From positions 3,472,001 to 3,536,000 of the forward strand of contig NZ_CP095187.1 of NCBI RefSeq assembly GCF_022965755.1: a stretch of DNA of 64,000 nt, read 5' to 3'. Shown piece after piece: positions 1 to 64,000 of the stretch. The notes under the pieces are model-generated. The model saw nothing but the letters and a program-made list of their open reading frames with translations. It was not told the origin of the DNA and did not search any database. The DNA is from Pseudoxanthomonas sp. F37 (GTDB lineage Bacteria > Pseudomonadota > Gammaproteobacteria > Xanthomonadales > Xanthomonadaceae). Every line of letters starts with the position of its first letter. Positions within the stretch are counted from its first letter, which is position 1. A program made the translations under genes and the position numbers.

Positions 1-1
1 C

Positions 2-190
2 GTACCCGTGCAGGTGTTCGAACCCCACCGTGTCGGCGGGCGCCCCCGCCGCTTCATCGATGCGCTGCTGCGGCGCGGTCGCATCCGCGACTTCGCCGAC
101 GCGCCGACGGCGTTCGATGGCGAACCCCTGCGCGAGACCGCGCGCATCGCCGCCGAAGTACGCGCGCGCCTGGACCTTCCTGACCACTAG
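2..190 (+). CDS. C-terminal end of an ELM1-like (mitochondrial fission ELM1 family) protein, truncated by the window edge
   Basis: Only the last 62 codons are present; the reading frame is open to the left edge and ends with TAG. The visible part has the pattern PVQVFEPHR, then RRFIDALLRRGRIRDF, then ETARIAAEVRARL. This resembles the tail of bacterial ELM1-family proteins, which have a glycosyltransferase-like fold and whose bacterial role is not established. The gene points toward glnE and ends 170 bp before it, with a long inverted repeat between. The assignment rests on a short C-terminal stretch, so the family is probable, not certain. Confidence 0.55.
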   Translation, partial: VPVQVFEPHRVGGRPRRFIDALLRRGRIRDFADAPTAFDGEPLRETARIAAEVRARLDLPDH

Positions 191-242
191 CAACGGGCGC
201 CCCCGCAAGGCTGCGAAACGCTCGCAACGCCTCGAAACGCTC

Positions 243-327
243 GTGTGTAGGAGCGGGCCATGCCCGCGATGCTTTTGCTCTGGATGCCGAATCAAGAGCA
301 TCGCGGGCATGGCCCGCTCCTACACAC
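243..327. repeat. Perfect 31-bp inverted repeat, REP-like palindrome
   Basis: Positions 243-273 and 297-327 are exact reverse complements, separated by a 23-nt loop. The core, GAGCGGGCCATGCCCGCGAT, is the same as the left arm of the five-unit array at 22.7-23.4 kb, so this is a solitary member of that family. It lies between two converging genes and could also act as a bidirectional transcription stop, but no T-run follows either arm. Confidence 0.9.
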
Positions 328-359
328 GGGGGATGACAGCGAGCCGCACCCACCCGCGC

Positions 360-3173
360 CTAGGGTGGATCGAACGCAAGCCCGTGCGCGGCGGTCGCCC
401 GCATCACCACGGCGCGCGCCGTCGCCAGCGTCGCGTTCTCCACCACCAGCCGCGGACGCCGGTCCAGCGTGCAGGCCAGTCCTTCGGCGACGAAGGTCGC
501 GTGGACCGCATCCAGCGCGTCCGCTTCCTCCGCGGTCAGTGCGCCTTCGGCCGCCAGCGCGGCGATCAGGCCCGGCGTGGCGCGCGGCTGCAGCAGCGCC
601 GGCTGCGCCAGCGCGTCGCGCAGCACCAGGTACTGCAACAGGAACTCCAGGTCGACCAGGCCACCCGCGCCCTGCTTCAGGTCGAAGCGTGCGACATCGC
701 TGCGATCGAGCTCGGTGCGCATGCGGGCCCGCATCGTCACCACCTCGTCGCGCAACACGCCGCCCTGGCGCGGACGCGCCAGCGTCGCCGTGCGGATGTC
801 CTCGAACGCCTGCAGCAGCGTGGCGTCGCCGGCCACGCCGCGCGCGCGCACCAGCGCCTGGTGTTCCCACGTCCACGCGCGCTCGCGCTGGTATTCGTTG
901 AAGCTGGTCAGCGACGAGACCAACAGCCCCTTGGCGCCATCCGGGCGCAGGCGCACGTCCACGTCGTACAGCCGGCCCGCCGCGGTCACCGCGCCGAGCA
1001 ATGCGACGATCTTCTGCGCCAGCCGCGCATACCAGCGACCGGCCTCCATCGGGCGCGCGCCGTCGGACTCCGACCCGGCCGGCGCGTCGAACAGGAACAC
1101 CAGGTCCAGGTCCGAACCGAACCCCAGCTCCTCGCCGCCCAGGCTGCCGTAGCCGACCACGGCAAAGCGGCCCGCCGCCACGACGCCATGCGCGGCGGCC
1201 ACGTCGCGCAGGGCGATCCGCAGCACGACGCGGACCACTTCGTCGGCCAGCCAGGCCAGCTGGCGCACGCTGTCGCGCGCGGCCTGGCGACCGTCGAGCG
1301 CGGCCAGGGCCACGCGGAAGCTCAACGCCAGCCTGCGCTCGTTCAGTACCCGCAGGCAGCTCTCCGGATCGTCTTCGAGCAACGCCGCTTCGCATTCGCT
1401 GCGCAGTTCGTCGCGGTCGGGCATCGGACCGGACACGCGCGTGTCCAGCAGTTCGTCCAGCAGCAGCGGATAGTGCGCCAGCCGCTCGGACAGCAGCGCA
1501 CTGCGCGCCAGCACGTCGACCAGCCGGCCCAGCGCACTGGGTTGCTCGTCCAGCAGTGCCAGATAGCTGGCGCGGCGCAGGATCGCCTGCAGCAGCGACA
1601 GCACGCGCCGCAGCGCGGCATCGGGCCGGGTGGACCCTGCGCACGCCTGGAGCAGCGCCGGCACCACGCGGTCCAGCCGTGCGCGCGAGGCATCGGACAA
1701 GGCGCGCACGCCGCTGAAATGCGCGAACTCGCGCAACGCGCCGTCGGCCCCGGCCGCGTCGGCGAAACCCGACGCGGCCAGCGTCTGCGCATCGCCCCCT
1801 TCCGGCAGCGCGCGCCAGTAGAGCGCCAGCGCATCCGGCGCCGCATTGCGCTGGCGCGGCGCCAGCAGCTCGGCGAACTCGGCCGACACGCGCGCCCGCT
1901 GCACGTCCAGCATCGCACGCAGGCTGTCCCAGTCCGGTTGGCCGAGGCCGCGCGCGATGCGGTGGCGATCCAGCGGATCGTCCGGCAAGGCATGCGTCTG
2001 CGCGTCGCGCAACATCTGCAGGCGGTTCTCCAGGCGCCGCAGGAAGCGGTAGGCCTGCGCCAGGGCCTCACCCTCTTCCGCCGACACCTGGCGTGCGGCG
2101 ACCAGCGCCGGCAGCGCCACGCGCAGCCGGCGTTCGCGCAGCGCGGGTTCGCGGCCACCGCGGATCAGCTGCAGGGCCTGCACCAGGAATTCGATCTCGC
2201 GGATGCCGCCCGGGCCACGCTTGATGTCGTCGGCCAGCTCGCGGCGCGCGACCTCGGCGGCGATGGCCGCCTTCATCTCGCGCAGGCCGTCCAGTGCGGT
2301 GTAATCCAGATAGCGCCGGTAGACGAACGGCCGCAGCGACTCCAGCCACTGTTCGCCCGCGTCGATGTCGCCGGCCACGGCGCGCGCCTTCAGCCAGGCA
2401 TAGCGCTCCCAGTCGCGCCCTTCGCGCTGGAAGTACTGGTCCATGCCCGCGAACGACAACGCCACCCGTCCGGCATTGCCGAACGGCCGCAGGCGCAGGT
2501 CGACACGGTGGCAGAAGCCATCGACGGTCGGCTCGTCCAGCAGCTTCGCCAGCCGCTGGCCCAGCCGCATGAAGTAGTCCTCGGCCGCCAGCGAACGCGC
2601 GCCGTCCGACTCGCCGCCCTGCGGATACGCGTAGACCAGGTCGATGTCGGAGGAGAAGTTCAGCTCGCCACCGCCCAGCTTGCCCAGGCCGAACACCACC
2701 AGGCGCTGCGCACTGCCGTCGGGCGCACGCACCACGCCGTGGCGCTGCGCGAATTCGGTCTCGAGCGCTTCCAGCGCAGTCTGCAGGCAGACCTCGGCCA
2801 GGCGCGTGGTGCCGGCCAGCGTGTCGTCCACCGTGTCCAGGCCCAGCACGTCGCGCCAGACCAGCCGGGTGGACTCGGCGGCACGGTAACGGCGGAGCAG
2901 TTCGGGCCATTGCGCGGCGTTGTCCAGCACGAGCGCGGGCACGGGCCAGGGCTCGGCGCCGTCGTCGTGCAGCAAGGCGGTCAGCAGGCCGGGCTGGCGG
3001 CGCAGGGTTTCCAGGGCGAAATCGCTGGCGGCGATCACGCGCGATACGCGTTCGGCGTTGCGCGCATCGGCAAGCAGCGCATCGCCGTCGGACGAGGATG
3101 CGCGCAGACGGACAAGGCCGCGTTCGATCAGTGCCGCGTGTTCGGCGTCCAGGGACAGGGTCACATCGTTCAT
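360..3173 (-). CDS. glnE: Bifunctional glutamine synthetase adenylyltransferase / adenylyl-removing enzyme
   Basis: This cytoplasmic enzyme adenylylates and deadenylylates glutamine synthetase in response to PII, tuning nitrogen assimilation. The 937-residue product has the expected duplicated nucleotidyltransferase architecture. The N-terminal copy has [20 protein letters not shown] near residues 161-180; the C-terminal copy has [20 protein letters not shown]. Each carries the G...DxD metal-binding signature, so both activities should be intact. The frame stays open upstream, but the start at 3173 (MNDVTLSLD) gives the usual family length. The longer version adds 51 residues of poor quality. 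The gene stands alone, with lipB 175 bp upstream on the same strand. Confidence 0.96.
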
Positions 3174-3348
3174 GGCGACCGATTGTGGCATGCCGCCAAA
3201 CGGGCGGTAGAAACGACGACAGTCGCGACCGCGCCCCGACACATCTTCTCTGTTCATGGCGAACAGCGCGTCCGACGGGCGAACGATGGGCTCTTTCGAG
3301 CAGTGGGCCGTGCGGTCGCGACTCACCTCGCCCCGACGGCACGCGGAA

Positions 3349-4008
3349 TCAGGCCGCCTGCGACAAATCCGGCAATGCGGCCTGGTGCTGCAGCGACAAT
3401 CCGAACTGCTCGGCCATGTGCTTCAGCAATACCGGCTTCACCGGGTCCATGCCGGTGGGGCCGCCGAGGTCGGCCAGCGAAACCACCTGCAGGCCCTGGT
3501 AGCCGCAGGGATTGATGCGGTGGAACGGCTCCAGGTCCATGGCGATGTTGAAGGCCAGACCGTGGAAGGTGCAGCCACGGCGCACGCGGATGCCGAGCGC
3601 GCCGATCTTCGCGCCGGCCACGTAGACGCCGGGCGCGCCGTCCTTGCGTTCGGCGTGGATGTTCCATTCGGCCAGCGTGTCGATCATCGCCTGTTCGATC
3701 CTGCACACGTAGTCGCGCACGCCCACCTTCAGGCGCTTCAGGTCGAACAGCGGGTACGCCACGATCTGGCCCGGGCCGTGGTAGGTCACCTGGCCGCCGC
3801 GGTCGACGTGCACCACCGGAATATCGCCCGGCGCGAGCACGTGCTCGTCCTTGCCGGCCTGGCCGAGGGTGAACACCGGATCGTGCTCGACCAGCCACAG
3901 CTCGTCCACGGTGGCGTCGGTGCGCGCGTCGGTGAAGCGCTGCATCGCGCGCCACACCGGCTCGTACGGCTGGCGGCCCAGCTCGCGGACGATGCAGGGC
4001 GCGCTCAC
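3349..4008 (-). CDS. lipB: Octanoyl-[ACP]:protein N-octanoyltransferase
   Basis: LipB transfers octanoyl groups from acyl carrier protein to lipoyl domains, the first step of endogenous lipoate synthesis. The protein shows the family blocks [12 protein letters not shown], then [20 protein letters not shown] with the catalytic lysine, and RINPCGYQG with the catalytic cysteine. A GTG start at 4008 makes a 4-bp GTGA overlap with the stop of the upstream ybeD-like gene, indicating translational coupling. A GTG nine bases further upstream is also in frame. Length is about 219 residues, normal for LipB. The ybeD-lipB order is common in Proteobacteria. Confidence 0.96.
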
Positions 4009-4283
4009 AGCGTCCACTTCACTTCCGGGTGATCGCGCAGCGACTGGTGGGCGGCGTCGTACTGGGCACGGTCTTCCGCGCGGAAGCGGATGCGCACCGA
4101 CACGTACTTGCCGTTGGCCGAGTGCTTCCAGGTGATGTCCTCGTGCAGGACCTCGACGCCGGCCGATTCCAGCAGGCGCGGCAGTTCGGTTTCCAGCCCG
4201 GTGCCGGCGGTGCCCATCGCGCTGAGCTCGAAGGTGCCGGGGAACTGGAAGCCGTGTTCGGGGTTGTCGGATTTGATTTCCAT
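4005..4283 (-). CDS. ybeD: DUF493 family protein (YbeD-like)
   Basis: A 92-residue cytoplasmic protein matching DUF493/YbeD, small proteins with an ACT-like fold usually encoded just upstream of lipB. Recognisable features are [13 protein letters not shown] at residues 12-24, and the C-terminal blocks [11 protein letters not shown] and [11 protein letters not shown]. Its exact function is unknown; a regulatory role near lipoate metabolism is inferred from conserved position. Its TGA overlaps the lipB start by 4 bp. Confidence 0.9.
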
Positions 4284-4338
4284 GCGGGAATTATTGGGAC
4301 GCGGGGGGCGAAAGCCAAGCCGTGGTCCGGAAACGCGA

Positions 4339-4360
4339 AGGGCCGCCCTGGGGCGGCCCT
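4339..4360 (-). terminator. Intrinsic terminator downstream of the CsgG-like gene
   Basis: Positions 4339-4348 (AGGGCCGCCC) and 4351-4360 (GGGCGGCCCT) form a perfect 10-bp GC-rich stem. On the minus strand it comes 20 bp after the stop of the CsgG-like gene and is followed by a short T-containing stretch. It separates that gene from ybeD-lipB. Confidence 0.7.
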
Positions 4361-4380
4361 CCGGCGGACGCGGGCGCGGC

Positions 4381-5340
4381 TCAGCGCGCCAGCTGCACCA
4401 GGCTGGACGAGACCCAGCCCTTGTTGCCCAGTTCGTCCTCGACCTCCCACATGACGCCTTCCTTGTTGCCGGTGGGATACAGCAACATGCCCGGGTCGAG
4501 GTCGCGCACCGCCTTGCCGGTGCCCTTGGCGTTGGCGAACAGGCGGCCCGGCCGGGTCATTTCCACCGCCTGCTGGGCGTTGGAGGCCGAGGCATTGGCG
4601 GACACGCCGCCCAGCTGGCCGACCAGGTCGGTGTAGGCCTGCAGGTAGGCCAGCGTGATCACCTGGCCGATCTCGGTGTTGGCGTAGCCGCTGGCACCGC
4701 CGCCGCCCCAGTGGCTGCCGGTGAACAGGCTGCCGCCCGCGCCCCAGCCGATATCGGTCTTCTTGGCGCTGCCTTCGGCCATGGCGACCTGTTCGGACGA
4801 GCGCACGTCGGTGACGGTCAGCACGACGTCGGCGGTCTTCTTCTTGAAATCCAGGCCGCCGACCACGCGACCGACGTTGCCGCCCACCAGCCCGCCCAAC
4901 AGGCCGCTGATGGCGTTGCCGCCGGCGTTGCTGTTGTGCGAGATCAGATCGGGCACCAGCACGTAATCGGCCGCGCGGATCTGGCCCTTGCCGATGTTGG
5001 AACGGTTGCGCAGCTCGCCGCTGGCCGCCAGGTCGCGCTCGGCCATCGCCGCCCCCATGCCCACGCCGCGGTCGACGAGGGTGAAGCAGCGCGACTTGTT
5101 GACGAAGACCTTGATCAGCTTGGACGGTGCCGGCAACTGCTGGCCGCTCCACCAGTTCACGCCGTCCTCCGGCTCGATCACCGAGATCGTGCCCAGCGGC
5201 TTGGCGCAGGTCGGGATTTCGGCCATCTGCTGCTTGCGCTGGTCCTGCGCGCTCTGGCGCTGGGCGAAGGCAGGCGCCGTGGCGGTGGCCATCAGCAAGC
5301 AGGCCGTCGCCAGTACCGTGTGTCGTGTTCCCCTGTTCAC
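4381..5340 (-). CDS. CsgG/HfaB-family secreted protein
   Basis: A 319-residue exported protein of the CsgG/HfaB family, whose best known member forms the curli secretion channel. The signal peptide is residues 1-25, ending ATAPAFA-Q. There is no lipobox cysteine, so unlike CsgG it is not predicted to be lipidated. Family features include PLGTISVIEPE, the nucleotide-fold-like FTLVDRGVGM, and KTADVVLTVTDVRSSEQVA. A glycine-rich segment near residue 195 is followed by an SH3-like C-terminal part (EVEDELGNKGWVSSSL). The GTG start at 5340 has AAGGAG eight bases upstream, which decides it over in-frame starts further out. No other curli genes are nearby, so the substrate is unknown. Confidence 0.78.
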   Translation of the reverse strand: MNRGTRHTVLATACLLMATATAPAFAQRQSAQDQRKQQMAEIPTCAKPLGTISVIEPEDGVNWWSGQQLPAPSKLIKVFVNKSRCFTLVDRGVGMGAAMAERDLAASGELRNRSNIGKGQIRAADYVLVPDLISHNSNAGGNAISGLLGGLVGGNVGRVVGGLDFKKKTADVVLTVTDVRSSEQVAMAEGSAKKTDIGWGAGGSLFTGSHWGGGGASGYANTEIGQVITLAYLQAYTDLVGQLGGVSANASASNAQQAVEMTRPGRLFANAKGTGKAVRDLDPGMLLYPTGNKEGVMWEVEDELGNKGWVSSSLVQLAR

Positions 5341-5558
5341 TCGTGCATCTCCTTGGATAGTGGTGATCCGCATGGGCGGGCATTCCGTGGTGTGGGCGAC
5401 CGACGCCACCCGCGTCGTGTCCCCGCCACCGATGATAGGCGATGATCGCCGTCCCTCCCGCTAGGCACGCAAAGAGTGAGATGCGACGGCCATGCGCGGC
5501 CAGGCCGCACCGGCGAGCGTTCAGGTGATAATCCCGCCCCTGCCCTTCGAGTCCACCC

Positions 5559-6422
5559 GTGGCCTACCTGCTCATCAGCGTCGCCTGCAGCGTGCTGGTC
5601 TCCGTGCTGCTCAAGCTGATGCAGCGGCGCGGCATCGACACCGCGCAGGGCATCACCTGGAACTATCTGGCCGCCTCGCTGCTGTGCTTGGGCCTGCTGG
5701 ACCCGCCGCTGGCGGCGCTCGGCCACGCAGGCACGCCCTGGGCCGAACTGACGCTGCTGGCGCTGCTGCTGCCCGGCATCTTCCTGGCGCTGTCGGCCTC
5801 GGTGCGCGCCGCCGGCATCGTGCGCACCGACATCGCGCAGCGCATGTCGCTGGTGCTGTCGCTGCTGGCGGCGTTCCTGTGGTTCGGCGAACAGGCGAAC
5901 GCGCTGCGCATCGCCGGTCTGGTGCTTGGCATCATCGCGATCGCCTGCCTGGTGGCGCGGCCGGAGCGCGGCCGGCGTGGCGACGGCTGGCAGGCCTGGG
6001 CCCTGCCGCTGCTGGTGCTGGTGGGCTACGCCAGCGTGGACGTGCTGCTCAAGAGGCTTGCCGCAGCAGGCGCGCCATTCGCCGCCTCGCTGCAGGTGGC
6101 GTTCGTGGCCGCCTTCGCCGTCATGCTGCTCACGCAGGGGTTGCGCCTGTGGCGCTCGCGGAGGCCGCCGACCCGCGCCGCATTCGCTGGCGGCCTGCTG
6201 CTGGGCGCATTGAACTTCGCCAACATCCTGTTCTACGTGAAGGCCCACCGCGCGCTGCCGGATCATCCGGCCGTGGTGTTTTCCATGATGAACATCGGCG
6301 TGGTGGTGCTGGGCACGCTGGTGGGCGTGTCCGGTTTCGGCGAACGGCTCAGCCGTCTCAACCTGCTGGCCATCCCTTTGGCGGTCATCGCCATCGGCCT
6401 GATCGCCGCCGGCATCGGCTGA
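5559..6422 (+). CDS. EamA/DMT superfamily inner-membrane transporter
   Basis: A 287-residue hydrophobic protein with about ten predicted membrane helices in two EamA-like halves. Starting residues LLISVACSVLVSVLLKLMQ and the repeat of small-residue helices near 225-285 are typical of drug/metabolite transporters. The substrate cannot be told from sequence. It starts with GTG at 5559; no strong Shine-Dalgarno is visible. It is monocistronic, transcribed away from the CsgG-like gene, and followed at once by a clear bidirectional terminator. Confidence 0.85.
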   Translation: MAYLLISVACSVLVSVLLKLMQRRGIDTAQGITWNYLAASLLCLGLLDPPLAALGHAGTPWAELTLLALLLPGIFLALSASVRAAGIVRTDIAQRMSLVLSLLAAFLWFGEQANALRIAGLVLGIIAIACLVARPERGRRGDGWQAWALPLLVLVGYASVDVLLKRLAAAGAPFAASLQVAFVAAFAVMLLTQGLRLWRSRRPPTRAAFAGGLLLGALNFANILFYVKAHRALPDHPAVVFSMMNIGVVVLGTLVGVSGFGERLSRLNLLAIPLAVIAIGLIAAGIG

Positions 6423-6432
6423 CGCGCGAAGC

Positions 6433-6460
6433 GAAGAAGCCGGCATGCGCCGGCTTCTTC
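6433..6460. terminator. Bidirectional intrinsic terminator
   Basis: GAAGAAGCCGGC (6433-6444) pairs perfectly with GCCGGCTTCTTC (6449-6460) around a 4-nt loop. It lies between the converging DMT transporter and dacC genes. The A/T-rich ends give a U-tract on either strand, so it should stop both transcripts. Confidence 0.85.
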
Positions 6461-6481
6461 ATCATCGCGGGGTGGAACGGA

Positions 6482-7681
6482 TCACTCCGATTCCCACCAC
6501 ATCCAGAACGCATCCCACAGGCGCTTGAAGAAGCCCGCCTCTTCCACCGGCGTGATCGCCACCAGGGGCGACTCGGCGACGACCTTGCCGTCCAGCGAAA
6601 CCTTCACCGTGCCGATGGCCTGGCCGGCGGCGATGGGTGCCACCAGCGTCTTCGGCACGTCCATCGTCGGCTTCAGGTCGTCGTAACGCCCGCGCGGCAC
6701 GCTGACCAGCATCGGCTGCGCGACGCCCAGCTGGACTTCCTTGGCCTTGCCCTTCCACACGCGCTGGGTGGCAACGGCCTTGCCCGGCTCGTACAGGCGG
6801 TGCGTCTCGTAGAAGCGGAAGCCCCAGTTGAGCAACGCCAGGCTGTCGTCGGCCCGCTGCTTCTCGGAGGTGGACCCCATGACCACCGCGATCAGGCGCT
6901 GGTCGCCGCGCTTGGCCGAGCTCATCAGGCAGTAGCCCGCGGCGGAATGGTGGCCGGTCTTGATGCCGTCCACGCTGGCATCGCGCCACAACAGCAGGTT
7001 GCGGTTGGGCTGGGTGATGGTGCCGACCGTGAATTCCTTGATCTTGTTGTACGCGTACTGCTCGGGATAGTCGCGGATGAAGGCCCGGCCCAGCAGCGCC
7101 AGGTCGTACGCCGTGGAATAGTGCTCCGGCGCGGACAGGCCGTGCGCGTTGACGAAGTGCGAGCCCTTCATGCCGATCTGCGCGGCATAGTTGTTCATCA
7201 GCGACGCGAAGGCTTCCTGGCTGCCGGCGGCATGTTCGGCCAGCGCGATGGCCGCGTCGTTGCCCGACTGCACGGCCATGCCCTTTTCCATGTCGATCAG
7301 CGGCGCGGTCTTGTTGACGGCGAAGCCGCTGTAGCTGCCGTCGGTGCCGGCGCCGCCCTCGCGCCAGGCGCGCTCGCTCATCATCACCTGGTCGTCGGGC
7401 TTGATCTTGCCGTTCTTCTGCTCGGCCGCCAGCACGTACGAGGTCATGACCTTGGTGATGCTGGCCGGCTCGACGCGCTCGTTGTAGTTTTCGCCCGCCA
7501 GCACCTGCCCGGTGATGTAGTCCATAAGCACCCAGGCGGTGGCGGTGGGCTTGGGCGGCGGCGGGATCTCGACGGCGGGGGTGGCCGGCGCGGCGGGCGC
7601 GGGTGCCGGCACGGGGGTCTGGGCAATGGCCAGCCCCATGGCGGTGGTCGCGAGCGCGGCAAGGACGAAACGGAACTTCAT
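6482..7681 (-). CDS. dacC: D-alanyl-D-alanine carboxypeptidase (PBP5/6 type)
   Basis: A low-molecular-mass penicillin-binding protein that trims the terminal D-Ala from peptidoglycan pentapeptides. The 399-residue precursor has a signal peptide (about residues 1-20), then a Pro/Ala-rich linker. The transpeptidase fold carries PASITKVMTSYV (SxxK serine), SGN and KTGHHSAAGYC (KTG). The C-terminal PBP5 domain ends in FFKRLWDAFWMWWESE, an amphipathic helix suited to peripheral attachment to the inner membrane. The ATG at 7681 follows AGGAG ten bases upstream. It ends the wall-elongation cluster, 118 bp after rlpA. It could be called dacA or dacC; paralogue naming is not decidable here. Confidence 0.93.
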   Translation of the reverse strand: MKFRFVLAALATTAMGLAIAQTPVPAPAPAAPATPAVEIPPPPKPTATAWVLMDYITGQVLAGENYNERVEPASITKVMTSYVLAAEQKNGKIKPDDQVMMSERAWREGGAGTDGSYSGFAVNKTAPLIDMEKGMAVQSGNDAAIALAEHAAGSQEAFASLMNNYAAQIGMKGSHFVNAHGLSAPEHYSTAYDLALLGRAFIRDYPEQYAYNKIKEFTVGTITQPNRNLLLWRDASVDGIKTGHHSAAGYCLMSSAKRGDQRLIAVVMGSTSEKQRADDSLALLNWGFRFYETHRLYEPGKAVATQRVWKGKAKEVQLGVAQPMLVSVPRGRYDDLKPTMDVPKTLVAPIAAGQAIGTVKVSLDGKVVAESPLVAITPVEEAGFFKRLWDAFWMWWESE

Positions 7682-7799
7682 CGGCGGAAAACTCCTGGCG
7701 AGGCCGTGGGCCTGACGGTTCAAGGCGGATATTGTAGGGAGGCCGGCCGTGGCTGGGGTCGGAAAGTCGTAAAAAAGCCCGGAATATGCCGCGATCGGC

Positions 7800-8981
7800 T
7801 CAATCCCGGACGATCTGCGGGCGGCCGAAGCCCAGGCTGGCGATCCTGCCGGCCAACGCTTCCGCCGAGGCCGCATCGGTCGCGCCCACCCGCAGGCGCC
7901 ACAGCGGGCGCGCCGCGCCGGGCACGTCGCTGAGGCGTGCATCGGCGATGCCCGCGGCGAGCAGCCGCGCGAGTGCGCGATCGGCATTGTCGCGGCTGGA
8001 GAAGCTGGCGACCTGCAGTTGCAAGGCCGGGGACAGAGGCATGGATGCCGCGCGCGGCGCGGCCTCCGGCACCGGCGTGGCCACTACCGGCAGCACCGCA
8101 CTGGCGGTGGCCGTCGCCGCGGGCGTTGCCGGCCGGCCCGATGCCACGCGCACGCCGTTGGCCTTCATCCAGGCCTCGAACCCCTCCGCGCTGGGTGCAT
8201 CGCCCGCCTTGGCCGGCACGTGGTAGCGCGCCGCGTCCTTCGGCAACGCGCCGACCAGCTGGTCCATCGCCGACGGGGCGGCGGGTGCGGGCGCGGGGGC
8301 CGGCGCCGCCGCCAGGGACGTGCCATCGGGGGTCAGCGCACGCACTTCCACCCGGCCGGTGCCGCGCTGGGTGATGCCCAGCTTCACCGCGGCGGCGTAG
8401 CTGAGGTCGATCACGCGCCCCTCGTGGAAGGGACCGCGGTCGTTCACCCGCACCACCACCGACTTGCCGTTGTCCAGGTTGGTGACCCGCGCGAAGCTGG
8501 GCAGCGGGAGCGACTTGTGCGCCGCGCTGTAGGCGTACATGTCGTACACCTCCTGGTTGGACGTGCGGCGGCCATGGAACTTGTTGCCGTAGTACGACGC
8601 GGTGCCCTGCTCGACAAAGCCGTCGACGCGGTCGAGCACGCGGTACTGCTTGCCCAGCACCGAATACGGCGACTTGTTGCCCACGCGCGAGCGCGGCTCG
8701 GCGGTGACCAGGGGCTCGCGGATGCAGTCCAGGTCCGGCAGGTGGTCGGGCGTGCTGTCCGACACGCCGGGCTTGTACAGGCCGCCGGCGGTGTAATGGC
8801 CGCGCGTGGCCGGATCTTCCTGTGCCGGCGCGTAGCGCGAGCAGTCCTTGCCGGCTGCGACGCCGGAGGATGCGGCCGGTGCAGAGACGGAGCCGCCGGC
8901 CGATGACGGCGGGGACTTCTTAGGCGCCGTGCTGCACCCGGCCAGGGCAAGGGCCAGCATCGGCAGCGCCAGCCACCTCAT
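7800..8981 (-). CDS. rlpA: Septal-ring lytic transglycosylase, RlpA family lipoprotein
   Basis: RlpA-type outer-membrane lipoproteins cleave denuded glycan strands. The 393-residue precursor begins with a lipoprotein signal ending LALAGC. A double-psi beta-barrel domain spans about residues 115-205, with GTASYYGNKFHGRRTSN and the catalytic-type block VVVRVNDRGPFHEGRVIDLS. After a long Ala/Pro linker, residues 320-393 form a SPOR domain (LQLQVASFSSRDNADRALA) that binds denuded peptidoglycan. The ATG at 8981 overlaps the mltB stop as ATGA. An insert before the barrel (CSRYAPAQEDPATRGHYTAG and onward) is typical of xanthomonad RlpA. Confidence 0.93.
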   Translation of the reverse strand: MRWLALPMLALALAGCSTAPKKSPPSSAGGSVSAPAASSGVAAGKDCSRYAPAQEDPATRGHYTAGGLYKPGVSDSTPDHLPDLDCIREPLVTAEPRSRVGNKSPYSVLGKQYRVLDRVDGFVEQGTASYYGNKFHGRRTSNQEVYDMYAYSAAHKSLPLPSFARVTNLDNGKSVVVRVNDRGPFHEGRVIDLSYAAAVKLGITQRGTGRVEVRALTPDGTSLAAAPAPAPAPAAPSAMDQLVGALPKDAARYHVPAKAGDAPSAEGFEAWMKANGVRVASGRPATPAATATASAVLPVVATPVPEAAPRAASMPLSPALQLQVASFSSRDNADRALARLLAAGIADARLSDVPGAARPLWRLRVGATDAASAEALAGRIASLGFGRPQIVRD

Positions 8982-10117
8982 GCCGGCGGGATCTCGCGGC
9001 CGGCGATGGCCTGCGACAGTTGATGCACCGCCATCGCGTACATCTTCGAATTGTTGTAGCGGGTGATGGCGTAGTAGTTCTGGAAGCCCAGCCAGTACTG
9101 CGTGCCGTCGGCGCCATCCAGCTGCACCAGGGTGGCGGTGGCGTCGGGCGCCACCGGCTCGAGCGGGCGATAGCCCTTCTCGGCCAGCTGCGCCAGCGTG
9201 TAGTCGGGCGTCCACGTTTCCGGATTGAACTCGGCGAACCCGTCCTGCAGCTGCGCGCGCGCCACCACCGGGCCGCCCGGCACCCAGCCGCCACGCTCGC
9301 CGCCCTTCTTGCGGAAGTAGTTGGCGATCGAGGCGAAGATGTCCGGGTAGGTGGCGAACAGGTCGCGGCGGCCATCGCCGTTGCCGTCGACCGCGAACTC
9401 GCGGTAACTCGACGGCATGAACTGGCCCAGCCCCATCGCGCCGGCGTAGCTGCCGGTCAGGGTGGTGATGTCGAGCCGTTCCTCGCGACCCAGCGCGAAC
9501 AACTGCGCCAGCTCGTCGCGGAAGAACTGCTCGCGGCGGTATTCGTAGGCGGCGCGCTCGGGATTGCCGCTGCGCGGATAGCGGAAGGCCAGCGTATACA
9601 GCGCATCCAGCACCTTGTGCCGGCCGGTGAAGCCGCCGTAGTTGGTCTCCACGCCGATGATCGAGACGATCACTTCGGCGGGCACGCCGTACTGCTGCTC
9701 GACGCGGGCGAGTTCATCGCGGTGCTCGGCGATGAACCTGCGGCCGCCGTCGATGCGCGCCTGGGTGAGGAAGCCCACGCGGTACTCGCTCCACGGCTTC
9801 ACCCGCTCGGCGGGGCGCGACATCGCCGCCACCACGCTGTCCAGGAACTGCGCCTTGGCCAGCGTCGCCTCGATCTCGGCCGGGGCGATGCCGTATTTGG
9901 CCGCGGTGTCGCGCACGAACTGCGCGCGCGCCGTGGGGAAGTCGACCGGCGCCAGCGCCTCGGGCGGCACGTCGGCGACACGCTCCACCGAGGTCTCGGC
10001 GGGCGTCGTGGTTGCAGCGGCGGGAGGAGTCGCCGAGGAAGCCGGCGGCGGCGGTTGCGGAGTGGCGCAGGACGCAAGGGCCAGCGCCAGCAGACAGGGA
10101 AGTACGCGTCGCATCAT
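8978..10117 (-). CDS. mltB: Membrane-bound lytic murein transglycosylase B
   Basis: An exolytic or endolytic transglycosylase that cuts the MurNAc-GlcNAc bond, forming anhydroMurNAc. The 379-residue precursor has a lipoprotein signal (LLALALASC). The SLT_2 domain contains VIVSIIGVETNYGGFTG, where the glutamate in GVETNYG is the catalytic acid, and GAMGLGQFMPSSYREFAVDG. The start MMRRVLP at 10117 is chosen because upstream in-frame codons run into the repeat element at 10.17-10.29 kb and read as low-complexity residues. The stop overlaps rlpA (ATGA). Confidence 0.95.
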   Translation of the reverse strand: MMRRVLPCLLALALASCATPQPPPPASSATPPAAATTTPAETSVERVADVPPEALAPVDFPTARAQFVRDTAAKYGIAPAEIEATLAKAQFLDSVVAAMSRPAERVKPWSEYRVGFLTQARIDGGRRFIAEHRDELARVEQQYGVPAEVIVSIIGVETNYGGFTGRHKVLDALYTLAFRYPRSGNPERAAYEYRREQFFRDELAQLFALGREERLDITTLTGSYAGAMGLGQFMPSSYREFAVDGNGDGRRDLFATYPDIFASIANYFRKKGGERGGWVPGGPVVARAQLQDGFAEFNPETWTPDYTLAQLAEKGYRPLEPVAPDATATLVQLDGADGTQYWLGFQNYYAITRYNNSKMYAMAVHQLSQAIAGREIPPA

Positions 10118-10168
10118 CGGCGCGAGGGTAGCACGCAGGGTGCGGGAAATCGTGAACGGCCGGTGGTG

Positions 10169-10287
10169 GCGAGGAGCGAGGAACGAGTGGCGAGGAACGA
10201 GGAACGAGTGGAGGGGAACGAGCAACGAGTCGAAGCGGCCCGCACTCGTTTCTCGTTGCTCGCACTACCTACTCGTTCCTGCCACTC
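10169..10287. repeat. Purine-rich / pyrimidine-rich inverted element between mltB and rodA
   Basis: Positions 10169-10232 hold several copies of a GAACGAGTGG/GAGGAACGAG motif. Positions 10242-10287 hold the complementary CTCGTT/ACTCGTTCCT motif, so the RNA can fold into an irregular hairpin. The element begins at the rodA stop codon. Related elements occur at 14.94, 30.19 and 30.89 kb. Confidence 0.75.
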
Positions 10288-11422
10288 AATACCCGTGCAC
10301 CGGCCGATGCGCGCGCACCGCCATCACCAGGCCCAGGCCCGCCAGCAGCGACACCGCGGAAGTGCCGCCGTAGCTGAGCAGCGGCATGGGCACGCCCACC
10401 ACGGGCAGCAGGCCGGACACCATGCCGCCGTTGACGATCACGTAGACGAACAGCGCCATGCCCAGCGTGCCGGCGAGCAGGCGCGAGTAGGTATCGCGCG
10501 CATCCATCGCGATCCACAGGCAGCGGCCCACCACGAACAGGTACAGCAGCAGCACCAGGGCCACGCCCACCCAGCCGAATTCCTCCGACAGCACCGAGAA
10601 GATGAAGTCGGTGGTGTGTTCGGGCAGGTAATCCAGGTGCGACTGCGAGCCCTGCCCCCAGCCCTTGCCGGTCCAGCCACCGCCGCCGATGGCGATCTTC
10701 GACTGCAGGATGTTCCATCCCGCGCCGAGCGGATCGTTCTCCGGGTCGCGGAAGGTCAGGATGCGGTTCTGCTGGTATTCGCGCAGGAACGAGAACCACG
10801 AGATCGGCGCGAACATCACCAGCCCCACCGCGGTGCCGCCGAGCACGCCGGCGGTGATGAACCACCACCACGACAGGCCCGCCAGGTACAGGCCGAACAC
10901 GCCGCTGGCCGCCACCAGCATGGCGGTACCGAAATCCGGCTGCAGCAGGATCAGCCCGGTCGGCAGGCCGATCAGCAGCGCCGACACGAAGGTCGTGCGC
11001 CAGCCCGGTGGCAGCGGCTCGCGGTGCAGGTACCAGGCCAGCATCATCGGCAGCGCGATCTTCAGCAGCTCCGAGGGCTGCAGGTAGAAGAACTTCAGGT
11101 CGATCCAGTGCGCGCCGTGCTTGCCGGTGCCGATGAACAGCACCAGCACCAGCGGAACCAGCGCCACCGCGAACACGCCCGGCGTCCAGGCCCGCAGGCG
11201 CACCGGGGTGACCCGCGACAGCGCCCACATCGCCACCAGCCCCACGCCGAAGCGCACGCCCTGCGCCAGCACCAGGCGCGTACCCAGCGCTTCGCCGCCG
11301 GCGCTGTACAGCACGGCCAGCCCGATCGCCATCAGGGCCACCAGCGCACCCAGCAACGGCCAGTCCAGCGTGCGCAGCAGATGGCGCAGCAGGTCGATGG
11401 CCCAGCGCAGCAGGTCGGTCAT
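10286..11422 (-). CDS. rodA: SEDS-family peptidoglycan glycosyltransferase RodA
   Basis: RodA polymerises glycan strands from lipid II during cell elongation, together with PBP2. The 378-residue protein has about ten membrane helices and the SEDS hallmarks LQPSELLKIALP, ILLQPDFGTAMLV, and DPENDPLGAGWNILQSKIAI with the periplasmic-loop aspartate. TDFIFSVLSEEFGWVG and PLLSYGGTSAVSLL are near the C-terminus. Its ATG overlaps the mrdA stop by 4 bp, so the two partners are translationally coupled. Confidence 0.97.
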   Translation of the reverse strand: MTDLLRWAIDLLRHLLRTLDWPLLGALVALMAIGLAVLYSAGGEALGTRLVLAQGVRFGVGLVAMWALSRVTPVRLRAWTPGVFAVALVPLVLVLFIGTGKHGAHWIDLKFFYLQPSELLKIALPMMLAWYLHREPLPPGWRTTFVSALLIGLPTGLILLQPDFGTAMLVAASGVFGLYLAGLSWWWFITAGVLGGTAVGLVMFAPISWFSFLREYQQNRILTFRDPENDPLGAGWNILQSKIAIGGGGWTGKGWGQGSQSHLDYLPEHTTDFIFSVLSEEFGWVGVALVLLLYLFVVGRCLWIAMDARDTYSRLLAGTLGMALFVYVIVNGGMVSGLLPVVGVPMPLLSYGGTSAVSLLAGLGLVMAVRAHRPVHGY

Positions 11423-13407
11423 CGACGCGCCTCCTGCAATGCGGGTGCGCGCGCAGGTCCTTCACCTGCCGGCAGAGAACGGCCCGGATGCGTGGGCGGC
11501 GCCACGGCCGGGGCCGCTGTCGTCGCCGGCGGTGCGGCGGCGGGGGCCCCTTGCTCCTCTTCCTTCTCCGGCATCTTCCCCAGCAGGTACGCATCGAAGA
11601 TCTTGCGCGCCATCGGCCCGGCGGTGCTGCCACCGTAGCCGCCGCCTTCCACCGCGATGGCGATGGCGATGGTCGGGTTGTCCGCCGGGGCGAAGCCGAC
11701 GAACAGCGAACGGTGGCGCAGATGCATGGGCAGGCTGCGCGGATCGACCGCGGCCGTGCCGCGCCGGCTGATCACCTGCGCGGTGCCGGTCTTGCCCGCC
11801 ATCGGGTAAGGCGCCCCCAGCGCCACGCGCCAGCCGGTGCCGCCCGGCCGCATGGTGTCCTGCATGCCCTGACGCACCACCTCGACATTGGCCGGATTGG
11901 GGCTGATGGGAACCGGAGGCGGCTGCGGCACCGGCTCCCACGGGCGATCGAAGCCCACGCGCGTCTGCGCCACCAGGTGCGGCCGGCGCAACTGCCCGTC
12001 GGCCAGGCCGGCCGTGGCGCGTACCAGCTGCAGCGGCGTGACCTTCCAGTCGCCCTGGCCGATGGCGACGTTGACGGTGTCGCCGGGGTACCAGCGTTCC
12101 CTGCGCGCCTTCAGCTTGGCCTGCGGCGAGGGCAGGATGCCGCCGATCTCCCCGCGCAGGTCGATCCCCGTGGGCTGGCCGAAACCGTAGTGCTCCATGT
12201 ATTCGTCGAACTGGGCGATGCCCAGGTCCAGCGCCAAGCGGTAGTAATAGGTGTTCACCGACTGCGAGATCGACTTGCGCAGGTCGGTCACGCCGTGGCC
12301 GCGCCGGCTGGCATCGCCCCAGCCGCGGCTGGTGCCGGGCAGGTAGAACATGCCGGTGGACACCACCGTGTCCTCGGGCCTGCGCTTGCCGCTGTCCAGG
12401 CCGGCCAGCGCGATCAGCGGCTTCAGCGTCGACCCCGGCGCCACGCCGCCCAGCACCAGCCGGTTGAACTGCGGCCGCGAGGGGTTCTCGTTGAGGATCC
12501 GGAAATCCTTGCTGGAGATGCCGTTGACGAACAGGTTGGGGTCGTAGCTGGGCAGGCTGACCATGGCCAGGATTTCGCCGGTGCGCGGATCCACCGCGAT
12601 CGCCGAGCCCTCCAGCTCGCCGAAGGCGTCGACGATGGCCTGCTGCAGGGTGGCGTCCACGCTCAGCCGCAGGTCGGTGCCGGCCTGGGCGGGCACCCGG
12701 CCGACCACGCGCAGCGCGCGCCCTTCCACGTTGGTCTCGACCTTCTCGTAACCGATCTTCCCGCGCAGCTGTTCGTCGTAGTAGCGCTCCAGCCCGGTCT
12801 TGCCGATGTGGGTCAGCGCGCTGTTGATCTCGCCCAGCTGCTCCAGGTCCTTTTCGTCCACGCGGCCCACGTAGCCGACGATGTGCGCGAACAGATCGCC
12901 ATAGGGATAGCGCCGGGTCAGGTAGGGCACCAGCTCCACGCCCGGGTAGCGCCAGCGGTCCACCGCGAAGCGCGCCATCTCCTCCTCGGACACGCGCAGC
13001 TTCAGCGTGATCGGGCGGAAGCCGCGCGAGGTCTTGCGCGTGGCCTCGAAGCGTTCGATGTCCTCGGGCGAGAGCGCGATGATCCGGCCCAGGTCGGCGA
13101 CCAGCTTCGCCGGGTCCTTCACCTTGTCGGGCGTGACGTCCAGCCGGAACGCGGGCACGTTCTCCGCCAGCAGCCTGCCGTTGCGGTCGTAGATGGTGCC
13201 GCGGCCGGGCACCACCGGGCGTGGCCGGATGCGGTTGGCTTCCGAGCGCGTGGCGTAATCGTCGTGGTCGATCACCTGCAGCTTGAAGTACCAGGCCGCC
13301 AGCGCGACCAGGCAGGCGCCGACCACGGCGAAACCGATCACCGCGCGGCGACGGAACTGGTCCGCCTCGGCATGCGGATTCTTGCCGCGCCGGCGCAGGC
13401 CCGCCAT
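11419..13407 (-). CDS. mrdA: Penicillin-binding protein 2 (elongasome transpeptidase)
   Basis: PBP2 cross-links nascent peptidoglycan made by RodA. The 662-residue class B PBP has a cytoplasmic tail, one membrane helix (about residues 24-44), a pedestal domain with RPVVPGRGTIYDRNGRLLAEN, and a transpeptidase domain. The catalytic motifs are APGSTLKPL (SxxK), SQSVN (SxN) and GKTGTAQ (KTG). The C-terminus carries an Ala/Pro/Glu-rich tail of about 45 residues, longer than in E. coli and probably disordered. It starts 3 bp after mreD. Confidence 0.97.
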   Translation of the reverse strand: MAGLRRRGKNPHAEADQFRRRAVIGFAVVGACLVALAAWYFKLQVIDHDDYATRSEANRIRPRPVVPGRGTIYDRNGRLLAENVPAFRLDVTPDKVKDPAKLVADLGRIIALSPEDIERFEATRKTSRGFRPITLKLRVSEEEMARFAVDRWRYPGVELVPYLTRRYPYGDLFAHIVGYVGRVDEKDLEQLGEINSALTHIGKTGLERYYDEQLRGKIGYEKVETNVEGRALRVVGRVPAQAGTDLRLSVDATLQQAIVDAFGELEGSAIAVDPRTGEILAMVSLPSYDPNLFVNGISSKDFRILNENPSRPQFNRLVLGGVAPGSTLKPLIALAGLDSGKRRPEDTVVSTGMFYLPGTSRGWGDASRRGHGVTDLRKSISQSVNTYYYRLALDLGIAQFDEYMEHYGFGQPTGIDLRGEIGGILPSPQAKLKARRERWYPGDTVNVAIGQGDWKVTPLQLVRATAGLADGQLRRPHLVAQTRVGFDRPWEPVPQPPPVPISPNPANVEVVRQGMQDTMRPGGTGWRVALGAPYPMAGKTGTAQVISRRGTAAVDPRSLPMHLRHRSLFVGFAPADNPTIAIAIAVEGGGYGGSTAGPMARKIFDAYLLGKMPEKEEEQGAPAAAPPATTAAPAVAPPTHPGRSLPAGEGPARAPALQEARR

Positions 13408-13410
13408 CGC

Positions 13411-13896
13411 TCAGCCCCGCTTGCGGCGGCCGAGCCGCAGCGCATCCATCAGCACGAACAGCGGCGGCCAGAACAGCATGCCCAGCACCGGCGCCCACCA
13501 GTACGGCCAGGGCAGCGTCGGCTCGCCCAGCGCCAGATGCACCACCGTGGTCACGATGCGGTCGTTGAGCAGCAGGCCGCCGATGGCCAGCGCCTGCTGC
13601 GAGACCGGAAAGAAACGCAGGCGCGCCCGGAAGCGCTGCACGATGAAGGCCATGATCAGCAGCCGCAGGGCCTGTTCGCCCAGCAGCGTCCCGAACATCA
13701 GGTCCGCCATCAGCCCCACGATCACCGCCAGGCCCAGCCCGGCGTTGTCCGGCGCCTCGATCACCCAGTACGCCAGCACCAGCGCCAGCCAGTACGGGCG
13801 CAGCGGCTGCAGCAGGTCGGGCAACGGGAACAGGCCCAGCAGCAGCGCGACGATGAAGCTGAGCGGCATCAGCCAGCCGGTGCGCGCACGGCTCAT
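13411..13896 (-). CDS. mreD: Rod-shape-determining protein MreD
   Basis: A 161-residue inner-membrane protein with five or six predicted helices, placed between mreC and mrdA as in most rod-shaped Proteobacteria. It is thought to bridge MreC and the RodA-PBP2 synthase. Typical blocks are LPDLLQPLRPYWLALVLAYW, then LMADLMFGTLLGEQALRLLI. Its ATG overlaps the mreC TGA (ATGA). Confidence 0.93.
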   Translation of the reverse strand: MSRARTGWLMPLSFIVALLLGLFPLPDLLQPLRPYWLALVLAYWVIEAPDNAGLGLAVIVGLMADLMFGTLLGEQALRLLIMAFIVQRFRARLRFFPVSQQALAIGGLLLNDRIVTTVVHLALGEPTLPWPYWWAPVLGMLFWPPLFVLMDALRLGRRKRG

Positions 13897-14936
13897 TGCC
13901 GGGACTCCTGCGGCGGGGTGTCGGGGCGTGGCGCAGCCGCGTCGGGCCCCTCTGCCTCAGGCGACCGAAGGGCGTCCGGGCGGGGAGAAGGGCTTTGCGT
14001 CGCGGGCGTGGGCGGCGGCGCCGCTCCCGTCCCCTCCGCGGCGGCAGCCGGCTGGGGCAGGAAGCGCGCCGGATCCGCCGGCGGCAGCGGCTGCGCCGGC
14101 GCGGACTTCAGCAGCAGCACGTCGCGACCGCGGTCCAGGCGTGCAGCGGGGGCGACGTCGCCGACCAGGAAGGCGTGGCTGTCGTCCGGCCGCAGCGCGG
14201 AGATCGTGCCCACCGGGAACCCCGCCGGGAAGCGCCCGCCCAGGCCCGAGGTCACCAGGACATCGCCGACCTGCACGCCGCTGTTGAGCGGTACGTCGGC
14301 CAGTTCCAGCAGGTCGCTGCGCCCGCGCCCATAGACGATCAGGCGCACGCCGTTGCGCGCCACCACCACGGGCACGGCGTGGTCGGGATCGGTGAGCAGC
14401 AGGACGGTGGCATGGGCAGGGGTGGTTTCGATGATCTGGCCCATCAGGCCCCCGGCATCGATCACCGCCTGCCCGACCGTGGCACCGGCGCGACTGCCCG
14501 CCTCCAGCACCAGCCGCTGGCGGCCCGGCGCCAGATCGATATCCAGGATGGGCGCAAGCTGCACGTCCAGGCCGCGCGCGGTCTTCACCCCCAGCAGGGC
14601 GCGGAGCTGGGCATTGTCCGCGGCCGCGGTCTGCAGGCGCGCCAGCCGCGCATTGGCCACCAGCATTTCGTTGCGCAGGCGCCGGTTCTCCTCGATCAGG
14701 CCGGCACGGGTGGCCGCATCATCCTGCACGCGCGTGGTCAGCCGTCCGGGCAGGCCGGCCAGCCACCACAGCGGCTGCGTCACCACGCTGGCCTGCGCGC
14801 GCACCTGCGAGAGCCAGCCGCCGCGATGATCCAGGATCACCAGGGCGATGGTCAGCGCCAGATAGGCCAGCAGCCGCAGGGTGCTGGCGACTTCGCCGGG
14901 ACGGGAGGCAACGGGAGGGCCGGCGTAGGAGGGCAC
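13893..14936 (-). CDS. mreC: Rod-shape-determining protein MreC
   Basis: MreC is a bitopic protein that activates PBP2 within the elongasome. The product has one membrane helix (about residues 22-38), a coiled coil (AGLIEENRRLRNEMLVANAR), and the two beta-barrel lobes, with GDVLVTSGLGGRFPAGFPVG in the second. The last 70 residues are Pro/Ala/Ser-rich and probably disordered. The GTG start at 14936 lacks a clear Shine-Dalgarno; an in-frame GTG at VASTLRLL is an alternative. A repeat element lies between it and mreB. Confidence 0.93.
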   Translation of the reverse strand: MPSYAGPPVASRPGEVASTLRLLAYLALTIALVILDHRGGWLSQVRAQASVVTQPLWWLAGLPGRLTTRVQDDAATRAGLIEENRRLRNEMLVANARLARLQTAAADNAQLRALLGVKTARGLDVQLAPILDIDLAPGRQRLVLEAGSRAGATVGQAVIDAGGLMGQIIETTPAHATVLLLTDPDHAVPVVVARNGVRLIVYGRGRSDLLELADVPLNSGVQVGDVLVTSGLGGRFPAGFPVGTISALRPDDSHAFLVGDVAPAARLDRGRDVLLLKSAPAQPLPPADPARFLPQPAAAAEGTGAAPPPTPATQSPSPRPDALRSPEAEGPDAAAPRPDTPPQESRQ

Positions 14937-14941
14937 GTGCT

Positions 14942-15065
14942 AGGAACGAGTGGAGAGGAACGGAGAAACGAGTGGCGGGCACGGATGCGAGGAATGCCGG
15001 CCGGCCGGATGTGTCCGGGCCACCGCTTCTTCTCGTTTCTCGTTCCTATGCACTCGTTCCTTGCT
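14942..15065. repeat. Purine-rich / pyrimidine-rich inverted element between mreB and mreC
   Basis: Left part 14942-14976 has GGAACGAGTGGAGAGGAACG and similar repeats; right part 15025-15064 has the complementary TCTCGTTTCTCGTTCC motif. The element starts a few bases after the mreB stop and ends just before the mreC start. It therefore sits inside the mreBCD transcription unit, where it could alter mRNA stability or stoichiometry. Confidence 0.75.
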
Positions 15066-15068
15066 TGA

Positions 15069-16430
<1,362 letters not shown>

Positions 16431-17363
16431 ATGTCCGCACTGATCTGTGGTTCCCTTGCCTACGACACCATCATGGTGTTCCCGGACCAGTTCAAGAACC
16501 ACATCCTGCCGGACAAGGTGCACATCCTGAACGTGTCGTTCCTGGTGCCGCGCATGCGCCGCGAGTTCGGCGGCTGCGCCGGCAACATCGCCTACAACCT
16601 CAAGCTGCTGGGCGGCGACCCGGTGCCGATGGCCACGGTGGGCCAGGATTTCGGCCCCTACCGCGAGCACTTCGTCGAGCAGGGCATCAACCTGTCCCAG
16701 GTGAAGGTGATCGACGAACTGTTCACCCCGCAGGCCTTCATCACCACCGACCACGACAACAACCAGATCACCGCCTTCCACCCGGGCGCGATGATGCGCA
16801 GCTACGAGAACCACGTGAAGGACGTGCCCGGCGTCACCTTCGGCATCGTCAGCCCCGACGGGCGCGAGGGCATGTTGCAGAACGCGGCCGAGTTCGCCGA
16901 GGCGGGCATCCCCTTCATCTTCGACCCGGGCCAGGCCATGCCGCTGTTCAACGGCGAGGAGCTGCGCCACTTCATCGAACTGACCGACTACGTGACGGTC
17001 AACGACTACGAGTCGAACCTGCTGCAGGAGCGCACCGGCTGGAGCGAGGCCGACATCGTCAAGCGGGTGAAGGCCTACATCACCACGCGCGGCCCGCACG
17101 GCTCGCAGATCCACACGCCGGAGAAGACCTTCGACATCCCGCCGGCGCACGAGCGCCGCGTGACCGATCCCACCGGTTGCGGCGACGCCTTCCGCGCCGG
17201 CCTGATCTACGGCATCGAGAAGGGCTACGACTGGCTGACCATCGGCCGCATGGGCAACCTGATGGGCGCGCTGAAGGTCGAACATCCGGGCACGCAGAAC
17301 CAGCGCTTCGATTTCGACGAGTTCAACGAGCAGTTCAAGCAGCAGTTCGGCTACGCGCTTTGA
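16431..17363 (+). CDS. PfkB-family carbohydrate/nucleoside kinase
   Basis: A 310-residue cytoplasmic ribokinase-fold kinase. The N-terminal signature FGGCAGNIAYNLKLLGGDPV and the C-terminal DPTGCGDAFRAGLIYG place it in the PfkB family. The aspartate of GCGDAF is the catalytic base. The GCGD form, together with the N-terminal NHILPDKVHILNVSF block, is closest to adenosine-kinase-like members. In xanthomonads a kinase at this position next to mreB has been called cbhK; the substrate is not determinable here. Divergent from mreB, and monocistronic. Confidence 0.88.
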   Translation: MSALICGSLAYDTIMVFPDQFKNHILPDKVHILNVSFLVPRMRREFGGCAGNIAYNLKLLGGDPVPMATVGQDFGPYREHFVEQGINLSQVKVIDELFTPQAFITTDHDNNQITAFHPGAMMRSYENHVKDVPGVTFGIVSPDGREGMLQNAAEFAEAGIPFIFDPGQAMPLFNGEELRHFIELTDYVTVNDYESNLLQERTGWSEADIVKRVKAYITTRGPHGSQIHTPEKTFDIPPAHERRVTDPTGCGDAFRAGLIYGIEKGYDWLTIGRMGNLMGALKVEHPGTQNQRFDFDEFNEQFKQQFGYAL

Positions 17364-17504
17364 GCGGGTGGTGAGAATCGACGGCGACATCCTCGCCGGC
17401 CGCTGTTGGACGGGCGTACCCCGGTCCTCGTCGTGACGTAAGGTAGCCCCCGGGGACCGGGCCGGGAGGCGCCGCCCCGAGCAGTTGCAACGGGCAGGGG
17501 CAGC

Positions 17505-18953
17505 ATGGTCGTGCAGCATCGGCAATCCACTCCGCAGGACGTGCGCGTGCCTGCCGCTGCGACCGCCCGCCGGCTCGTCCTGCAGGCCATGCTGGTGGCC
17601 GGCGTGGTGTTCCTGGCCAGCGGACTGGGCATCCTGACCCGTCCCGAAGCCCAACTGGCCACGTTCTGGCCCAGCAATGCCCTGCTGCTGGGCCTGTTCG
17701 CACGCCGCCCCGCCCTGGCCTCGCCGGTCGGCTGGGCCGCGGCTGCGCTGGGTTATGTCGCGGCGGACCTGCTGACGGGCACCTCGCTCCCCACCACGCT
17801 GCGGCTGACGGCCGCCAATCTGGCCGGCGTGCTGGCAGGCCACCTGGTGTTCCGGCACCTGCGCGAGGAAGACCGCCGCCTGCTGCACCCGCTGTCGATG
17901 CTGTGGGTCCTGGCGGCATCGGCCGCCGCGGCGGTCTGCGCCAGCCTGGTCGGCAGCCTGACCTCGCATGCGTTGATGCGGATGGGGTTCCTGGCCGCCA
18001 GCGGCTTCTGGTTCTCCGCCGAGCTGGTCAGTTACGTGACCCTGCTACCCGTGGTGCTGCTGGCGCCGTCGCCCGCCCGGGCCTTGCGCGAACTGCGGCA
18101 CTGGCCGGGGCGCATCCGCCAGCGCCCCCTGCTGCCGGCGCCGCTGCTGGCGCTGGTGCTGGCGGCACTGCTGGGCGTGGCCATCGGCGGGCCGGGCGCC
18201 ATCGCGTTCCCGGTACCGGCGCTGCTGTGGTGCGCACTGGCCTACCGGCTGTTCACCACCGCGGTGGTCACGGCACTGCTGTGCATGTGGACGCTGATCG
18301 CCATCGCCCACGGCATCATCGACCTGCAGCTGCCGGACCAGAGCGCGCATCCGGTGATTTCACTGCGCATCGGCATGGCGTTGCTGGCGGTGGCGCCGCT
18401 GACGGTGGCCAGCGTGAACGCCGCGCGCAACCACCTGCTGGCCACGCTCAACCATGCCGCCGACCACGACGCATTGACCGGCGTGCTCAACCGCAGCGCG
18501 TTCCTGCGCCGCGGCCGGCAGCGGATCGACCCGAGCCGCCGGGACGACGCCCCGGTCGCGGCGATGATGCTGGACCTGGACCACTTCAAGTCGGTCAACG
18601 ACCGCCACGGCCACGCGGCCGGCGATGCCGTGCTGGCGGCGTTCGCGCAGCGCATGCGCACGCACCTGCGCGAGGACGGCCTGTTCGGCCGGTTCGGCGG
18701 AGAGGAATTCGCGGTGCTGCTGCCGGGCGTGGATGCCGAAGCCGCACTCGCCGTCGGCGAGCGGCTACGCCTGGTCGCCAGCGAACCCGTGCCGCTCGAC
18801 GACGGCCGCACGCTGGAGGTGACCGTCAGCGTCGGCGTCGCGGTGTCGTCCCGCGGCGACCCGGGCCGTATCGAGGACCTGCTGCAGCAGGCCGACAACG
18901 CGCTCTATCGCGCCAAGGCGATGGGGCGGAACCGGGTCATCGCCTCGGCGTGA
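17505..18953 (+). CDS. MASE1-GGDEF diguanylate cyclase
   Basis: An inner-membrane cyclic-di-GMP synthase of 482 residues. Residues about 20-305 form a MASE1 sensory domain with eight or so helices, beginning with LATFWPSNALLLGLFA. Residues 320-480 form the cyclase domain with DHDALTGVLNRSAF, LDLDHFKSVNDRHGHAAGD and the active-site loop GRFGGEEFAVLLPG. No RxxD inhibitory site sits five residues before GGEEF, so product inhibition may be absent. The ATG at 17505 has GGGCAGGGG just upstream. It stands alone, converging on the lipoprotein gene at 18972. Confidence 0.92.
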   Translation: MVVQHRQSTPQDVRVPAAATARRLVLQAMLVAGVVFLASGLGILTRPEAQLATFWPSNALLLGLFARRPALASPVGWAAAALGYVAADLLTGTSLPTTLRLTAANLAGVLAGHLVFRHLREEDRRLLHPLSMLWVLAASAAAAVCASLVGSLTSHALMRMGFLAASGFWFSAELVSYVTLLPVVLLAPSPARALRELRHWPGRIRQRPLLPAPLLALVLAALLGVAIGGPGAIAFPVPALLWCALAYRLFTTAVVTALLCMWTLIAIAHGIIDLQLPDQSAHPVISLRIGMALLAVAPLTVASVNAARNHLLATLNHAADHDALTGVLNRSAFLRRGRQRIDPSRRDDAPVAAMMLDLDHFKSVNDRHGHAAGDAVLAAFAQRMRTHLREDGLFGRFGGEEFAVLLPGVDAEAALAVGERLRLVASEPVPLDDGRTLEVTVSVGVAVSSRGDPGRIEDLLQQADNALYRAKAMGRNRVIASA

Positions 18954-18971
18954 ACCGGCCTGTCGCCTGGA

Positions 18972-19709
18972 TCAGTCCCACCCCGGCATCTGGCTGCCAT
19001 CCAGTCCGCCCGTCTCGAACACGGCCTTGCGCGTGCTGCCGTCCTTCACCGGGAATTCGATCTCCAGCACCCGGGTCTTGCGCGCCAGGCGCCAGAGCGC
19101 CTTGTGGTCGTCGATGAACATCGCGGTGGCCTCGTCCGTGTCGGGCCGGTTGGCCGACATCTTCCTGGCCGTACCGCCGTCGGCGACCACGCTGACGCTG
19201 CAGCGGCTGTAGCACGCCCTGGCGAAATCGCTGGCCTGCAGCACCAGGTAGCTGCTGCGCTTCCACTTGGGATGGTCGCGGAACACCAGCTGCACCGGCT
19301 TGGCGCCACTGCCGTCCACGTCCACCGGATCCTTGCTGAGGATCGCCGCCGAGCGCTGGGTGCCGCCATCGGCGGATACCTGCGAGTAGTCCCACAGCGA
19401 TTCCATCCGGCGCTGCTCGCGCGCGGCCTCGGCCTTGGCCTTGACCTCCTGCAGCCCGGGCCCGATGCGCCTGGCGGCGGCGCTGTCCGGGTACTGGTCG
19501 AGCAGTGCGACGCCGTGGATGCGCGCCATGTCCCAGTCGTTGGAGGCCAGCGCGCTGTCGTACTTCTTCGCCACTTCGTCGGCCTGCTGCTCCATGGCGG
19601 CGGCCTGGGCGGCGGCCTGCGCCGCGCGTTCGGCCTCGCGGTCGCCACAGGCGGCGACGGCCAGGGCGCAGGCGACGGCCAGCAGAAGGGGCTTGATCGT
19701 GTGCTTCAT
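18972..19709 (-). CDS. Lipoprotein of unknown function with an N-terminal helical segment
   Basis: A 245-residue lipoprotein precursor; the signal ends LALAVAACG. Residues 25-60 are Ala/Gln/Glu-rich and helical (AERAAQAAAQAAAMEQQADE). The rest reads as a compact beta-rich domain with two cysteines (ACYSRCSVSVV) likely to form a disulfide. No family is recognised. The ATG overlaps the stop of the upstream hydrolase gene (ATGA), so it is the last gene of the M1 peptidase-hydrolase-lipoprotein operon and likely works in the same envelope process. Confidence 0.8.
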   Translation of the reverse strand: MKHTIKPLLLAVACALAVAACGDREAERAAQAAAQAAAMEQQADEVAKKYDSALASNDWDMARIHGVALLDQYPDSAAARRIGPGLQEVKAKAEAAREQRRMESLWDYSQVSADGGTQRSAAILSKDPVDVDGSGAKPVQLVFRDHPKWKRSSYLVLQASDFARACYSRCSVSVVADGGTARKMSANRPDTDEATAMFIDDHKALWRLARKTRVLEIEFPVKDGSTRKAVFETGGLDGSQMPGWD

Positions 19710-20683
19710 CGGGATGTGCCTCTCTGGATCAACAGGGCGACTGCAGCCGCCACGTCGTCGGGTTTTTCCATGATGGACATATGGCCGCATCCATCCAGTG
19801 AAACCTGGATCGCCTGCGGCATCTGCCGGGCATACAGCGCCATCGCGCTGGGATCGATCACGCGGTCCTGCCGGCACCACAGCAGCAGCGCCGGCTGCCG
19901 GATCGAGGCGGCCATCTCGCCGGGCAGGAAGCGCTCCCCGCCGCGACCGATACGGTCCAGCACCTGCTGCTCGAACGGCGCCTGCGCGATGCGCCAGTCG
20001 ATCACCGCCCGCGAAGCGGGCCAGGGGATGGCGGGCTGCACGCTGCGGTCGTGGAAGACGGTATCCAGGTAGCGCTGCAGCGAGGCCGCGTCGTCCACCG
20101 CGAAAGGATTCTTCCCCGCCAGCACTTCCCTGCCGAAACGGTTGTCGCGAAAGCGTACGCCGGCGGCATCGATCAGGCCCACGCGGGCGACCCGCTGCGG
20201 ATGCCGGGCCGCCGCGACCGCAGCGATGCCGCCCCCCATCGAATGGCCCAGCAGGACGATGGGGCTGCCCTCGCGCCGGATGCGCTGCAGGAACTGCGCC
20301 AGGCGGTCGGCCTGCGCGCCGAAGCCATAGTCGGCGCCCTCGATGCGCTGGCTTTCGCCCCAGCCCGGCAGGTCGGGTATCACCAGCCGGTAGTGGCCGC
20401 CCAGCCGCTCGGCCAGCGGGTACCAGTTCTCCTTGCTGCCGGTGAAGCCGTGCACCATCACCACGGTGGGCGCCGCCGGATCGGCGGCCTCGCGCTGGTC
20501 GTAGGCCCAGCGATGGTCGCCCACCACCACGCGTTGCTCCGACAGGCCGATCCACCATCCATGCAGCGCCATGCCGGCGCGCACCGGCGCCATCGGCTGG
20601 CGCCAGATCCACGCGGCCATCGCGCAGACAAGCACGGCCGCCACCAGGGCGACCGTCCTTGCGCGGACCGGGCGGACCGCCAC
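19706..20683 (-). CDS. Alpha/beta hydrolase with N-terminal membrane anchor
   Basis: A 325-residue lipase/esterase-type hydrolase. An N-terminal hydrophobic segment (VALVAAVLVCAMAAWIW, residues 11-27) suggests anchoring in the inner membrane or export. The fold elements are MVHGFTGSKENWYPLA (oxyanion region), GHSMGGGIAAVAAA (nucleophile serine), WCRQDRVID (acid) and GCGHMSIMEKPDDVA (histidine). The lid region around residues 165-230 suggests a lipid-like substrate, but this is inference. GTG start at 20683, 3 bp after the M1 peptidase stop. Confidence 0.86.
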   Translation of the reverse strand: MAVRPVRARTVALVAAVLVCAMAAWIWRQPMAPVRAGMALHGWWIGLSEQRVVVGDHRWAYDQREAADPAAPTVVMVHGFTGSKENWYPLAERLGGHYRLVIPDLPGWGESQRIEGADYGFGAQADRLAQFLQRIRREGSPIVLLGHSMGGGIAAVAAARHPQRVARVGLIDAAGVRFRDNRFGREVLAGKNPFAVDDAASLQRYLDTVFHDRSVQPAIPWPASRAVIDWRIAQAPFEQQVLDRIGRGGERFLPGEMAASIRQPALLLWCRQDRVIDPSAMALYARQMPQAIQVSLDGCGHMSIMEKPDDVAAAVALLIQRGTSR

Positions 20684-20686
20684 GCC

Positions 20687-22600
20687 TTACTGGCCCGCCG
20701 AGGCCTTGGCCAGCACGGCCTCGACCGAGCCGGTCGTGATGGGGTGGTAGCCGGGCCTGGCGCGGGCGAAGGTTTCCTGCGCGAAGGCCAGGCCGTCCGG
20801 CGTCTTCACCAGTTCCTCGTAGATCGGCATGATCAGCTTGCGGCGGCCGACGCGCTCGATGAACTTCGCGATCTCCGGCCGCGCGTCCACGTAGCCGCTG
20901 CGGATCGTCAGCGGATACCAGCGCATGGCGATCTCGCCATTGGCGGTGCCGGTGAAGTGGTAGGCGTCATCCAACTGCTTGATCTGTTCGACGGTCAGCT
21001 TGTCGCCCATGCCTTCGATGAAATGCACCCACTGCTGGGTGATCCAGGCATCGGTCAGCTGCGGATTGGGCAGCTGCCCGCTGCCCTGCCAGGCGATGCG
21101 CGCGGTGTCGGTGTTGGAGAAGCCGCGCGACTGCACCTGCGGCGCACCCGCCGGGATGCCCGGCGCGTAGATCCATTCCTGCAGCTCGGCATCGCTGACC
21201 AGGTTGGGATGCTTGTCGAACAGGTTCTTCTTCGCGTACGCCAGGAACTGCTCGGTGGTGATGCTCTGGAAGGCGAAGTGGTCGAAGTAACCGCGCAGGA
21301 AGGCGTCGAACTCCTGCCGGCCGAAGCGTTCCTCCAGCATCTGCAGGAACCACGCGCCCTTGTCGTAGGACACCGCGCTCAGCGCGTCGTCGGCATCCAG
21401 CCGGGTGCCCGGCTTCACCGCCAGGGCCTGGGTGGCCTCCGGCATGGTGGCGATTTCCTTCTTCAACGCGTTGCGCGCGATCGCGTACTCCATGCTGGAC
21501 TGTTCCTTGCCATACAGGGATTCGACGATGCGGTTCTCCACGTAGCTGGTGAAGCCCTCATTGAGCCAGCCATGCTTGGCGCTGGAGAACGTCACCAGGT
21601 TGCCCGACCAGCTGTGCGCCAGCTCGTGCGCGATCAGCGAGACCAGCGTCTTGTCGCCGACGATCACGGTGGGCGTGATGAAGCTCAGGCGCGGGTTCTC
21701 CATGCCGCCATACGGGAACGACGGCGGCAGCACCAGCATGTCGTAACGGTCCCAGCGGTAGGGGCCGTACAGCTGCTCGGTGGTGGCGATCATCTTCTCG
21801 GTGTCTTCGAACTCCTGGGTGGCCTTGTCGACCATCGCCGGCTCGGCCCACACGCCGCTGCGCGCGGAGATCGGCTTGAACACCAGGTCGCCGGCGGCGA
21901 TCGCCATCAGGTACGACGGGATCTTCTGCGGCATCTTGAAGCTGTATTCGCCGTCGCGCGCGGCGGCCGGGTCGTTGTCGGCGCTCATCAGCACCATCAC
22001 GTCCGGGCGCGAGGTCACGTGCGCGCTGTAGGTGTAGCGCACCTGCGGCGTGTCCTGCAGCGGCACCCAGCTGCGCGCGTGGATCTGCTGCGACTGGCTG
22101 AACATGAAGGGCAGCTGCTTGCCTTCGGTCATCTCCGGCGTCAGCCACTGCAGGCCCGAGGCCTCGGGCGAACTGGTGTAGGTGACCCGCACCCTGGCGT
22201 TGCGCGCGGGCGTTTCGATGGTCAGCTTGCTGCCCAGCACCGGGTCCTTGGCGGCCAGCGCGTACTGCAGCGGCGACCAGGTGCCATTGGCCTCGCCTTC
22301 CACCTTGGAGATGGTCAGGTCGCGCGTGTCCAGCACCAGCTGGGTGGCGGCCTTGTCCTTCCAGTCCAGCGTGTAGGTGGCGGTGCCGCCGATGGTCCTG
22401 GCGTCGAAGTCGACGGCGATGTCCAGCGCCAGGTCGGCGATGGCGACCTTCTGCGGCTCGGCGTAGGAATGCTCGTCGTGGTCGACGACCTGTGCGGCGG
22501 CGGGTTGCTTGGGCGCGGCCACCGGGGTGGGTTCGGGTTCCTTGGAACACCCGGCCGCCAGCACGGCGGCGCAGGACAAAAGCAAAGCCAGTGAACGCAT
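20687..22600 (-). CDS. M1 family zinc aminopeptidase, lipoprotein (LTA4H-like)
   Basis: A 637-residue aminopeptidase of the leukotriene-A4-hydrolase branch. The lipoprotein signal ends AAVLAAGC, so it should be envelope-anchored. It carries YGGMENPRL (GxMEN substrate N-terminus site), HELAHSWSGN at about residue 325 with downstream NEGFTSYVE (HExxH-18-E zinc site), and the C-terminal helical domain. The frame stays open upstream for 217 codons only because it runs through the 144-bp repeat array. The start at 22600 (MRSLALLLSC) is fixed by the signal peptide. It is the first gene of a three-gene operon. Confidence 0.93.
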   Translation of the reverse strand: MRSLALLLSCAAVLAAGCSKEPEPTPVAAPKQPAAAQVVDHDEHSYAEPQKVAIADLALDIAVDFDARTIGGTATYTLDWKDKAATQLVLDTRDLTISKVEGEANGTWSPLQYALAAKDPVLGSKLTIETPARNARVRVTYTSSPEASGLQWLTPEMTEGKQLPFMFSQSQQIHARSWVPLQDTPQVRYTYSAHVTSRPDVMVLMSADNDPAAARDGEYSFKMPQKIPSYLMAIAAGDLVFKPISARSGVWAEPAMVDKATQEFEDTEKMIATTEQLYGPYRWDRYDMLVLPPSFPYGGMENPRLSFITPTVIVGDKTLVSLIAHELAHSWSGNLVTFSSAKHGWLNEGFTSYVENRIVESLYGKEQSSMEYAIARNALKKEIATMPEATQALAVKPGTRLDADDALSAVSYDKGAWFLQMLEERFGRQEFDAFLRGYFDHFAFQSITTEQFLAYAKKNLFDKHPNLVSDAELQEWIYAPGIPAGAPQVQSRGFSNTDTARIAWQGSGQLPNPQLTDAWITQQWVHFIEGMGDKLTVEQIKQLDDAYHFTGTANGEIAMRWYPLTIRSGYVDARPEIAKFIERVGRRKLIMPIYEELVKTPDGLAFAQETFARARPGYHPITTGSVEAVLAKASAGQ

Positions 22601-22698
22601 CAGGGGACTTCCAGCGATCGGGGGAAGTCCCAAGTTTACCGCGCCGCGCGAGCGCTGCCTTGCCCGCGCCCCCCGGGCGCCCGTTCCGTGTTCCCCCC

Positions 22699-23365
22699 GT
22701 AAGAGCGGGCCATGCCCGCGATGCGCTTGCCGATGGTGGTGAAAAGCATCGCGCCCATGGGGCGCTCCTACAACGGTCTCGGCGCCCTCTTCGGACCTCG
22801 CAGCACGCATGGAAGACCACGATGCCCGGGACAGGCTTCTGTAGGAGCGGGCCATGCCCGCGATGCTCCTGCCGGTGGTGATGAAAAAGCATCGCGCCCA
22901 TGGGGCGCTCCTACAACGGTCTGGGCGCCCTCTTCGGACCTCGCAGCCGGCATGGAGGGCCATGATGCCCGCGGGCCAGGCTTCTGTAGGAGTGGGCCAT
23001 GCCCGCGATGCTGTTGCCGATGGTGGTGAAAAGCATCGCGCCCATGGGGCGCTCCTACAACGGCCTGGGCGCCCTCTTCGGACCTCGCAGCACGCATGGA
23101 AGGCCATGATGCCCGCGGGCCAGGCTTCTGTAGGAGCGGGCCATGCCCGCGATGCTGTTGCCGATGGTGGTGAAAAGCATCGCGCCCATGGGGCGCTCCT
23201 ACAACGGCCTGGGCGCCCTCTTCGGACCTCGCAGCACGCATGGAAGGCCATGATGCCCGCGGGCCAGGCTTCTGTAGGAGCGGGCCATGCCCGCGATGCT
23301 GTTGCCGATGGTGGTGAAAAGCATCGCGCCCATGGGGCGCTCCTACAAGGGTCTGGGCGCCCTCT
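22699..23365. repeat. Five-unit tandem array: REP-like palindrome plus a copy of the ubiE 3' end
   Basis: GAGCGGGCCATGCCCGCGAT or a one-base variant recurs at 22703, 22845, 22990, 23134 and 23278, spacings of 142, 145, 144 and 144 bp. Each unit has a left arm, a short loop with GATGGTGGTGAAA, and a right arm (AGCATCGCGCCCATGGGGCG). A spacer of about 70 bp follows, and it is a diverged copy of the end of the adjacent ubiE gene. In ubiE the end reads SAGIVAIHTGYKV; the copies read PAGIMALHAGCEV or PAGIMAFHACCEV. Because most units are 144 bp, reading frames stay open across the array, but these are not genes. Confidence 0.92.
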
Positions 23366-24127
23366 TCAGACCTTGTAGCCGGTATGGATGGCCACGATGC
23401 CCGCGGACAGGTTGCGGAAGCTGGTCCGGGCAAAGCCGGCGGCGTCCATCATCCCCTGCAGTTCGGCCTGCGGCGGGTGTTTGCGGATGCTCTCGGCCAG
23501 ATACTGGTAGCTGCCGGCATCCTGCGCGAACAACTGGCCCAGTTTGGGCAACACCTTGAAGGAGTGGAAGTCGTAGACCGGCTTGAACCAGTCCACGGTC
23601 ACTTCCGAGAACTCCAGCACGCGCGCCTGTCCGCCCACCTTCAGCACGCGATGCATCTCGCGCAGCGCGGCGTCCTTGTCGGTGACGTTGCGCAGACCGA
23701 AGGCGATGGTGACCAGGTCGAAGCTGGCATCCGGGAAGGGCAGCGCCTCGGCGTTGCACTGCACGTATTCCAGCCCCTGCACCAGCCCGCGGTCGGTCAT
23801 GCGGTCGCGGCCCACCGACAGCATGCCGGCGTTGATGTCGCCCAGCACGATCTGCCCGGCATCGCCCACGCGGTCCTTCAGCAGCGCGGCGATGTCGCCG
23901 GTGCCGCCGGCCAGGTCGAGCACGCGGTCGCCGCGCTTGACCTGGCAGGTGCCCACGAAGTAGCGCTTCCAGACCCGATGGATGCCCAGGCTCATCAGGT
24001 CGTTCATCAGGTCGTACTTGCCGGCCACCGAAGTGAAGACCTCGCCGACCAGCTTCTGCTTGTCCTTGGCGGCGACGTCGCGGAAACCGAAGTGGGTGGT
24101 GCCGCGGTCGTAGGGGGATTCGCTCAT
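23366..24127 (-). CDS. ubiE: Demethylmenaquinone / 2-methoxy-6-polyprenyl-1,4-benzoquinol methyltransferase
   Basis: A SAM-dependent C-methyltransferase of ubiquinone (and, where present, menaquinone) synthesis. The 253-residue product starts MSESPYDRGTTHFGF, contains VAGKYDLMNDLMSLGIHRVW, the SAM loop VLDLAGGTGDIAALL, and FGLRNVTDKDAALREMHRVL, and ends GIVAIHTGYKV. These are the standard UbiE blocks and length. Its 3' end adjoins the five-unit repeat array, whose spacers copy this very end. Confidence 0.96.
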   Translation of the reverse strand: MSESPYDRGTTHFGFRDVAAKDKQKLVGEVFTSVAGKYDLMNDLMSLGIHRVWKRYFVGTCQVKRGDRVLDLAGGTGDIAALLKDRVGDAGQIVLGDINAGMLSVGRDRMTDRGLVQGLEYVQCNAEALPFPDASFDLVTIAFGLRNVTDKDAALREMHRVLKVGGQARVLEFSEVTVDWFKPVYDFHSFKVLPKLGQLFAQDAGSYQYLAESIRKHPPQAELQGMMDAAGFARTSFRNLSAGIVAIHTGYKV

Positions 24128-24192
24128 GGCCGGATTATCGCACTCCCGGCGGCCCGGCCGCATGCCCGCCGTCAAGGCCGTCATGCCGGCGG

Positions 24193-25824
24193 TCAGCGCT
24201 CCATCAGCGTGCACAGCGCGTGCACGCGCAGGATCTCGGGCAGTACGCGGCAGCCACCGGGCCTTGCCGCCGTCCGCGGCGCCGGCACGCGCGGCGCCGT
24301 CGCGGGAGGCGAGGATGCCACGGCCGTCGCCGGCCGCTCCAGGGCCGGGGCCGGCGAACTCATCCAGCGCGGCCGCGGCCCCACGCGCACCACGAAGCCA
24401 TTGGCGGTGGCGGACACCACTTCCACCCAGTGCCGCTGGTCGGGCGTGTTCCAGCGTCCGCCCACCTTCAGCATCGAACCTTCGTTGTTGGAGAGGGTGG
24501 CGGCCGGAACATCCCGGTCGATGCTGTAGGCGATGCCGTAGTCCTCCAGCTTGTGGATGATCACCGCATCGCCGGCAAGCTTGGCCTCGTACGTTCCGGT
24601 GCGTCGCCGCGCCTCCAGCGTGTAGATGACGGTCTTGTAGGGATCGGCCTGTGCCGGCATCGCCAGCACCACCAGCTGCACCTGCGCGCTGCCCGCCAGG
24701 CTGCCGGCGTCGAGAACGAACTCCTGCGTCTGGTCGTTGTCGGCCGCGACCACGCGCTTGCGCGCCGCAGGCAGCCAGCCCAGGCGTTCGCGCTGGTACA
24801 TGTTGAGGTGCTTGGGCAGCGTGCCCAGCGCTGCGTCGCTGGCGGCATTGCGCCAGGCGTCGCTCATCAGGTCCCAGGGATTGTCGTAGGTGTCGCCGTC
24901 GCCATCGCTGTTGTCGGAGTGCGGCAGCCCGTAGCCATGCCCCATCTCGTGCGCCAGCGGCGCCAGGTTGATGAACGACCACGGCGGGCTCCATGTCGCC
25001 CGCGTGCAGGCGTAGGCACCATCGAGCGTGGCGCAGGCGCCGCCCCCCCAGGCATTGCCGTCCAGTTCGCCATTGAACATCAGGTTGACGCCCTGGATGC
25101 TGCTGAAGTCGACCTCGGCATCGGCCGCGGCCGCGCAGTCGGCAAACAGCGTCGACAGCTGCGCCTTCTGCTTGCCGTTGACCGTGGTCATGTACGCGGC
25201 GCGCGGCTGCGGCAAGGTGTACCAGCCGTGCGCGGAACTGCCGGTCAGGCTGACCTGGCCGTAGGACACTTCAGACCAATAGTGACCCAGCTGGCCAGGG
25301 GCATTGCCGTACTGCGCCTGGAAGTAGTCGCGCGGCTTCTGTTCGGTCACGATGTCAGCGAACTTGCACATCAGGGTGACCCAGCGCGTGGCGCCCAGCA
25401 CCGGCGCGGAGGCCATCACGCGTCCGTCCGCACCGGCAGCCCGCGCGCGCTGGGGCAGCCGATCGGTGGGCACGATGGCCTGGATGACCTGCACGGGCTG
25501 CGAAGCGGCCATCACCTTCGAAGACGAGGCCACGCTGGCCCGCGCACCGTAAGACACCGCCACGCGCCGATTCGCCAGCGCATACAGGTCGCCGGCCGCG
25601 CGACGGGCCTGGTCCACGTCCAGCGCGATGCGCCGGCCCGGTCCGGTTTCCAGCCAGGCATCCAGTTGCGCCGGCTTCTGCACACGCCCCGGCAGCGCGC
25701 GCGGAGGATCCGCCCACTGCAGTTGCAGGATGCCCTGGACCACGGTCTCCGCCTTCGACGGCGGGGCCGGGACGGTGCACGCCAGCACGGCCAGACACCC
25801 GGCGATGAACATCCGGACGTCCAT
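24193..25824 (-). CDS. Secreted M6-like zinc metalloprotease, copy 1
   Basis: A 543-residue secreted protease. A signal peptide (about residues 1-27, ending PPSKA-E) is followed by an N-terminal region and a catalytic domain. The zinc motif HEMGHGYGLPHSDNSDGDGD is at about residue 292, an HExxHGxGxxH site of the metzincin type, followed by NPWDLMSDAW, a probable Met-turn. It resembles M6 (immune-inhibitor-A-like) peptidases. The last 60 residues are Pro/Ala-rich with two cysteines and no lipid or membrane signal. The start MDVRMFIAG at 25824 is preferred; MFIAG at 25812 is possible. Directly downstream of a close paralogue. Confidence 0.82.
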   Translation of the reverse strand: MDVRMFIAGCLAVLACTVPAPPSKAETVVQGILQLQWADPPRALPGRVQKPAQLDAWLETGPGRRIALDVDQARRAAGDLYALANRRVAVSYGARASVASSSKVMAASQPVQVIQAIVPTDRLPQRARAAGADGRVMASAPVLGATRWVTLMCKFADIVTEQKPRDYFQAQYGNAPGQLGHYWSEVSYGQVSLTGSSAHGWYTLPQPRAAYMTTVNGKQKAQLSTLFADCAAAADAEVDFSSIQGVNLMFNGELDGNAWGGGACATLDGAYACTRATWSPPWSFINLAPLAHEMGHGYGLPHSDNSDGDGDTYDNPWDLMSDAWRNAASDAALGTLPKHLNMYQRERLGWLPAARKRVVAADNDQTQEFVLDAGSLAGSAQVQLVVLAMPAQADPYKTVIYTLEARRRTGTYEAKLAGDAVIIHKLEDYGIAYSIDRDVPAATLSNNEGSMLKVGGRWNTPDQRHWVEVVSATANGFVVRVGPRPRWMSSPAPALERPATAVASSPPATAPRVPAPRTAARPGGCRVLPEILRVHALCTLMER

Positions 25825-26092
25825 GCGCCACGCACCGACCGTTCGTTGCTCGACCACGCACGACCCCACTCACGGTGGCGGGTCGAGATGACGCCGCCAT
25901 GCCCCTCGTGTCGGCCGGCACGCACGCGTCTTGAGTGGATTCGCGCGTCCAATGCCGCATTCGCGGCGCGGATGTTCCGAACTGCGATGCAGGTCAGGAT
26001 TCGTGGCGGACTGCGTCACGTCTCCCGGCAGGCGCAGGTCCCGCGCAGGGGATAGGGTCAGCCCCGCACGCCATCGGGGAAATCCCTACGCG

Positions 26093-27706
26093 TCAGCGCT
26101 CGCGCACGGCGCACCGCGCCGATGCCGCGCCCCGCATGCCGTCGCATCGCAGCCGTGGCGGACGCGCGCTCACGGGAATGGTCGGCACCGGGCGTGTCGG
26201 CGAAGGCGAAGACGCAGACACCGGCGCTGGCCGCACCAGCGCCGGCAGCGGGCTGCTCATCGTGCGCGGCGGCCCGACCGTCACCACGAATCCGCTCGCC
26301 GTCTGCGCCTTCACGGTGACCGCGTACGAGCCCTCGGGGGTCAGCCAGCGCTCGCCGACCTTGAACATGGAGCCCTCGTTGTTCGCACGATTCGCAGGCG
26401 GCACGTCGGCGTCGACGCTGTAGGCCGCACCCGACGCCTGCACCTTGTGGATGATCACCGCGTCGCCGGCCAGCGCGCCCTCGTAGGCGCCTTCCCGCTT
26501 GCGCGCTTCCAGCGTGTACACCACGGTGGCGTAGGGGTCGGCCTGCGGCGAGAGCGACAGCACCAGCATCTGCACATTGCCGGATCCGGCCAGGTGCGCG
26601 TAGTCCAGTGCGATCTCGCGCGTGGCCAGGTCGCCCAGCACGATGACCCGCTGGCGCGCGCCGTCCACCCAGCTGAGCCGGTGCCGCTGGAAGATGTTGA
26701 TGTGCTTGGGCCGGGCGCCATAGGTACCGTCGGACACGGCGTTGTACCAGGCATCGCTCATCACATCCCAGGGATTGTCGTACGTGTCGCTGTCGCCGTC
26801 GGAATTGTCCGAGTGCGGCAACCCGTAGCCGTGCCCCATCTCGTGCGCGAGCGGGGCCAGGTTGCTGAACGACCAGGGTGGATTCCAGGTGGCACGCGTG
26901 CAGAAGTTGCTCTGCCCTTCGAGGGGTGCGCACATGCCGCCCCCCCATGCATACCCGTCCAGGTCGCCATTGAACATCATGTTCACGCCCTGCACGCTGC
27001 TGAAGTCGACCGTGGCATCGGCTGCGGCACCGCAGTCGGCGAACAGCTGCTTCAGGTCGGCCTTGTCCTCCCCGTTCTCCTGGGTGACGTAATGGCTGCG
27101 TGGCTGCGGCAGGGTGAACCAGCCATGGGCGCTGCTGCCGGCCAGGTTGATCTTGTTGTAGGACACCTCGCGCCAGTAGTGGCCCAGCTGGCCCACGCCC
27201 TCCCCATACTGCGACTGGAAGAACGTCTGGGTCTTCTGCTCGGCCCCGATGTCGCTGAACTTGCACATCAGCGTGACCCAGCGCGTGGTGCCGCCCACCG
27301 GGGCGGCCGCCATCACGCGCGCGCCGGCCGCATGCACGGGCGCCGACTGCGTTGTCCGCTCGGCCGGCACGATGGCTTCGATCGTCCGCCTGGTCGACTT
27401 GGCGGCGCCCGCTGCGGCGAAGGCCACGGCCACGCGCCGGTTGGCGAGCACATACAGGTCGCCGGCCGCGCGCCGCGCCTGGGCAGGATCCAGCGCAATG
27501 CGCGAACCGTCGTCCTTCACCAGGTGCGCATTGAAGCGGGGCGCCAACCGCACGCGCCCCGGCGCCGGTCGCGCGGAGTCGCCCCATTCCAGCTGCAGCG
27601 TGCCCTGCTCGATGGTCTGTGCCCGGAGGGCGCCGGTGCCCGCCAACCCCGGCATCGCGCAGGCGAACAACGCCAACGCCCGAAGCCGCTTCGCTCTCAT
27701 CTCCAT
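26093..27706 (-). CDS. Secreted M6-like zinc metalloprotease, copy 2
   Basis: A 537-residue paralogue of the gene at 24193. Signal peptide through about residue 30 (GALRA-Q). The catalytic motif HEMGHGYGLPHSDNSDGDSD lies at about residue 288, followed by NPWDVMSDAW. Large blocks agree with copy 1, for example TRWVTLMCKFSDI, GQLGHYWREVSYNKINLAGS and LAGDAVIIHK. The Pro/Ser-rich tail differs in sequence. In-frame ATGs at 27724, 27706 and 27700 are all possible; 27706 is used because it gives a short basic n-region. It shares a divergent promoter region with the deaminase gene. Confidence 0.82.
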   Translation of the reverse strand: MEMRAKRLRALALFACAMPGLAGTGALRAQTIEQGTLQLEWGDSARPAPGRVRLAPRFNAHLVKDDGSRIALDPAQARRAAGDLYVLANRRVAVAFAAAGAAKSTRRTIEAIVPAERTTQSAPVHAAGARVMAAAPVGGTTRWVTLMCKFSDIGAEQKTQTFFQSQYGEGVGQLGHYWREVSYNKINLAGSSAHGWFTLPQPRSHYVTQENGEDKADLKQLFADCGAAADATVDFSSVQGVNMMFNGDLDGYAWGGGMCAPLEGQSNFCTRATWNPPWSFSNLAPLAHEMGHGYGLPHSDNSDGDSDTYDNPWDVMSDAWYNAVSDGTYGARPKHINIFQRHRLSWVDGARQRVIVLGDLATREIALDYAHLAGSGNVQMLVLSLSPQADPYATVVYTLEARKREGAYEGALAGDAVIIHKVQASGAAYSVDADVPPANRANNEGSMFKVGERWLTPEGSYAVTVKAQTASGFVVTVGPPRTMSSPLPALVRPAPVSASSPSPTRPVPTIPVSARPPRLRCDGMRGAASARCAVRER

Positions 27707-27864
27707 GCCCACGTTCCACTCCATCGCATCGCCGATGCGCAGCGCGCCCCTGGTGCGTTGTAGTGGGCCCGCGCCCGCCGCGCCGTGAGTGACATCACAC
27801 TCGACCCTATGGGATGCTTGTTTCCTTGAGCGGCGTCACGCTGCAAGCCCTGGAAGACCGCCCC

Positions 27865-28320
27865 ATGAGCGACCATCCCGACTATCGCGCCCTGCTTGAA
27901 ACCGCCATCGCCGAAGCGCGCCGGGGCCTGGCCGAAGGCGGCATCCCCATCGGCGCGGCGCTCTACCACCAGGACGGACGCCTGCTGGGCTGCGGCCACA
28001 ATCGCCGCGTGCAGGAAGGCGATCCGTCCGTGCACGGCGAAACCGATGCCTTCCGCAAGGCCGGCCGGCAACGTCGTTACCGCGACACGATCATGGTCAC
28101 CACGCTGGCGCCCTGCTGGTACTGCAGCGGGCTGGTGCGCCAGTTCAACATCGGGACCGTGGTGGTGGGCGAATCGGTGAACTTCCGGGGCGGGCTGGAC
28201 TGGCTGCGCGACTCCGGCGTCGACGTGATCGACCTGCAGAGCCAGGAATGCATCACGATGCTGGGCGACTACATCCGCGCCAACCCCGAAGTGTGGAACG
28301 AGGATATCGGCGAGGACTGA
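27865..28320 (+). CDS. Cytosine/nucleoside deaminase family enzyme
   Basis: A 151-residue zinc hydrolase of the CDA fold. The zinc ligands are His57 in VHGETDAFRKAG and Cys84/Cys87 in LAPCWYCSGL; Glu59 is the proton shuttle. GIPIGAALYHQDGRLLGCGHN near the N-terminus and the C-terminal LGDYIRANPEVWNEDIGED resemble yeast-type cytosine deaminases more than tRNA or guanine deaminases. The motif is HGE where HAE is usual. The start at 27865 is chosen over an upstream in-frame start because MSDHPDYRALLETAI begins the conserved domain. Confidence 0.83.
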   Translation: MSDHPDYRALLETAIAEARRGLAEGGIPIGAALYHQDGRLLGCGHNRRVQEGDPSVHGETDAFRKAGRQRRYRDTIMVTTLAPCWYCSGLVRQFNIGTVVVGESVNFRGGLDWLRDSGVDVIDLQSQECITMLGDYIRANPEVWNEDIGED

Positions 28321-28336
28321 GCCCCGGCCCCGCGGA

Positions 28337-28678
28337 TCAGGCCTTGCGCACGAACTCCGACTTCAGGCCCATCGCGCCGATGCCGTCGATCTTGCAGTCG
28401 ATGTCGTGGTCGCCTTCGACCAGGCGGATGTTGCGGACCTTGGTGCCCACCTTGACCACCAGCGACGAGCCCTTGATCTTCAGATCCTTGATGACGGTGA
28501 CGCTGTCGCCATCCTGCAGCACGTTGCCGTTGGCGTCCTTGACCACGCGCGGGCCGTCATCGGCGGCGACAGGCGCCTGGGCCGACCACTCGTGCCCGCA
28601 TTCCGGGCAGACCAGCAGCGCGCCGTCCTCGTAGGTGTACTCGGACTGGCATTGCGGGCAGGGCGGCAGCGTGCTCAT
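28337..28678 (-). CDS. yjdM: YjdM/PhnA-family zinc-ribbon protein
   Basis: A 113-residue protein with an N-terminal zinc ribbon ([13 protein letters not shown] ... CPECGHEW) and the C-terminal PhnA domain ([39 protein letters not shown]). It is widely called PhnA, but no phosphonate role is shown for this family, and no phosphonate genes are nearby. Its stop is 16 bp from the convergent deaminase stop. The start [10 protein letters not shown] at 28678 places the zinc ribbon at the N-terminus as in homologues. Confidence 0.9.
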
Positions 28679-28757
28679 GGGCGATGGCTCGGGCAGAACG
28701 GGAACGGACCGCCATTGTAACCGGCGCCCCGGCGTCCCCATGCCCCATGAAGGAAGA

Positions 28758-28775
28758 ACCCGCCTGGCGGCGGGC
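28758..28775 (-). terminator. Probable intrinsic terminator after hslU
   Basis: A GC-rich hairpin (CCCGCC around a TGGC loop with GGCGGG) lies 9 bp after the hslU stop. On the minus strand it is followed by a T-rich stretch (TTCTTCCTT). It would end the hslVU transcript. Confidence 0.65.
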
Positions 28776-28783
28776 TCCACGGG

Positions 28784-30175
28784 TCACAGGATGTAGCGGC
28801 TGAGATCCGGATCCTGCACCAGTTCGCCCAGGTGCGCGTCGACATAGGCACGGTCGATGGTGACGCTCTGGCCGTCGCGGTCGGGCGCCTCGTAGCTGAG
28901 CGTGTCCAGCAGGCGCTCCAGCACCGTATGAAGCCTGCGCGCACCGATGTTCTCCTGCCGCTCGTTGACCAGCGCGGCAATCTCGGCAAGGCGATCCACG
29001 GCATCGTCGGCGAACCGCAGCGTCACGCCTTCGGTCTTCATCAGCTCCACGTACTGCCGGGTCAGTGCGGCCCTGGGCTCGGTGAGGATGCGGATGAAGT
29101 CCTCCTTGCTCAGCGCGGACAGCTCCACGCGGATCGGGAAGCGGCCCTGCAGTTCGGGGATCAGGTCGCTGGGCTTGGCCAGGTGGAACGCGCCGGACGC
29201 GATGAACAGGATGTGGTCGGTCTTCACCGTGCCGTACTTGGTCGACACGTTGCTGCCCTCCACCAGCGGCAGCAGGTCGCGCTGCACGCCTTCGCGGCTG
29301 ACGTCGGCGCCGCTCATGTTGCCGCTGCGCTTGGCGACCTTGTCGATCTCGTCGATGAAGACGATGCCATGCTGCTCGCAGGCCTCGATGGCGGCGGCGC
29401 GGATGTCGTCCTCGTTGACCAGCTTGGCGGCCTCCTCCTCGATCAGCTGCGGGCGCGCGGCCTTGATGGTCGCCGTGCGCTTGTGCGTCTTCTGCCCGCC
29501 CAGGCTGGAGAACATCTGCCGCAGCTGCTGGCCCATCTCCTCCATGCCGGGAGGCGTCATGATGTCCACGCCGACGTTGGCCGACAGCTCCAGTTCGATC
29601 TCGCGCTCGTCCAGCTCCCCGCTGCGCAGCTGGCGGCGCAGCTTCTGGCGGGTCTCGGATTCCCTCGACGACGGCTCCGCGCCGATGTCGACGGTGGTGG
29701 TGTTGGCGCCGAACCCGAATCCGCCGCCCGCGCCGTCGCGGCGCGGCAGCAGCGCGTCGAGGATGCGGTCTTCCGCACGCTCCTCGGCCTGCGTACGCAT
29801 GCGCGCCTTGGCCTGCTCGCGGTACATCTTCACCGCGGTGTCGGCCAGATCACGGACGATCTGCTCGACGTCCTTGCCCACGTAGCCGACCTCGGTGAAG
29901 CGCGTGGCCTCCACCTTCACGAACGGCGCGTTGGCCAGCGTGGCCAGGCGGCGCGCGATCTCGGTCTTGCCGACGCCGGTCGGGCCGATCAGCAGGATGT
30001 TCTTCGGCATCACTTCGTTGCGCAGGCCGTCGTCGAGCTGCATGCGGCGCCAGCGGTTGCGCAGCGCGATGGCGACCGCACGCTTGGCGGCCTGCTGGCC
30101 GACGATGTGGCGGTCCAGTTCCTGCACGATCTCGCGCGGGGTCATGGTGGGGGCGGAGGCGTGGGATGTGGGCAT
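28784..30175 (-). CDS. hslU: HslU, AAA+ unfoldase of the HslUV protease
   Basis: HslU unfolds substrates with ATP and feeds them to HslV. The 463-residue product has [17 protein letters not shown], Walker [16 protein letters not shown], the GYVGKDVEQ pore loop, an I-domain (about residues 120-240), Walker [11 protein letters not shown], and sensor residues in [12 protein letters not shown]. The C-terminus YIL is the tail that docks into HslV. The start at 30175 gives the short pre-MTPRE extension seen in xanthomonads; MTPRE at 30145 is an alternative. Confidence 0.97.
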
Positions 30176-30193
30176 GGGAAACGGACTGGGAAT

Positions 30194-30289
30194 TGAGCGG
30201 AGAGAAGTGAGAAGTGAGGTACGGTGCGGCAACGAGACGAGGGCAGCGCGCGCTTTCGCTCACGCCCCACTCCTCGCCACTCGTTCCTA
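30194..30289. repeat. Purine-rich / pyrimidine-rich inverted element between hslV and hslU
   Basis: Left half 30194-30220 (GAGCGGAGAGAAGTGAGAAG) and right half 30257-30288 (CCACTCCTCGCCACTCGTTC) can pair imperfectly. On the minus strand the hslV stop TAG is the first three bases of the motif TAGGAACGAGTGG. The element fills the space between two genes whose products form one complex. Confidence 0.7.
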
Positions 30290-30838
30290 GAGCTCTTCAA
30301 CGACCACGTTGCGGTTGGTGTAGATGCAGATGTCGCCGGCGATGTTCAGCGATTCGACGGCGATGGACTTCGCGTCCAGTCCGGTGTGCGCCAGCAGCGC
30401 GCGCGCGGCGGACAGCGCATAGGAGCCGCCGGAGCCGATGGCGATGATGCCGTCTTCAGGCTCGATCACATCGCCGGTGCCGCTGATGATCAGCGAGGTC
30501 TCCCGGTCGGCGACGGCGAGCAGCGCCTCCAGCTTGCCCAAGCGGCGCTCGGTGCGCCAGTCCTTGGCCAGCTCCACGGCGGCGCGGGTCAGCTGGCCGT
30601 GCTTCTCCAGCTTGGCTTCGAACAGTTCGAACAGGGTGAACGCATCGGCGGCCGCCCCCGCGAAGCCGGCCAGCACCTGGCCATCCCGGCCGAGCCGTCG
30701 CACCTTGCGCGCATTGCCCTTCATGACGGTGTGGCCCAGCGTCACCTGGCCATCACCAGCGACGGCGACGCGGCCGTTGCGCCGCACGGACAGGATGGTG
30801 GTGGCGTGGAAGACGTTGGGATTCTGGCTGGGGTCCAT
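30287..30838 (-). CDS. hslV: HslV, peptidase subunit of the HslUV protease
   Basis: A proteasome-type threonine peptidase of 183 residues. The catalytic threonine follows an N-terminal propeptide ([12 protein letters not shown], then [10 protein letters not shown]). Other signatures are [40 protein letters not shown] and [20 protein letters not shown]. The propeptide is longer than the single Met of E. coli and must be removed for activity. It is encoded upstream of hslU in the same direction. Confidence 0.96.
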
Positions 30839-30890
30839 GGAGGCCTCCGGGGTGTTCCCCCAGAGGTGGGGATGGGGGAGGCGAGTTCAA

Positions 30891-30992
30891 GAGCGGGAAA
30901 CGAGTGGAGAGGAGTGAGGAGTGAGGAGCGAGCGGCAAGCGTGAACCTGCTCCGCTTTTACTCACTCCTCACTCCTCCCCCACTCACTCCTT
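30891..30992. repeat. Purine-rich / pyrimidine-rich inverted element upstream of hslV
   Basis: 30891-30940 holds GAAACGAGTGGAGAGGAGTG and GAGGAGTGAGGAGCGAG-like repeats; 30961-30992 holds CTCACTCCTCACTCCTCCCC. The halves are complementary over much of their length. This copy abuts the three-unit palindrome array beyond the xerC 3' end. Confidence 0.7.
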
Positions 30993-30999
30993 GCCTTTC

Positions 31000-31408
31000 C
31001 GCTTGGCCCGCGGGTGCGCCGCGTCGTGGGGACGTAGGCTGGGATGCAGCGCAGCGGAATCCCAGCACGCTTCTCCCCCGATGTCCCCATGCTGGGATTA
31101 CGCGTTGCTTCATCCCAGCCTACGGCTTGCCTGTTCTTCGCTTGGCTCGCGTATGTGCCGCGTCGTCGGTCCGTAGGCTGGGATGCAGCGCAGCGGAATC
31201 CCAGCACGCTTCCCTTCCCCGGCATCCCGATGCTGGGATTACGCGTTGCTTCATCCCAGCCTACGGCGTGCCCATTTTTTTCGCTTGGCACGCGGGTGCG
31301 CCGCGTCGTGGGTCCGTAGGCTGGGATGCAGCGCAGCGGAATCCCAGCACGCCTCCCTTCCCCGGCATCCCGATGCTGGGATTGCGCGTGGCTTCATCCC
31401 AGCCTACG
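31000..31408. repeat. Three-unit tandem array: palindromic element plus a copy of the xerC 3' end
   Basis: The palindrome opens with CGTAGGCTGGGATGCAGCGC at 31033, 31172 and 31315 and closes with CATCCCAGCCTACG at 31124, 31264 and 31408. Each palindrome is preceded by a 28-base copy of the xerC coding end, at 31000-31027, 31139-31166 and 31282-31309. The source segment is inside xerC at 31422-31449, so the spacings are 139, 143 and 140 bp. The 31000 copy is identical to xerC; the others carry several substitutions. The third palindrome overlaps the xerC stop. Confidence 0.92.
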
Positions 31409-32287
31409 GCGTGCCTGTTTTCGCTTGGCCCGCGGGTGCGCCGCGTCGTAGACCTTGGCCAGGTGCTGGAAGTCCAGGTGCGTGTAGATCTGGGTGGTGG
31501 CGATGTCCGCGTGGCCCAGCAGTTCCTGCACGCCGCGCAGGTCGCCCGAGGACTCGAGGATGTGGCTGGCGAAGCTGTGCCGCAGCATGTGCGGATGCAC
31601 GTGCTTGAACAGTCCCTGCCGCTGCGCCAGCTGTTTGATGCGGATTTGCACCGCCCGCTGCGAGATCGCACCGTCGCCGCGCCCGGGAAACACGAAGCCG
31701 TCATTGCCCGACGGCCGCTCCTGCCGCCATTCGGACAGGGCGTTGCGCGCATGCGAGCCCACCGGCACCTTGCGCTCCTTGCTGCCCTTGCCCAGCACCG
31801 TGACCAGGCCGCCGGCCAGGTCCAGATCGCGCCAGCGCAGCGCGCACAGTTCGCTCAGGCGCAGGCCCGAGGAATAGAACAGCTCCAGCAGCGCGCGATC
31901 GCGCTTGCCCAGCGGCGCGTCCGTGGGTACTTCCACCAGCCGGACGGCCTCGTCGGCATCCAGTACCTGGGGCAGCTTGCGCGGGGCCTTGGGCGCACGC
32001 AGCGCAGCCGCGGGACTGGCTGCGATGCGGCCATGCTTGAGCAGCCACTGGTAGAAACTGCGACAGGCCGACAGGCGGCGCTGCAGGCTCTTGGGCGACA
32101 GTCCGCGACGATGCTCGGCGGCGACGAAGCCGCGCAGTTGTCCGGACTGCACGTCCGCAAGCTGGATGATGCCCTGTGCCTGCGCCCACTGCGTCAGCGC
32201 GGCCAGATCGCGGCGATATGCGTCCAGCGTGTGCGCGGAGACGCGGCGCTCGACTTCGAGGTAAGCGAGGAAGTCGCTGACGGACAT
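31394..32287 (-). CDS. xerC: Tyrosine recombinase XerC
   Basis: XerC with XerD resolves chromosome dimers at dif. The 297-residue protein has the SAM-like N-terminal core-binding domain (FLAYLEVERRVSAHTLDAYR) and a catalytic domain with SSGLRLSELCAL (Arg), GKGSKERKVPV (Lys), HPHMLRHSFASHI (His-x-x-Arg), LLGHADIATTQIYTH (His and the tyrosine nucleophile). The family normally ends near AHPRAKR. Here the sequence continues as KQARRRLG because the coding end runs into a palindromic repeat that supplies the stop. All catalytic residues are intact. It lies between DUF484 and hslV as in relatives. Confidence 0.96.
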   Translation of the reverse strand: MSVSDFLAYLEVERRVSAHTLDAYRRDLAALTQWAQAQGIIQLADVQSGQLRGFVAAEHRRGLSPKSLQRRLSACRSFYQWLLKHGRIAASPAAALRAPKAPRKLPQVLDADEAVRLVEVPTDAPLGKRDRALLELFYSSGLRLSELCALRWRDLDLAGGLVTVLGKGSKERKVPVGSHARNALSEWRQERPSGNDGFVFPGRGDGAISQRAVQIRIKQLAQRQGLFKHVHPHMLRHSFASHILESSGDLRGVQELLGHADIATTQIYTHLDFQHLAKVYDAAHPRAKRKQARRRLG

Positions 32288-32307
32288 GGCCCTTCCCTCC
32301 CTCCTCC

Positions 32308-32399
32308 GTCATTCCCGCGAAAGCGGGTATCCGCTTTGCTGCAGCGCCCGCATCGAAGAAGCAAGCGCGAAGTCGATGCCGGCTTTCGCCGGAACGACG
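32308..32399. repeat. Solitary double-hairpin repeat between DUF484 gene and xerC
   Basis: 32308-32335 (CGTCATTCCCGCGAAAGCGG) and 32376-32399 (CCGGCTTTCGCCGGAACGAC) are related in inverted orientation. Each arm is itself a small palindrome (CCCGC/GCGGG; CCGGC/GCCGG). This is a third palindromic family in the window, of the type dispersed widely in proteobacterial genomes. Confidence 0.75.
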
Positions 32400-32420
32400 G
32401 CATGAGGCGGGCGCCCCGCC

Positions 32421-33095
32421 TCAGCCATCGAAACGTTTCAGCGCCGTCGCCAGCGTCTCGCCCATCATGCGCAGGAACAGCGTACCCATGCCCGGATAGA
32501 AGCGGTTGCCGTCGCGGCTGCCCACGGCCACCAGTCCGATGCCGGGCAACGGCAGCAGCGCCGACGAGGCGACCTCGTCCGCGCGCGCGCCATACAGCAG
32601 CACGTGCTTCTCCGGCTGCAGGCGGCCGCAGATCGGCTCGCCATCGCGCAGGCAGTCGCGGAACGGAACCATGTGCGGGTTGTCGGCCGGCACCACCTGC
32701 AACCAGTCGTTCTCCTCCAATCCGGGGACCGGCTGCAGCAGGACGATGCTGACGCGGTCGCCGTTGAAATCCTCGGCCAGCGAGGCCGCCATCGCGCGCA
32801 CCGTATCCGCGGCACTGCCCTGCTTCATCAGGGTGAGCGCCAGCTGGTGCGTGCGCACCGCCAGGCGTTCGTTCTCCTGCGCATTGGCGAACAGGTCGCC
32901 CAGCCGCTTGGACAGTTCGCGGTTCTTGTCGCGCAGGACCTCGAGCTGGTAGCTGGCCAGCGAGGCCGTGGGGCCTTCGTCGCGCGGCACCACCAGGCTC
33001 AGGGCCAGGTCGGGGAACTGCTTCAGGAACGTCGGGTGTCGCCGCAGCCAGGCCGCCACTTCGTGCGCGCCCAGCTTCTCTTGCGTATCGCTCAT
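32421..33095 (-). CDS. DUF484 family protein
   Basis: A 224-residue cytoplasmic protein of the DUF484 family, with a GAF-like fold. Blocks include [20 protein letters not shown], a coiled-coil stretch ([20 protein letters not shown]), and [20 protein letters not shown]. Its function is unknown; it is consistently encoded between dapF and xerC. The ATG at 33095 overlaps the dapF stop as ATGA, which decides the start over one 9 bp upstream. A GC-rich hairpin sits at its stop (32404-32420). Confidence 0.9.
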
Positions 33096-33922
33096 GCTGT
33101 CCATTCCCCTTCGAATACGAATGCCGCCGGCCCGCACATGATGACCGGCGCGTCGTCGGACGGCCAGCGGATGCGCAGTTCGCCGCCCGGCAGCGCGATG
33201 GCCACATCGCGGTCCACCCGGCCGCGCCGCATCAGCACGGCGGCCGCCGCGCACGCGCCGCTGCCGCAGGCCAGCGTCTCGCCCACGCCCCGTTCGTACA
33301 CGCGCAGGCGCACGCGCCCGCGCGCGACCACCTCGGCGAAGCCGACATTGACCGATTCCGGGAAGTGCGGCGAGCGCTGCAGCAGCGGACCGTAGTGCTG
33401 CACGGGCGCGGCGTCCACGGACGGCACTTCGATCACGGCATGCGGGTTGCCCATCGATACGGCGCCGAACCGCAACCTGACGCCCTCGTCCACGTCGGCG
33501 TCGTACTCCGCGCGCGGCGTGTCGAAGCCCTGCAGCGGGATGCGCGCGGGCACGAACTCCGGTACGCCCATGGCGATGGCATAGCGGTCCTCACCCAGGC
33601 GTTCCACCGCATGCGTCGCCAGCGGACTGTCGAGCTGGAACGTGCTTGCCTTCGCCGCGCCGTCCCTCACCAGCCACGCCGCCACGCAGCGCGCGCCGTT
33701 GCCGCATTGCTGCGAGGGCGAACCGTCCGAGTTCCAGATGCGATAGGCCGCCACCGCATCGACGCTGCGCGGGGCTTCGATGGTCAGGATCTGGTCGCAG
33801 CCCACGCCGCGGTGGCGATCGGCCAGCGCCGCGGCCAGTGCGGCATCCGGTGGCGGCAGGCCGCCGCGCAGGTCCAGCACGACGAAATCGTTGCCGGCCC
33901 CATGCATCTTGGTGAAACGCAT
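33092..33922 (-). CDS. dapF: Diaminopimelate epimerase
   Basis: DapF converts LL- to meso-diaminopimelate for lysine and peptidoglycan synthesis. The 276-residue enzyme begins [20 protein letters not shown]. The two catalytic cysteines lie in [13 protein letters not shown] and [15 protein letters not shown] start at 33955, overlapping the lipoprotein stop, would add 11 residues; 33922 matches the conserved N-terminus. Confidence 0.96.
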
Positions 33923-33947
33923 CGCCGCGGTCCGCGCGTCCGGGGAC

Positions 33948-34157
33948 TCAGCCATTCCCGTCGGTGGCGGGCACCGTGGCGGGATCGATCGGCGGCTCGG
34001 CGGGCAGGGTGTCGGTCGCCGGTGGCGCGGCGTCGGCGGGCGTCGCGGGCGCCTCTTCGACCGGCTTCTCCGGCATGAACAGCGGGCCCTTGGCACCGCA
34101 GGCGGACAGGGCCGCCATCAGGGCGGCGGCGAAGAAGAGACGGGCGTTCCGGTTCAT
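33948..34157 (-). CDS. lptM: Small lipoprotein, LptM-like (LPS translocon maturation chaperone)
   Basis: A 69-residue lipoprotein; the signal ends [10 protein letters not shown] and mature protein begins [13 protein letters not shown]. The CGxKGPLxxP start is the hallmark of LptM/YifL-like proteins, which in E. coli help LptD-LptE mature. The Pro/Ala-rich remainder is disordered. It is encoded immediately upstream of dapF, as in many gammaproteobacteria. Confidence 0.85.
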
Positions 34158-34197
34158 GGCCAGAGTATAGCCACAGCGCGATGAACGCGGCGCCCGC

Positions 34198-34629
34198 TCA
34201 GCCGCTGCGCGGCGGCTCCGGACGCATCCACAGCCAGGCGCCCACCGCGGCCATGCAGGCGATCGGCAAGGCGAACATCCACCAGCGGTGCGAACCGGTC
34301 CACAGCATCACCGCCACCAGGATCAGCGCGCTGACCAGCATCGTCCCCGTGGCCGCCCATTTCGCGTGTCGCGACACGGCGCGGTGCAGATGCCAGTCGT
34401 GGATCATCGGACCGAAGCGCGGATGCGTGACCAGGTGGCGGTGCAGCCGCTCGGAACCGCGCGACGCGGCGTAGGCGGCAACCAGGATGAACACGGTGGT
34501 CGGCAGCCCCGGGACGAACACGCCCACGATGCCCACCCCCAGGCTGGCGTAGGCCAGCAGCCACCAGGCCCAGCGGAAGCGGGCCGGCCTGGGCTCGGGA
34601 AGTTCGCGCGGCGGCGGCGTAGGGTGCAC
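34198..34629 (-). CDS. ybaN: DUF454 (YbaN-like) inner-membrane protein
   Basis: A 143-residue membrane protein with the DUF454 core: AYASLGVGIVGVFVPGLPTT, FILVAAYAASRGSERLHRHL, and HPRFGPMIHDWHLHRAVSRH. Two or three further helices follow. Function is unknown. The GTG at 34629 has AAGG five bases upstream and is preferred to an ATG at 34692, which would add 21 residues unlike the family. Confidence 0.85.
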   Translation of the reverse strand: MHPTPPPRELPEPRPARFRWAWWLLAYASLGVGIVGVFVPGLPTTVFILVAAYAASRGSERLHRHLVTHPRFGPMIHDWHLHRAVSRHAKWAATGTMLVSALILVAVMLWTGSHRWWMFALPIACMAAVGAWLWMRPEPPRSG

Positions 34630-34796
34630 GGCGACCTTGTACCGCAAATCGGCGGCCGATGGCGCGAATACCCGATGTCCGACGCGGATCACCGCACCCC
34701 GCCATGGCCCACCTCCGTCGAAGAACTCGCCCCACGGTCATCGGCAGGGGCCAGCGTCACGGGAGCCCGCTCCCCCGCCGCGGCACCGGAAACGGA

Positions 34797-34820
34797 GAAA
34801 GCCGGGTTTCCCCGGCTTTC
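34797..34820 (-). terminator. Intrinsic terminator after the oligopeptidase gene
   Basis: GAAAGCCGGG (34797-34806) pairs perfectly with CCCGGCTTTC (34811-34820) around a 4-nt loop. It is 24 bp downstream of the S9 oligopeptidase stop and ends that transcript. Confidence 0.8.
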
Positions 34821-34844
34821 TTCCTGTCCCGCAACGCATTGCGC

Positions 34845-37016
34845 CTACTTCGAAGCGACGCCCAACTGGTCCAGCATGAAGGCGAACATCTCGGCGCGTT
34901 CGCGGTACTGGCGGAAACGCCCCGACTTGCCGCCGTGGCCGGCTTCCATGTTGGTGCGGAACACCACCGGACCGGTGCCGGTGTTGAGGTCGCGCAGGCG
35001 GGCGACGTACTTGGCCGGCTCCCAGTACTGCACCTGCGAATCCCACAGGCCGGTGCCGACGAACATCGCCGGGTAGGCCTTGGCCTGCAGGTTGTCGTAG
35101 GGCGAATACTTGAGGATGTAGTCGTAGTAGCCCTTCTCTTCCGGGTTGCCCCACTCGTCGTATTCGTTGGTGGTCAGCGGGATGCTGGGGTCCAGCATCG
35201 TGGTGGCCACGTCGACGAACGGCACCAGGGTCAGGATGACCCTGTACTTCTCCGGCGCCATGTTCGACACCGCGCCCATCAGCAGGCCGCCGGCGCTGCC
35301 GCCCATCGCCGCCACGCGGTCCCTGGCCGCGTAGCCTTCCTTCACCAGGTAGTCGGTGACGTCGATGAAGTCGGTGAAGGTGTTGATCTTGTTGTAGAGC
35401 TTGCCGTCGTCGTACCACGCGCGGCCCATTTCCTGGCCACCGCGGATGTGGGCCAGCGCGTACACCACGCCGCGGTCCAGCAGGCTGACGTTGGTGATGC
35501 TGAAGTTGGGGTCCATCGACGCGCCGTAGCTGCCGTAGGCGTACTGCAGCATCGGCGCCTTGCCATCACGGGCAACGTCCTTGCGGTACACCAGCGTCAC
35601 CGGGATCTTCGTCTTGCCGTCGCGGGCGGGCGCCCACACGCGCTCGGTGACGTACTTGGACGCATCGTAGCCGGGCACCGGCTGCTGCTTCAGCAGGCGG
35701 CGTTCGCCGGTCTTGGTGTTGAGCTCGTAGGTGGTGGCCGGCGTGGTCATCGAGGTGTAGCTGTAGCGCAGCCAGTCGGTGCCGGTCTCCGGGTTGGCGG
35801 ACAGCCCCATCGAGTACGCCGGCTCGTCGGCCTTGACGTAGTCGCTGCTGCCGTCGGCCTTGATCACGCGCAGGCTTTCCAGCGCATTGGCGCGCTCGGC
35901 CACCACGCTGAAGCCGTCGAACAGTTCGAAGCCCTCGACGAACACGTCGTCGCGGTGCGCCACCCAGTCCTTCCAGTCCTTGCGCGAGACCGAGTCGGTC
36001 GGTGCGGTGACGATCTTGAAGTTGGTGGCGCCATCGGCGTTGGTGCGGATCACCCAGCGATCGCCCAGGTGGTCGGCCTGGTATTCCACGTCGCGCTCGC
36101 GCGGGGCCAGCACGGTGAACACGCCCGGGCTGGCGGCCGGCGTGCAGCGCATCTCCGAGGACACGGTGCTCTCGACACTGATGCAGATGAACCTGTCGTC
36201 GCGGCTGCGGCCGATGCCCATGTAGAAGCTGTCGTCTTCTTCTTCATAGACCAGCGCGTCCTGGCTGGACGGCGTGCCCAGCACGTGCGCCTTCACCCGC
36301 TTGCTGAGCAGGGTCTCCGGATCCTTGTCCACGTAGAACAGGGTGCGGCCGTCGTCGGACCACACCAGGTTCGGCTCGGCGTTGGTGACCGTGTCGGGCA
36401 GGATTTCGCCGGTGTCCAGATTCTTGAAGCGGATGGTGTACTGGCGGCGGCCGTTGGTGTCGTCGGCATAGGCCAGCAGGCGGTTGTCCTGGCTGACCTC
36501 GTAGTCGCCGACGTTGTAGTAGTCCTTGCCTTCGCCCAATGCGTTGACGTCCAGCAGCACCTGCTCGCCGGCGAAGTCGCCCGCGGCGTTGGCGGCCTGG
36601 ATCGACACGGCATCCACGCCCGGGCCGTCCTTGCGCCGCGCATGCACCGGATAGTCCTTGCCGGTGACGAAGCGGGCGTAATACCACCAGCCGCGCTCGC
36701 GGTAGGGCACGCTGGCGTCGTCCTGCTTGATGCGGGCGACCACTTCGTCGTACAGCTTGTCCTCCAGCGGCTTCAGCGGCGCCATCACCGCATCGGTGTA
36801 GGCGTTCTCGGCGTTGAGGTAGGCCAGCATCTCCTTGTTCTCGCGCTTGTCGTCGCGCAGCCAGTAGTACTCGTCGTTGCGTTCGGCGCCATGCGGCGCC
36901 TTCACCACGTGCGGCTTCTTGGCCACGTCGGGCGGGGTGGCGCTGGCGGCCAGGGCGGAGGTGATCGGGGTGCTCATCAGGACGGTGGCGGCAAGCAGGA
37001 GGGAGGTCGGCTTCAT
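34845..37016 (-). CDS. Exported S9 serine peptidase, oligopeptidase B type
   Basis: A 723-residue prolyl-oligopeptidase-fold enzyme. An N-terminal signal peptide (ending SALA-A, about residue 23) points to export, unlike the cytoplasmic E. coli oligopeptidase B. The propeller begins HGAERNDEYYWLRDD. The hydrolase domain has YAYGSYGASMDPNF, AHIRGGQEMGRAWYDDGK, the nucleophile elbow AAMGGSAGGLLMGA, and NMEAGHGGKSGRF with the histidine. Acidic residues that favour Arg/Lys at P1 are likely in VFRTNMEAGHGG but cannot be confirmed. It follows a second S9 peptidase by 62 bp. Confidence 0.93.
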   Translation of the reverse strand: MKPTSLLLAATVLMSTPITSALAASATPPDVAKKPHVVKAPHGAERNDEYYWLRDDKRENKEMLAYLNAENAYTDAVMAPLKPLEDKLYDEVVARIKQDDASVPYRERGWWYYARFVTGKDYPVHARRKDGPGVDAVSIQAANAAGDFAGEQVLLDVNALGEGKDYYNVGDYEVSQDNRLLAYADDTNGRRQYTIRFKNLDTGEILPDTVTNAEPNLVWSDDGRTLFYVDKDPETLLSKRVKAHVLGTPSSQDALVYEEEDDSFYMGIGRSRDDRFICISVESTVSSEMRCTPAASPGVFTVLAPRERDVEYQADHLGDRWVIRTNADGATNFKIVTAPTDSVSRKDWKDWVAHRDDVFVEGFELFDGFSVVAERANALESLRVIKADGSSDYVKADEPAYSMGLSANPETGTDWLRYSYTSMTTPATTYELNTKTGERRLLKQQPVPGYDASKYVTERVWAPARDGKTKIPVTLVYRKDVARDGKAPMLQYAYGSYGASMDPNFSITNVSLLDRGVVYALAHIRGGQEMGRAWYDDGKLYNKINTFTDFIDVTDYLVKEGYAARDRVAAMGGSAGGLLMGAVSNMAPEKYRVILTLVPFVDVATTMLDPSIPLTTNEYDEWGNPEEKGYYDYILKYSPYDNLQAKAYPAMFVGTGLWDSQVQYWEPAKYVARLRDLNTGTGPVVFRTNMEAGHGGKSGRFRQYRERAEMFAFMLDQLGVASK

Positions 37017-37078
37017 GGATGGGGTCCGGGGACGCGGGATGCAATGGCGACGCCCCTCCGGAGAGGGGCGCCGGACGT

Positions 37079-39184
37079 TCACTTGGACAGCTGCTGCCAG
37101 AGGAAGGTGTAGGCCAGCGCGCTCATGTGCGCGGCCTGGGCGTTGTTGGCCGCGCCGCCGTGGCCACCTTCGATGTTCTCGTAATAGCGCACGTCCTTGC
37201 CCGCTTCCAGCATCTTGGCGGCCATCTTGCGGGCGTGGCCCGGGTGGACGCGGTCGTCGCGGGTGGAGGTCATGAACAGCGTGGGCGGGTAGTCCTTCTT
37301 CGCATCGAACAGGTGGTACGGCGAGAAGGTCTGGATGAATTCCCAGTCGGCGGTATCGGGATTGCCGTACTCGGCCATCCACGACGCGCCCGCCAGCAGG
37401 TGGCTGTAGCGCTTCATGTCCAGCAGCGGGACCTGCACGACCACCGCACCGAACAGCTCCGGATACTGGGTCAGCATGTTGCCGGTCAGCAGGCCGCCGT
37501 TGCTGCCGCCCTGGATGCCCAGGCGCTTGGGCGAGGTGATCTTGCGGGCGATCAGGTCCTGCGCCACTGCGGCGAAGTCTTCGTACGCCTTGTGACGGTT
37601 GGCCTTCAGCGCGGCCTGGTGCCAGCGCGGGCCGTACTCGCCGCCGCCGCGGATATTGGCGACGGCATAGACGCCACCCTTCTCCAGCCAGCCCTTGCCG
37701 ACGCCGCCGGAGTAGCCTGGGGTCAGCGAGATCTCGAAGCCGCCGTAGCCGTACAGCAGGGTCGGCGTGCTGCCGTCGTACTTCAGGCCTTCGGGGCGGA
37801 CCAGGAAGTACGGTACCTTGGTGCCGTCCCGGGACGTGGCGAAGTGCTGCTCGATCTTCTTGCCCGAGGCATCGAAGAAGGCGGGCATCGATTTCAGCTG
37901 CTCGGGCGGCTGGCCGATTTCGGCCAGCGACAGCGTGGTCGGGGTCAGGTAATCGGTGACGGTCAGCCACACCGCATCGCTGTCGTCGCTGTCCACGTCG
38001 CTGACCCCGACGGTGCCGAAGGACGGCGCGCCGGTGAAGGCGCTGGTCGTCCAGCCCGAGGCCGACGGCGTCAGCACGCTGAGGCGGTTCTTCACGTCCT
38101 CCAGCACGTTGAGCACCAGATGGCTCTTCGTCCAGGTGAAGCCTGCCAGCGAGGTCTTGTCGCTCGGCGCGAACAGCACGTCGAACTCGCGCTTGCCGGC
38201 CATGAAGTCGTCGAACCTGGCCGCCAGCAGGCTGCCGGCGGCATAGGTCTTGCCGCCGACCGTCCACGGCTCGCGCAGTTCCAGGGTCAGCCATTGCTTG
38301 TGCACGCCCTTGTTGGCCGAGTTGGGCGCGTCGATCCTGGCCAGCGTGCCGTCGGCACGGCGCAGGTACAGTTCGTCGTTGTAGAAGGCCAGCGTGCGGC
38401 TGACGAAATCGCGCTGGAAGCCCGGCGTGTCGTCGTGGAACGCGGCGATGTACATGTCGTCCGGCTTGCCTTCGTAGACGACGGTGGCGCTGTCCAGCGG
38501 CGTGCCGCGCTTCCATTCCTTGGCGATGCGCGGATAGCCGGAGCTGGTCATGGTGCCGTTGCCGAAGTCGGTGTAGACGTAGACGGTGTCGGCGTCCTTC
38601 CAGCCCAGGCCGCCCTTGGCTTCCGGGCGGTAGAAGCCATCGGGAAGGAACTTCTTGTTGACCAGATCGAACTCGCGGGTCTCGTCCGCGTCGGCGCCGC
38701 CGCGCGACAGCGCGATCAGGCAGCGGGTGTAGTCCGGTTTGCGGCAATCCGCACCGTGCCAGACCCAGTTCTTGCCCTCGGCCTTGTTCAGCGCGTCCAG
38801 GTCCAGCACGGTCTCCCACTGCGGCTGCGCCTTGCGGTACTCGGCCAGCGTGGTGCGGCGCCAGACGCCGCGCTCATGCTGCTTGTCCTTCCAGAAGTTG
38901 TAGTAGTAGTCGCCGATCTTCTGCACGCCGGGGATCTTGGCGTCGGAATCCAGGATGGCGCGGATGTCCGCTTCCAGTTGCTTGAACGCCGGCGTGGCCG
39001 CGATCTCGGCCTCGGCCCTGGCGTTCACGCCCCTCACCCAGTCGAGCTGTTTCTGGCCTTCGACCTCTTCCAGCCACGCATGCGGGTCGTTGGACACGTC
39101 AGCCTCCTTCGCGTGGACAGGGGCGGACAGGGCGCCCGCAACGGCGAGGCCGGCGGCCAGGCAGGCGTGGGTCAGTCTGGGCAT
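37079..39184 (-). CDS. Exported S9A prolyl oligopeptidase
   Basis: A 701-residue prolyl oligopeptidase family enzyme with a signal peptide ending APVHA-K. The seven-bladed propeller starts at DPHAWLEEVEGQKQLDWVRG. The catalytic domain has LLYGYGGFEISLTPGYSGG, ANIRGGGEYGPRWHQAALK, nucleophile IQGGSNGGLLTGNMLT, and NIEGGHGGAANNAQ. It cleaves short peptides after proline, probably in the periplasm. Only about 62 bp separate it from the second S9 gene, so the two are likely co-transcribed. Confidence 0.93.
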   Translation of the reverse strand: MPRLTHACLAAGLAVAGALSAPVHAKEADVSNDPHAWLEEVEGQKQLDWVRGVNARAEAEIAATPAFKQLEADIRAILDSDAKIPGVQKIGDYYYNFWKDKQHERGVWRRTTLAEYRKAQPQWETVLDLDALNKAEGKNWVWHGADCRKPDYTRCLIALSRGGADADETREFDLVNKKFLPDGFYRPEAKGGLGWKDADTVYVYTDFGNGTMTSSGYPRIAKEWKRGTPLDSATVVYEGKPDDMYIAAFHDDTPGFQRDFVSRTLAFYNDELYLRRADGTLARIDAPNSANKGVHKQWLTLELREPWTVGGKTYAAGSLLAARFDDFMAGKREFDVLFAPSDKTSLAGFTWTKSHLVLNVLEDVKNRLSVLTPSASGWTTSAFTGAPSFGTVGVSDVDSDDSDAVWLTVTDYLTPTTLSLAEIGQPPEQLKSMPAFFDASGKKIEQHFATSRDGTKVPYFLVRPEGLKYDGSTPTLLYGYGGFEISLTPGYSGGVGKGWLEKGGVYAVANIRGGGEYGPRWHQAALKANRHKAYEDFAAVAQDLIARKITSPKRLGIQGGSNGGLLTGNMLTQYPELFGAVVVQVPLLDMKRYSHLLAGASWMAEYGNPDTADWEFIQTFSPYHLFDAKKDYPPTLFMTSTRDDRVHPGHARKMAAKMLEAGKDVRYYENIEGGHGGAANNAQAAHMSALAYTFLWQQLSK

Positions 39185-39260
39185 CGAGGGTGGCTCCGGA
39201 GGTGCAGTTCATGAACATGCCACGCTAGCACAAGGCCCGGAGGCCACCCCCTGCCGAAGG

Positions 39261-39575
39261 TCAGGCAGCCCGGGCCAGGCGCCCGTGGCGGGCGCGCAAC
39301 CGCCGGGCCTGAGGCGCCCGACGGCGGGCGGCCGGGCGGAGCCGGCGCAACGCCGTCGGCAGGCGGAACCTGTGCAGCGCCCACCAGGCCGTCAGCGGCA
39401 TGCCCACCAGCCACAGCGGCAGCCATCCGAGGACCTCGGTGCTGGCCCGGGCCAGCGGCACCAGCACCACCAGCGCCAGGCCCGCCAGCACGACCCTGCG
39501 CAGCGCACGGTCGAGGCCGGCGTCGGGACGGTCCTGGGAGGCGGAGAGCGAAAGATCGAAGGATGCGACGGACAT
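39261..39575 (-). CDS. Hypothetical small membrane protein
   Basis: A 104-residue protein with two hydrophobic helices (VVLAGLALVVLVPLA and WLPLWLVGMPLTAWW) and a very basic C-terminal tail of about 40 residues (RRLRPAARRRAPQARRLRAR). The ATG is preceded by GGGAG at nine bases, supporting a real gene. No family is recognised. Divergent from the lipocalin gene. Confidence 0.6.
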   Translation of the reverse strand: MSVASFDLSLSASQDRPDAGLDRALRRVVLAGLALVVLVPLARASTEVLGWLPLWLVGMPLTAWWALHRFRLPTALRRLRPAARRRAPQARRLRARHGRLARAA

Positions 39576-39717
39576 GGCGGAGGACTCCCGTGGATTGATG
39601 TCGGTACGGCGTCACACTCGCGCACGCGCATCTCACGGATTGCGACATCCCCGGTTAACATCGCCGTCGCATCCTGATGACTAGCGTGTCCGTATGACGG
39701 GGAGCAAGGAGTCCCAC

Positions 39718-40302
39718 ATGTCCATGGTGTTTTTCCCCCGCGCGACCCGTTGCATCCTGATGGCCCTGGTGTTGGCCCTGGCCGCCGGCTGCGCCAGCCG
39801 TGGCGAGGCGCGCCGCGAGGCCGACGCCCTGGACCTGCCCCGCTTCATGGGCACCTGGCACGTGGTGGCGCACATCCCCTACTTCGCCGAGCGCGGCCAT
39901 GTGGCCGCGCGTTACGAATACCGTTTCCGCGACAGCGACAAGGTCGGCGTGGCCTACCACTATCGCGAAGCCTTCGACCAGCCCGAGCAGGTGCGCGAAG
40001 CCCGCGCGTCGGTGAAGGACGGGTCGGGCAATCGCGAGTGGACCTTGTGGTTCGTCGGCGTGGTGCCCGCCAAGTGGCGCATCGTCGATGTGGCGCCGGA
40101 TTACTCCTGGGCGCTGGCGGACTATCCGGGCCGCGACATGGGCTGGATCCTGGCCCGCGACCCGCTGATGGACGACGCCCGGTACGAGGCCCTGGTGAAG
40201 CGGGCGCGCGACCATGGGATCAATGCCCGCCAGCTGGTGCGCGTACCGCAGGTGCCGGAACAGGTGGGCAGGCCGGGCTTCGGGGAACCGAAGGGGCCGT
40301 GA
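39718..40302 (+). CDS. Lipocalin family lipoprotein (Blc-like)
   Basis: A 194-residue bacterial lipocalin. The lipoprotein signal ends LVLALAAGC. The lipocalin signature FMGTWHVVAHIPYFAERG (GxW) follows, with YEYRFRDSDKVGVAYHYREA and DYSWALADYPGRDMGWILAR in the barrel. Blc-type proteins bind fatty acids or lysophospholipids at the outer membrane. The ATG at 39718 has AAGGAG eight bases upstream. Confidence 0.9.
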   Translation: MSMVFFPRATRCILMALVLALAAGCASRGEARREADALDLPRFMGTWHVVAHIPYFAERGHVAARYEYRFRDSDKVGVAYHYREAFDQPEQVREARASVKDGSGNREWTLWFVGVVPAKWRIVDVAPDYSWALADYPGRDMGWILARDPLMDDARYEALVKRARDHGINARQLVRVPQVPEQVGRPGFGEPKGP

Positions 40303-40411
40303 CAGGCCGTCGGCACAGGGGGGAGCCTGTGCGGGCGACGTCAGTCGCGATGGCAGCCGAGGCGATCCGCGAGGCCTCGCGACTCACCTCGCGCCCGCAA
40401 CGCCGACGACG

Positions 40412-41383
40412 CTACTTCTTCTCGTAGTTCGACAGCGCCAGTTCCAGCAGCGCCTTCGCCTGTTCGCGCAGCACCGCCGGCTCGACGATCTCCGCGTCGG
40501 CGCCGTAGTGCAGGATGTCCATCAGCAGCTCGCGGGAGACGCTGTAGGGGATCTTCAGCTCGTAGCGGCCATCGGGCAGGTGGCGGCCCTGCTGTTTGGA
40601 ATGCCACTGTTCGTCGGCGACCCAGCGCGCGGCCTTGGCGCTGAAGACGATCGTCGCCCAGCCCTTGGGCTCGCCGGAGAAGATGCCGTAACTCGACGCC
40701 AGGTGCTGGTTGAGCTCCTCGTTGGGCAGGTCGCGCGCAGGCTCCTCGCCCAGCCGTGCGTTTCCGATGCGGTCCACGGCGAAGCTGCGCAGGGCATTGC
40801 GCTCGTGGTCCCACGCGTCCAGGTACCAGTTGTCGCGATAGTGGGTGATGCGCTGCGGCGATACCGTGCGGCGCGTGCGCTCGTCGGTGGAGCGCGCGCG
40901 GTATTCGAACTGCAACTGCCTGCGTTCCAGCACGGCCGACGCGACCGTGCGGAAGCTGGCTTCGTCGAGCTTGCGGCCGCGGTGCGGGATGACGCGCACC
41001 CGCTCGACCGGCCACTGCGACACGCCGGCATGGTCCGCCAGCAGGCCCTCGATACGCTTCTGCAGCGGCGCCAGCGCGCCGGACAGCACTCCGCCGCCCG
41101 TGCGCACCAGCAGCTGCTGCGCGGCCAGCAGCGCGTAGAGCTCTTCCGAACTCAACCACAGGCCGGGCAGTTCGAAACGCTCGCTTTCCGCGGCGTGGTA
41201 GCGGAAGCCGGCCTCGCCATCGCCCTCGATGGGCGCCATCAGCGCGTCGCGCAGATAGGCCAGGTCGCGGTAGACCGTGGCCCGCGAACAGCCCAGTTCC
41301 TCCTGCAGCCGCTTCACCGTGACCGGATAGCGGGCCGCCTTCAGGATGCGGTGCAGCGCGGTGATGCGTTCGATCTTGTCCAT
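40412..41383 (-). CDS. WYL-domain transcriptional regulator (DeoR-like HTH)
   Basis: A 323-residue regulator. Residues 1-55 form an HTH (HRILKAARYPVTVKRLQEEL, then GCSRATVYRDLAYL). The central WYL domain contains RITHYRDNWYLDAWDHERNA, and a WCX-like C-terminal region follows. WYL domains bind nucleic acids or small ligands. Target genes are unknown; the nearest divergent gene is the DUF481 protein 414 bp away. ATG at 41383, with an in-frame GTG 9 bp upstream. Confidence 0.88.
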   Translation of the reverse strand: MDKIERITALHRILKAARYPVTVKRLQEELGCSRATVYRDLAYLRDALMAPIEGDGEAGFRYHAAESERFELPGLWLSSEELYALLAAQQLLVRTGGGVLSGALAPLQKRIEGLLADHAGVSQWPVERVRVIPHRGRKLDEASFRTVASAVLERRQLQFEYRARSTDERTRRTVSPQRITHYRDNWYLDAWDHERNALRSFAVDRIGNARLGEEPARDLPNEELNQHLASSYGIFSGEPKGWATIVFSAKAARWVADEQWHSKQQGRHLPDGRYELKIPYSVSRELLMDILHYGADAEIVEPAVLREQAKALLELALSNYEKK

Positions 41384-41797
41384 GGGGGGCACGGCAGGGG
41401 GCGTGTCCGGATTATCGCCGAGGCATGGCCGTTTTCATCGCCTGCCCGCCGTTGGAAGCGATACAGGGGGCGCTGCGCCGACGGCGCCTGGGGCCCGTGC
41501 GGTGCCCGGCGCCACGGCGTGTCCACGCCGCCGTGACGCCCTCAACGCACGGACCCCAGGCGCTGACCTTGTTCCCCGCCCGGAAAGCCCGATCCCGCGA
41601 TACCGCAACGCCCACCACGCCTGCCGGGGCGTTGCCGCGGGCCGCATGAGCCTGCCGACCGTGACGACGATCCTGGACCACGCGCCTGGCCGTGGCAGAA
41701 TGCATGGCGCAAACCTGAATCGGAACAAGCACTTGGGTTGTCGCTCCCACGGCCGCTGTCTACCATGTAACCGCTTACATCCCGCCCGAGACCTGCC
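41384..41797. other. Intergenic region between WYL regulator and DUF481 gene
   Basis: About 414 bases without a convincing gene; short open frames have shadow-like Arg/Pro/Ala composition. It contains the divergent promoters and, 17 bp before the DUF481 start, a strong palindrome. The rest shows nothing recognisable. Confidence 0.5.
41765..41780. promoter_or_regulatory. Palindromic operator-like site before the DUF481 gene
   Basis: ATGTAACCGCTTACAT: perfect 6-bp arms around CCGC. The pattern TGTAANCGNTTACA is that of LacI/GalR-family operators. It lies 17-33 bp upstream of the start codon, a position suited to repression of DUF481 expression. Neither the regulator nor the inducer is known. 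Confidence 0.6.
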
Positions 41798-42703
41798 ATG
41801 CCCCGCCTGATCACCGCTTCCCTGCTCGCGTCCGCCTTGCTGGCGGCAGGCTTGGGCCCCGCCCAGGCAACCGAAGTGCTGCTGCCCCGCAACGACAAGG
41901 AGGAGGCGCCGCACACAGGCAAGGGTTTCGGCAAGGAAGGCAGTACCGCCTTGCCGGTGGTGGCCATGGCCGTGCGCCCGGTGCCTGACCCCGTTCCCGA
42001 GCCCACGCCGCCCGCCCCCACGTTCACCGGCGGCGGCGAGCTGGGCTTCGCCGCGGCCAGCGGCAACAGCAATACCGAAAGTTTCAACGGACGCCTGGAC
42101 CTGACCTATACCGACGGCGGCGCCTGGCGGCACAGCGCCAGCCTGTTCGGCCTGCATTCGCGCTCGGAGTACCTGCGGACCCAGGAGGACGGCAGCCAGG
42201 TGCGCGATACGCGCACCACCGCCAACCGCTACACCGTCACGGCCAACAGCGCCTACCTGATGGACGACCGCGGCACGCTGAACACCTCCCTGCGCCACGA
42301 GGAGGACGATTTCGGCACCTACAGCCGCCAGCAGTCGCTCAGCCTGAGCTACGGCAACCGGGTGATCGAGAACGAGCGCGCGCACCTGGACCTGCAGGTG
42401 GGGCCCGGCTATCGCCGCGCCTACGACACCCTCGACGGCCGCACCGAAGCCAGCCTGATCGGCCGCGGGCTGATCGACCTGCGCTATGCGTTGAGCGAGA
42501 ACACCGAGATCGTCAACAAGCTGCTGGTGGAATCGGGCGAATACAACACGTTCGCGCAGAACGACCTGGGCGTGTCGGTGACCATGAACTCGCACCTGGC
42601 CCTGAAAGCCGGCTGGCAGGCGCGCCACAACAGCGACGTGGCGCCCGACATCAAGAAGACCGATACGCTGACCACCATGAACGTGGTCTATCGCTTCAAG
42701 TAG
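41798..42703 (+). CDS. DUF481 family outer-membrane beta-barrel protein
   Basis: A 301-residue protein with a signal peptide (ending PAQA-T) and a Pro-rich linker (residues 60-75). The barrel is a DUF481/YdiY-type domain starting GGGELGFAAASGNSNTESFN and continuing as alternating strands to the C-terminal VVYRFK, whose last aromatic matches a BAM signal. The porin-like barrel's ligand is unknown. A palindromic operator-like site lies immediately upstream. Confidence 0.88.
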   Translation: MPRLITASLLASALLAAGLGPAQATEVLLPRNDKEEAPHTGKGFGKEGSTALPVVAMAVRPVPDPVPEPTPPAPTFTGGGELGFAAASGNSNTESFNGRLDLTYTDGGAWRHSASLFGLHSRSEYLRTQEDGSQVRDTRTTANRYTVTANSAYLMDDRGTLNTSLRHEEDDFGTYSRQQSLSLSYGNRVIENERAHLDLQVGPGYRRAYDTLDGRTEASLIGRGLIDLRYALSENTEIVNKLLVESGEYNTFAQNDLGVSVTMNSHLALKAGWQARHNSDVAPDIKKTDTLTTMNVVYRFK

Positions 42704-42716
42704 GCACGCACGCCGC

Positions 42717-43625
42717 TCAGGCGAGGAACGCGCCCGCGCCCTGCTCCAGCAGCTGCGCGGCGACCCGGCGCCCGAGCGCATCGGGATCGGCCACCGTACC
42801 GTGGCCTTCGGCGCGCAGGGTCTGGCCGTCCGTCGCCGAACCCACCAGCCCGGACAGCACCAGCGCATCGCCCTCGCGGCGCGCGAACGCCGCCACCGGC
42901 ACGTGGCAGCTGCCGTGCAGCGCCCGGTTCATCGCGCGCTCGGCCTCCACGCAGGTGCGGGTGGCGGCATCGTCCAGCACCGCGAACAGCGCGTGCGCAG
43001 AGTGATCGTCCGCACGGCATTCCACCGCCACCGCACCCTGTGCCGGCGCCGGCAGCCACTCCGGCGCGTCCAGGCGTGCGCGGATGCGCCCGGCGAACCC
43101 CAGCCGCTGCAGGCCCGCGCAGGCCAGGACGATGGCGTCGTACTCGCCGGCATCCAGCTTGGCCAGGCGCGTATTGACGTTGCCGCGCAGGTCCAGCAAC
43201 TGCAGGTCCGGGCGCAGCGCCCGCAGCTGGGCCTGCCGCCGCAACGAGGAGGTACCCACGCGCGCGCCGTGAGGCAACGCCGCAATGCCGTCGTGGTGGT
43301 TGGACACGAAGGCGTCGGCGGGGTCGGCGCGGGCCAGGATGGCCGGCAACGCGAACGGCCCCTCCAGTTCCATCGGCACATCCTTGAGCGAATGCACCGC
43401 GCAATCGGCCTCGCCGCGCAGCATGGCCAGTTCCAGTTCCTTGAGGAACAGGCCCTTGCCGCCGATCGCGGCCAGCGAGCGGTCCAGCACTTCGTCGCCG
43501 CGCGTGCTCATCGGCACCAGTTCCACCACCAGGCCGGGATGCGCCTCGCGCAGCCGTGCGGCGACGTGTTCGCTCTGCCAGAGGGCGAGCGGGCTCTTGC
43601 GGGTGGCGATGCGCAGCGTGTTCAT
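42717..43625 (-). CDS. hemC: Hydroxymethylbilane synthase (porphobilinogen deaminase)
   Basis: HemC polymerises four porphobilinogens in haem synthesis. The 302-residue protein starts [20 protein letters not shown] and has [20 protein letters not shown], the active-site loop, and [14 protein letters not shown], whose cysteine carries the dipyrromethane cofactor. It lies 37 bp after algR on the same strand, a conserved order also seen in Pseudomonas. Confidence 0.96.
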
Positions 43626-43662
43626 GCGGGCATTATCCCGCATGCCATGGCCGCTGCGCAGA

Positions 43663-44394
43663 TCAGAGGGCCTTGACCGTCTCGCGCAGGCCGGCCACGC
43701 AGCGCCGGCTGACTTCCAGCGGCGCCTTGCCGTGGCGCAGGATGGCCTGCACGTGGCCGTCGCCGACGCGCTTGATCTCGACCAGTTCGTGCCGCGCCAC
43801 CAGGCAGTTGCGGTGGATGCGCACGAAGCGCCCGCCGAACTCCTCCTCCAGCGACTTCAGCGATTCCTCTATCAGGTCCTCGCCGCGCGCATGGTGCACC
43901 ACCACGTACTTCTCCTCGGCCTGCAGGTAATGCACCTCGTCGACCGGGATCAGGCGGAGGCTGCCGCGCAGGCGCGCGCACAGGTGCGTGCGCGGCTGCT
44001 GGCTGGATGCCGCCGGTGCGTGCGTCTCGCGCCCGGCGATGAAGGTGCGCGCGCGCTCCAGCGCCGCGGCCAGCCGCTCGGACCGGATCGGCTTCATCAG
44101 GTAGTCGATCGCGGCCGCCTCGAAAGCGGACAGCGCATGTTCGTCGTACGCCGTGCAGAACACCACCGCCGGCCGGGGATCGAAGGCGGCCAGGTGGCGG
44201 GCGGCCTCCAGGCCGTCCACGCCGGGCATGGCGATGTCGAGCAGCACCATGTCGGGACGATGCTGCGAACAGGCCTGCAGCGCATCCAGCCCGTTCTCGG
44301 CCTCGGCGACCACGTCGATGCCGGGATGTTCGGCGAGCAGCGCGCGCAGGCGCTCGCGCGCCAAGGGTTCGTCGTCGGCGATGACCACTTTCAC
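43663..44394 (-). CDS. algR: LytTR-family response regulator (AlgR-like)
   Basis: A 243-residue response regulator. The receiver domain (residues 1-115) has ADDEP, phospho-acceptor Asp53 in [13 protein letters not shown], and YLMKPI. The LytTR DNA-binding domain (about 140-240) has [15 protein letters not shown] and [20 protein letters not shown]. Synteny with hemC supports AlgR/AgrA-type identity. In Pseudomonas AlgR controls alginate and type IV pili with AlgZ; no algZ gene is adjacent here. Confidence 0.92.
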
Positions 44395-44488
44395 GGCAAA
44401 GGCGTCCTCGATGAACGTTGGCGTGATCCCCCGCGGCCTAGGTTACCCATGGCGGCGCCCTGCGTCACCCGTCGGGGACGCACGGTGA

Positions 44489-45175
44489 TTACAACGCAAA
44501 CCGCCGGCTCATCCAGTCACCCAGGTCACGGATTTCCTCCGCACAGACCTGGTGGCCCATGGGATAGCGGTGCCATTGGACATCGAAGCCCAGTTCGCCG
44601 AGCGCCTGCGCACTCTGCTCGGCGTGGATCAGCGGAATCACCGGGTCGCCCGTGCCGTGGGCCATGAACACCGGCTGCGCGGTCGCCGCCGCGCCCCGAT
44701 GCCGCCCCGCCTGCGCCGCGCCCGGCAGGTAGGTCGACAGGGCGATCAGGCCCGCCAGGGGAACCTGCCGGCGCAGGCCGGCCGCCAGCGTGATGGCGCC
44801 GCCCTGCGAGAATCCGGCCAGCAGCAGCCGCTCCGGCGGGATGCCGCGCGCCTGTTCGCGCGCGATCAGCGCATCCACCTGCGCCAGCGATTCCTCGATG
44901 CCGGCGCTGTCCGCCCGGGTGGGGAAGTCCATGCCCACGATGTCGTACCACGCACGCATGCGCACGCCGTTGTTGATGGTCACCGCGCGCACGGGCGCGT
45001 GCGGGAACACGAACCGCAGGGCCGGCCAGCCCGGCCTGACCAGTTCCGGGACCAGCGGTGCGAAGTCGTGGCCGTCGGCGCCCAGCCCGTGCAACCACAG
45101 CACGGACCATTGCGGCGCGGGGCCGGTTTCGTGTTCGACGGTGTCGAGGAGCGGAGCATCGGTCGCAGGGGTCAT
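44489..45175 (-). CDS. Carboxylesterase / phospholipase family alpha-beta hydrolase
   Basis: A 228-residue cytoplasmic hydrolase of the YpfH/EstB carboxylesterase type. WLHGLGADGHDFAPLVPEL provides the oxyanion region, LLLAGFSQGGAITLA the nucleophile, AHGTGDPVIPLIHAE the acid, and YPMGHQVCAEEI the histidine. Substrates of the family are short acyl esters and some lysophospholipids. Monocistronic; upstream of algR by 94 bp. Confidence 0.9.
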   Translation of the reverse strand: MTPATDAPLLDTVEHETGPAPQWSVLWLHGLGADGHDFAPLVPELVRPGWPALRFVFPHAPVRAVTINNGVRMRAWYDIVGMDFPTRADSAGIEESLAQVDALIAREQARGIPPERLLLAGFSQGGAITLAAGLRRQVPLAGLIALSTYLPGAAQAGRHRGAAATAQPVFMAHGTGDPVIPLIHAEQSAQALGELGFDVQWHRYPMGHQVCAEEIRDLGDWMSRRFAL

Positions 45176-45211
45176 GCGGCCATTGTCGCCGCAGACGCCG
45201 GTGGACACCAA

Positions 45212-46144
45212 TCAGCCGTCGCGGGCGGCCTCGGCCGGCAGGCGGAAACGCACCGTGCGGCTGGAATCGTGCGCACGCCCGGTGGCTTCGAACCGCCAGC
45301 GCTGCGCCACGGCCAATGCCGAAGCCTCGAACATGCCCGGCGGCGTGGACGACAGCAGCCGCGCGTTGCGCACGCTGCCGTCGGGCTGGATGGTGAAGGC
45401 GACCTGCGCTTCGCCCTCGATGCGCGCGCGCAGCGCCGGCAGCGGATACCGCGGCTGTGCGTCCTGCACCAGGCGGGGGGCGCGCACCTGCGCCACTTCA
45501 GGCGAAGGCGCGGCAGCGGCGATGGAAGAACGGGGCTGCGCCACGACGGCCAGCGCAGGCGCGGCCGGGGACGGCGGCTCCGGCGCGCGCACGGACGGGG
45601 TCGCCGGTGCGGGCGCCGGGTCCGCAGCGACGACGGGCTGCAACCCCGGTGAGCGCTGCGCCGGCGGCGGAGCGGTGGACGCGACCCCTTCCGCATCAGC
45701 CGCCTCCTGTGCGCGCACCAGCGCGTCCAGACTGGCGCGCAGCCGCGGCAACGCGGGCGCACCCGGATCGATGCGGGCGATCAGCGCCTGCAGGCGCACC
45801 GCTTCGCGGCCGTCGCCCCGCGCGATCGCCTGCTCGGCGGCGATCAGCACGTACGGCTGCAGTTCGGCCAGCGCCGCCCGGGCGCGGACGCACTCCGGCG
45901 GTTGCGCGCACGCGTCCAGATAGTGCTCCACCGCATTGTCGCCGGCCGGCGCCAGCATCCGGCCCTCTGCCAGCGCGCGCTCGGCGCGCGCGTACGGTGC
46001 GGTCATGGCCGCGACATCGCCTGCGCCCGCCATCCCGTCCGCAGGCGCTGCGTTTGCCTCCACGACAGCGGGACGGGCTGCGTCCCCGCATGCCGCCAGG
46101 CACAGCGCCGCTCCCATCCCCAGTCCCATCCATCGTGCTTTCAT
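45212..46144 (-). CDS. Lipoprotein with C-terminal TonB domain
   Basis: A 310-residue protein with lipoprotein signal ending ALCLAACG, an Ala-rich helical region (about 40-150), a Pro/Ala linker, and a C-terminal TonB-like domain: QPRYPLPALRARIEGEAQVA, FTIQPDGSVRNARLLSSTPP, then ALAVAQRWRFEATGR. Classic TonB has an inner-membrane helix that contacts ExbB-ExbD; here that helix is replaced by a lipid anchor. It may be a periplasmic partner rather than an energy transducer. The ATG at 46144 has AGGGGG five bases upstream. Confidence 0.85.
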   Translation of the reverse strand: MKARWMGLGMGAALCLAACGDAARPAVVEANAAPADGMAGAGDVAAMTAPYARAERALAEGRMLAPAGDNAVEHYLDACAQPPECVRARAALAELQPYVLIAAEQAIARGDGREAVRLQALIARIDPGAPALPRLRASLDALVRAQEAADAEGVASTAPPPAQRSPGLQPVVAADPAPAPATPSVRAPEPPSPAAPALAVVAQPRSSIAAAAPSPEVAQVRAPRLVQDAQPRYPLPALRARIEGEAQVAFTIQPDGSVRNARLLSSTPPGMFEASALAVAQRWRFEATGRAHDSSRTVRFRLPAEAARDG

Positions 46145-46429
46145 GGCCACCCCCTGTCATGCGGGCGGCAAGGCTAGGGCGCCTTCATGACGCCGGTGCG
46201 TCAGTGCCGTGGCCACGCTGCGCGTACTCCCGTTCGGACACGGGACATCACCCGCGCTGCGTGCAGGAACGCGCGCGCACGGCGGCGTGGCTTCCCGCGT
46301 GGGCACTGGAAGCGTTTGCAGCCGGCACGGCCACCCCGCGCGGGCGTGAAGTTCAGGTAAAGTGCGGCGATCAGGGGCCGATACCGTTCCGTACAGCCCC
46401 GTTTCGGGGGCAGCTGAGCAGAGGACGCC

Positions 46430-48688
46430 GTGGCGAACCCGGACCATCAGGCAGATACCGTTCTTGGGGAAGGACCGACCATGAGGCCCACTGCCATCGT
46501 CATGCCGTCGCACTTCGTCGATGACGCCCGCGACGTATCGTGGGTCATCGACCACAGCGACAATGCGGTGGTCGTCTGCGACGAGGCGGCCCGCGTCACC
46601 TGGATCAACCAGGGTTTCACGCGCATGCTGGGCTACACGCTGGAGGAGGCCGCCGGCCGAAGGCCCAGCGATTTCCTGGCCGGCCCGCATACCGACCCGG
46701 AAACGGTCGAATGGGTGCGCGGGCAGTTGAATACGCAGCAGGGCTACCGGACCGAATTGCTGGTCTACGCCAAGAACGGGGTGCCGCTGTGGATCTCGGC
46801 GGTGGTCAACCCGGTGTACGACCCCGACCGCAACGTCCGCTACCTGCTCGGCGTCTACACCGACATCACCCACAGCAAGCTGCACGAAGAGTTGCACCGC
46901 AAGGTCCTGGGCGCGATCGTCCGCGAACAGCTGCTGCAGGACGTGCTGACCCTCATCTGCCGCGAAGTGGAAAAGGTCATGCCCGAGGCCGTGGCGTCGG
47001 TGATCGGGCTGGACGACTATGGCCGCCTGCGGCCCCTGGCGGCCCCCAGCCTGCCCGACCAGATCGCCGCCGTCATCGACGGCGAACTGGCCGGCCCCAT
47101 GGTCGGCGCCTGCGGTTCGGCGGCCTGGAGCGGGCAAGCGGTCGAATGCAGCGACATCGAACGCGATCCGCGCTGGCAGGCCTACAACGCGCCCTTCCTG
47201 GCGCTGGGGATCCGTGCCTGCTGGTCCAATCCGGTGAAGGGCCACGACGGACGCGTGCTGGGCACGTTCGCCCTGTACTACTGGGAAAACCGCGCACCGG
47301 ACGAGTTCCACCAGCGGGTGGTGGATGTCTGCCTGCACCTGTGCGCGCTGGCGATCGAACGCGATCGCGCGCATGCGCGCATGCACCAGCTGTCGTTCTT
47401 CGACACCCTGACCGGCCTGCCCAACCGGGCGCTGTTCAACAGCAAGGTGGAGCAGATGCTGCTGGGCGCCGCGCGCCGCGACAGCGCCGTGGCCCTGCTG
47501 TTCATCGATATCGACCGTTTCAAGATCGTCAACGACACCCAGGGCCACTCCGCAGGCGACGCCCTGTTGCGCGAACTGGCCAAGCGGCTGGGCGGCGAGC
47601 TGCGCGAAGGCGACGTGGTGGCGCGCCTGGCCGGCGACGAATTCGTGCTGGCCGTGCCCGACCGCAGCGCGGAGGAAGCCGCCAACCTCGCCGACCGGCT
47701 GATGGCGCGGCTGGCCGAACCGGTCATCGCCGGCCGGATGATGCTGGCGCCGCAGGCCAGCATCGGCGTGGCCATGTTTCCTGCCGACGGCTGGGACGTC
47801 GACTCGCTGGTGCGCCACGCCGACATCGCGATGTACCGCGCCAAGTCCGAGGGCGGCGCGCGCATCGTGTTCTACAGCCTGGAGATGAACCAGGCCATGC
47901 AGGAGCGCCTGGCCCTGGAGAACGCGCTGCGCGAGGCCGTGCGCAGCGGCCAGCTGCGCCTGCACTACCAGCCGCAGGTGGTGCTGGACGACGACGCGCG
48001 CCTGCACGGCGTGGAGGCGCTGCTGCGCTGGCGGCATCCGGAGATCGGCGAGATCTCGCCGGCCACCTTCGTGCCGATGGCCGAGGAATGCGGCCTGATC
48101 GACGAACTGGGCCGCTGGACGCTGGAGGAAGCCTGCACGCAGATGGCCGACTGGCGCCGTCGCGGCGTGCCGGTGCCGCGGGTGTCGGTGAACCTGTCGG
48201 CGATCAACTTCGAGCAGCAGGACCTGCCCGCCTTCATCGGCAACGTGCTGGGCAAGTGCGGCCTGTCGCCGGACGAGCTGATGGTGGAGGTGACCGAGAG
48301 CGTGATGCTGGCGCAGAAGGCCGAGGTGCTGGCCAACATCGACGCGATCCACCGGATGGGCGTCAGCCTGTCGATCGACGATTTCGGCACCGGCTACTCC
48401 AGCCTGAGCCACCTGCACCGCCTGCCGATCAGCGAACTGAAGCTGGACATGAGCTTCGTGCGCGACCTGGAGCACAGCGAATCGGCGCGCGCACTGACCA
48501 CGTCCATCCTGCGCATCGGCGAGAGCCTGTCGCTGAAGGTGGTGGCCGAAGGCGTGGAAAGCGCGGGGCAGCGCGCCGTGCTGGCCTCGCTGGGCTGCGA
48601 CCTGCTGCAGGGCTACTACGTCTCGCGCGCGCTGTCGCCGCACTCGCTGGAACGCTGGATCAGCCTGCAGCCGACGCCGGCGTCATGA
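46430..48688 (+). CDS. PAS-GAF-GGDEF-EAL cyclic-di-GMP signalling protein
   Basis: A 752-residue protein. Domain order: PAS (about 35-155, DHSDNAVVVCDEAARVTWIN), GAF (about 165-310), GGDEF (about 320-480) and EAL (about 490-745). The order matches the C-terminal three quarters of E. coli DosP. The GGDEF motif reads AGDEF, so cyclase activity may be weak or absent. The EAL domain has GVEALLRW, VSVNLSAINF and DDFGTGYSSL, so phosphodiesterase activity is likely. GTG start at 46430 with GAGGA; an ATG at 46481 with GGGAAGGA is equally possible. The 285-bp upstream region holds no other gene. Confidence 0.92.
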   Translation: MANPDHQADTVLGEGPTMRPTAIVMPSHFVDDARDVSWVIDHSDNAVVVCDEAARVTWINQGFTRMLGYTLEEAAGRRPSDFLAGPHTDPETVEWVRGQLNTQQGYRTELLVYAKNGVPLWISAVVNPVYDPDRNVRYLLGVYTDITHSKLHEELHRKVLGAIVREQLLQDVLTLICREVEKVMPEAVASVIGLDDYGRLRPLAAPSLPDQIAAVIDGELAGPMVGACGSAAWSGQAVECSDIERDPRWQAYNAPFLALGIRACWSNPVKGHDGRVLGTFALYYWENRAPDEFHQRVVDVCLHLCALAIERDRAHARMHQLSFFDTLTGLPNRALFNSKVEQMLLGAARRDSAVALLFIDIDRFKIVNDTQGHSAGDALLRELAKRLGGELREGDVVARLAGDEFVLAVPDRSAEEAANLADRLMARLAEPVIAGRMMLAPQASIGVAMFPADGWDVDSLVRHADIAMYRAKSEGGARIVFYSLEMNQAMQERLALENALREAVRSGQLRLHYQPQVVLDDDARLHGVEALLRWRHPEIGEISPATFVPMAEECGLIDELGRWTLEEACTQMADWRRRGVPVPRVSVNLSAINFEQQDLPAFIGNVLGKCGLSPDELMVEVTESVMLAQKAEVLANIDAIHRMGVSLSIDDFGTGYSSLSHLHRLPISELKLDMSFVRDLEHSESARALTTSILRIGESLSLKVVAEGVESAGQRAVLASLGCDLLQGYYVSRALSPHSLERWISLQPTPAS

Positions 48689-49514
48689 CGGCCGCCAGCG
48701 CGTCGGCGCCGAGCAGGAAGCGCAGCGCGTCCCCGCACGGGGCCGCCGTCCGGAACCGCAGCAGGTCCTCGGCGCGGGTGCGGCCCAGGTTGACGGCGGC
48801 CACCGGGATCTGCGCGCGCACCGCCGCGTGCACGAACCGCAGGCCGGAATAGACCATCAACGACGAACCCACCACCAGCATCGCGTCGGCCTGCGCGAGC
48901 CGCGCCATCGCGGCGTCGACCCGGGCACGCGGCACGTTCTCGCCGAAGAACACGACATCCGGCTTCAGCATCCCGCCGCAGGCGTCGCACGCGGCCACCT
49001 GGAATCCGGCGAAGTCGGCGCCTTCCAGGTCCGCATCACCGTCGGGCGCCGCACCCGCCACCAGGCCGGCCCAGGCCGGGTTCGCCTCCGCCAGCCGCAC
49101 CTGCAGGTCCGCGCGCGACGAGGATGCGCCGCACCCCAGGCACAGGACCGCATCCAGACGGCCGTGCAGGTCGATCACGGCGCGGCTTCCTGCGGCCTGG
49201 TGCAGGCCATCGACGTTCTGGGTCAACAGCTGGCCGCAGCGTCCCTGCGCCTCCAGTGCCGCCAGCGCGCGATGCGCCGCATTCGGCCGCGCCTGTGCGA
49301 TCCGCGGCCAGCCCACCAGGCTGCGCGCCCAGTAGCGGCGGCGGGTGAGCCCGTCGCCGACGAAGGCCTGGTAGGTCACCGGCGGCGGACGCTTCCATGC
49401 GCCGTGCTCGTCCCGGTAATCGGGAATGCCCGACCCGGTGCTGCACCCGGCACCGGTCAGCACGAACAGGCGCCTGTGCGCCGCGATGAAGTCTTCGAGC
49501 CGGGAATCGCCCAT
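48660..49514 (-). CDS. Sir2-family NAD-dependent protein deacetylase/deacylase
   Basis: A 284-residue sirtuin. It has the NAD site VLTGAGCSTGSGIPDYRDEH, QLLTQNVDGLH, the catalytic histidine in DLHGRL, and two CxxC pairs for structural zinc (CLGCG and CDACG). VVFFGENVPRARV follows the second pair. It belongs to the class with a CST variant of the GAGxS motif, similar to bacterial and SIRT4-like members. Its 3' end overlaps the convergent EAL gene by 29 bp. MGDSRLEDF at 49514 is preferred; an ATG 18 bp upstream is possible. Confidence 0.92.
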   Translation of the reverse strand: MGDSRLEDFIAAHRRLFVLTGAGCSTGSGIPDYRDEHGAWKRPPPVTYQAFVGDGLTRRRYWARSLVGWPRIAQARPNAAHRALAALEAQGRCGQLLTQNVDGLHQAAGSRAVIDLHGRLDAVLCLGCGASSSRADLQVRLAEANPAWAGLVAGAAPDGDADLEGADFAGFQVAACDACGGMLKPDVVFFGENVPRARVDAAMARLAQADAMLVVGSSLMVYSGLRFVHAAVRAQIPVAAVNLGRTRAEDLLRFRTAAPCGDALRFLLGADALAAVMTPASAAG

Positions 49515-49566
49515 GACCGCAGCATAGGCCATGCCGCCCCCGGCGTGCCCGCGGCCCGCGCAGCGG

Positions 49567-50586
49567 TCAGGCGCTGCGATGCCTGACGGGCGGCTGCGTC
49601 GATTCCCGGAACAGGACCTCGTGCTCGACCTGCACCATGCCGCCGGCATCCGTCGCGCGGATGCGCGCCAGCAGCTGCATCGTGGCCAGTCGCCCCATGT
49701 CGGAAGTGGGTTGGCGCACCGTGGTCAGCGCCGGGTAGATGTGGCGGGCGATCGGCGTGTCGTCGAAGCCGCAGACGGAGATGTCGCGCGGCACCACCAG
49801 GCCACGCTCGCACGCGGCGCGGATGACGCCGGCCGCCATGTCGTCGTTGGCGGCGAAGATCGCGGTGGGCGGCCGCTTCAGGTCGAGCAGGCGGTTGCCG
49901 GCCTCGATGCCGGATTCGAACGAGAACGCACCCTGCACCACCAGGTCTTCGTCGTACTCGATTCCCGCCCGGCGCAGCGCTTCGCGATAGCCCTTGAAAC
50001 GCCACTGGCAGGCACCGTGCGCGGGCGGGCCCTTGATGTGGCCGATGCGGCGGTGGCCCTGCGCCACCAGCCCGGCCATCAGCTCACGCACGGCCGCGGT
50101 TTCGTCCATCATCACGCCGATGCGGCCGTCCGGATGCTTGGGCGCGATGCAGGCGAAGGCCACATCGTGGGCTTCAAGGAACTCCAGCACCACCGGATCG
50201 TCGGTCAGGGGCGGGATGAGCACCACGCCGTCCGGCGCGAAGTGCTCGAACACCACCTTCAGGTCGTCCACCTTGCGCTGGCGCGAGGCCCCCACCGGTG
50301 CCAGCACCAGGTTGTAGTGGTTGTCGCGGCAGGCTTCCAGCATGCCGTTCTGGATTTCCATCAGATAGTTGCGCGACGGGTTGTTGTACACCAGCGCGAT
50401 CACGTAGGAACGCTGCCCTGCCAGGCTGCGCGCGGACAGGTTGGGGCGGTACTGCAGCTTCTCGACGGCCGCCATCACGCGCTGGCGCATTTCGTCGCGC
50501 ACGTTGGGCTCGTTGTTCAGCACCCGCGATACGGTCTTCATCGACACGCCTGCGGCAGCGGCCACATCCTCGATCCGACTACGCAT
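49567..50586 (-). CDS. LacI-family transcriptional regulator
   Basis: A 339-residue repressor. Residues 2-55 form the HTH (IEDVAAAAGVSMKTVSRVLN) and hinge (YRPNLSARSLAGQRSYVIAL); the remainder is a periplasmic-binding-protein-like sugar-sensing domain with IFAANDDMAAGVI. It faces the GH30 gene across a 293-bp region holding a 14-bp palindrome with central CG, so it probably controls that gene. ATG at 50586 is used, with GGAG nine bases upstream; 50601 is also in frame. Confidence 0.94.
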   Translation of the reverse strand: MRSRIEDVAAAAGVSMKTVSRVLNNEPNVRDEMRQRVMAAVEKLQYRPNLSARSLAGQRSYVIALVYNNPSRNYLMEIQNGMLEACRDNHYNLVLAPVGASRQRKVDDLKVVFEHFAPDGVVLIPPLTDDPVVLEFLEAHDVAFACIAPKHPDGRIGVMMDETAAVRELMAGLVAQGHRRIGHIKGPPAHGACQWRFKGYREALRRAGIEYDEDLVVQGAFSFESGIEAGNRLLDLKRPPTAIFAANDDMAAGVIRAACERGLVVPRDISVCGFDDTPIARHIYPALTTVRQPTSDMGRLATMQLLARIRATDAGGMVQVEHEVLFRESTQPPVRHRSA

Positions 50587-50804
50587 GCGCTCCCGCTCCA
50601 TTCCCGAACCACTCTCCCGGCACGACGCCGGATTCTGACAGCCCCGGCGGCCCCTTGGATACCACGACCGCGGCGACCCTGCGCCCCGCCGATCCTGCTG
50701 CAGGGCAACACGCCCGCGCGTCCCGCCCGCCTTGTGCAGGCCGGGCGTCACACTGTCGTGCCACCGGACGCGCGCTCCATTGACAGCGAGATGTAGCAGC
50801 GGTA

Positions 50805-50818
50805 TGACAGCGCTGTCA
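50805..50818. promoter_or_regulatory. LacI-type operator between lacI-family gene and GH30
   Basis: TGACAGCGCTGTCA is a perfect 14-bp palindrome with the central CG typical of LacI-family operators. A half-site TGACAGCG lies just before it at 50781-50788. Placement 62 bp upstream of the GH30 start fits control by the adjacent regulator. Confidence 0.65.
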
Positions 50819-50879
50819 ACAACAGCGCGGCGCACATGGCCTGCCTGGCCGCGTCACCCGCTTTCCACGAGGCATATCG

Positions 50880-52346
50880 ATGCATTCCATCCGCTTGTTC
50901 GCCGCCGTCGCCCTGGGCGCGACGATGGCCGCCGGCCCCACGCACGCCGATGCCGCGCCACCGCAGGAGCGCCCCATGCCGACATCGGCCACCGTGACCA
51001 TCTACACCACTGCACGCGACACCGGGCAACGCCTCAGCCAGGCCGGCACCGTCACCCTCAAAGGCGGCCACGCGCTGACCGAGGTCGAGAACTCGGTGTT
51101 CGTCGATCCCACGCGGCGCTTCCAGCCGCTGCTGGGCATCGGCGGCGCCATCACCGACTCCACCGCCGAGGTCTACGCCACGCTTTCGCCGGACAAGCGC
51201 GCCGAGTTCATGCGCGCCTATTACGACAGGGAGTCCGGCATCGGCTATTCGCTGGCCCGCACCACCATCCACAGCTCCGACTTCAGCCCGGCCAGCTACA
51301 CGTACGTGGAGGAAGGCGACAAGACGCTGGCCTCGTTCTCCATCGAGCACGATCGCCGGGCCCGCCTGCCGATGCTCAAGCAGGCCATCGCGGCCGCGGG
51401 CGGCGAGCTGCCGCTGTTCGCCAGCCCATGGAGCGCGCCGGCCTTCATGAAGACCACCGGGAACATGCTGCGCGGCGGCGCGCTGCTGCCCGAGTACCGG
51501 CAGGCGTGGGCGAACTACTTCGTGCGGTTCATCCAGGCCTACGAGAAGGAAGGCGTGCCGATCTGGGGCATCACCGTGCAGAACGAGCCGATGGCCACCC
51601 AGACCTGGGAGTCGATGCTGTACACGGCCGAGGAGGAACGCGACTTCCTGAAGGACCATCTGGGCCCGACGATGCACGCCGCCGGCTACGCCGACAAGAA
51701 GATCATCGTGTGGGACCACAACCGCGACATGATGCCGTACCGCGCGCAGGTGATCCTGGGCGACCCCGAAGCCGCCAAGTACGCCTGGGGACTGGGCTTC
51801 CACTGGTACGAGACCTGGGCCGGCTTCGATCCGATGTTCCGCAACGTGGCGGCCGTGACCGAGGCGTTCCCCGACAAGCCCGTGCTGCTGACGGAAGCGG
51901 CGGTGGAGAAGTTCGACCCGGCGCGCTACCAGCACTGGCCGAACGCCGAGCGCTACGGCACCTCGATGATCCACGACCTCAACAACGGCGCGGTGGGCTG
52001 GACCGACTGGAACATGCTGCTGGACGAGAAGGGCGGCCCCAACCACGTGGGCAACTACTGCTTCGCGCCGCTGCATGCCGACACGCGCACCGGCGAGCTG
52101 ATCTACACGCCCAGCTACTACTACATCGGCCACTTCTCCAGGTTCATCCGGCCGCAGGCGCACCGTGTCAGCACCGCCACCAGCCGCAGCACCCTGCTGG
52201 CCACGTCCTTCGTGAACCCCGACGGCCGCCTGGCGACCGTGGTGATGAATCCCACCGACAAGGAGATCGCCTACAACTTGTACGTGGGCCAGGCCTCGGC
52301 CGTGGTCACCATTCCGGCGCGCGCGATCCAGACGCTGGTGAACTGA
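50880..52346 (+). CDS. Secreted glycoside hydrolase family 30 (glucosylceramidase-like)
   Basis: A 488-residue secreted glycosidase. A signal peptide (ending PTHA-D) precedes the (beta/alpha)8 barrel. The acid/base is Glu236 in GITVQNEPMATQTW; the nucleophile is Glu339 in LLTEAAVEKF. LGIGGAITDSTAEVYATL and GIGYSLARTTIHSSDFS are GH30 signatures. The C-terminal beta-sandwich ends ATVVMNPTDKEIAYNLYVG. Known substrates of this branch are beta-glucosides, including beta-1,6-glucans and glucosylceramides. A GAGG box lies seven bases before the ATG. Confidence 0.93.
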   Translation: MHSIRLFAAVALGATMAAGPTHADAAPPQERPMPTSATVTIYTTARDTGQRLSQAGTVTLKGGHALTEVENSVFVDPTRRFQPLLGIGGAITDSTAEVYATLSPDKRAEFMRAYYDRESGIGYSLARTTIHSSDFSPASYTYVEEGDKTLASFSIEHDRRARLPMLKQAIAAAGGELPLFASPWSAPAFMKTTGNMLRGGALLPEYRQAWANYFVRFIQAYEKEGVPIWGITVQNEPMATQTWESMLYTAEEERDFLKDHLGPTMHAAGYADKKIIVWDHNRDMMPYRAQVILGDPEAAKYAWGLGFHWYETWAGFDPMFRNVAAVTEAFPDKPVLLTEAAVEKFDPARYQHWPNAERYGTSMIHDLNNGAVGWTDWNMLLDEKGGPNHVGNYCFAPLHADTRTGELIYTPSYYYIGHFSRFIRPQAHRVSTATSRSTLLATSFVNPDGRLATVVMNPTDKEIAYNLYVGQASAVVTIPARAIQTLVN

Positions 52347-52454
52347 CCCCGGCGGTGCGCGCGTGCCGCCATGCCCGGCCGCACGCCCGATGCCTGATCC
52401 CTGCGCGGCACGGTGCGCGGGCCGCGTCCGGCCCATCGCGCGGTCGCCGCCCGG

Positions 52455-53408
52455 TCACCGGCTGCACTGGGCCAGCTTCTGGCGTGCGTACCAAAGGGCG
52501 CGCCGCGCCAGCATGTAGGCCGCGTCCGCTTCGCGCGGCAACAGGTGTTCGGCGCGGACCGGGTCGGCGCCGTGCGCGACCGCGTACTCGATGCGCTCCA
52601 GCTGGGCCAGATGCAGGCGGACCGGGCGCGCCAGCGCGGACACCCGCGAGGCGCCGCACTGCGGAAACTCGCGCTCCAGGGCCGCCAGTTGTTCCCGCAG
52701 GGTGCGGCTGGCCGCGCCGTCGAGCCCCGGCGCCGGCTCTTCCGCGATGGGCGCGGCCTTGTAGGCGTCGCCCGTCGCTTCGCTGCCCAGGTCCGCCACC
52801 CGCTCGTGAAGCGCGGGATTGAAGCGCACCGGCGGCGGCGGCCGGGGGCGTGCCGGCTGGTCGCCATCGCCCAGCGGTATGTTCACCGCGGCGCCCGTGA
52901 CCGATCCATGCGCGTTCTCCAGCGCCGCATCGCCCGCCGTGCCCTTTCCAAGCCAGGCCTGGTCGAAGCGCGTGGCCTTGTAGTCGATGGGGTTGACGCG
53001 ATCGAAGGGCCCGCGAGCGCCGGCCTGGCGTCCGTCGGGCGTGCTGCCCGGTGGCCTGGCGGTCGCGGCCGGTGCGTTGCCGAGAACGTCGGGCAGGCGC
53101 AAGCGCCCGTCACGTCCGTACAGCAGCATGCGCGGAGCGGGCACGGTGGCGCGTGCGGGACCCGACGACCTCGCCGGTGGCGCGGGTGCCCCTGCCCCGG
53201 CTTCGCCGCGTGATGAGGCCCAGGCCGCGGCCGTGGCCGGACGGGAATGCGCCTCATCCGGGGCAGGGGCACGGGGGATGAAGCGCAGCCGCAACGCAGT
53301 CTCCCGCGCATCCCCGCTCCTCGGCGGCGAACGCTGCGACAGCAGTACCAGCGTGGCGAGAACGATGATCAGCAGGCTGCACGCGCCTGCGATCAGGCGG
53401 TCAAGCAT
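52455..53408 (-). CDS. Hypothetical membrane-anchored periplasmic protein
   Basis: A 317-residue protein with one N-terminal membrane helix (LIAGACSLLIIVLATLVLLS) and a Pro/Ala/Arg-rich linker (about residues 45-120). The C-terminal helical part (about 215-317) has SRTLREQLAALEREFPQCGA and LLPREADAAYMLARRALWYA, with two cysteines. No family is recognised. ATG at 53408 is preceded by GGGGA. It stands between the GH30 gene and the small lipoprotein remnant. Confidence 0.65.
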   Translation of the reverse strand: MLDRLIAGACSLLIIVLATLVLLSQRSPPRSGDARETALRLRFIPRAPAPDEAHSRPATAAAWASSRGEAGAGAPAPPARSSGPARATVPAPRMLLYGRDGRLRLPDVLGNAPAATARPPGSTPDGRQAGARGPFDRVNPIDYKATRFDQAWLGKGTAGDAALENAHGSVTGAAVNIPLGDGDQPARPRPPPPVRFNPALHERVADLGSEATGDAYKAAPIAEEPAPGLDGAASRTLREQLAALEREFPQCGASRVSALARPVRLHLAQLERIEYAVAHGADPVRAEHLLPREADAAYMLARRALWYARQKLAQCSR

Positions 53409-53507
53409 GTCGTCCCCTGTCCGGCGCGGATGCACCGCGTCGGGCGTGCAGGGCTCAAGCCGCACGCCGGATCGCGTCGCCAGGCAGGAGCGCACCCCCT
53501 CGGCGGG

Positions 53508-53898
53508 TCACGCAGGATCTTCTTCGTGTTCGTACCCTTCGAGTCGCGGCTCCTCACCCATCGCCTCCAGGCAGAGGTCGAGCAGCGCCCACTGATCGTC
53601 CGTCAACGTCGTCGCGGCATCCTCTTCTTCCGCCATGGGCGATGGCAGGTCGAGTTCGACCGCGCAGGCTTCCAGCGCCTTCTCCAACTCGAACTCCAGC
53701 CCGGGGGCCGGCGGCGGCACGGGATGGAGGCCATGCAGGGGGTAAGGCGCGTCGACGGGACCCCACGGGACGGGGAGGCCCCCCGGGCCCGAAGGACACC
53801 GGATGATGCGGCGCGCGGATGGGCTGCATGCAGCACGCCGCCAGGCCGGTGGTGATCAGCATCAGGAAAGCGGCGCGGGAAAACGCATGGTCGAACAA
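53508..53898 (-). pseudogene. Small lipoprotein gene, apparently frameshifted at a C6 tract
   Basis: Two overlapping minus-strand frames each look like half a protein. The upstream half (53898 down to about 53783) encodes a lipoprotein signal, AAFLMLITTGLAACC, then MQPIRAPHHPVSFGPGG. The downstream half (about 53780 to 53508) is open without a start of its own and reads LPVPWGPVDAPYPLHG, then an acidic tail with TLTDDQWALLDLCLEAMGEE. A one-base shift at the C6 run (53779-53784) would join them into a 130-residue lipoprotein. It may be a true pseudogene, a phase-variable gene, or a sequencing error. The GTG at 53720 could also start a 70-residue acidic protein. Confidence 0.4.
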
Positions 53899-54054
53899 GG
53901 GATCTTCTCACCGGAAGAGGCCGCAAGGGCACGGATGGGCAGGGCGGCATGGGGAGTGGACAGCGCAAGGGAGAGGCCTGCGAACCACTCCACCATGCCG
54001 GGCGGAACGCGGCCAGCATGGCCTGGCCGCGTGGCGCGGGAATGTCCGGTTGTG

Positions 54055-55032
54055 TCAGCGCGTGTCCGGCGCCCGCGCCGTCGTGCGCGGACTTCCCCGC
54101 GCCGCCAACGCGGACTCCACCCAGCGGCGCTGCGAAGCATCGAGCACGTCGCAGAACGCATCGCGCGCGTGCAGGGGTTCCAGGTTTCCGGCCTTCCACG
54201 GCTCGTCCGCGCGCAGCAGTTCCCCGGCGAGCGTGCGGTAGCGGGACCACAGCGCATCGTCCGCTTCGCAGCCGAGGAACGCCAGCACGCTGGCCAGTGT
54301 CGCGTGGGGCTCGCGCACCAGCGCTTCGTAGCTCACATGCAGGTGCCGCGGATCGCCCCGCCAGCGCTCGCTCTCCCGCCTGGCGGTGTCCCAGCGGTCC
54401 ACGCACCGCTCCAGCGACAGGAACGGTCGCCAGGCAGGATGATCGCGGGCGGCACGATAGAGCGAGCCGACGACCTGCGGGCCCTCGCGCTGCACATGCA
54501 GGAAGCGCACATCGGGCACCGTGGCGCGCAGATGGTCGATGTAGAACAGGTGATCGGGCGTCTTTTCCAGCCAGATCGGCTTGTGCAGGGCCAGCGCATG
54601 GGCGTCCAGGGTGCGCACGAACGCCCGCAGCTGAGCATCCAGCCACCATCGCTTCCGCTCGGGCATGAGCACCGGCAACGCGAGGCCGCGCAACGACGAC
54701 CATGCGCGCGCGGCGCGGCGCGGATCGACCAACGACCAGCGCACGAGGGCGTCGCGCCGCCAGCGCCTGAGGCGGGCGACGGGCGTGCGGGGTCGGTCGG
54801 CTTCGCAGCGACGGTGCTCCTCGCTGCCCAGCAGCAGCGGCAGGAAATGCGTTTCCGGCAGGGAGCGGATCTGCCGGTGCGCGTGCAGGAGCGACTGCAG
54901 CAGGGTCGTGCCGGACCGCGGGCATCCCACCAGGAACACGCGACGCCGGACATGCCCCGGCGCCATGCCGGCGGCGGCGTCCCGCAGGACCTCGGCCAGG
55001 CAGGCGTGCTGCCGCAGGCGGCGGGGGTTCAC
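54055..55032 (-). CDS. Sulfotransferase family protein
   Basis: A 325-residue PAPS-dependent sulfotransferase. The 5'-phosphosulfate loop GCPRSGTTLLQSLLHAHRQI is near residues 36-55. KPIWLEKTPDHLFYIDHLRA and VRFLHVQREGPQVVGSLYRA, the latter with the 3'-phosphate arginine, follow. The GTG at 55032 overlaps the upstream glycosyltransferase stop as GTGA. The acceptor is unknown; pairing with a glycosyltransferase suggests a glycan. Confidence 0.85.
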   Translation of the reverse strand: MNPRRLRQHACLAEVLRDAAAGMAPGHVRRRVFLVGCPRSGTTLLQSLLHAHRQIRSLPETHFLPLLLGSEEHRRCEADRPRTPVARLRRWRRDALVRWSLVDPRRAARAWSSLRGLALPVLMPERKRWWLDAQLRAFVRTLDAHALALHKPIWLEKTPDHLFYIDHLRATVPDVRFLHVQREGPQVVGSLYRAARDHPAWRPFLSLERCVDRWDTARRESERWRGDPRHLHVSYEALVREPHATLASVLAFLGCEADDALWSRYRTLAGELLRADEPWKAGNLEPLHARDAFCDVLDASQRRWVESALAARGSPRTTARAPDTR

Positions 55033-56039
55033 CCCGCGCGTCCGCTGGCCAGGCGCGGCGCCGCCTCGCCCAGCAGCAGGGGAACGCACGCCCGCACCCG
55101 TTGGTGGAACGTGCTGCGGCTGGCCAGATAATGGGCACGCGCGGCCTCGCCCATCGCGGCGCGCTGCCAGCCCGTGAGGCACAGCGCACGGTCGACCGCA
55201 CGTTCGATCGCCTCGATGGTCACCGGGTGCGTGGTGTCCAGCCCCTGGCGCCGCCCGGGCCGCGCCGCGATCAGCACGCCACGCTCGGGCGTCACGTGCT
55301 CGTTCATGGGGGCCGCATCGGTCGCCAGTACCACCGCACCGACACTCAGCGCCTCGACCAGATGGTGCCCGTACCCTTCCACTTCCGACGGACACACATG
55401 GAACTGGTGCCGGTTCTGCAGCCAGCGCAGCGCGCTGTCGTCCAGATGGCCGATGTGGTGCTCGATGTTGACCGCGGCCGGCCCGCGGCGCGCATGGCGC
55501 TGGGCCTGCACCACGGTCAGCCGCGGCCACTCCGGATGCAGGCGCCATGCCGCCAGCAGCACCTCGGTACCCTTGGCCGCGCTGCTGCCGGCGAGATGGA
55601 AGAAGGCGCGTTCGCGCGGCACGGACACGTCGCGCCGGTCATCGCTGGTGAAGCCGATGTAGGCGGTGGGGCATCCTCGCGCCTGGAAGATGCGCTGCGC
55701 ATGGCGGGTCTTGCACAGGACCAGGTCGAACCGCGGCAGCAGCGGCTGCCATCGGTCCAGCAGCCACTCGGGATTGGGCACCAGCACGTTGCGCCTGGAC
55801 AGCGGCAGACAGCGCGGATAGACCCGTTCGAGGAAGACCTGCACGTCGGTCCGGCCGTGCCGCAGCCGGCGAGCCCACAGGCCCAGCTGCATCGCCTTGC
55901 CCGAGCGGCCACCGGCCCCGAAGGCCACCCTTTCGCATTCCAGGCCGGCCTGCGAGAGGCCTTCCGCCATCAGGCGCAGGTCGCGGCTCAGGCCGGCTCC
56001 GTTGTCCCGGGTGAGCACGCGCAGGGAGGGAGCGGGCAT
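55029..56039 (-). CDS. Glycosyltransferase, GT-B fold
   Basis: A 336-residue glycosyltransferase resembling family 4. The N-terminal half contains VLTRDNGAGLSRDLRLMAEG; the C-terminal half has FFHLAGSSAAKGTEVLLAAW, HFHVCPSEVEGYGHHLVEAL (E-x7-E type) and LATDAAPMNEHVTPERGVLI. Donor and acceptor are unknown. First gene of a coupled pair with the sulfotransferase. Confidence 0.83.
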   Translation of the reverse strand: MPAPSLRVLTRDNGAGLSRDLRLMAEGLSQAGLECERVAFGAGGRSGKAMQLGLWARRLRHGRTDVQVFLERVYPRCLPLSRRNVLVPNPEWLLDRWQPLLPRFDLVLCKTRHAQRIFQARGCPTAYIGFTSDDRRDVSVPRERAFFHLAGSSAAKGTEVLLAAWRLHPEWPRLTVVQAQRHARRGPAAVNIEHHIGHLDDSALRWLQNRHQFHVCPSEVEGYGHHLVEALSVGAVVLATDAAPMNEHVTPERGVLIAARPGRRQGLDTTHPVTIEAIERAVDRALCLTGWQRAAMGEAARAHYLASRSTFHQRVRACVPLLLGEAAPRLASGRAG

Positions 56040-56164
56040 GGCAGGCACCTGCAGGGAGGAAACCCCGAGCCTGCGCGCGCGCTGTCGCGCGCGTTTGCCC
56101 GCCCGTGTCGACGCACGAGGCGTGCGCCGACACACGCCGCCACATGCCGGCACATCGACGCCAT

Positions 56165-56260
56165 GCGCGCCGGGCAGACTGCCCGGGTGTTGGCGACAGA
56201 CCGACCGTGTCCTGAATCCCTGGAACCCTTGCCGCCACGCCACGTGGCGGCGCCTTTTTC
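56165..56260 (+). ncRNA. Candidate small RNA ending at an orphan intrinsic terminator
   Basis: Within the 281-bp gap before the response regulator, a 6-bp hairpin (CCGGGC/GCCCGG, 56170-56186) is followed by about 44 largely unpaired bases and then a strong terminator. No plus-strand gene lies upstream to use that terminator. The 5' end is a guess; the RNA could instead be an attenuated leader of the two-component operon. Confidence 0.3.
56231..56259 (+). terminator. Strong orphan intrinsic terminator
   Basis: GCCGCCACG (56231-56239) pairs with CGTGGCGGC (56243-56251), followed by GCC and TTTTT (56255-56259). The plus-strand U-run makes direction clear. It is 61 bp upstream of the response regulator start. 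Confidence 0.8.
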
Positions 56261-56320
56261 CTCGGCGGCAGGTCCGGGCTGGCGCATACTTCCCAAGGAC
56301 GCCGACGGCGACGCTGCACG

Positions 56321-57040
56321 ATGGACCTGAGCTCCCACATCCTGGTGGTCGACGACGACCCCGAACTGCGCACGCTGATCGGCGATTTCCTGCGCGATCA
56401 CGGTTATCGCGTGGAGGTGGCGGGCGACGTGGCGGCGATGCGCGAGGCGATCGCGCGCCGTCGGCCGGACCTGGTGGTGCTCGACGTGATGATGCCCGGC
56501 GAGGATGGCCTGTCGGCGGCGCGCCGCCTGGCGAGCGAGACCGGCCCGCCGGTCATCATGCTCAGTGCGCTCGGCACCGATACCGACCGCATCATCGGCC
56601 TGGAGGTGGGTGCGGACGACTACCTCGCCAAGCCGTGCAATCCGCGCGAGCTGCTCGCGCGCATGCGGGCGCTGCTGCGGCGCAATCCGCCCGCCACGGA
56701 GAGCGAGCCGGCGCCGGCGGCCGGCATGCAGTACCGCTTCGACGGCTGGAGCCTGGATGTGGCACGCCGCGAGTTGCGCGACCCGACGGGGCTGCACATC
56801 ACGCTGTCCGATGGCGAATTCACCCTGCTGCGCACCTTCGTCGAGCACCCGCAGCGGGTACTGAGCCGCGACCAGTTGCTCGACTACGCGCGCGGGCACA
56901 ACGTCGATGTCTACGACCGCGCCATCGACAGCCAGGTGAGCCGCCTGCGCCGCAAGCTCAGCGAGCGCGGCGGTCCGGACATGATCCGGACGATCCGCAA
57001 CGAGGGCTACATGTTGCTGCCGTCGGTCGTGCGCCGGTGA
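56321..57040 (+). CDS. OmpR-family response regulator
   Basis: A 239-residue two-component regulator. The receiver domain has VVDDDPE, phospho-acceptor Asp55 in LVVLDVMMPGEDG, and GADDYLAKPCNPREL. The winged-helix domain has LSDGEFTLLRTFVEHPQRVL, and the recognition helix DRAIDSQVSRLRRKLSE. The stop overlaps the kinase start as GTGA, so the pair is coupled. Targets are unknown; the TonB-dependent receptor downstream is a candidate. Confidence 0.93.
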   Translation: MDLSSHILVVDDDPELRTLIGDFLRDHGYRVEVAGDVAAMREAIARRRPDLVVLDVMMPGEDGLSAARRLASETGPPVIMLSALGTDTDRIIGLEVGADDYLAKPCNPRELLARMRALLRRNPPATESEPAPAAGMQYRFDGWSLDVARRELRDPTGLHITLSDGEFTLLRTFVEHPQRVLSRDQLLDYARGHNVDVYDRAIDSQVSRLRRKLSERGGPDMIRTIRNEGYMLLPSVVRR

Positions 57041-58452
57041 CCACACGCCTGCGCCGCCTGCCGCTGTTCGCGCGGACGTTCCTGCTGCTGCTGGCGGCGC
57101 TGGCGGTTGCGCATGCCATCGGCATGGCGGTACTGCTGTACCACCATCCCGACGACGGCATCGCCTTCAGCGAACTGACCGCGCTGCTGTCCTCGCGCAT
57201 GCCCGCCACCGATCCGGACCTGAAGGTCTACGACGCCGCGCAACCGCCCACCCCGGATCCCGCGCGCTACCGCGCCTCACCGTTCGTGCGCGATCTGCTG
57301 GGCCAGTGGCTCGGCAGCGATGCGCAGCACGTCCGCTTCTACCACCTGGTGCGGCCGCAGCCGTTCTCGCCGGCACCGCGCGAACCTGCCGGGCCGCCCC
57401 CCATGGCCGGCGCCGGCCTGGGGGTCCCCCCGATGGATGGCGCCGCCCGGCCGCCGGAAGACGCAGGCGACCCGGCGGCGCAACGGTTCATGCTGGCGTG
57501 GCGACCGGATGCGCCGTTGCGGGGGGACTTCGTGGCCGCCTTCAAGCAGGCCGATGGGCGCTGGCGGGTGGTGGAGAACACCCGCAACCGCGCCAGCTTC
57601 GTCGCCCGCCTCGCCACGCTGTTCCTCGCCGGCATGCTGGGCCTGCTGCCGCTGGCCTGGTGGTTTTCGCGGGCGCTGGCCGCGCCCATCCGCCAGTTCA
57701 CGCGCGCGGCCGACCGCATGGGACGCGAAACCGGCGCGCCTGCCCTGCCCGTGACCGGTCCCAGCGAGTTCGCCAGCGCGGCCGCCGCCTTCAACGCCAT
57801 GCAGGCGCGCCTGGACCGCCTGCTGCAGGAGCGCGGCGAGATGGCGGGGGCGATCGCGCACGACCTGCGCACGCCGCTCGCGCGCCTGGCGTTCCGGCTG
57901 GACGCGCTGCCCGCGGAGAGCCGCGCCAAGGCCAGCGCCGACATCGCCGAGATGTCGCAGATGATCGATGCCACGCTCGCCTTCATCCACGACCAGAACC
58001 GGCGCGTGCTGCGCGAACCCCTCGATCTGCGCCTGTTGGTCGAAAGCGTGGTGGACAGCCTGCGCGACATGGGCCATGACGTGCGCGCCGATGCGGGCCC
58101 GCCCGCGCCGATGCGGGGCGATCCGGTGTCGCTGCGGCGCATGGTGGCGAATCTGGCCGAGAACGCCCTCAAGTACGGCCACCGCGCGCGCATCGCGCTG
58201 GCGGCCGAAGGCGACGGTTATCGCCTGGATGTGGACGACGAGGGCCCCGGCATCGACCCGGCGCAGGCCGAACAGCTGTTCGTGGCCTTCGTGCGTGGCG
58301 AGGCGTCGCGCAACCGGAGTACCGGCGGGATCGGCCTGGGACTGGCGTCGGTGAAGCACACCGTGCTCGCGCACGGCGGCCAGGTGCAGCTGTCCAATCG
58401 CAGCGAAGGCGGCCTGCGCGCCAGCGTCTACCTGCCGCGAGGCCTGGACTGA
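57037..58452 (+). CDS. HAMP-domain sensor histidine kinase
   Basis: A 471-residue inner-membrane kinase. TM1 is about residues 8-30, a periplasmic sensor follows (31-190, Pro-rich), TM2 is about 190-210, then HAMP. The H-box is GAIAHDLRTPLARLAFRL with His275. The ATP domain has NLAENALKYGH (N), VDDEGPGIDP (G1) and GGIGLGLASVKH (G2). It starts at GTG 57037 and ends 4 bp before the convergent TonB receptor stop. Confidence 0.94.
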   Translation: MTTRLRRLPLFARTFLLLLAALAVAHAIGMAVLLYHHPDDGIAFSELTALLSSRMPATDPDLKVYDAAQPPTPDPARYRASPFVRDLLGQWLGSDAQHVRFYHLVRPQPFSPAPREPAGPPPMAGAGLGVPPMDGAARPPEDAGDPAAQRFMLAWRPDAPLRGDFVAAFKQADGRWRVVENTRNRASFVARLATLFLAGMLGLLPLAWWFSRALAAPIRQFTRAADRMGRETGAPALPVTGPSEFASAAAAFNAMQARLDRLLQERGEMAGAIAHDLRTPLARLAFRLDALPAESRAKASADIAEMSQMIDATLAFIHDQNRRVLREPLDLRLLVESVVDSLRDMGHDVRADAGPPAPMRGDPVSLRRMVANLAENALKYGHRARIALAAEGDGYRLDVDDEGPGIDPAQAEQLFVAFVRGEASRNRSTGGIGLGLASVKHTVLAHGGQVQLSNRSEGGLRASVYLPRGLD

Positions 58453-58456
58453 CGCG

Positions 58457-60589
58457 TCATCGCGCAGTCCAGTGCCAGCGGGCGCCGACGGTGAAGGTGC
58501 GCCCTGCGCCGGGTTCGTAGAACCGTCCGTTGCCTTCGTTGACGATCACCGAGCCGATGTGGAACCGGTCCAGCGCGTTGTCGATGCGGACGAACGCCTG
58601 CAGGCGGCCGCTCGCCCACGACCGCTCGCGGCCTGCTTCCAGGTGCAGTACGCCATGGCCGGGCGCGCGCTCGCTGCCGGTGTCGTTGACGGTCACATCG
58701 CCCATGCCCACCAGCTGCGCCGAGGCCTGCCAGCGCTCGCCCCGCCAGCGCAGCCGCAGCGAGGCCTGTTGCCGTGCTATCCCGGGAATGCGCGTGCCCG
58801 CGGCGACCCGCACGCCGGGCGTGGTGCAGCCGGCGGCCGTGCAGATGGGGAAGCTGTCGCGGAACGTCGCGTCCAGCCATGTGTACGCGAACTGCACCTG
58901 CCACGCATCGCCGAGCGGCACGTCGGATTGCAGTTCGAGTCCTTGCCGGCGCGCGGCGCCGGCATTGCGGTAGCTGCTGCGTCCGCCGACATTGCGCGCC
59001 ACGGCGAGTTCGTCGTCGGTATCGGCACGGAACACCGCCGCCTCCAGCGTCGTCCCGTCCGACACCCGCCACTTCGTACCCAGCTCGACATTGCGGCTGA
59101 CCGCCGGACGCAGGTCGAACGCCAGGCCCGCGGCGCCATCGGCGCGGTAACCCAGTTCGTTGAAGGTCGGCGTCTCGAAGCCGCGCCCCCAGGAGGCGTA
59201 CAGGCGCCACGCCTCGTCCGGCGCGAACACCAGTCCCGCCACCGGCAGGGTGCGGTCGTAGACCACGCGCCCGCTGTCGTCGGGATTGGTCGCGGTGACG
59301 TACGCATCCCGGGACGTGAAGGTGATGCGGCTGCGGCGCGCGCCCGCCAGCAGCGACCAGCGCGGCGCGAACCGCCACCAGGCCTGCAGGTACTGGTCCG
59401 CGTTCTGCACCGTGTTGCGCTCGTCGCGCCGCAGCGCGCCGCGCACGCCCAGCGCCGTGCCGACGAAGTTCTCGTAGCCGCGGCGATGCTGGCGTTGCCG
59501 GTCCGCACCCAGGCCGGCCGCGAATTCGACGGGCCGGTCACCCAGGCGTCCGGCCCATGACCAGCGCAGGTCGGCGCCGCCATAGGCGTTGTCCAGGTCG
59601 ATCACGCCGCCCGAGTTCAGGGGATTGGCCTGCGCGCCGACCGGCAATGCGAGGAACTGCTCGACATCGCGCTGGCCGCCATAGCCCATCACCCGCACCT
59701 GGTGTCCGTCGCCGAACGGCAGCGCGTACACCGCGCCCACCTGATCCTGGCCCACCGACTTGCGCGTGTCGAACGCGGTGGCGACGGACGCAGCCTGGCG
59801 GGGCGATTGCCATGCCTGCGCCCGCGTCAGGCCCAGCGGATCCTGCGCATCGGGCGCGTGGAGACGATTGGCGACCAGATCCAGCGTGCCGGCGCCGCGG
59901 CGAAGGCGCAGCAGGATGTTCAACGACTCGCGGCGCGCGGCCGCGTGGTCGCGATAGCCGCGCGTATCGAACACCGACGCCGCCACGTTGTAACCCACGG
60001 CATCGCCGGCACCGCGCAGGCGCGCGCCCAGCACGGATGTGCCGTGGCTGCCGGCGCTGGCCTGCAGGCGGGCGTCGTGTCCTTCGTCCGGGATATCGCT
60101 CCATGCCTGGATCACGCCACCGGAAGAGTTGCCATGCAGGGCCGAGAACGGGCCCCGCAACACCTCCACGCGGTCCGCGCCCAGCATGCTGAAGTGCGAC
60201 ACCTGGCCCTGCCCGTCGGGCATGGTCGCCGGCACGCCGTCGGCGTACAGCCGCACGCCGCGTACGCCGAAGGTGGAGCGCGCACCGAACCCGCGGATCG
60301 ACAACTGGGTGTCCTGCGCGAAGTTCTGCCGCTCGCGCGCCTGTACGCCCGGTACGCCGTCCAGCGCCTCCGAGAGCGCGGCCTGCGTGCGCGCGCCTCC
60401 ATCCCCCATGGGCACCACGCTGATCGAGGCGGGCGTATCGAATGCGGTGACCGCTTCCAGCCGCGTGGCGGTCACCACCACACGGTCCAGGGTCTCGGCC
60501 GCGCGTGATGTGCCGGCTTCTCCGGTCAGCGCCAGGGGCGCCAGCGTGGCACCCCAGACCACACAACAGAATCGCGACATCGCATGCAT
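58457..60589 (-). CDS. TonB-dependent outer-membrane receptor (OMR1-like)
   Basis: A 710-residue receptor. A signal peptide (through about residue 29, SRA-A) precedes a TonB-box-like LDRVVVTATRLE. The plug domain has LSIRGFGARSTFGVRGVRLY, DGVPATMPDGQGQVSHFSML and EVLRGPFSALHGNSSGGVIQ; the 22-strand barrel ends with GARWHWTAR. The plug blocks resemble the Omr1-type receptors that are predicted to be thiamine-regulated in xanthomonads; this match is from memory and the ligand is unproven. ATG at 60589 (or MSRFCC at 60580) lacks a clear ribosome site. A perfect hairpin at 60600-60620 lies 11 bases upstream. Confidence 0.88.
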   Translation of the reverse strand: MHAMSRFCCVVWGATLAPLALTGEAGTSRAAETLDRVVVTATRLEAVTAFDTPASISVVPMGDGGARTQAALSEALDGVPGVQARERQNFAQDTQLSIRGFGARSTFGVRGVRLYADGVPATMPDGQGQVSHFSMLGADRVEVLRGPFSALHGNSSGGVIQAWSDIPDEGHDARLQASAGSHGTSVLGARLRGAGDAVGYNVAASVFDTRGYRDHAAARRESLNILLRLRRGAGTLDLVANRLHAPDAQDPLGLTRAQAWQSPRQAASVATAFDTRKSVGQDQVGAVYALPFGDGHQVRVMGYGGQRDVEQFLALPVGAQANPLNSGGVIDLDNAYGGADLRWSWAGRLGDRPVEFAAGLGADRQRQHRRGYENFVGTALGVRGALRRDERNTVQNADQYLQAWWRFAPRWSLLAGARRSRITFTSRDAYVTATNPDDSGRVVYDRTLPVAGLVFAPDEAWRLYASWGRGFETPTFNELGYRADGAAGLAFDLRPAVSRNVELGTKWRVSDGTTLEAAVFRADTDDELAVARNVGGRSSYRNAGAARRQGLELQSDVPLGDAWQVQFAYTWLDATFRDSFPICTAAGCTTPGVRVAAGTRIPGIARQQASLRLRWRGERWQASAQLVGMGDVTVNDTGSERAPGHGVLHLEAGRERSWASGRLQAFVRIDNALDRFHIGSVIVNEGNGRFYEPGAGRTFTVGARWHWTAR

Positions 60590-60835
60590 GCAGGTAACCG
60601 GCCGGCGCGGCACGCCGGCCCTGCGCGACCCGCGACCACGCGCGCGTAGCGCGCAGCACCGGTCGGTTGTCGCCGGGCGCCGACATTGAGCCCGAAACGA
60701 AGGAGTGGAACGTGGGCGGCAGCATATACCAGGTGTGGATTTCGCCATCTGCTCAGCCGGCGAGGCCGGCGCGACGGCAACCCGACCGCTCCGGTTGCGG
60801 CCAACGATCATCCCGGGCCTTCGTGCCGCGCGCGC

Positions 60836-61612
60836 TCAGTCCACCTCGCAAAGCGGCGCTTCGCCGGCTCGCAACGTCAGCACGCGCACGCCGGTGCGGG
60901 TGACCGCGACGGTGTGCTCGAACTGCGCCGACAGCCTGCCGTCGCGGGTGTACACCGGCCACGCGTCCGGATGCGCGCGGATCGCGGCCTTGCCCTGGTT
61001 GAGCATCGGCTCGATGGTGAACACCATGCCTTCCTCCAGCGCCAGGCCGGTACCGGGACGGCCGTAGTGGAGCACCTGCGGCGCTTCGTGCATGGCCCGG
61101 CCGATGCCATGCCCGCAGTACTCCTTCACCACGCTGTAGCCCTGGGCACGGGCGTAGTGCGCGATCGCATGGCCGATGTCGCCCAGGCGCGCGCCCGGGC
61201 GCACCGCCGCGATTCCCTTCCACATCGCCCGGTACGTCGCCTCCACCAGGCGCCGTGCGGGGTAGGCCACCTCGCCCACCAGATAGGTCGTGCTGGAGTC
61301 GGCGATATAGCCGTCCTTTTCTAGCGTGATGTCGAAATTGACGATCTGGCCGCTGCGGAGCACATCGTCCGATGACGGCACCCCGTGACAGACCACGTCG
61401 TCGATCGAGGCGTTCAGCACGTAAGGGAAACCGTACTGGCCCTTGCTGGCGGGCCGCGCATGCAGATCGTCCACGATCATGCGTTCCACCAGGTCGTTGA
61501 CCTCCAGCGTGCTGCGGCCTTCCAGCCGCAGCCGTCCCAAGGCATCGAACACTCCGGCCAGGAGCGCACCGGCCCGGGCCATCAAGGCGATTTCGGCGGC
61601 GCTCTTGATCAC
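60836..61612 (-). CDS. map: Type I methionine aminopeptidase
   Basis: Removes initiator methionine. The 258-residue enzyme has the five metal ligands: two aspartates in NFDITLEKDGYIADSSTTYL, histidine in CGHGIGRAMHEAP, glutamate in FTIEPMLNQ, and glutamate in AQFEHTVAVT. YVLNASIDDVVCHGVPS is the substrate region. It starts with GTG at 61612, which overlaps the ParD-like gene stop (GTGA). Because the usual map gene sits near rpsB-tsf, this is likely a second map paralogue. Confidence 0.93.
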   Translation of the reverse strand: MIKSAAEIALMARAGALLAGVFDALGRLRLEGRSTLEVNDLVERMIVDDLHARPASKGQYGFPYVLNASIDDVVCHGVPSSDDVLRSGQIVNFDITLEKDGYIADSSTTYLVGEVAYPARRLVEATYRAMWKGIAAVRPGARLGDIGHAIAHYARAQGYSVVKEYCGHGIGRAMHEAPQVLHYGRPGTGLALEEGMVFTIEPMLNQGKAAIRAHPDAWPVYTRDGRLSAQFEHTVAVTRTGVRVLTLRAGEAPLCEVD

Positions 61613-61821
61613 GCGCGCGCCGGCCGCAGGGGATGTGGCTTTACCCCCGCCGCCCGCAACTCGTCGGCGACGATCTCCTGGAAGCTCAGATGGGGATTCA
61701 TCTCGCACAACAGGCCGACCTTGATCCAGAAGTTGGCCTGCGCGTTGATGGAACGATGGGTGACGGTACAGGCGCGCCGGATCTGATCGTGCAGGTCGTC
61801 GTCGATGTTCACTATGCCCAT
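61609..61821 (-). CDS. ParD-like ribbon-helix-helix protein
   Basis: A 70-residue protein. Residues 1-30 (MGIVNIDDDLHDQIRRACTV) read as a ribbon-helix-helix start; SINAQANFWIKVGLLCEMNP and FQEIVADELRAAGV follow. It matches the ParD-like family, whose members are related to type II antitoxins. No RelE/ParE toxin follows; instead a methionine aminopeptidase gene is translationally coupled to it by a 4-bp overlap. It may repress its own operon through the AT-rich site just upstream. Confidence 0.82.
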   Translation of the reverse strand: MGIVNIDDDLHDQIRRACTVTHRSINAQANFWIKVGLLCEMNPHLSFQEIVADELRAAGVKPHPLRPARA

Positions 61822-61840
61822 GGGGGCCTCGCATCGGGTG

Positions 61841-61875
61841 GATATACGAATCATATACGATCCGCATATCGTCCG
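61841..61875. promoter_or_regulatory. AT-rich repeated operator-like site before the ParD-like gene
   Basis: The stretch is sharply AT-rich for this genome and contains ATATACGA twice (starting 61842 and 61853) and an inverted CATATCGT at 61865-61872. It lies 20-54 bp upstream of the ParD-like ATG, where an autoregulatory RHH protein would bind. It also overlaps the region upstream of the divergent hydrolase gene. Confidence 0.5.
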
Positions 61876-61974
61876 CAGGTCGCGCCACGGAACCCTCCGC
61901 CGTCGTCCGCGACGCGACTGCAACCTTTCGGCACGGGCCGGCATCTGCAGGAGCGACCCCTCCCGAGTACCGCC

Positions 61975-63387
61975 ATGATCCGACCGCTCCTGCTGCTGGC
62001 CTGCCTCTGCGCCTGCCCCACCCTGTCCGCCCGGCCCGCCCCCACGGACGACGCGCCGGCATCGACACCGCACCCCGCGACCGAGGCCGACGCCCGGCAG
62101 GCCCTGGATGCCTGGATCGCCGCCTTCAACAGGGGCGACCGGGCGACATGGGAGGCGTTCGGCCAGCGCTACGGGTCGGCGATGAACATCGACAACCTGC
62201 TCGAGTTCCGCGACAGCATCGGCGGTTTCATCCTGGCCAGGCGCGAGCCCGCCGAGGGCGACACCGCGGTAGCGCTGCTGCGTGAAAGGGAATCCGACAA
62301 CCACGCACGGCTGCGGGTCACGCTGGAGCCGGGACCGACGGCGCGCATCGACCTGGCCGGCGTGGCCACGCCACCGGACCTGAAGCCTGCCCGCCTGGAT
62401 GCGCAGGGTGCGCTCGACGACGTGGCCGCCTTCGCCGAAGCGGCGTCGGCCAAGGACGCCTTTGCCGGCGCCCTGTTGATCGCGCAGGGCGACGAGGTCC
62501 TGCTGCAGGGCGCCTGGGGCCTGGCCGACCGCGCCACGGGCGCCGGCAACACGCTGGATACCCGCTTCCGGCTGGGCTCGATGAACAAGATGCTGACCTC
62601 GGTGGCGATCCTGCAGCTGGTGCAGGCCGGGAAGGTGTCGCTGGACGGCACGCTGGGCGACTATCTGCAGGCCTACCCCAACCCCGACATGCGCAGGGCG
62701 ACGGTGCGGCAGCTGCTGTCGCACCGTGCCGGCGCGGGCGACATCTTCGGTCCGGCGTTCGATCGCCAACGCGAGCGCCTGCGCACGCATGCGGACTACC
62801 TGGCGCTGTACGGCGCGCGTGCGCCCGCGCATCCCCCCGGGTCCCGCCACGACTACTCCAACTACGGTTTCGTGCTGCTGGGCGCGATCATCGAAGCGGT
62901 GTCGGGCCAGGACTATTACGCCTACGTCGAAGAACACATCCTGGTCCCGGCCGGCATGCGCGACACCGGTTCGCTGCCCGAGTCCGACGACATGCCCCGG
63001 CGCGCGCGCGCCTACATGCGCACCCGCGGCCAATGGCTGGATGCGGCGCACACGCTGCCGTGGCGCGGAACCGCTGCCGGCGGCGGCTACAGCACGGTCG
63101 GCGACCTGCTGCGCTTCGCACGCGCATTGCAGGGCGGCCGCCTGCTGGACCCGTCCCTGCTGGCCGTCGCCACGCGCCCGGACGATGCCGGCTATGGCCT
63201 GGGATTCACCGCAGGCGAATTCGAGGGCCTGCCGTGGTACGGCCATGGGGGCGGCACCGCCGGGATGAACACCGAATTCCGCGTGTTCCCCACCCTGGGC
63301 CGGGTGGTGATCGGCCTTGCGAACGTCGATCCGCCCGTGGCGCAGCGCCTGGTGGACCGCTACCTGGCGCGCATGCCGCTGGAGTAG
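61975..63387 (+). CDS. Exported serine hydrolase, class C beta-lactamase / PBP4 fold
   Basis: A 470-residue exported protein. A signal peptide (through about residue 19, LSA-R) precedes an N-terminal domain (about 30-145) of a type often fused to such hydrolases, and then the beta-lactamase-fold domain. The motifs are Ser202-Met-Asn-Lys (SMNKML), YSN (HDYSNYGFVLLG) and HGG (GHGGGTAGM). HGG in place of KTG points to an esterase or peptidase rather than an antibiotic-degrading beta-lactamase. Divergent from the ParD-like/map operon. Confidence 0.88.
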   Translation: MIRPLLLLACLCACPTLSARPAPTDDAPASTPHPATEADARQALDAWIAAFNRGDRATWEAFGQRYGSAMNIDNLLEFRDSIGGFILARREPAEGDTAVALLRERESDNHARLRVTLEPGPTARIDLAGVATPPDLKPARLDAQGALDDVAAFAEAASAKDAFAGALLIAQGDEVLLQGAWGLADRATGAGNTLDTRFRLGSMNKMLTSVAILQLVQAGKVSLDGTLGDYLQAYPNPDMRRATVRQLLSHRAGAGDIFGPAFDRQRERLRTHADYLALYGARAPAHPPGSRHDYSNYGFVLLGAIIEAVSGQDYYAYVEEHILVPAGMRDTGSLPESDDMPRRARAYMRTRGQWLDAAHTLPWRGTAAGGGYSTVGDLLRFARALQGGRLLDPSLLAVATRPDDAGYGLGFTAGEFEGLPWYGHGGGTAGMNTEFRVFPTLGRVVIGLANVDPPVAQRLVDRYLARMPLE

Positions 63388-63468
63388 CGCGGCGCATCGC
63401 GTGGGCCGCGACGTCGAGGACGGCGCCGCGGCGCGTACCCACGGCCGACCGCCCTTTCGGGCCGATCA

Positions 63469-63482
63469 TTGACCACGGTCAA
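63469..63482. promoter_or_regulatory. Palindromic operator-like site upstream of the SDR gene
   Basis: TTGACCACGGTCAA: perfect 6-bp arms around AC, 76 bp before the SDR start codon. The architecture suits a dimeric repressor, but the cognate regulator is not visible in the window. Confidence 0.45.
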
Positions 63483-63557
63483 CTCCGGCACGCTGGGGCA
63501 GCTGCACGCTGGCAGCCGGGTTGTTCGACGGCCACGTTGCGGGAGGCCCGGATCGCC

Positions 63558-64000
63558 ATGGACAGACTGCTCGGCAAGACCTGCATCGTCACCGGCGCAG
63601 CGCGCGGCATCGGCCGGGCCTGCGCGATGTGCATGGCGCAGGAAGGCGCGCGCGTCGCCCTCTTCGACGTGCTGGACGAAGAAGGACACACGCTCGCCGA
63701 CCAGCTTTCCTCTGCCGGACATGCGGCCCGCTACTGGCATGTGGACGTCGCCCGCGAGTCCGACGTATGCCGCGCCATCCACGACGTCGCTGCCGCCTTC
63801 GGCAGCATCGACGTGCTGGTCAACAATGCCGGCATCGCAGGTACCGACAAGCCCACCCACGAGCTCACCGAGGCCGAGTGGGACAGGGTGCAGGCCATCA
63901 ACGTGAAGGGGGTGTTCTTCTGCACCAAGCATGCGATCCCCGCGATGCGCCGCGCGGGCGGGGGCAGCATCATCAACCTCTCCTCCATCTACGGCCTGGT
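63558..64000 (+). CDS. Short-chain dehydrogenase/reductase, truncated by the window edge
   Basis: The first 147 codons of an SDR oxidoreductase. It has the Rossmann motif CIVTGAARGIGRACAM (TGxxxGIG), a cofactor-selecting acidic residue in ALFDVLDE that favours NAD(H), VDVLVNNAG-type IDVLVNNAGIAG, and INLSSIYG with the catalytic-region serine. The catalytic Tyr-x-x-x-Lys lies beyond the window. GGGAGG precedes the ATG by 11 bases. Substrate unknown. Confidence 0.9.
   Translation, partial: MDRLLGKTCIVTGAARGIGRACAMCMAQEGARVALFDVLDEEGHTLADQLSSAGHAARYWHVDVARESDVCRAIHDVAAAFGSIDVLVNNAGIAGTDKPTHELTEAEWDRVQAINVKGVFFCTKHAIPAMRRAGGGSIINLSSIYGL

Follow-up and report, generated by a model that had tools for sequence, protein, structure and literature searches.

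In enterobacteria the small RNAs MicF, OmrA and OmrB are controlled by OmpR, and their genes, to our knowledge, do not lie beside ompR. In Vibrio harveyi the gene for the small RNA Qrr1 is located immediately upstream of luxO, with predicted regulator sites before qrr1 (excerpted text of PMC8043402). The well studied Xanthomonadaceae small RNA sX13 occurs in Pseudoxanthomonas too, always downstream of polA (excerpted text of PMC3771888). Small RNA prediction in Sinorhizobium meliloti counted orphan terminators and intergenic conservation among its scored features (excerpted text of PMC2573895).

The locus described here lies in a stretch of 64,000 nt from Pseudoxanthomonas sp. F37, which is referred to in full as the window (70% G+C). 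An orphan terminator stands between a divergent gene and a two-component operon, and the features around it are listed below in window positions; L numbers denote copies of the regulator locus.

55029-56039, minus strand: divergent glycosyltransferase gene (Pfam Glycos_transf_1), with its start at 56039
56128-56157, no strand assigned: three tandem 10-bp repeats, CGACACACGC CGCCACATGC CGGCACATCG, recognized by lag-10 identity; candidate regulator site
56170-56186, plus strand: hairpin 1, either part of the RNA or a DNA element that surrounds the -10; its six-pair version is 92.9% paired in 7 genomes
56175-56180, plus strand: CAGACT, a candidate for a weak -10; every copy has CANNCT, which in L008 reads CATACT
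56187-56259, plus strand: proposed small RNA, inferred from conservation, covariation, model searches and the repeats
56189-56205, plus strand: hairpin 2, GTTGG / CCGAC with loop CGACAGA, within the block 56187-56212; 97.1% paired
56206-56230, plus strand: C-rich linker, less conserved; 56213-56229 is 47-82% identical to the window
56231-56259, plus strand: intrinsic terminator with a 9-bp perfect stem, 3-nt loop and T5, found by the strict scan and kept in L001-L007
56285-56290, plus strand: CATACT, past the terminator, likely -10 of the regulator's own promoter; best by matrix and identical in 6 genomes
56321-57040, plus strand: response regulator gene, OmpR family (Pfam Response_reg, Trans_reg_C)
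57037-58452, plus strand: sensor histidine kinase gene, overlapping the regulator gene; best NCBIfam EnvZ

The best NCBIfam match of the regulator is OmpR, at 231.7 bits and under that model's cut-off of 331; the EnvZ match of the kinase, at 182.4 bits, is under its cut-off of 415. Convergent with the kinase gene is a minus-strand TonB-dependent receptor gene (58457-60811), for which the best NCBIfam match is PqqU (672.7 bits, under the cut-off of 1200). On the far side of the glycosyltransferase gene, the stretch 52455-53898 holds two minus-strand genes: 52458-53495, encoding a protein without an NCBIfam match, and 53508-53720, encoding a small acidic or proline-rich protein whose relatives adjoin the regulator directly in L005, L007 and L009.

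With MicF, OmrA and OmrB the locus would share the control of a small RNA by an OmpR-family regulator, and no sequence relation to these RNAs is shown. The predicted layout is like that of Qrr1 beside LuxO, since a putative small RNA gene adjoins a response regulator gene and has candidate regulator sites in front; it differs in that qrr1 is opposite to luxO, whereas the Pseudoxanthomonas unit and the regulator gene share one orientation, and in that qrr1 uses sigma-54, whereas the neighbouring regulator here is OmpR-like (excerpted text of PMC8043402). Rfam revealed no sequence relation to Qrr1. The likeness to sX13 is that of a structured (here putative) small RNA in the same bacterial family with C-rich segments in both, but sX13 has C-rich loops and lies downstream of polA, whereas the present unit precedes a response regulator gene; its flanks are a glycosyltransferase and the regulator, not polA, and we rejected membership in sX13 (excerpted text of PMC3771888). 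The S. meliloti candidates share the type of evidence, but they come from another organism with other sequences, and they represent a finding method, not a family (excerpted text of PMC2573895).

At the gathering threshold there were no Rfam matches in the whole window, and in 56040-56340 there were four sub-threshold matches, the best with an E value of 0.34. That match, to CrfA of Caulobacter (minus strand, 56219-56319; 18.1 bits, threshold 38), is probably due to chance, and a match to ncS54 (plus strand, 56175-56258; 13.6 bits, threshold 43, E 1.7) was also dismissed as chance, though its extent matches the unit. Among the papers listed for Pseudoxanthomonas small RNAs, no title or abstract opening described such an RNA, and the titles and abstract openings listed for small RNAs linked to two-component systems in Xanthomonas contained nothing on the locus.

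A preliminary description of this DNA had noted a 9-bp G+C stem with a run of five T pointing along the plus strand, no plus-strand gene preceding it, and a second hairpin 60 bp upstream, and each of these observations stands. The stem arms are GCCGCCACG (56231-56239) and CGTGGCGGC (56243-56251), separated by the loop CCA and followed on the plus strand by GCC and then by T5 at 56255-56259. This G+C-rich stem, short loop and T tract directly behind are those of an intrinsic terminator. The second hairpin has 8-nt arms (56170-56177 and 56179-56186) and begins about 61 bp before the first. The preceding gene is the minus-strand glycosyltransferase gene; the preceding gene-like plus-strand frame, at 50880-52346, appears in the ORF list only.

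The strict scan, which demanded at least 8 pairs (G-U allowed), at least 5 G-C pairs and five consecutive T starting 0-4 nt past the stem, found just one site on both strands of the window, the terminator at 56231-56259, and none in any of 20 sequences from first-order resampling, of which one strand each was scanned. A loose scan of 54000-59000 also returned the terminator only, given twice as overlapping versions, and is not decisive alone because 1.2 sites are expected in shuffles. A less strict finder, for which 6 pairs and 5 T in 8 sufficed, placed a site in 11 of 318 window pieces of 400 nt and in 5 of 300 upstream regions after shuffling. Within the 3.97-Mb genome the hairpin pattern has a single location, and a dispersed repeat was therefore rejected, as was a minus-strand terminator, since the T tract is absent from the sequence of that strand. 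The terminator is real; termination at this site in the cell is predicted.

Close orthologues of the regulator (E at most 1e-90) were found in 14 of 38 Pseudoxanthomonas genomes, one with two copies, and family-wide orthologues (E at most 1e-75) in 84 of 395 genomes, genus members counted in. We examined 400 nt upstream of 37 regulator copies, the best-scoring ones with fetched loci (L001-L014, L031 and L032-L053). Eight of these regions (L001-L008) contain a hairpin with a T tract, and none of the other 29 does. Seven of the 38 Pseudoxanthomonas genomes have the terminator in the same position, preceded by a conserved segment, and L008 is a diverged eighth copy that keeps the same layout with a different terminator stem. 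The unit lies beside a response regulator gene in all 7 genomes that carry it and also in L008. A tree of 25 regulators places the seven closest copies in one clade (support 98/99), and L008 adjoins this clade with weaker support (84/61).

The divergent gene is a glycosyltransferase gene in 4 of the 7 genomes with the unit. The minus-strand frame beside the regulator in L005 and L007 encodes a small proline-rich protein instead, and L006, nearly identical to L005 in its upstream region, has no glycosyltransferase match. Since the divergent gene varies while the terminator stays, the terminator travels with the regulator gene and not with the upstream gene. The possibility that it terminates the upstream gene was rejected for L001-L007, because the preceding gene has minus-strand orientation and the terminator persists when that gene changes.

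Genome G035 carries two regulator copies: L008 (G035:C31), with the diverged unit behind a plus-strand TonB-dependent receptor frame, and L031 (G035:C30), which adjoins a divergent glycosyltransferase gene and lacks a terminator. By eye, TGTGTC ... GACACA inverted repeats were seen upstream of the regulator in seven terminator-less family relatives (L036, L038, L039, L042, L043, L050 and L052), followed by TATCAT in six of the seven. These inverted repeats are possibly a site of the same regulator in another layout.

The preliminary description had suggested a covariance search in relatives, and in the seven copies the three hairpins are kept. The alignment was sequence-only, and its seven rows are related, two of them near-identical, with the structure drawn from the same sequences. 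Of its 132 cells 97.0% pair, and 5 of 19 pairs are changed on both sides. Ten cells are doubly changed, against a shuffled mean of 4.3, and only 1 of 500 shuffles was as high; the covariation score exceeds those of all 500 shuffles and of every slid version. The count of further pair types in this seven-copy alignment did not rise over shuffles (242 of 500 as high). Independent pair changes are few because the seven copies are related and two are near-identical: three pairs are changed on both sides in hairpin 1 (7 genomes), one in hairpin 2, and one is compensated in the terminator stem of L001-L007. Hairpin 1 changes most and has G-U pairs, a mild argument for RNA, but for its core, GCANNCTGC, a DNA element is an alternative.

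Two models, R1 (hairpin 2 and terminator) and R2 (all three hairpins), were used to search for further members. Over the 38 genomes of the genus both found the same seven loci, at 79-101 bits with R1 and 97-122 bits with R2, and the next best match was at 28 bits in each case. Among 297 family genomes R1 returned above 29 bits only the 4 known members in the sample, and a model search of 397 genomes of the order returned above 30 bits only the two known members in that sample. Applied to 21 of the 30 other orthologous loci, R2 gave one clear match, in L008 (22.8 bits, E 1.7e-4; next best 12.4 bits), which lies upstream of the regulator and ends at the L008 terminator; two hairpin 1 pairs are non-standard in its alignment. 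Weak matches elsewhere, at about 30 bits or less, were set aside as ordinary terminators or chance: the block was absent by eye in 12 that were inspected, and 6 of the 12 come after an open frame on the same strand that spans 100 codons or more.

Conservation was compared by segment, with the window sequence as the identity reference for the other six copies. Fourfold-degenerate sites of the regulator gene are 58-78% identical, the block 73-96%, the terminator 70-93% and the repeats 60-93%; the repeats and the linker are not clearly over the fourfold-site level in the farther copies. Identity is 30-65% in the 20 nt past the terminator and 60-100% in the stretch with CATACT. These values indicate a conserved unit that stops at the terminator, then an unconserved spacer, and then a second conserved island before the regulator gene. 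The block has 0-4 mismatches in 6 tested copies with the unit and 5-7 in the 30 other orthologues, for which the average after shuffling is about 6; the block of genome G016, with 4 mismatches, equals the best of 50 shuffles.

The terminator could be a relic that once ended a lost upstream plus-strand gene and has no present role, a reading that L008 invites, for in this nearest outside branch a plus-strand TonB-dependent receptor frame lies upstream. Some 170 nt separate the end of that frame from the terminator, however, and the intervening sequence contains a large hairpin belonging to the frame. Seven genomes have retained the stem, the T tract and the block despite the divergence at fourfold sites. 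We regard a relic as very improbable indeed.

Possible promoters were scored in six genomes, L006 being left out as a near-copy of L005, with a -10 matrix of textbook sigma-70 values. No good -35 for CATACT was found in these genomes, except in G016. CANNCT at 56175-56180 is a poor -10, outside the 12 best positions of the scan. The main rival to a small RNA is an insulating terminator, which would block stray or antisense transcription from the divergent region and leave the CATACT promoter alone to drive the operon, with no functional small RNA. In favour of this, the terminator stands directly before the best regulator -10 and beside a divergent gene that varies, but an insulator needs neither the conserved block nor hairpin 2, which are found only with the terminator, and we consider this explanation unlikely.

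The other reading offered by the preliminary description was an attenuated leader: the regulator mRNA would start upstream of the terminator, and signal-relieved premature termination would set regulator expression. The regulator gene is indeed preceded by a conserved folded segment and a terminator of matching orientation, and the -10 matrix gives second rank to hexamers within the block, at 56208-56213. In 21 folds (7 genomes, three transcript choices), however, the terminator pairs with probability 0.75-1.00, and a fold competing with it was predicted in none. This firm pairing weakens the leader reading, as does the position of the best conserved regulator -10 downstream of the terminator, with weaker candidates before it, and the spacer past the terminator is unconserved. 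A regulated leader thus seems quite unlikely. A coding leader peptide was rejected, since short plus-strand frames over 56143-56216 are, by eye, not in frame in relatives.

Tandem repeats in front of a weak -10 are consistent with an activator of the OmpR family, as for PhoB and OmpR sites, and the three repeats are perhaps the regulator's own site; no paper on OmpR repeat boxes turned up in a literature search. A fourth unit, at 56158-56167, is weak. Lag-10 identity of the repeats is 0.66 over 7 copies (L006 left out, L008 in) vs 0.31 in shuffles, a control that flatters the repeats because the unit borders were chosen by eye; for L008 alone, 48 of 2000 shuffles were as high. In six copies a constant 17 nt separates the repeats from CANNCT; in L008 the distance is 7 nt. 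A 26-nt three-unit pattern (at most 3 mismatches) has one match each in 5 of 7 genomes, always at the locus of the unit, and none in G030 and G008; its reversed control has one match, in G021. A two-unit pattern (1 mismatch) gave 15 matches in 6 genomes, 8 at the locus and 7 elsewhere, and its control 6.

Conservation, covariation, co-occurrence and a candidate regulated promoter thus favour the small RNA over the leader, the two readings between which the preliminary description had left the choice, and it is the comparison across genomes that favours a small RNA gene. We judge it somewhat probable that a small RNA gene lies beside the two-component operon and is activated by the neighbouring regulator. 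Besides the elements established by sequence (the terminator, the conserved hairpins, the repeats and their distribution), this reading entails transcription, activation by the regulator and action on other mRNAs. The gene would be located between the divergent gene and the operon; the OmpR-family response regulator would bind the repeats at 56128-56157 and activate a promoter with the weak -10 CANNCT. Transcription would start near 56187, or near 56166, and end at 56259, giving an RNA of about 73 nt, or of about 94 nt if the first hairpin is included; the preliminary estimate had been about 90-100 nt. The shorter RNA would consist of hairpin 2, the C-rich linker and the terminator, and the regulator gene would be transcribed separately from the promoter with its -10, CATACT, just past the terminator. 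Predicted pairing with six neighbouring translation starts, several of them at positions guessed from ORFs, was no better than with shuffled controls.

Because the three-repeat pattern occurs once per genome and solely at the locus in 5 of 7 genomes, we also entertain, as a speculation with little probability, that the small RNA may be the principal output of the OmpR-like regulator, and perhaps its sole direct one, in a relay that resembles LuxO-Qrr but originated separately in a Pseudoxanthomonas subclade.

If the unit is transcribed, it would represent a Pseudoxanthomonas family of small RNAs linked to a sensor-regulator pair. It would also offer a simple case in which to study how a two-component regulator acquires a private RNA output, because the RNA is missing from relatives that have the same regulator.
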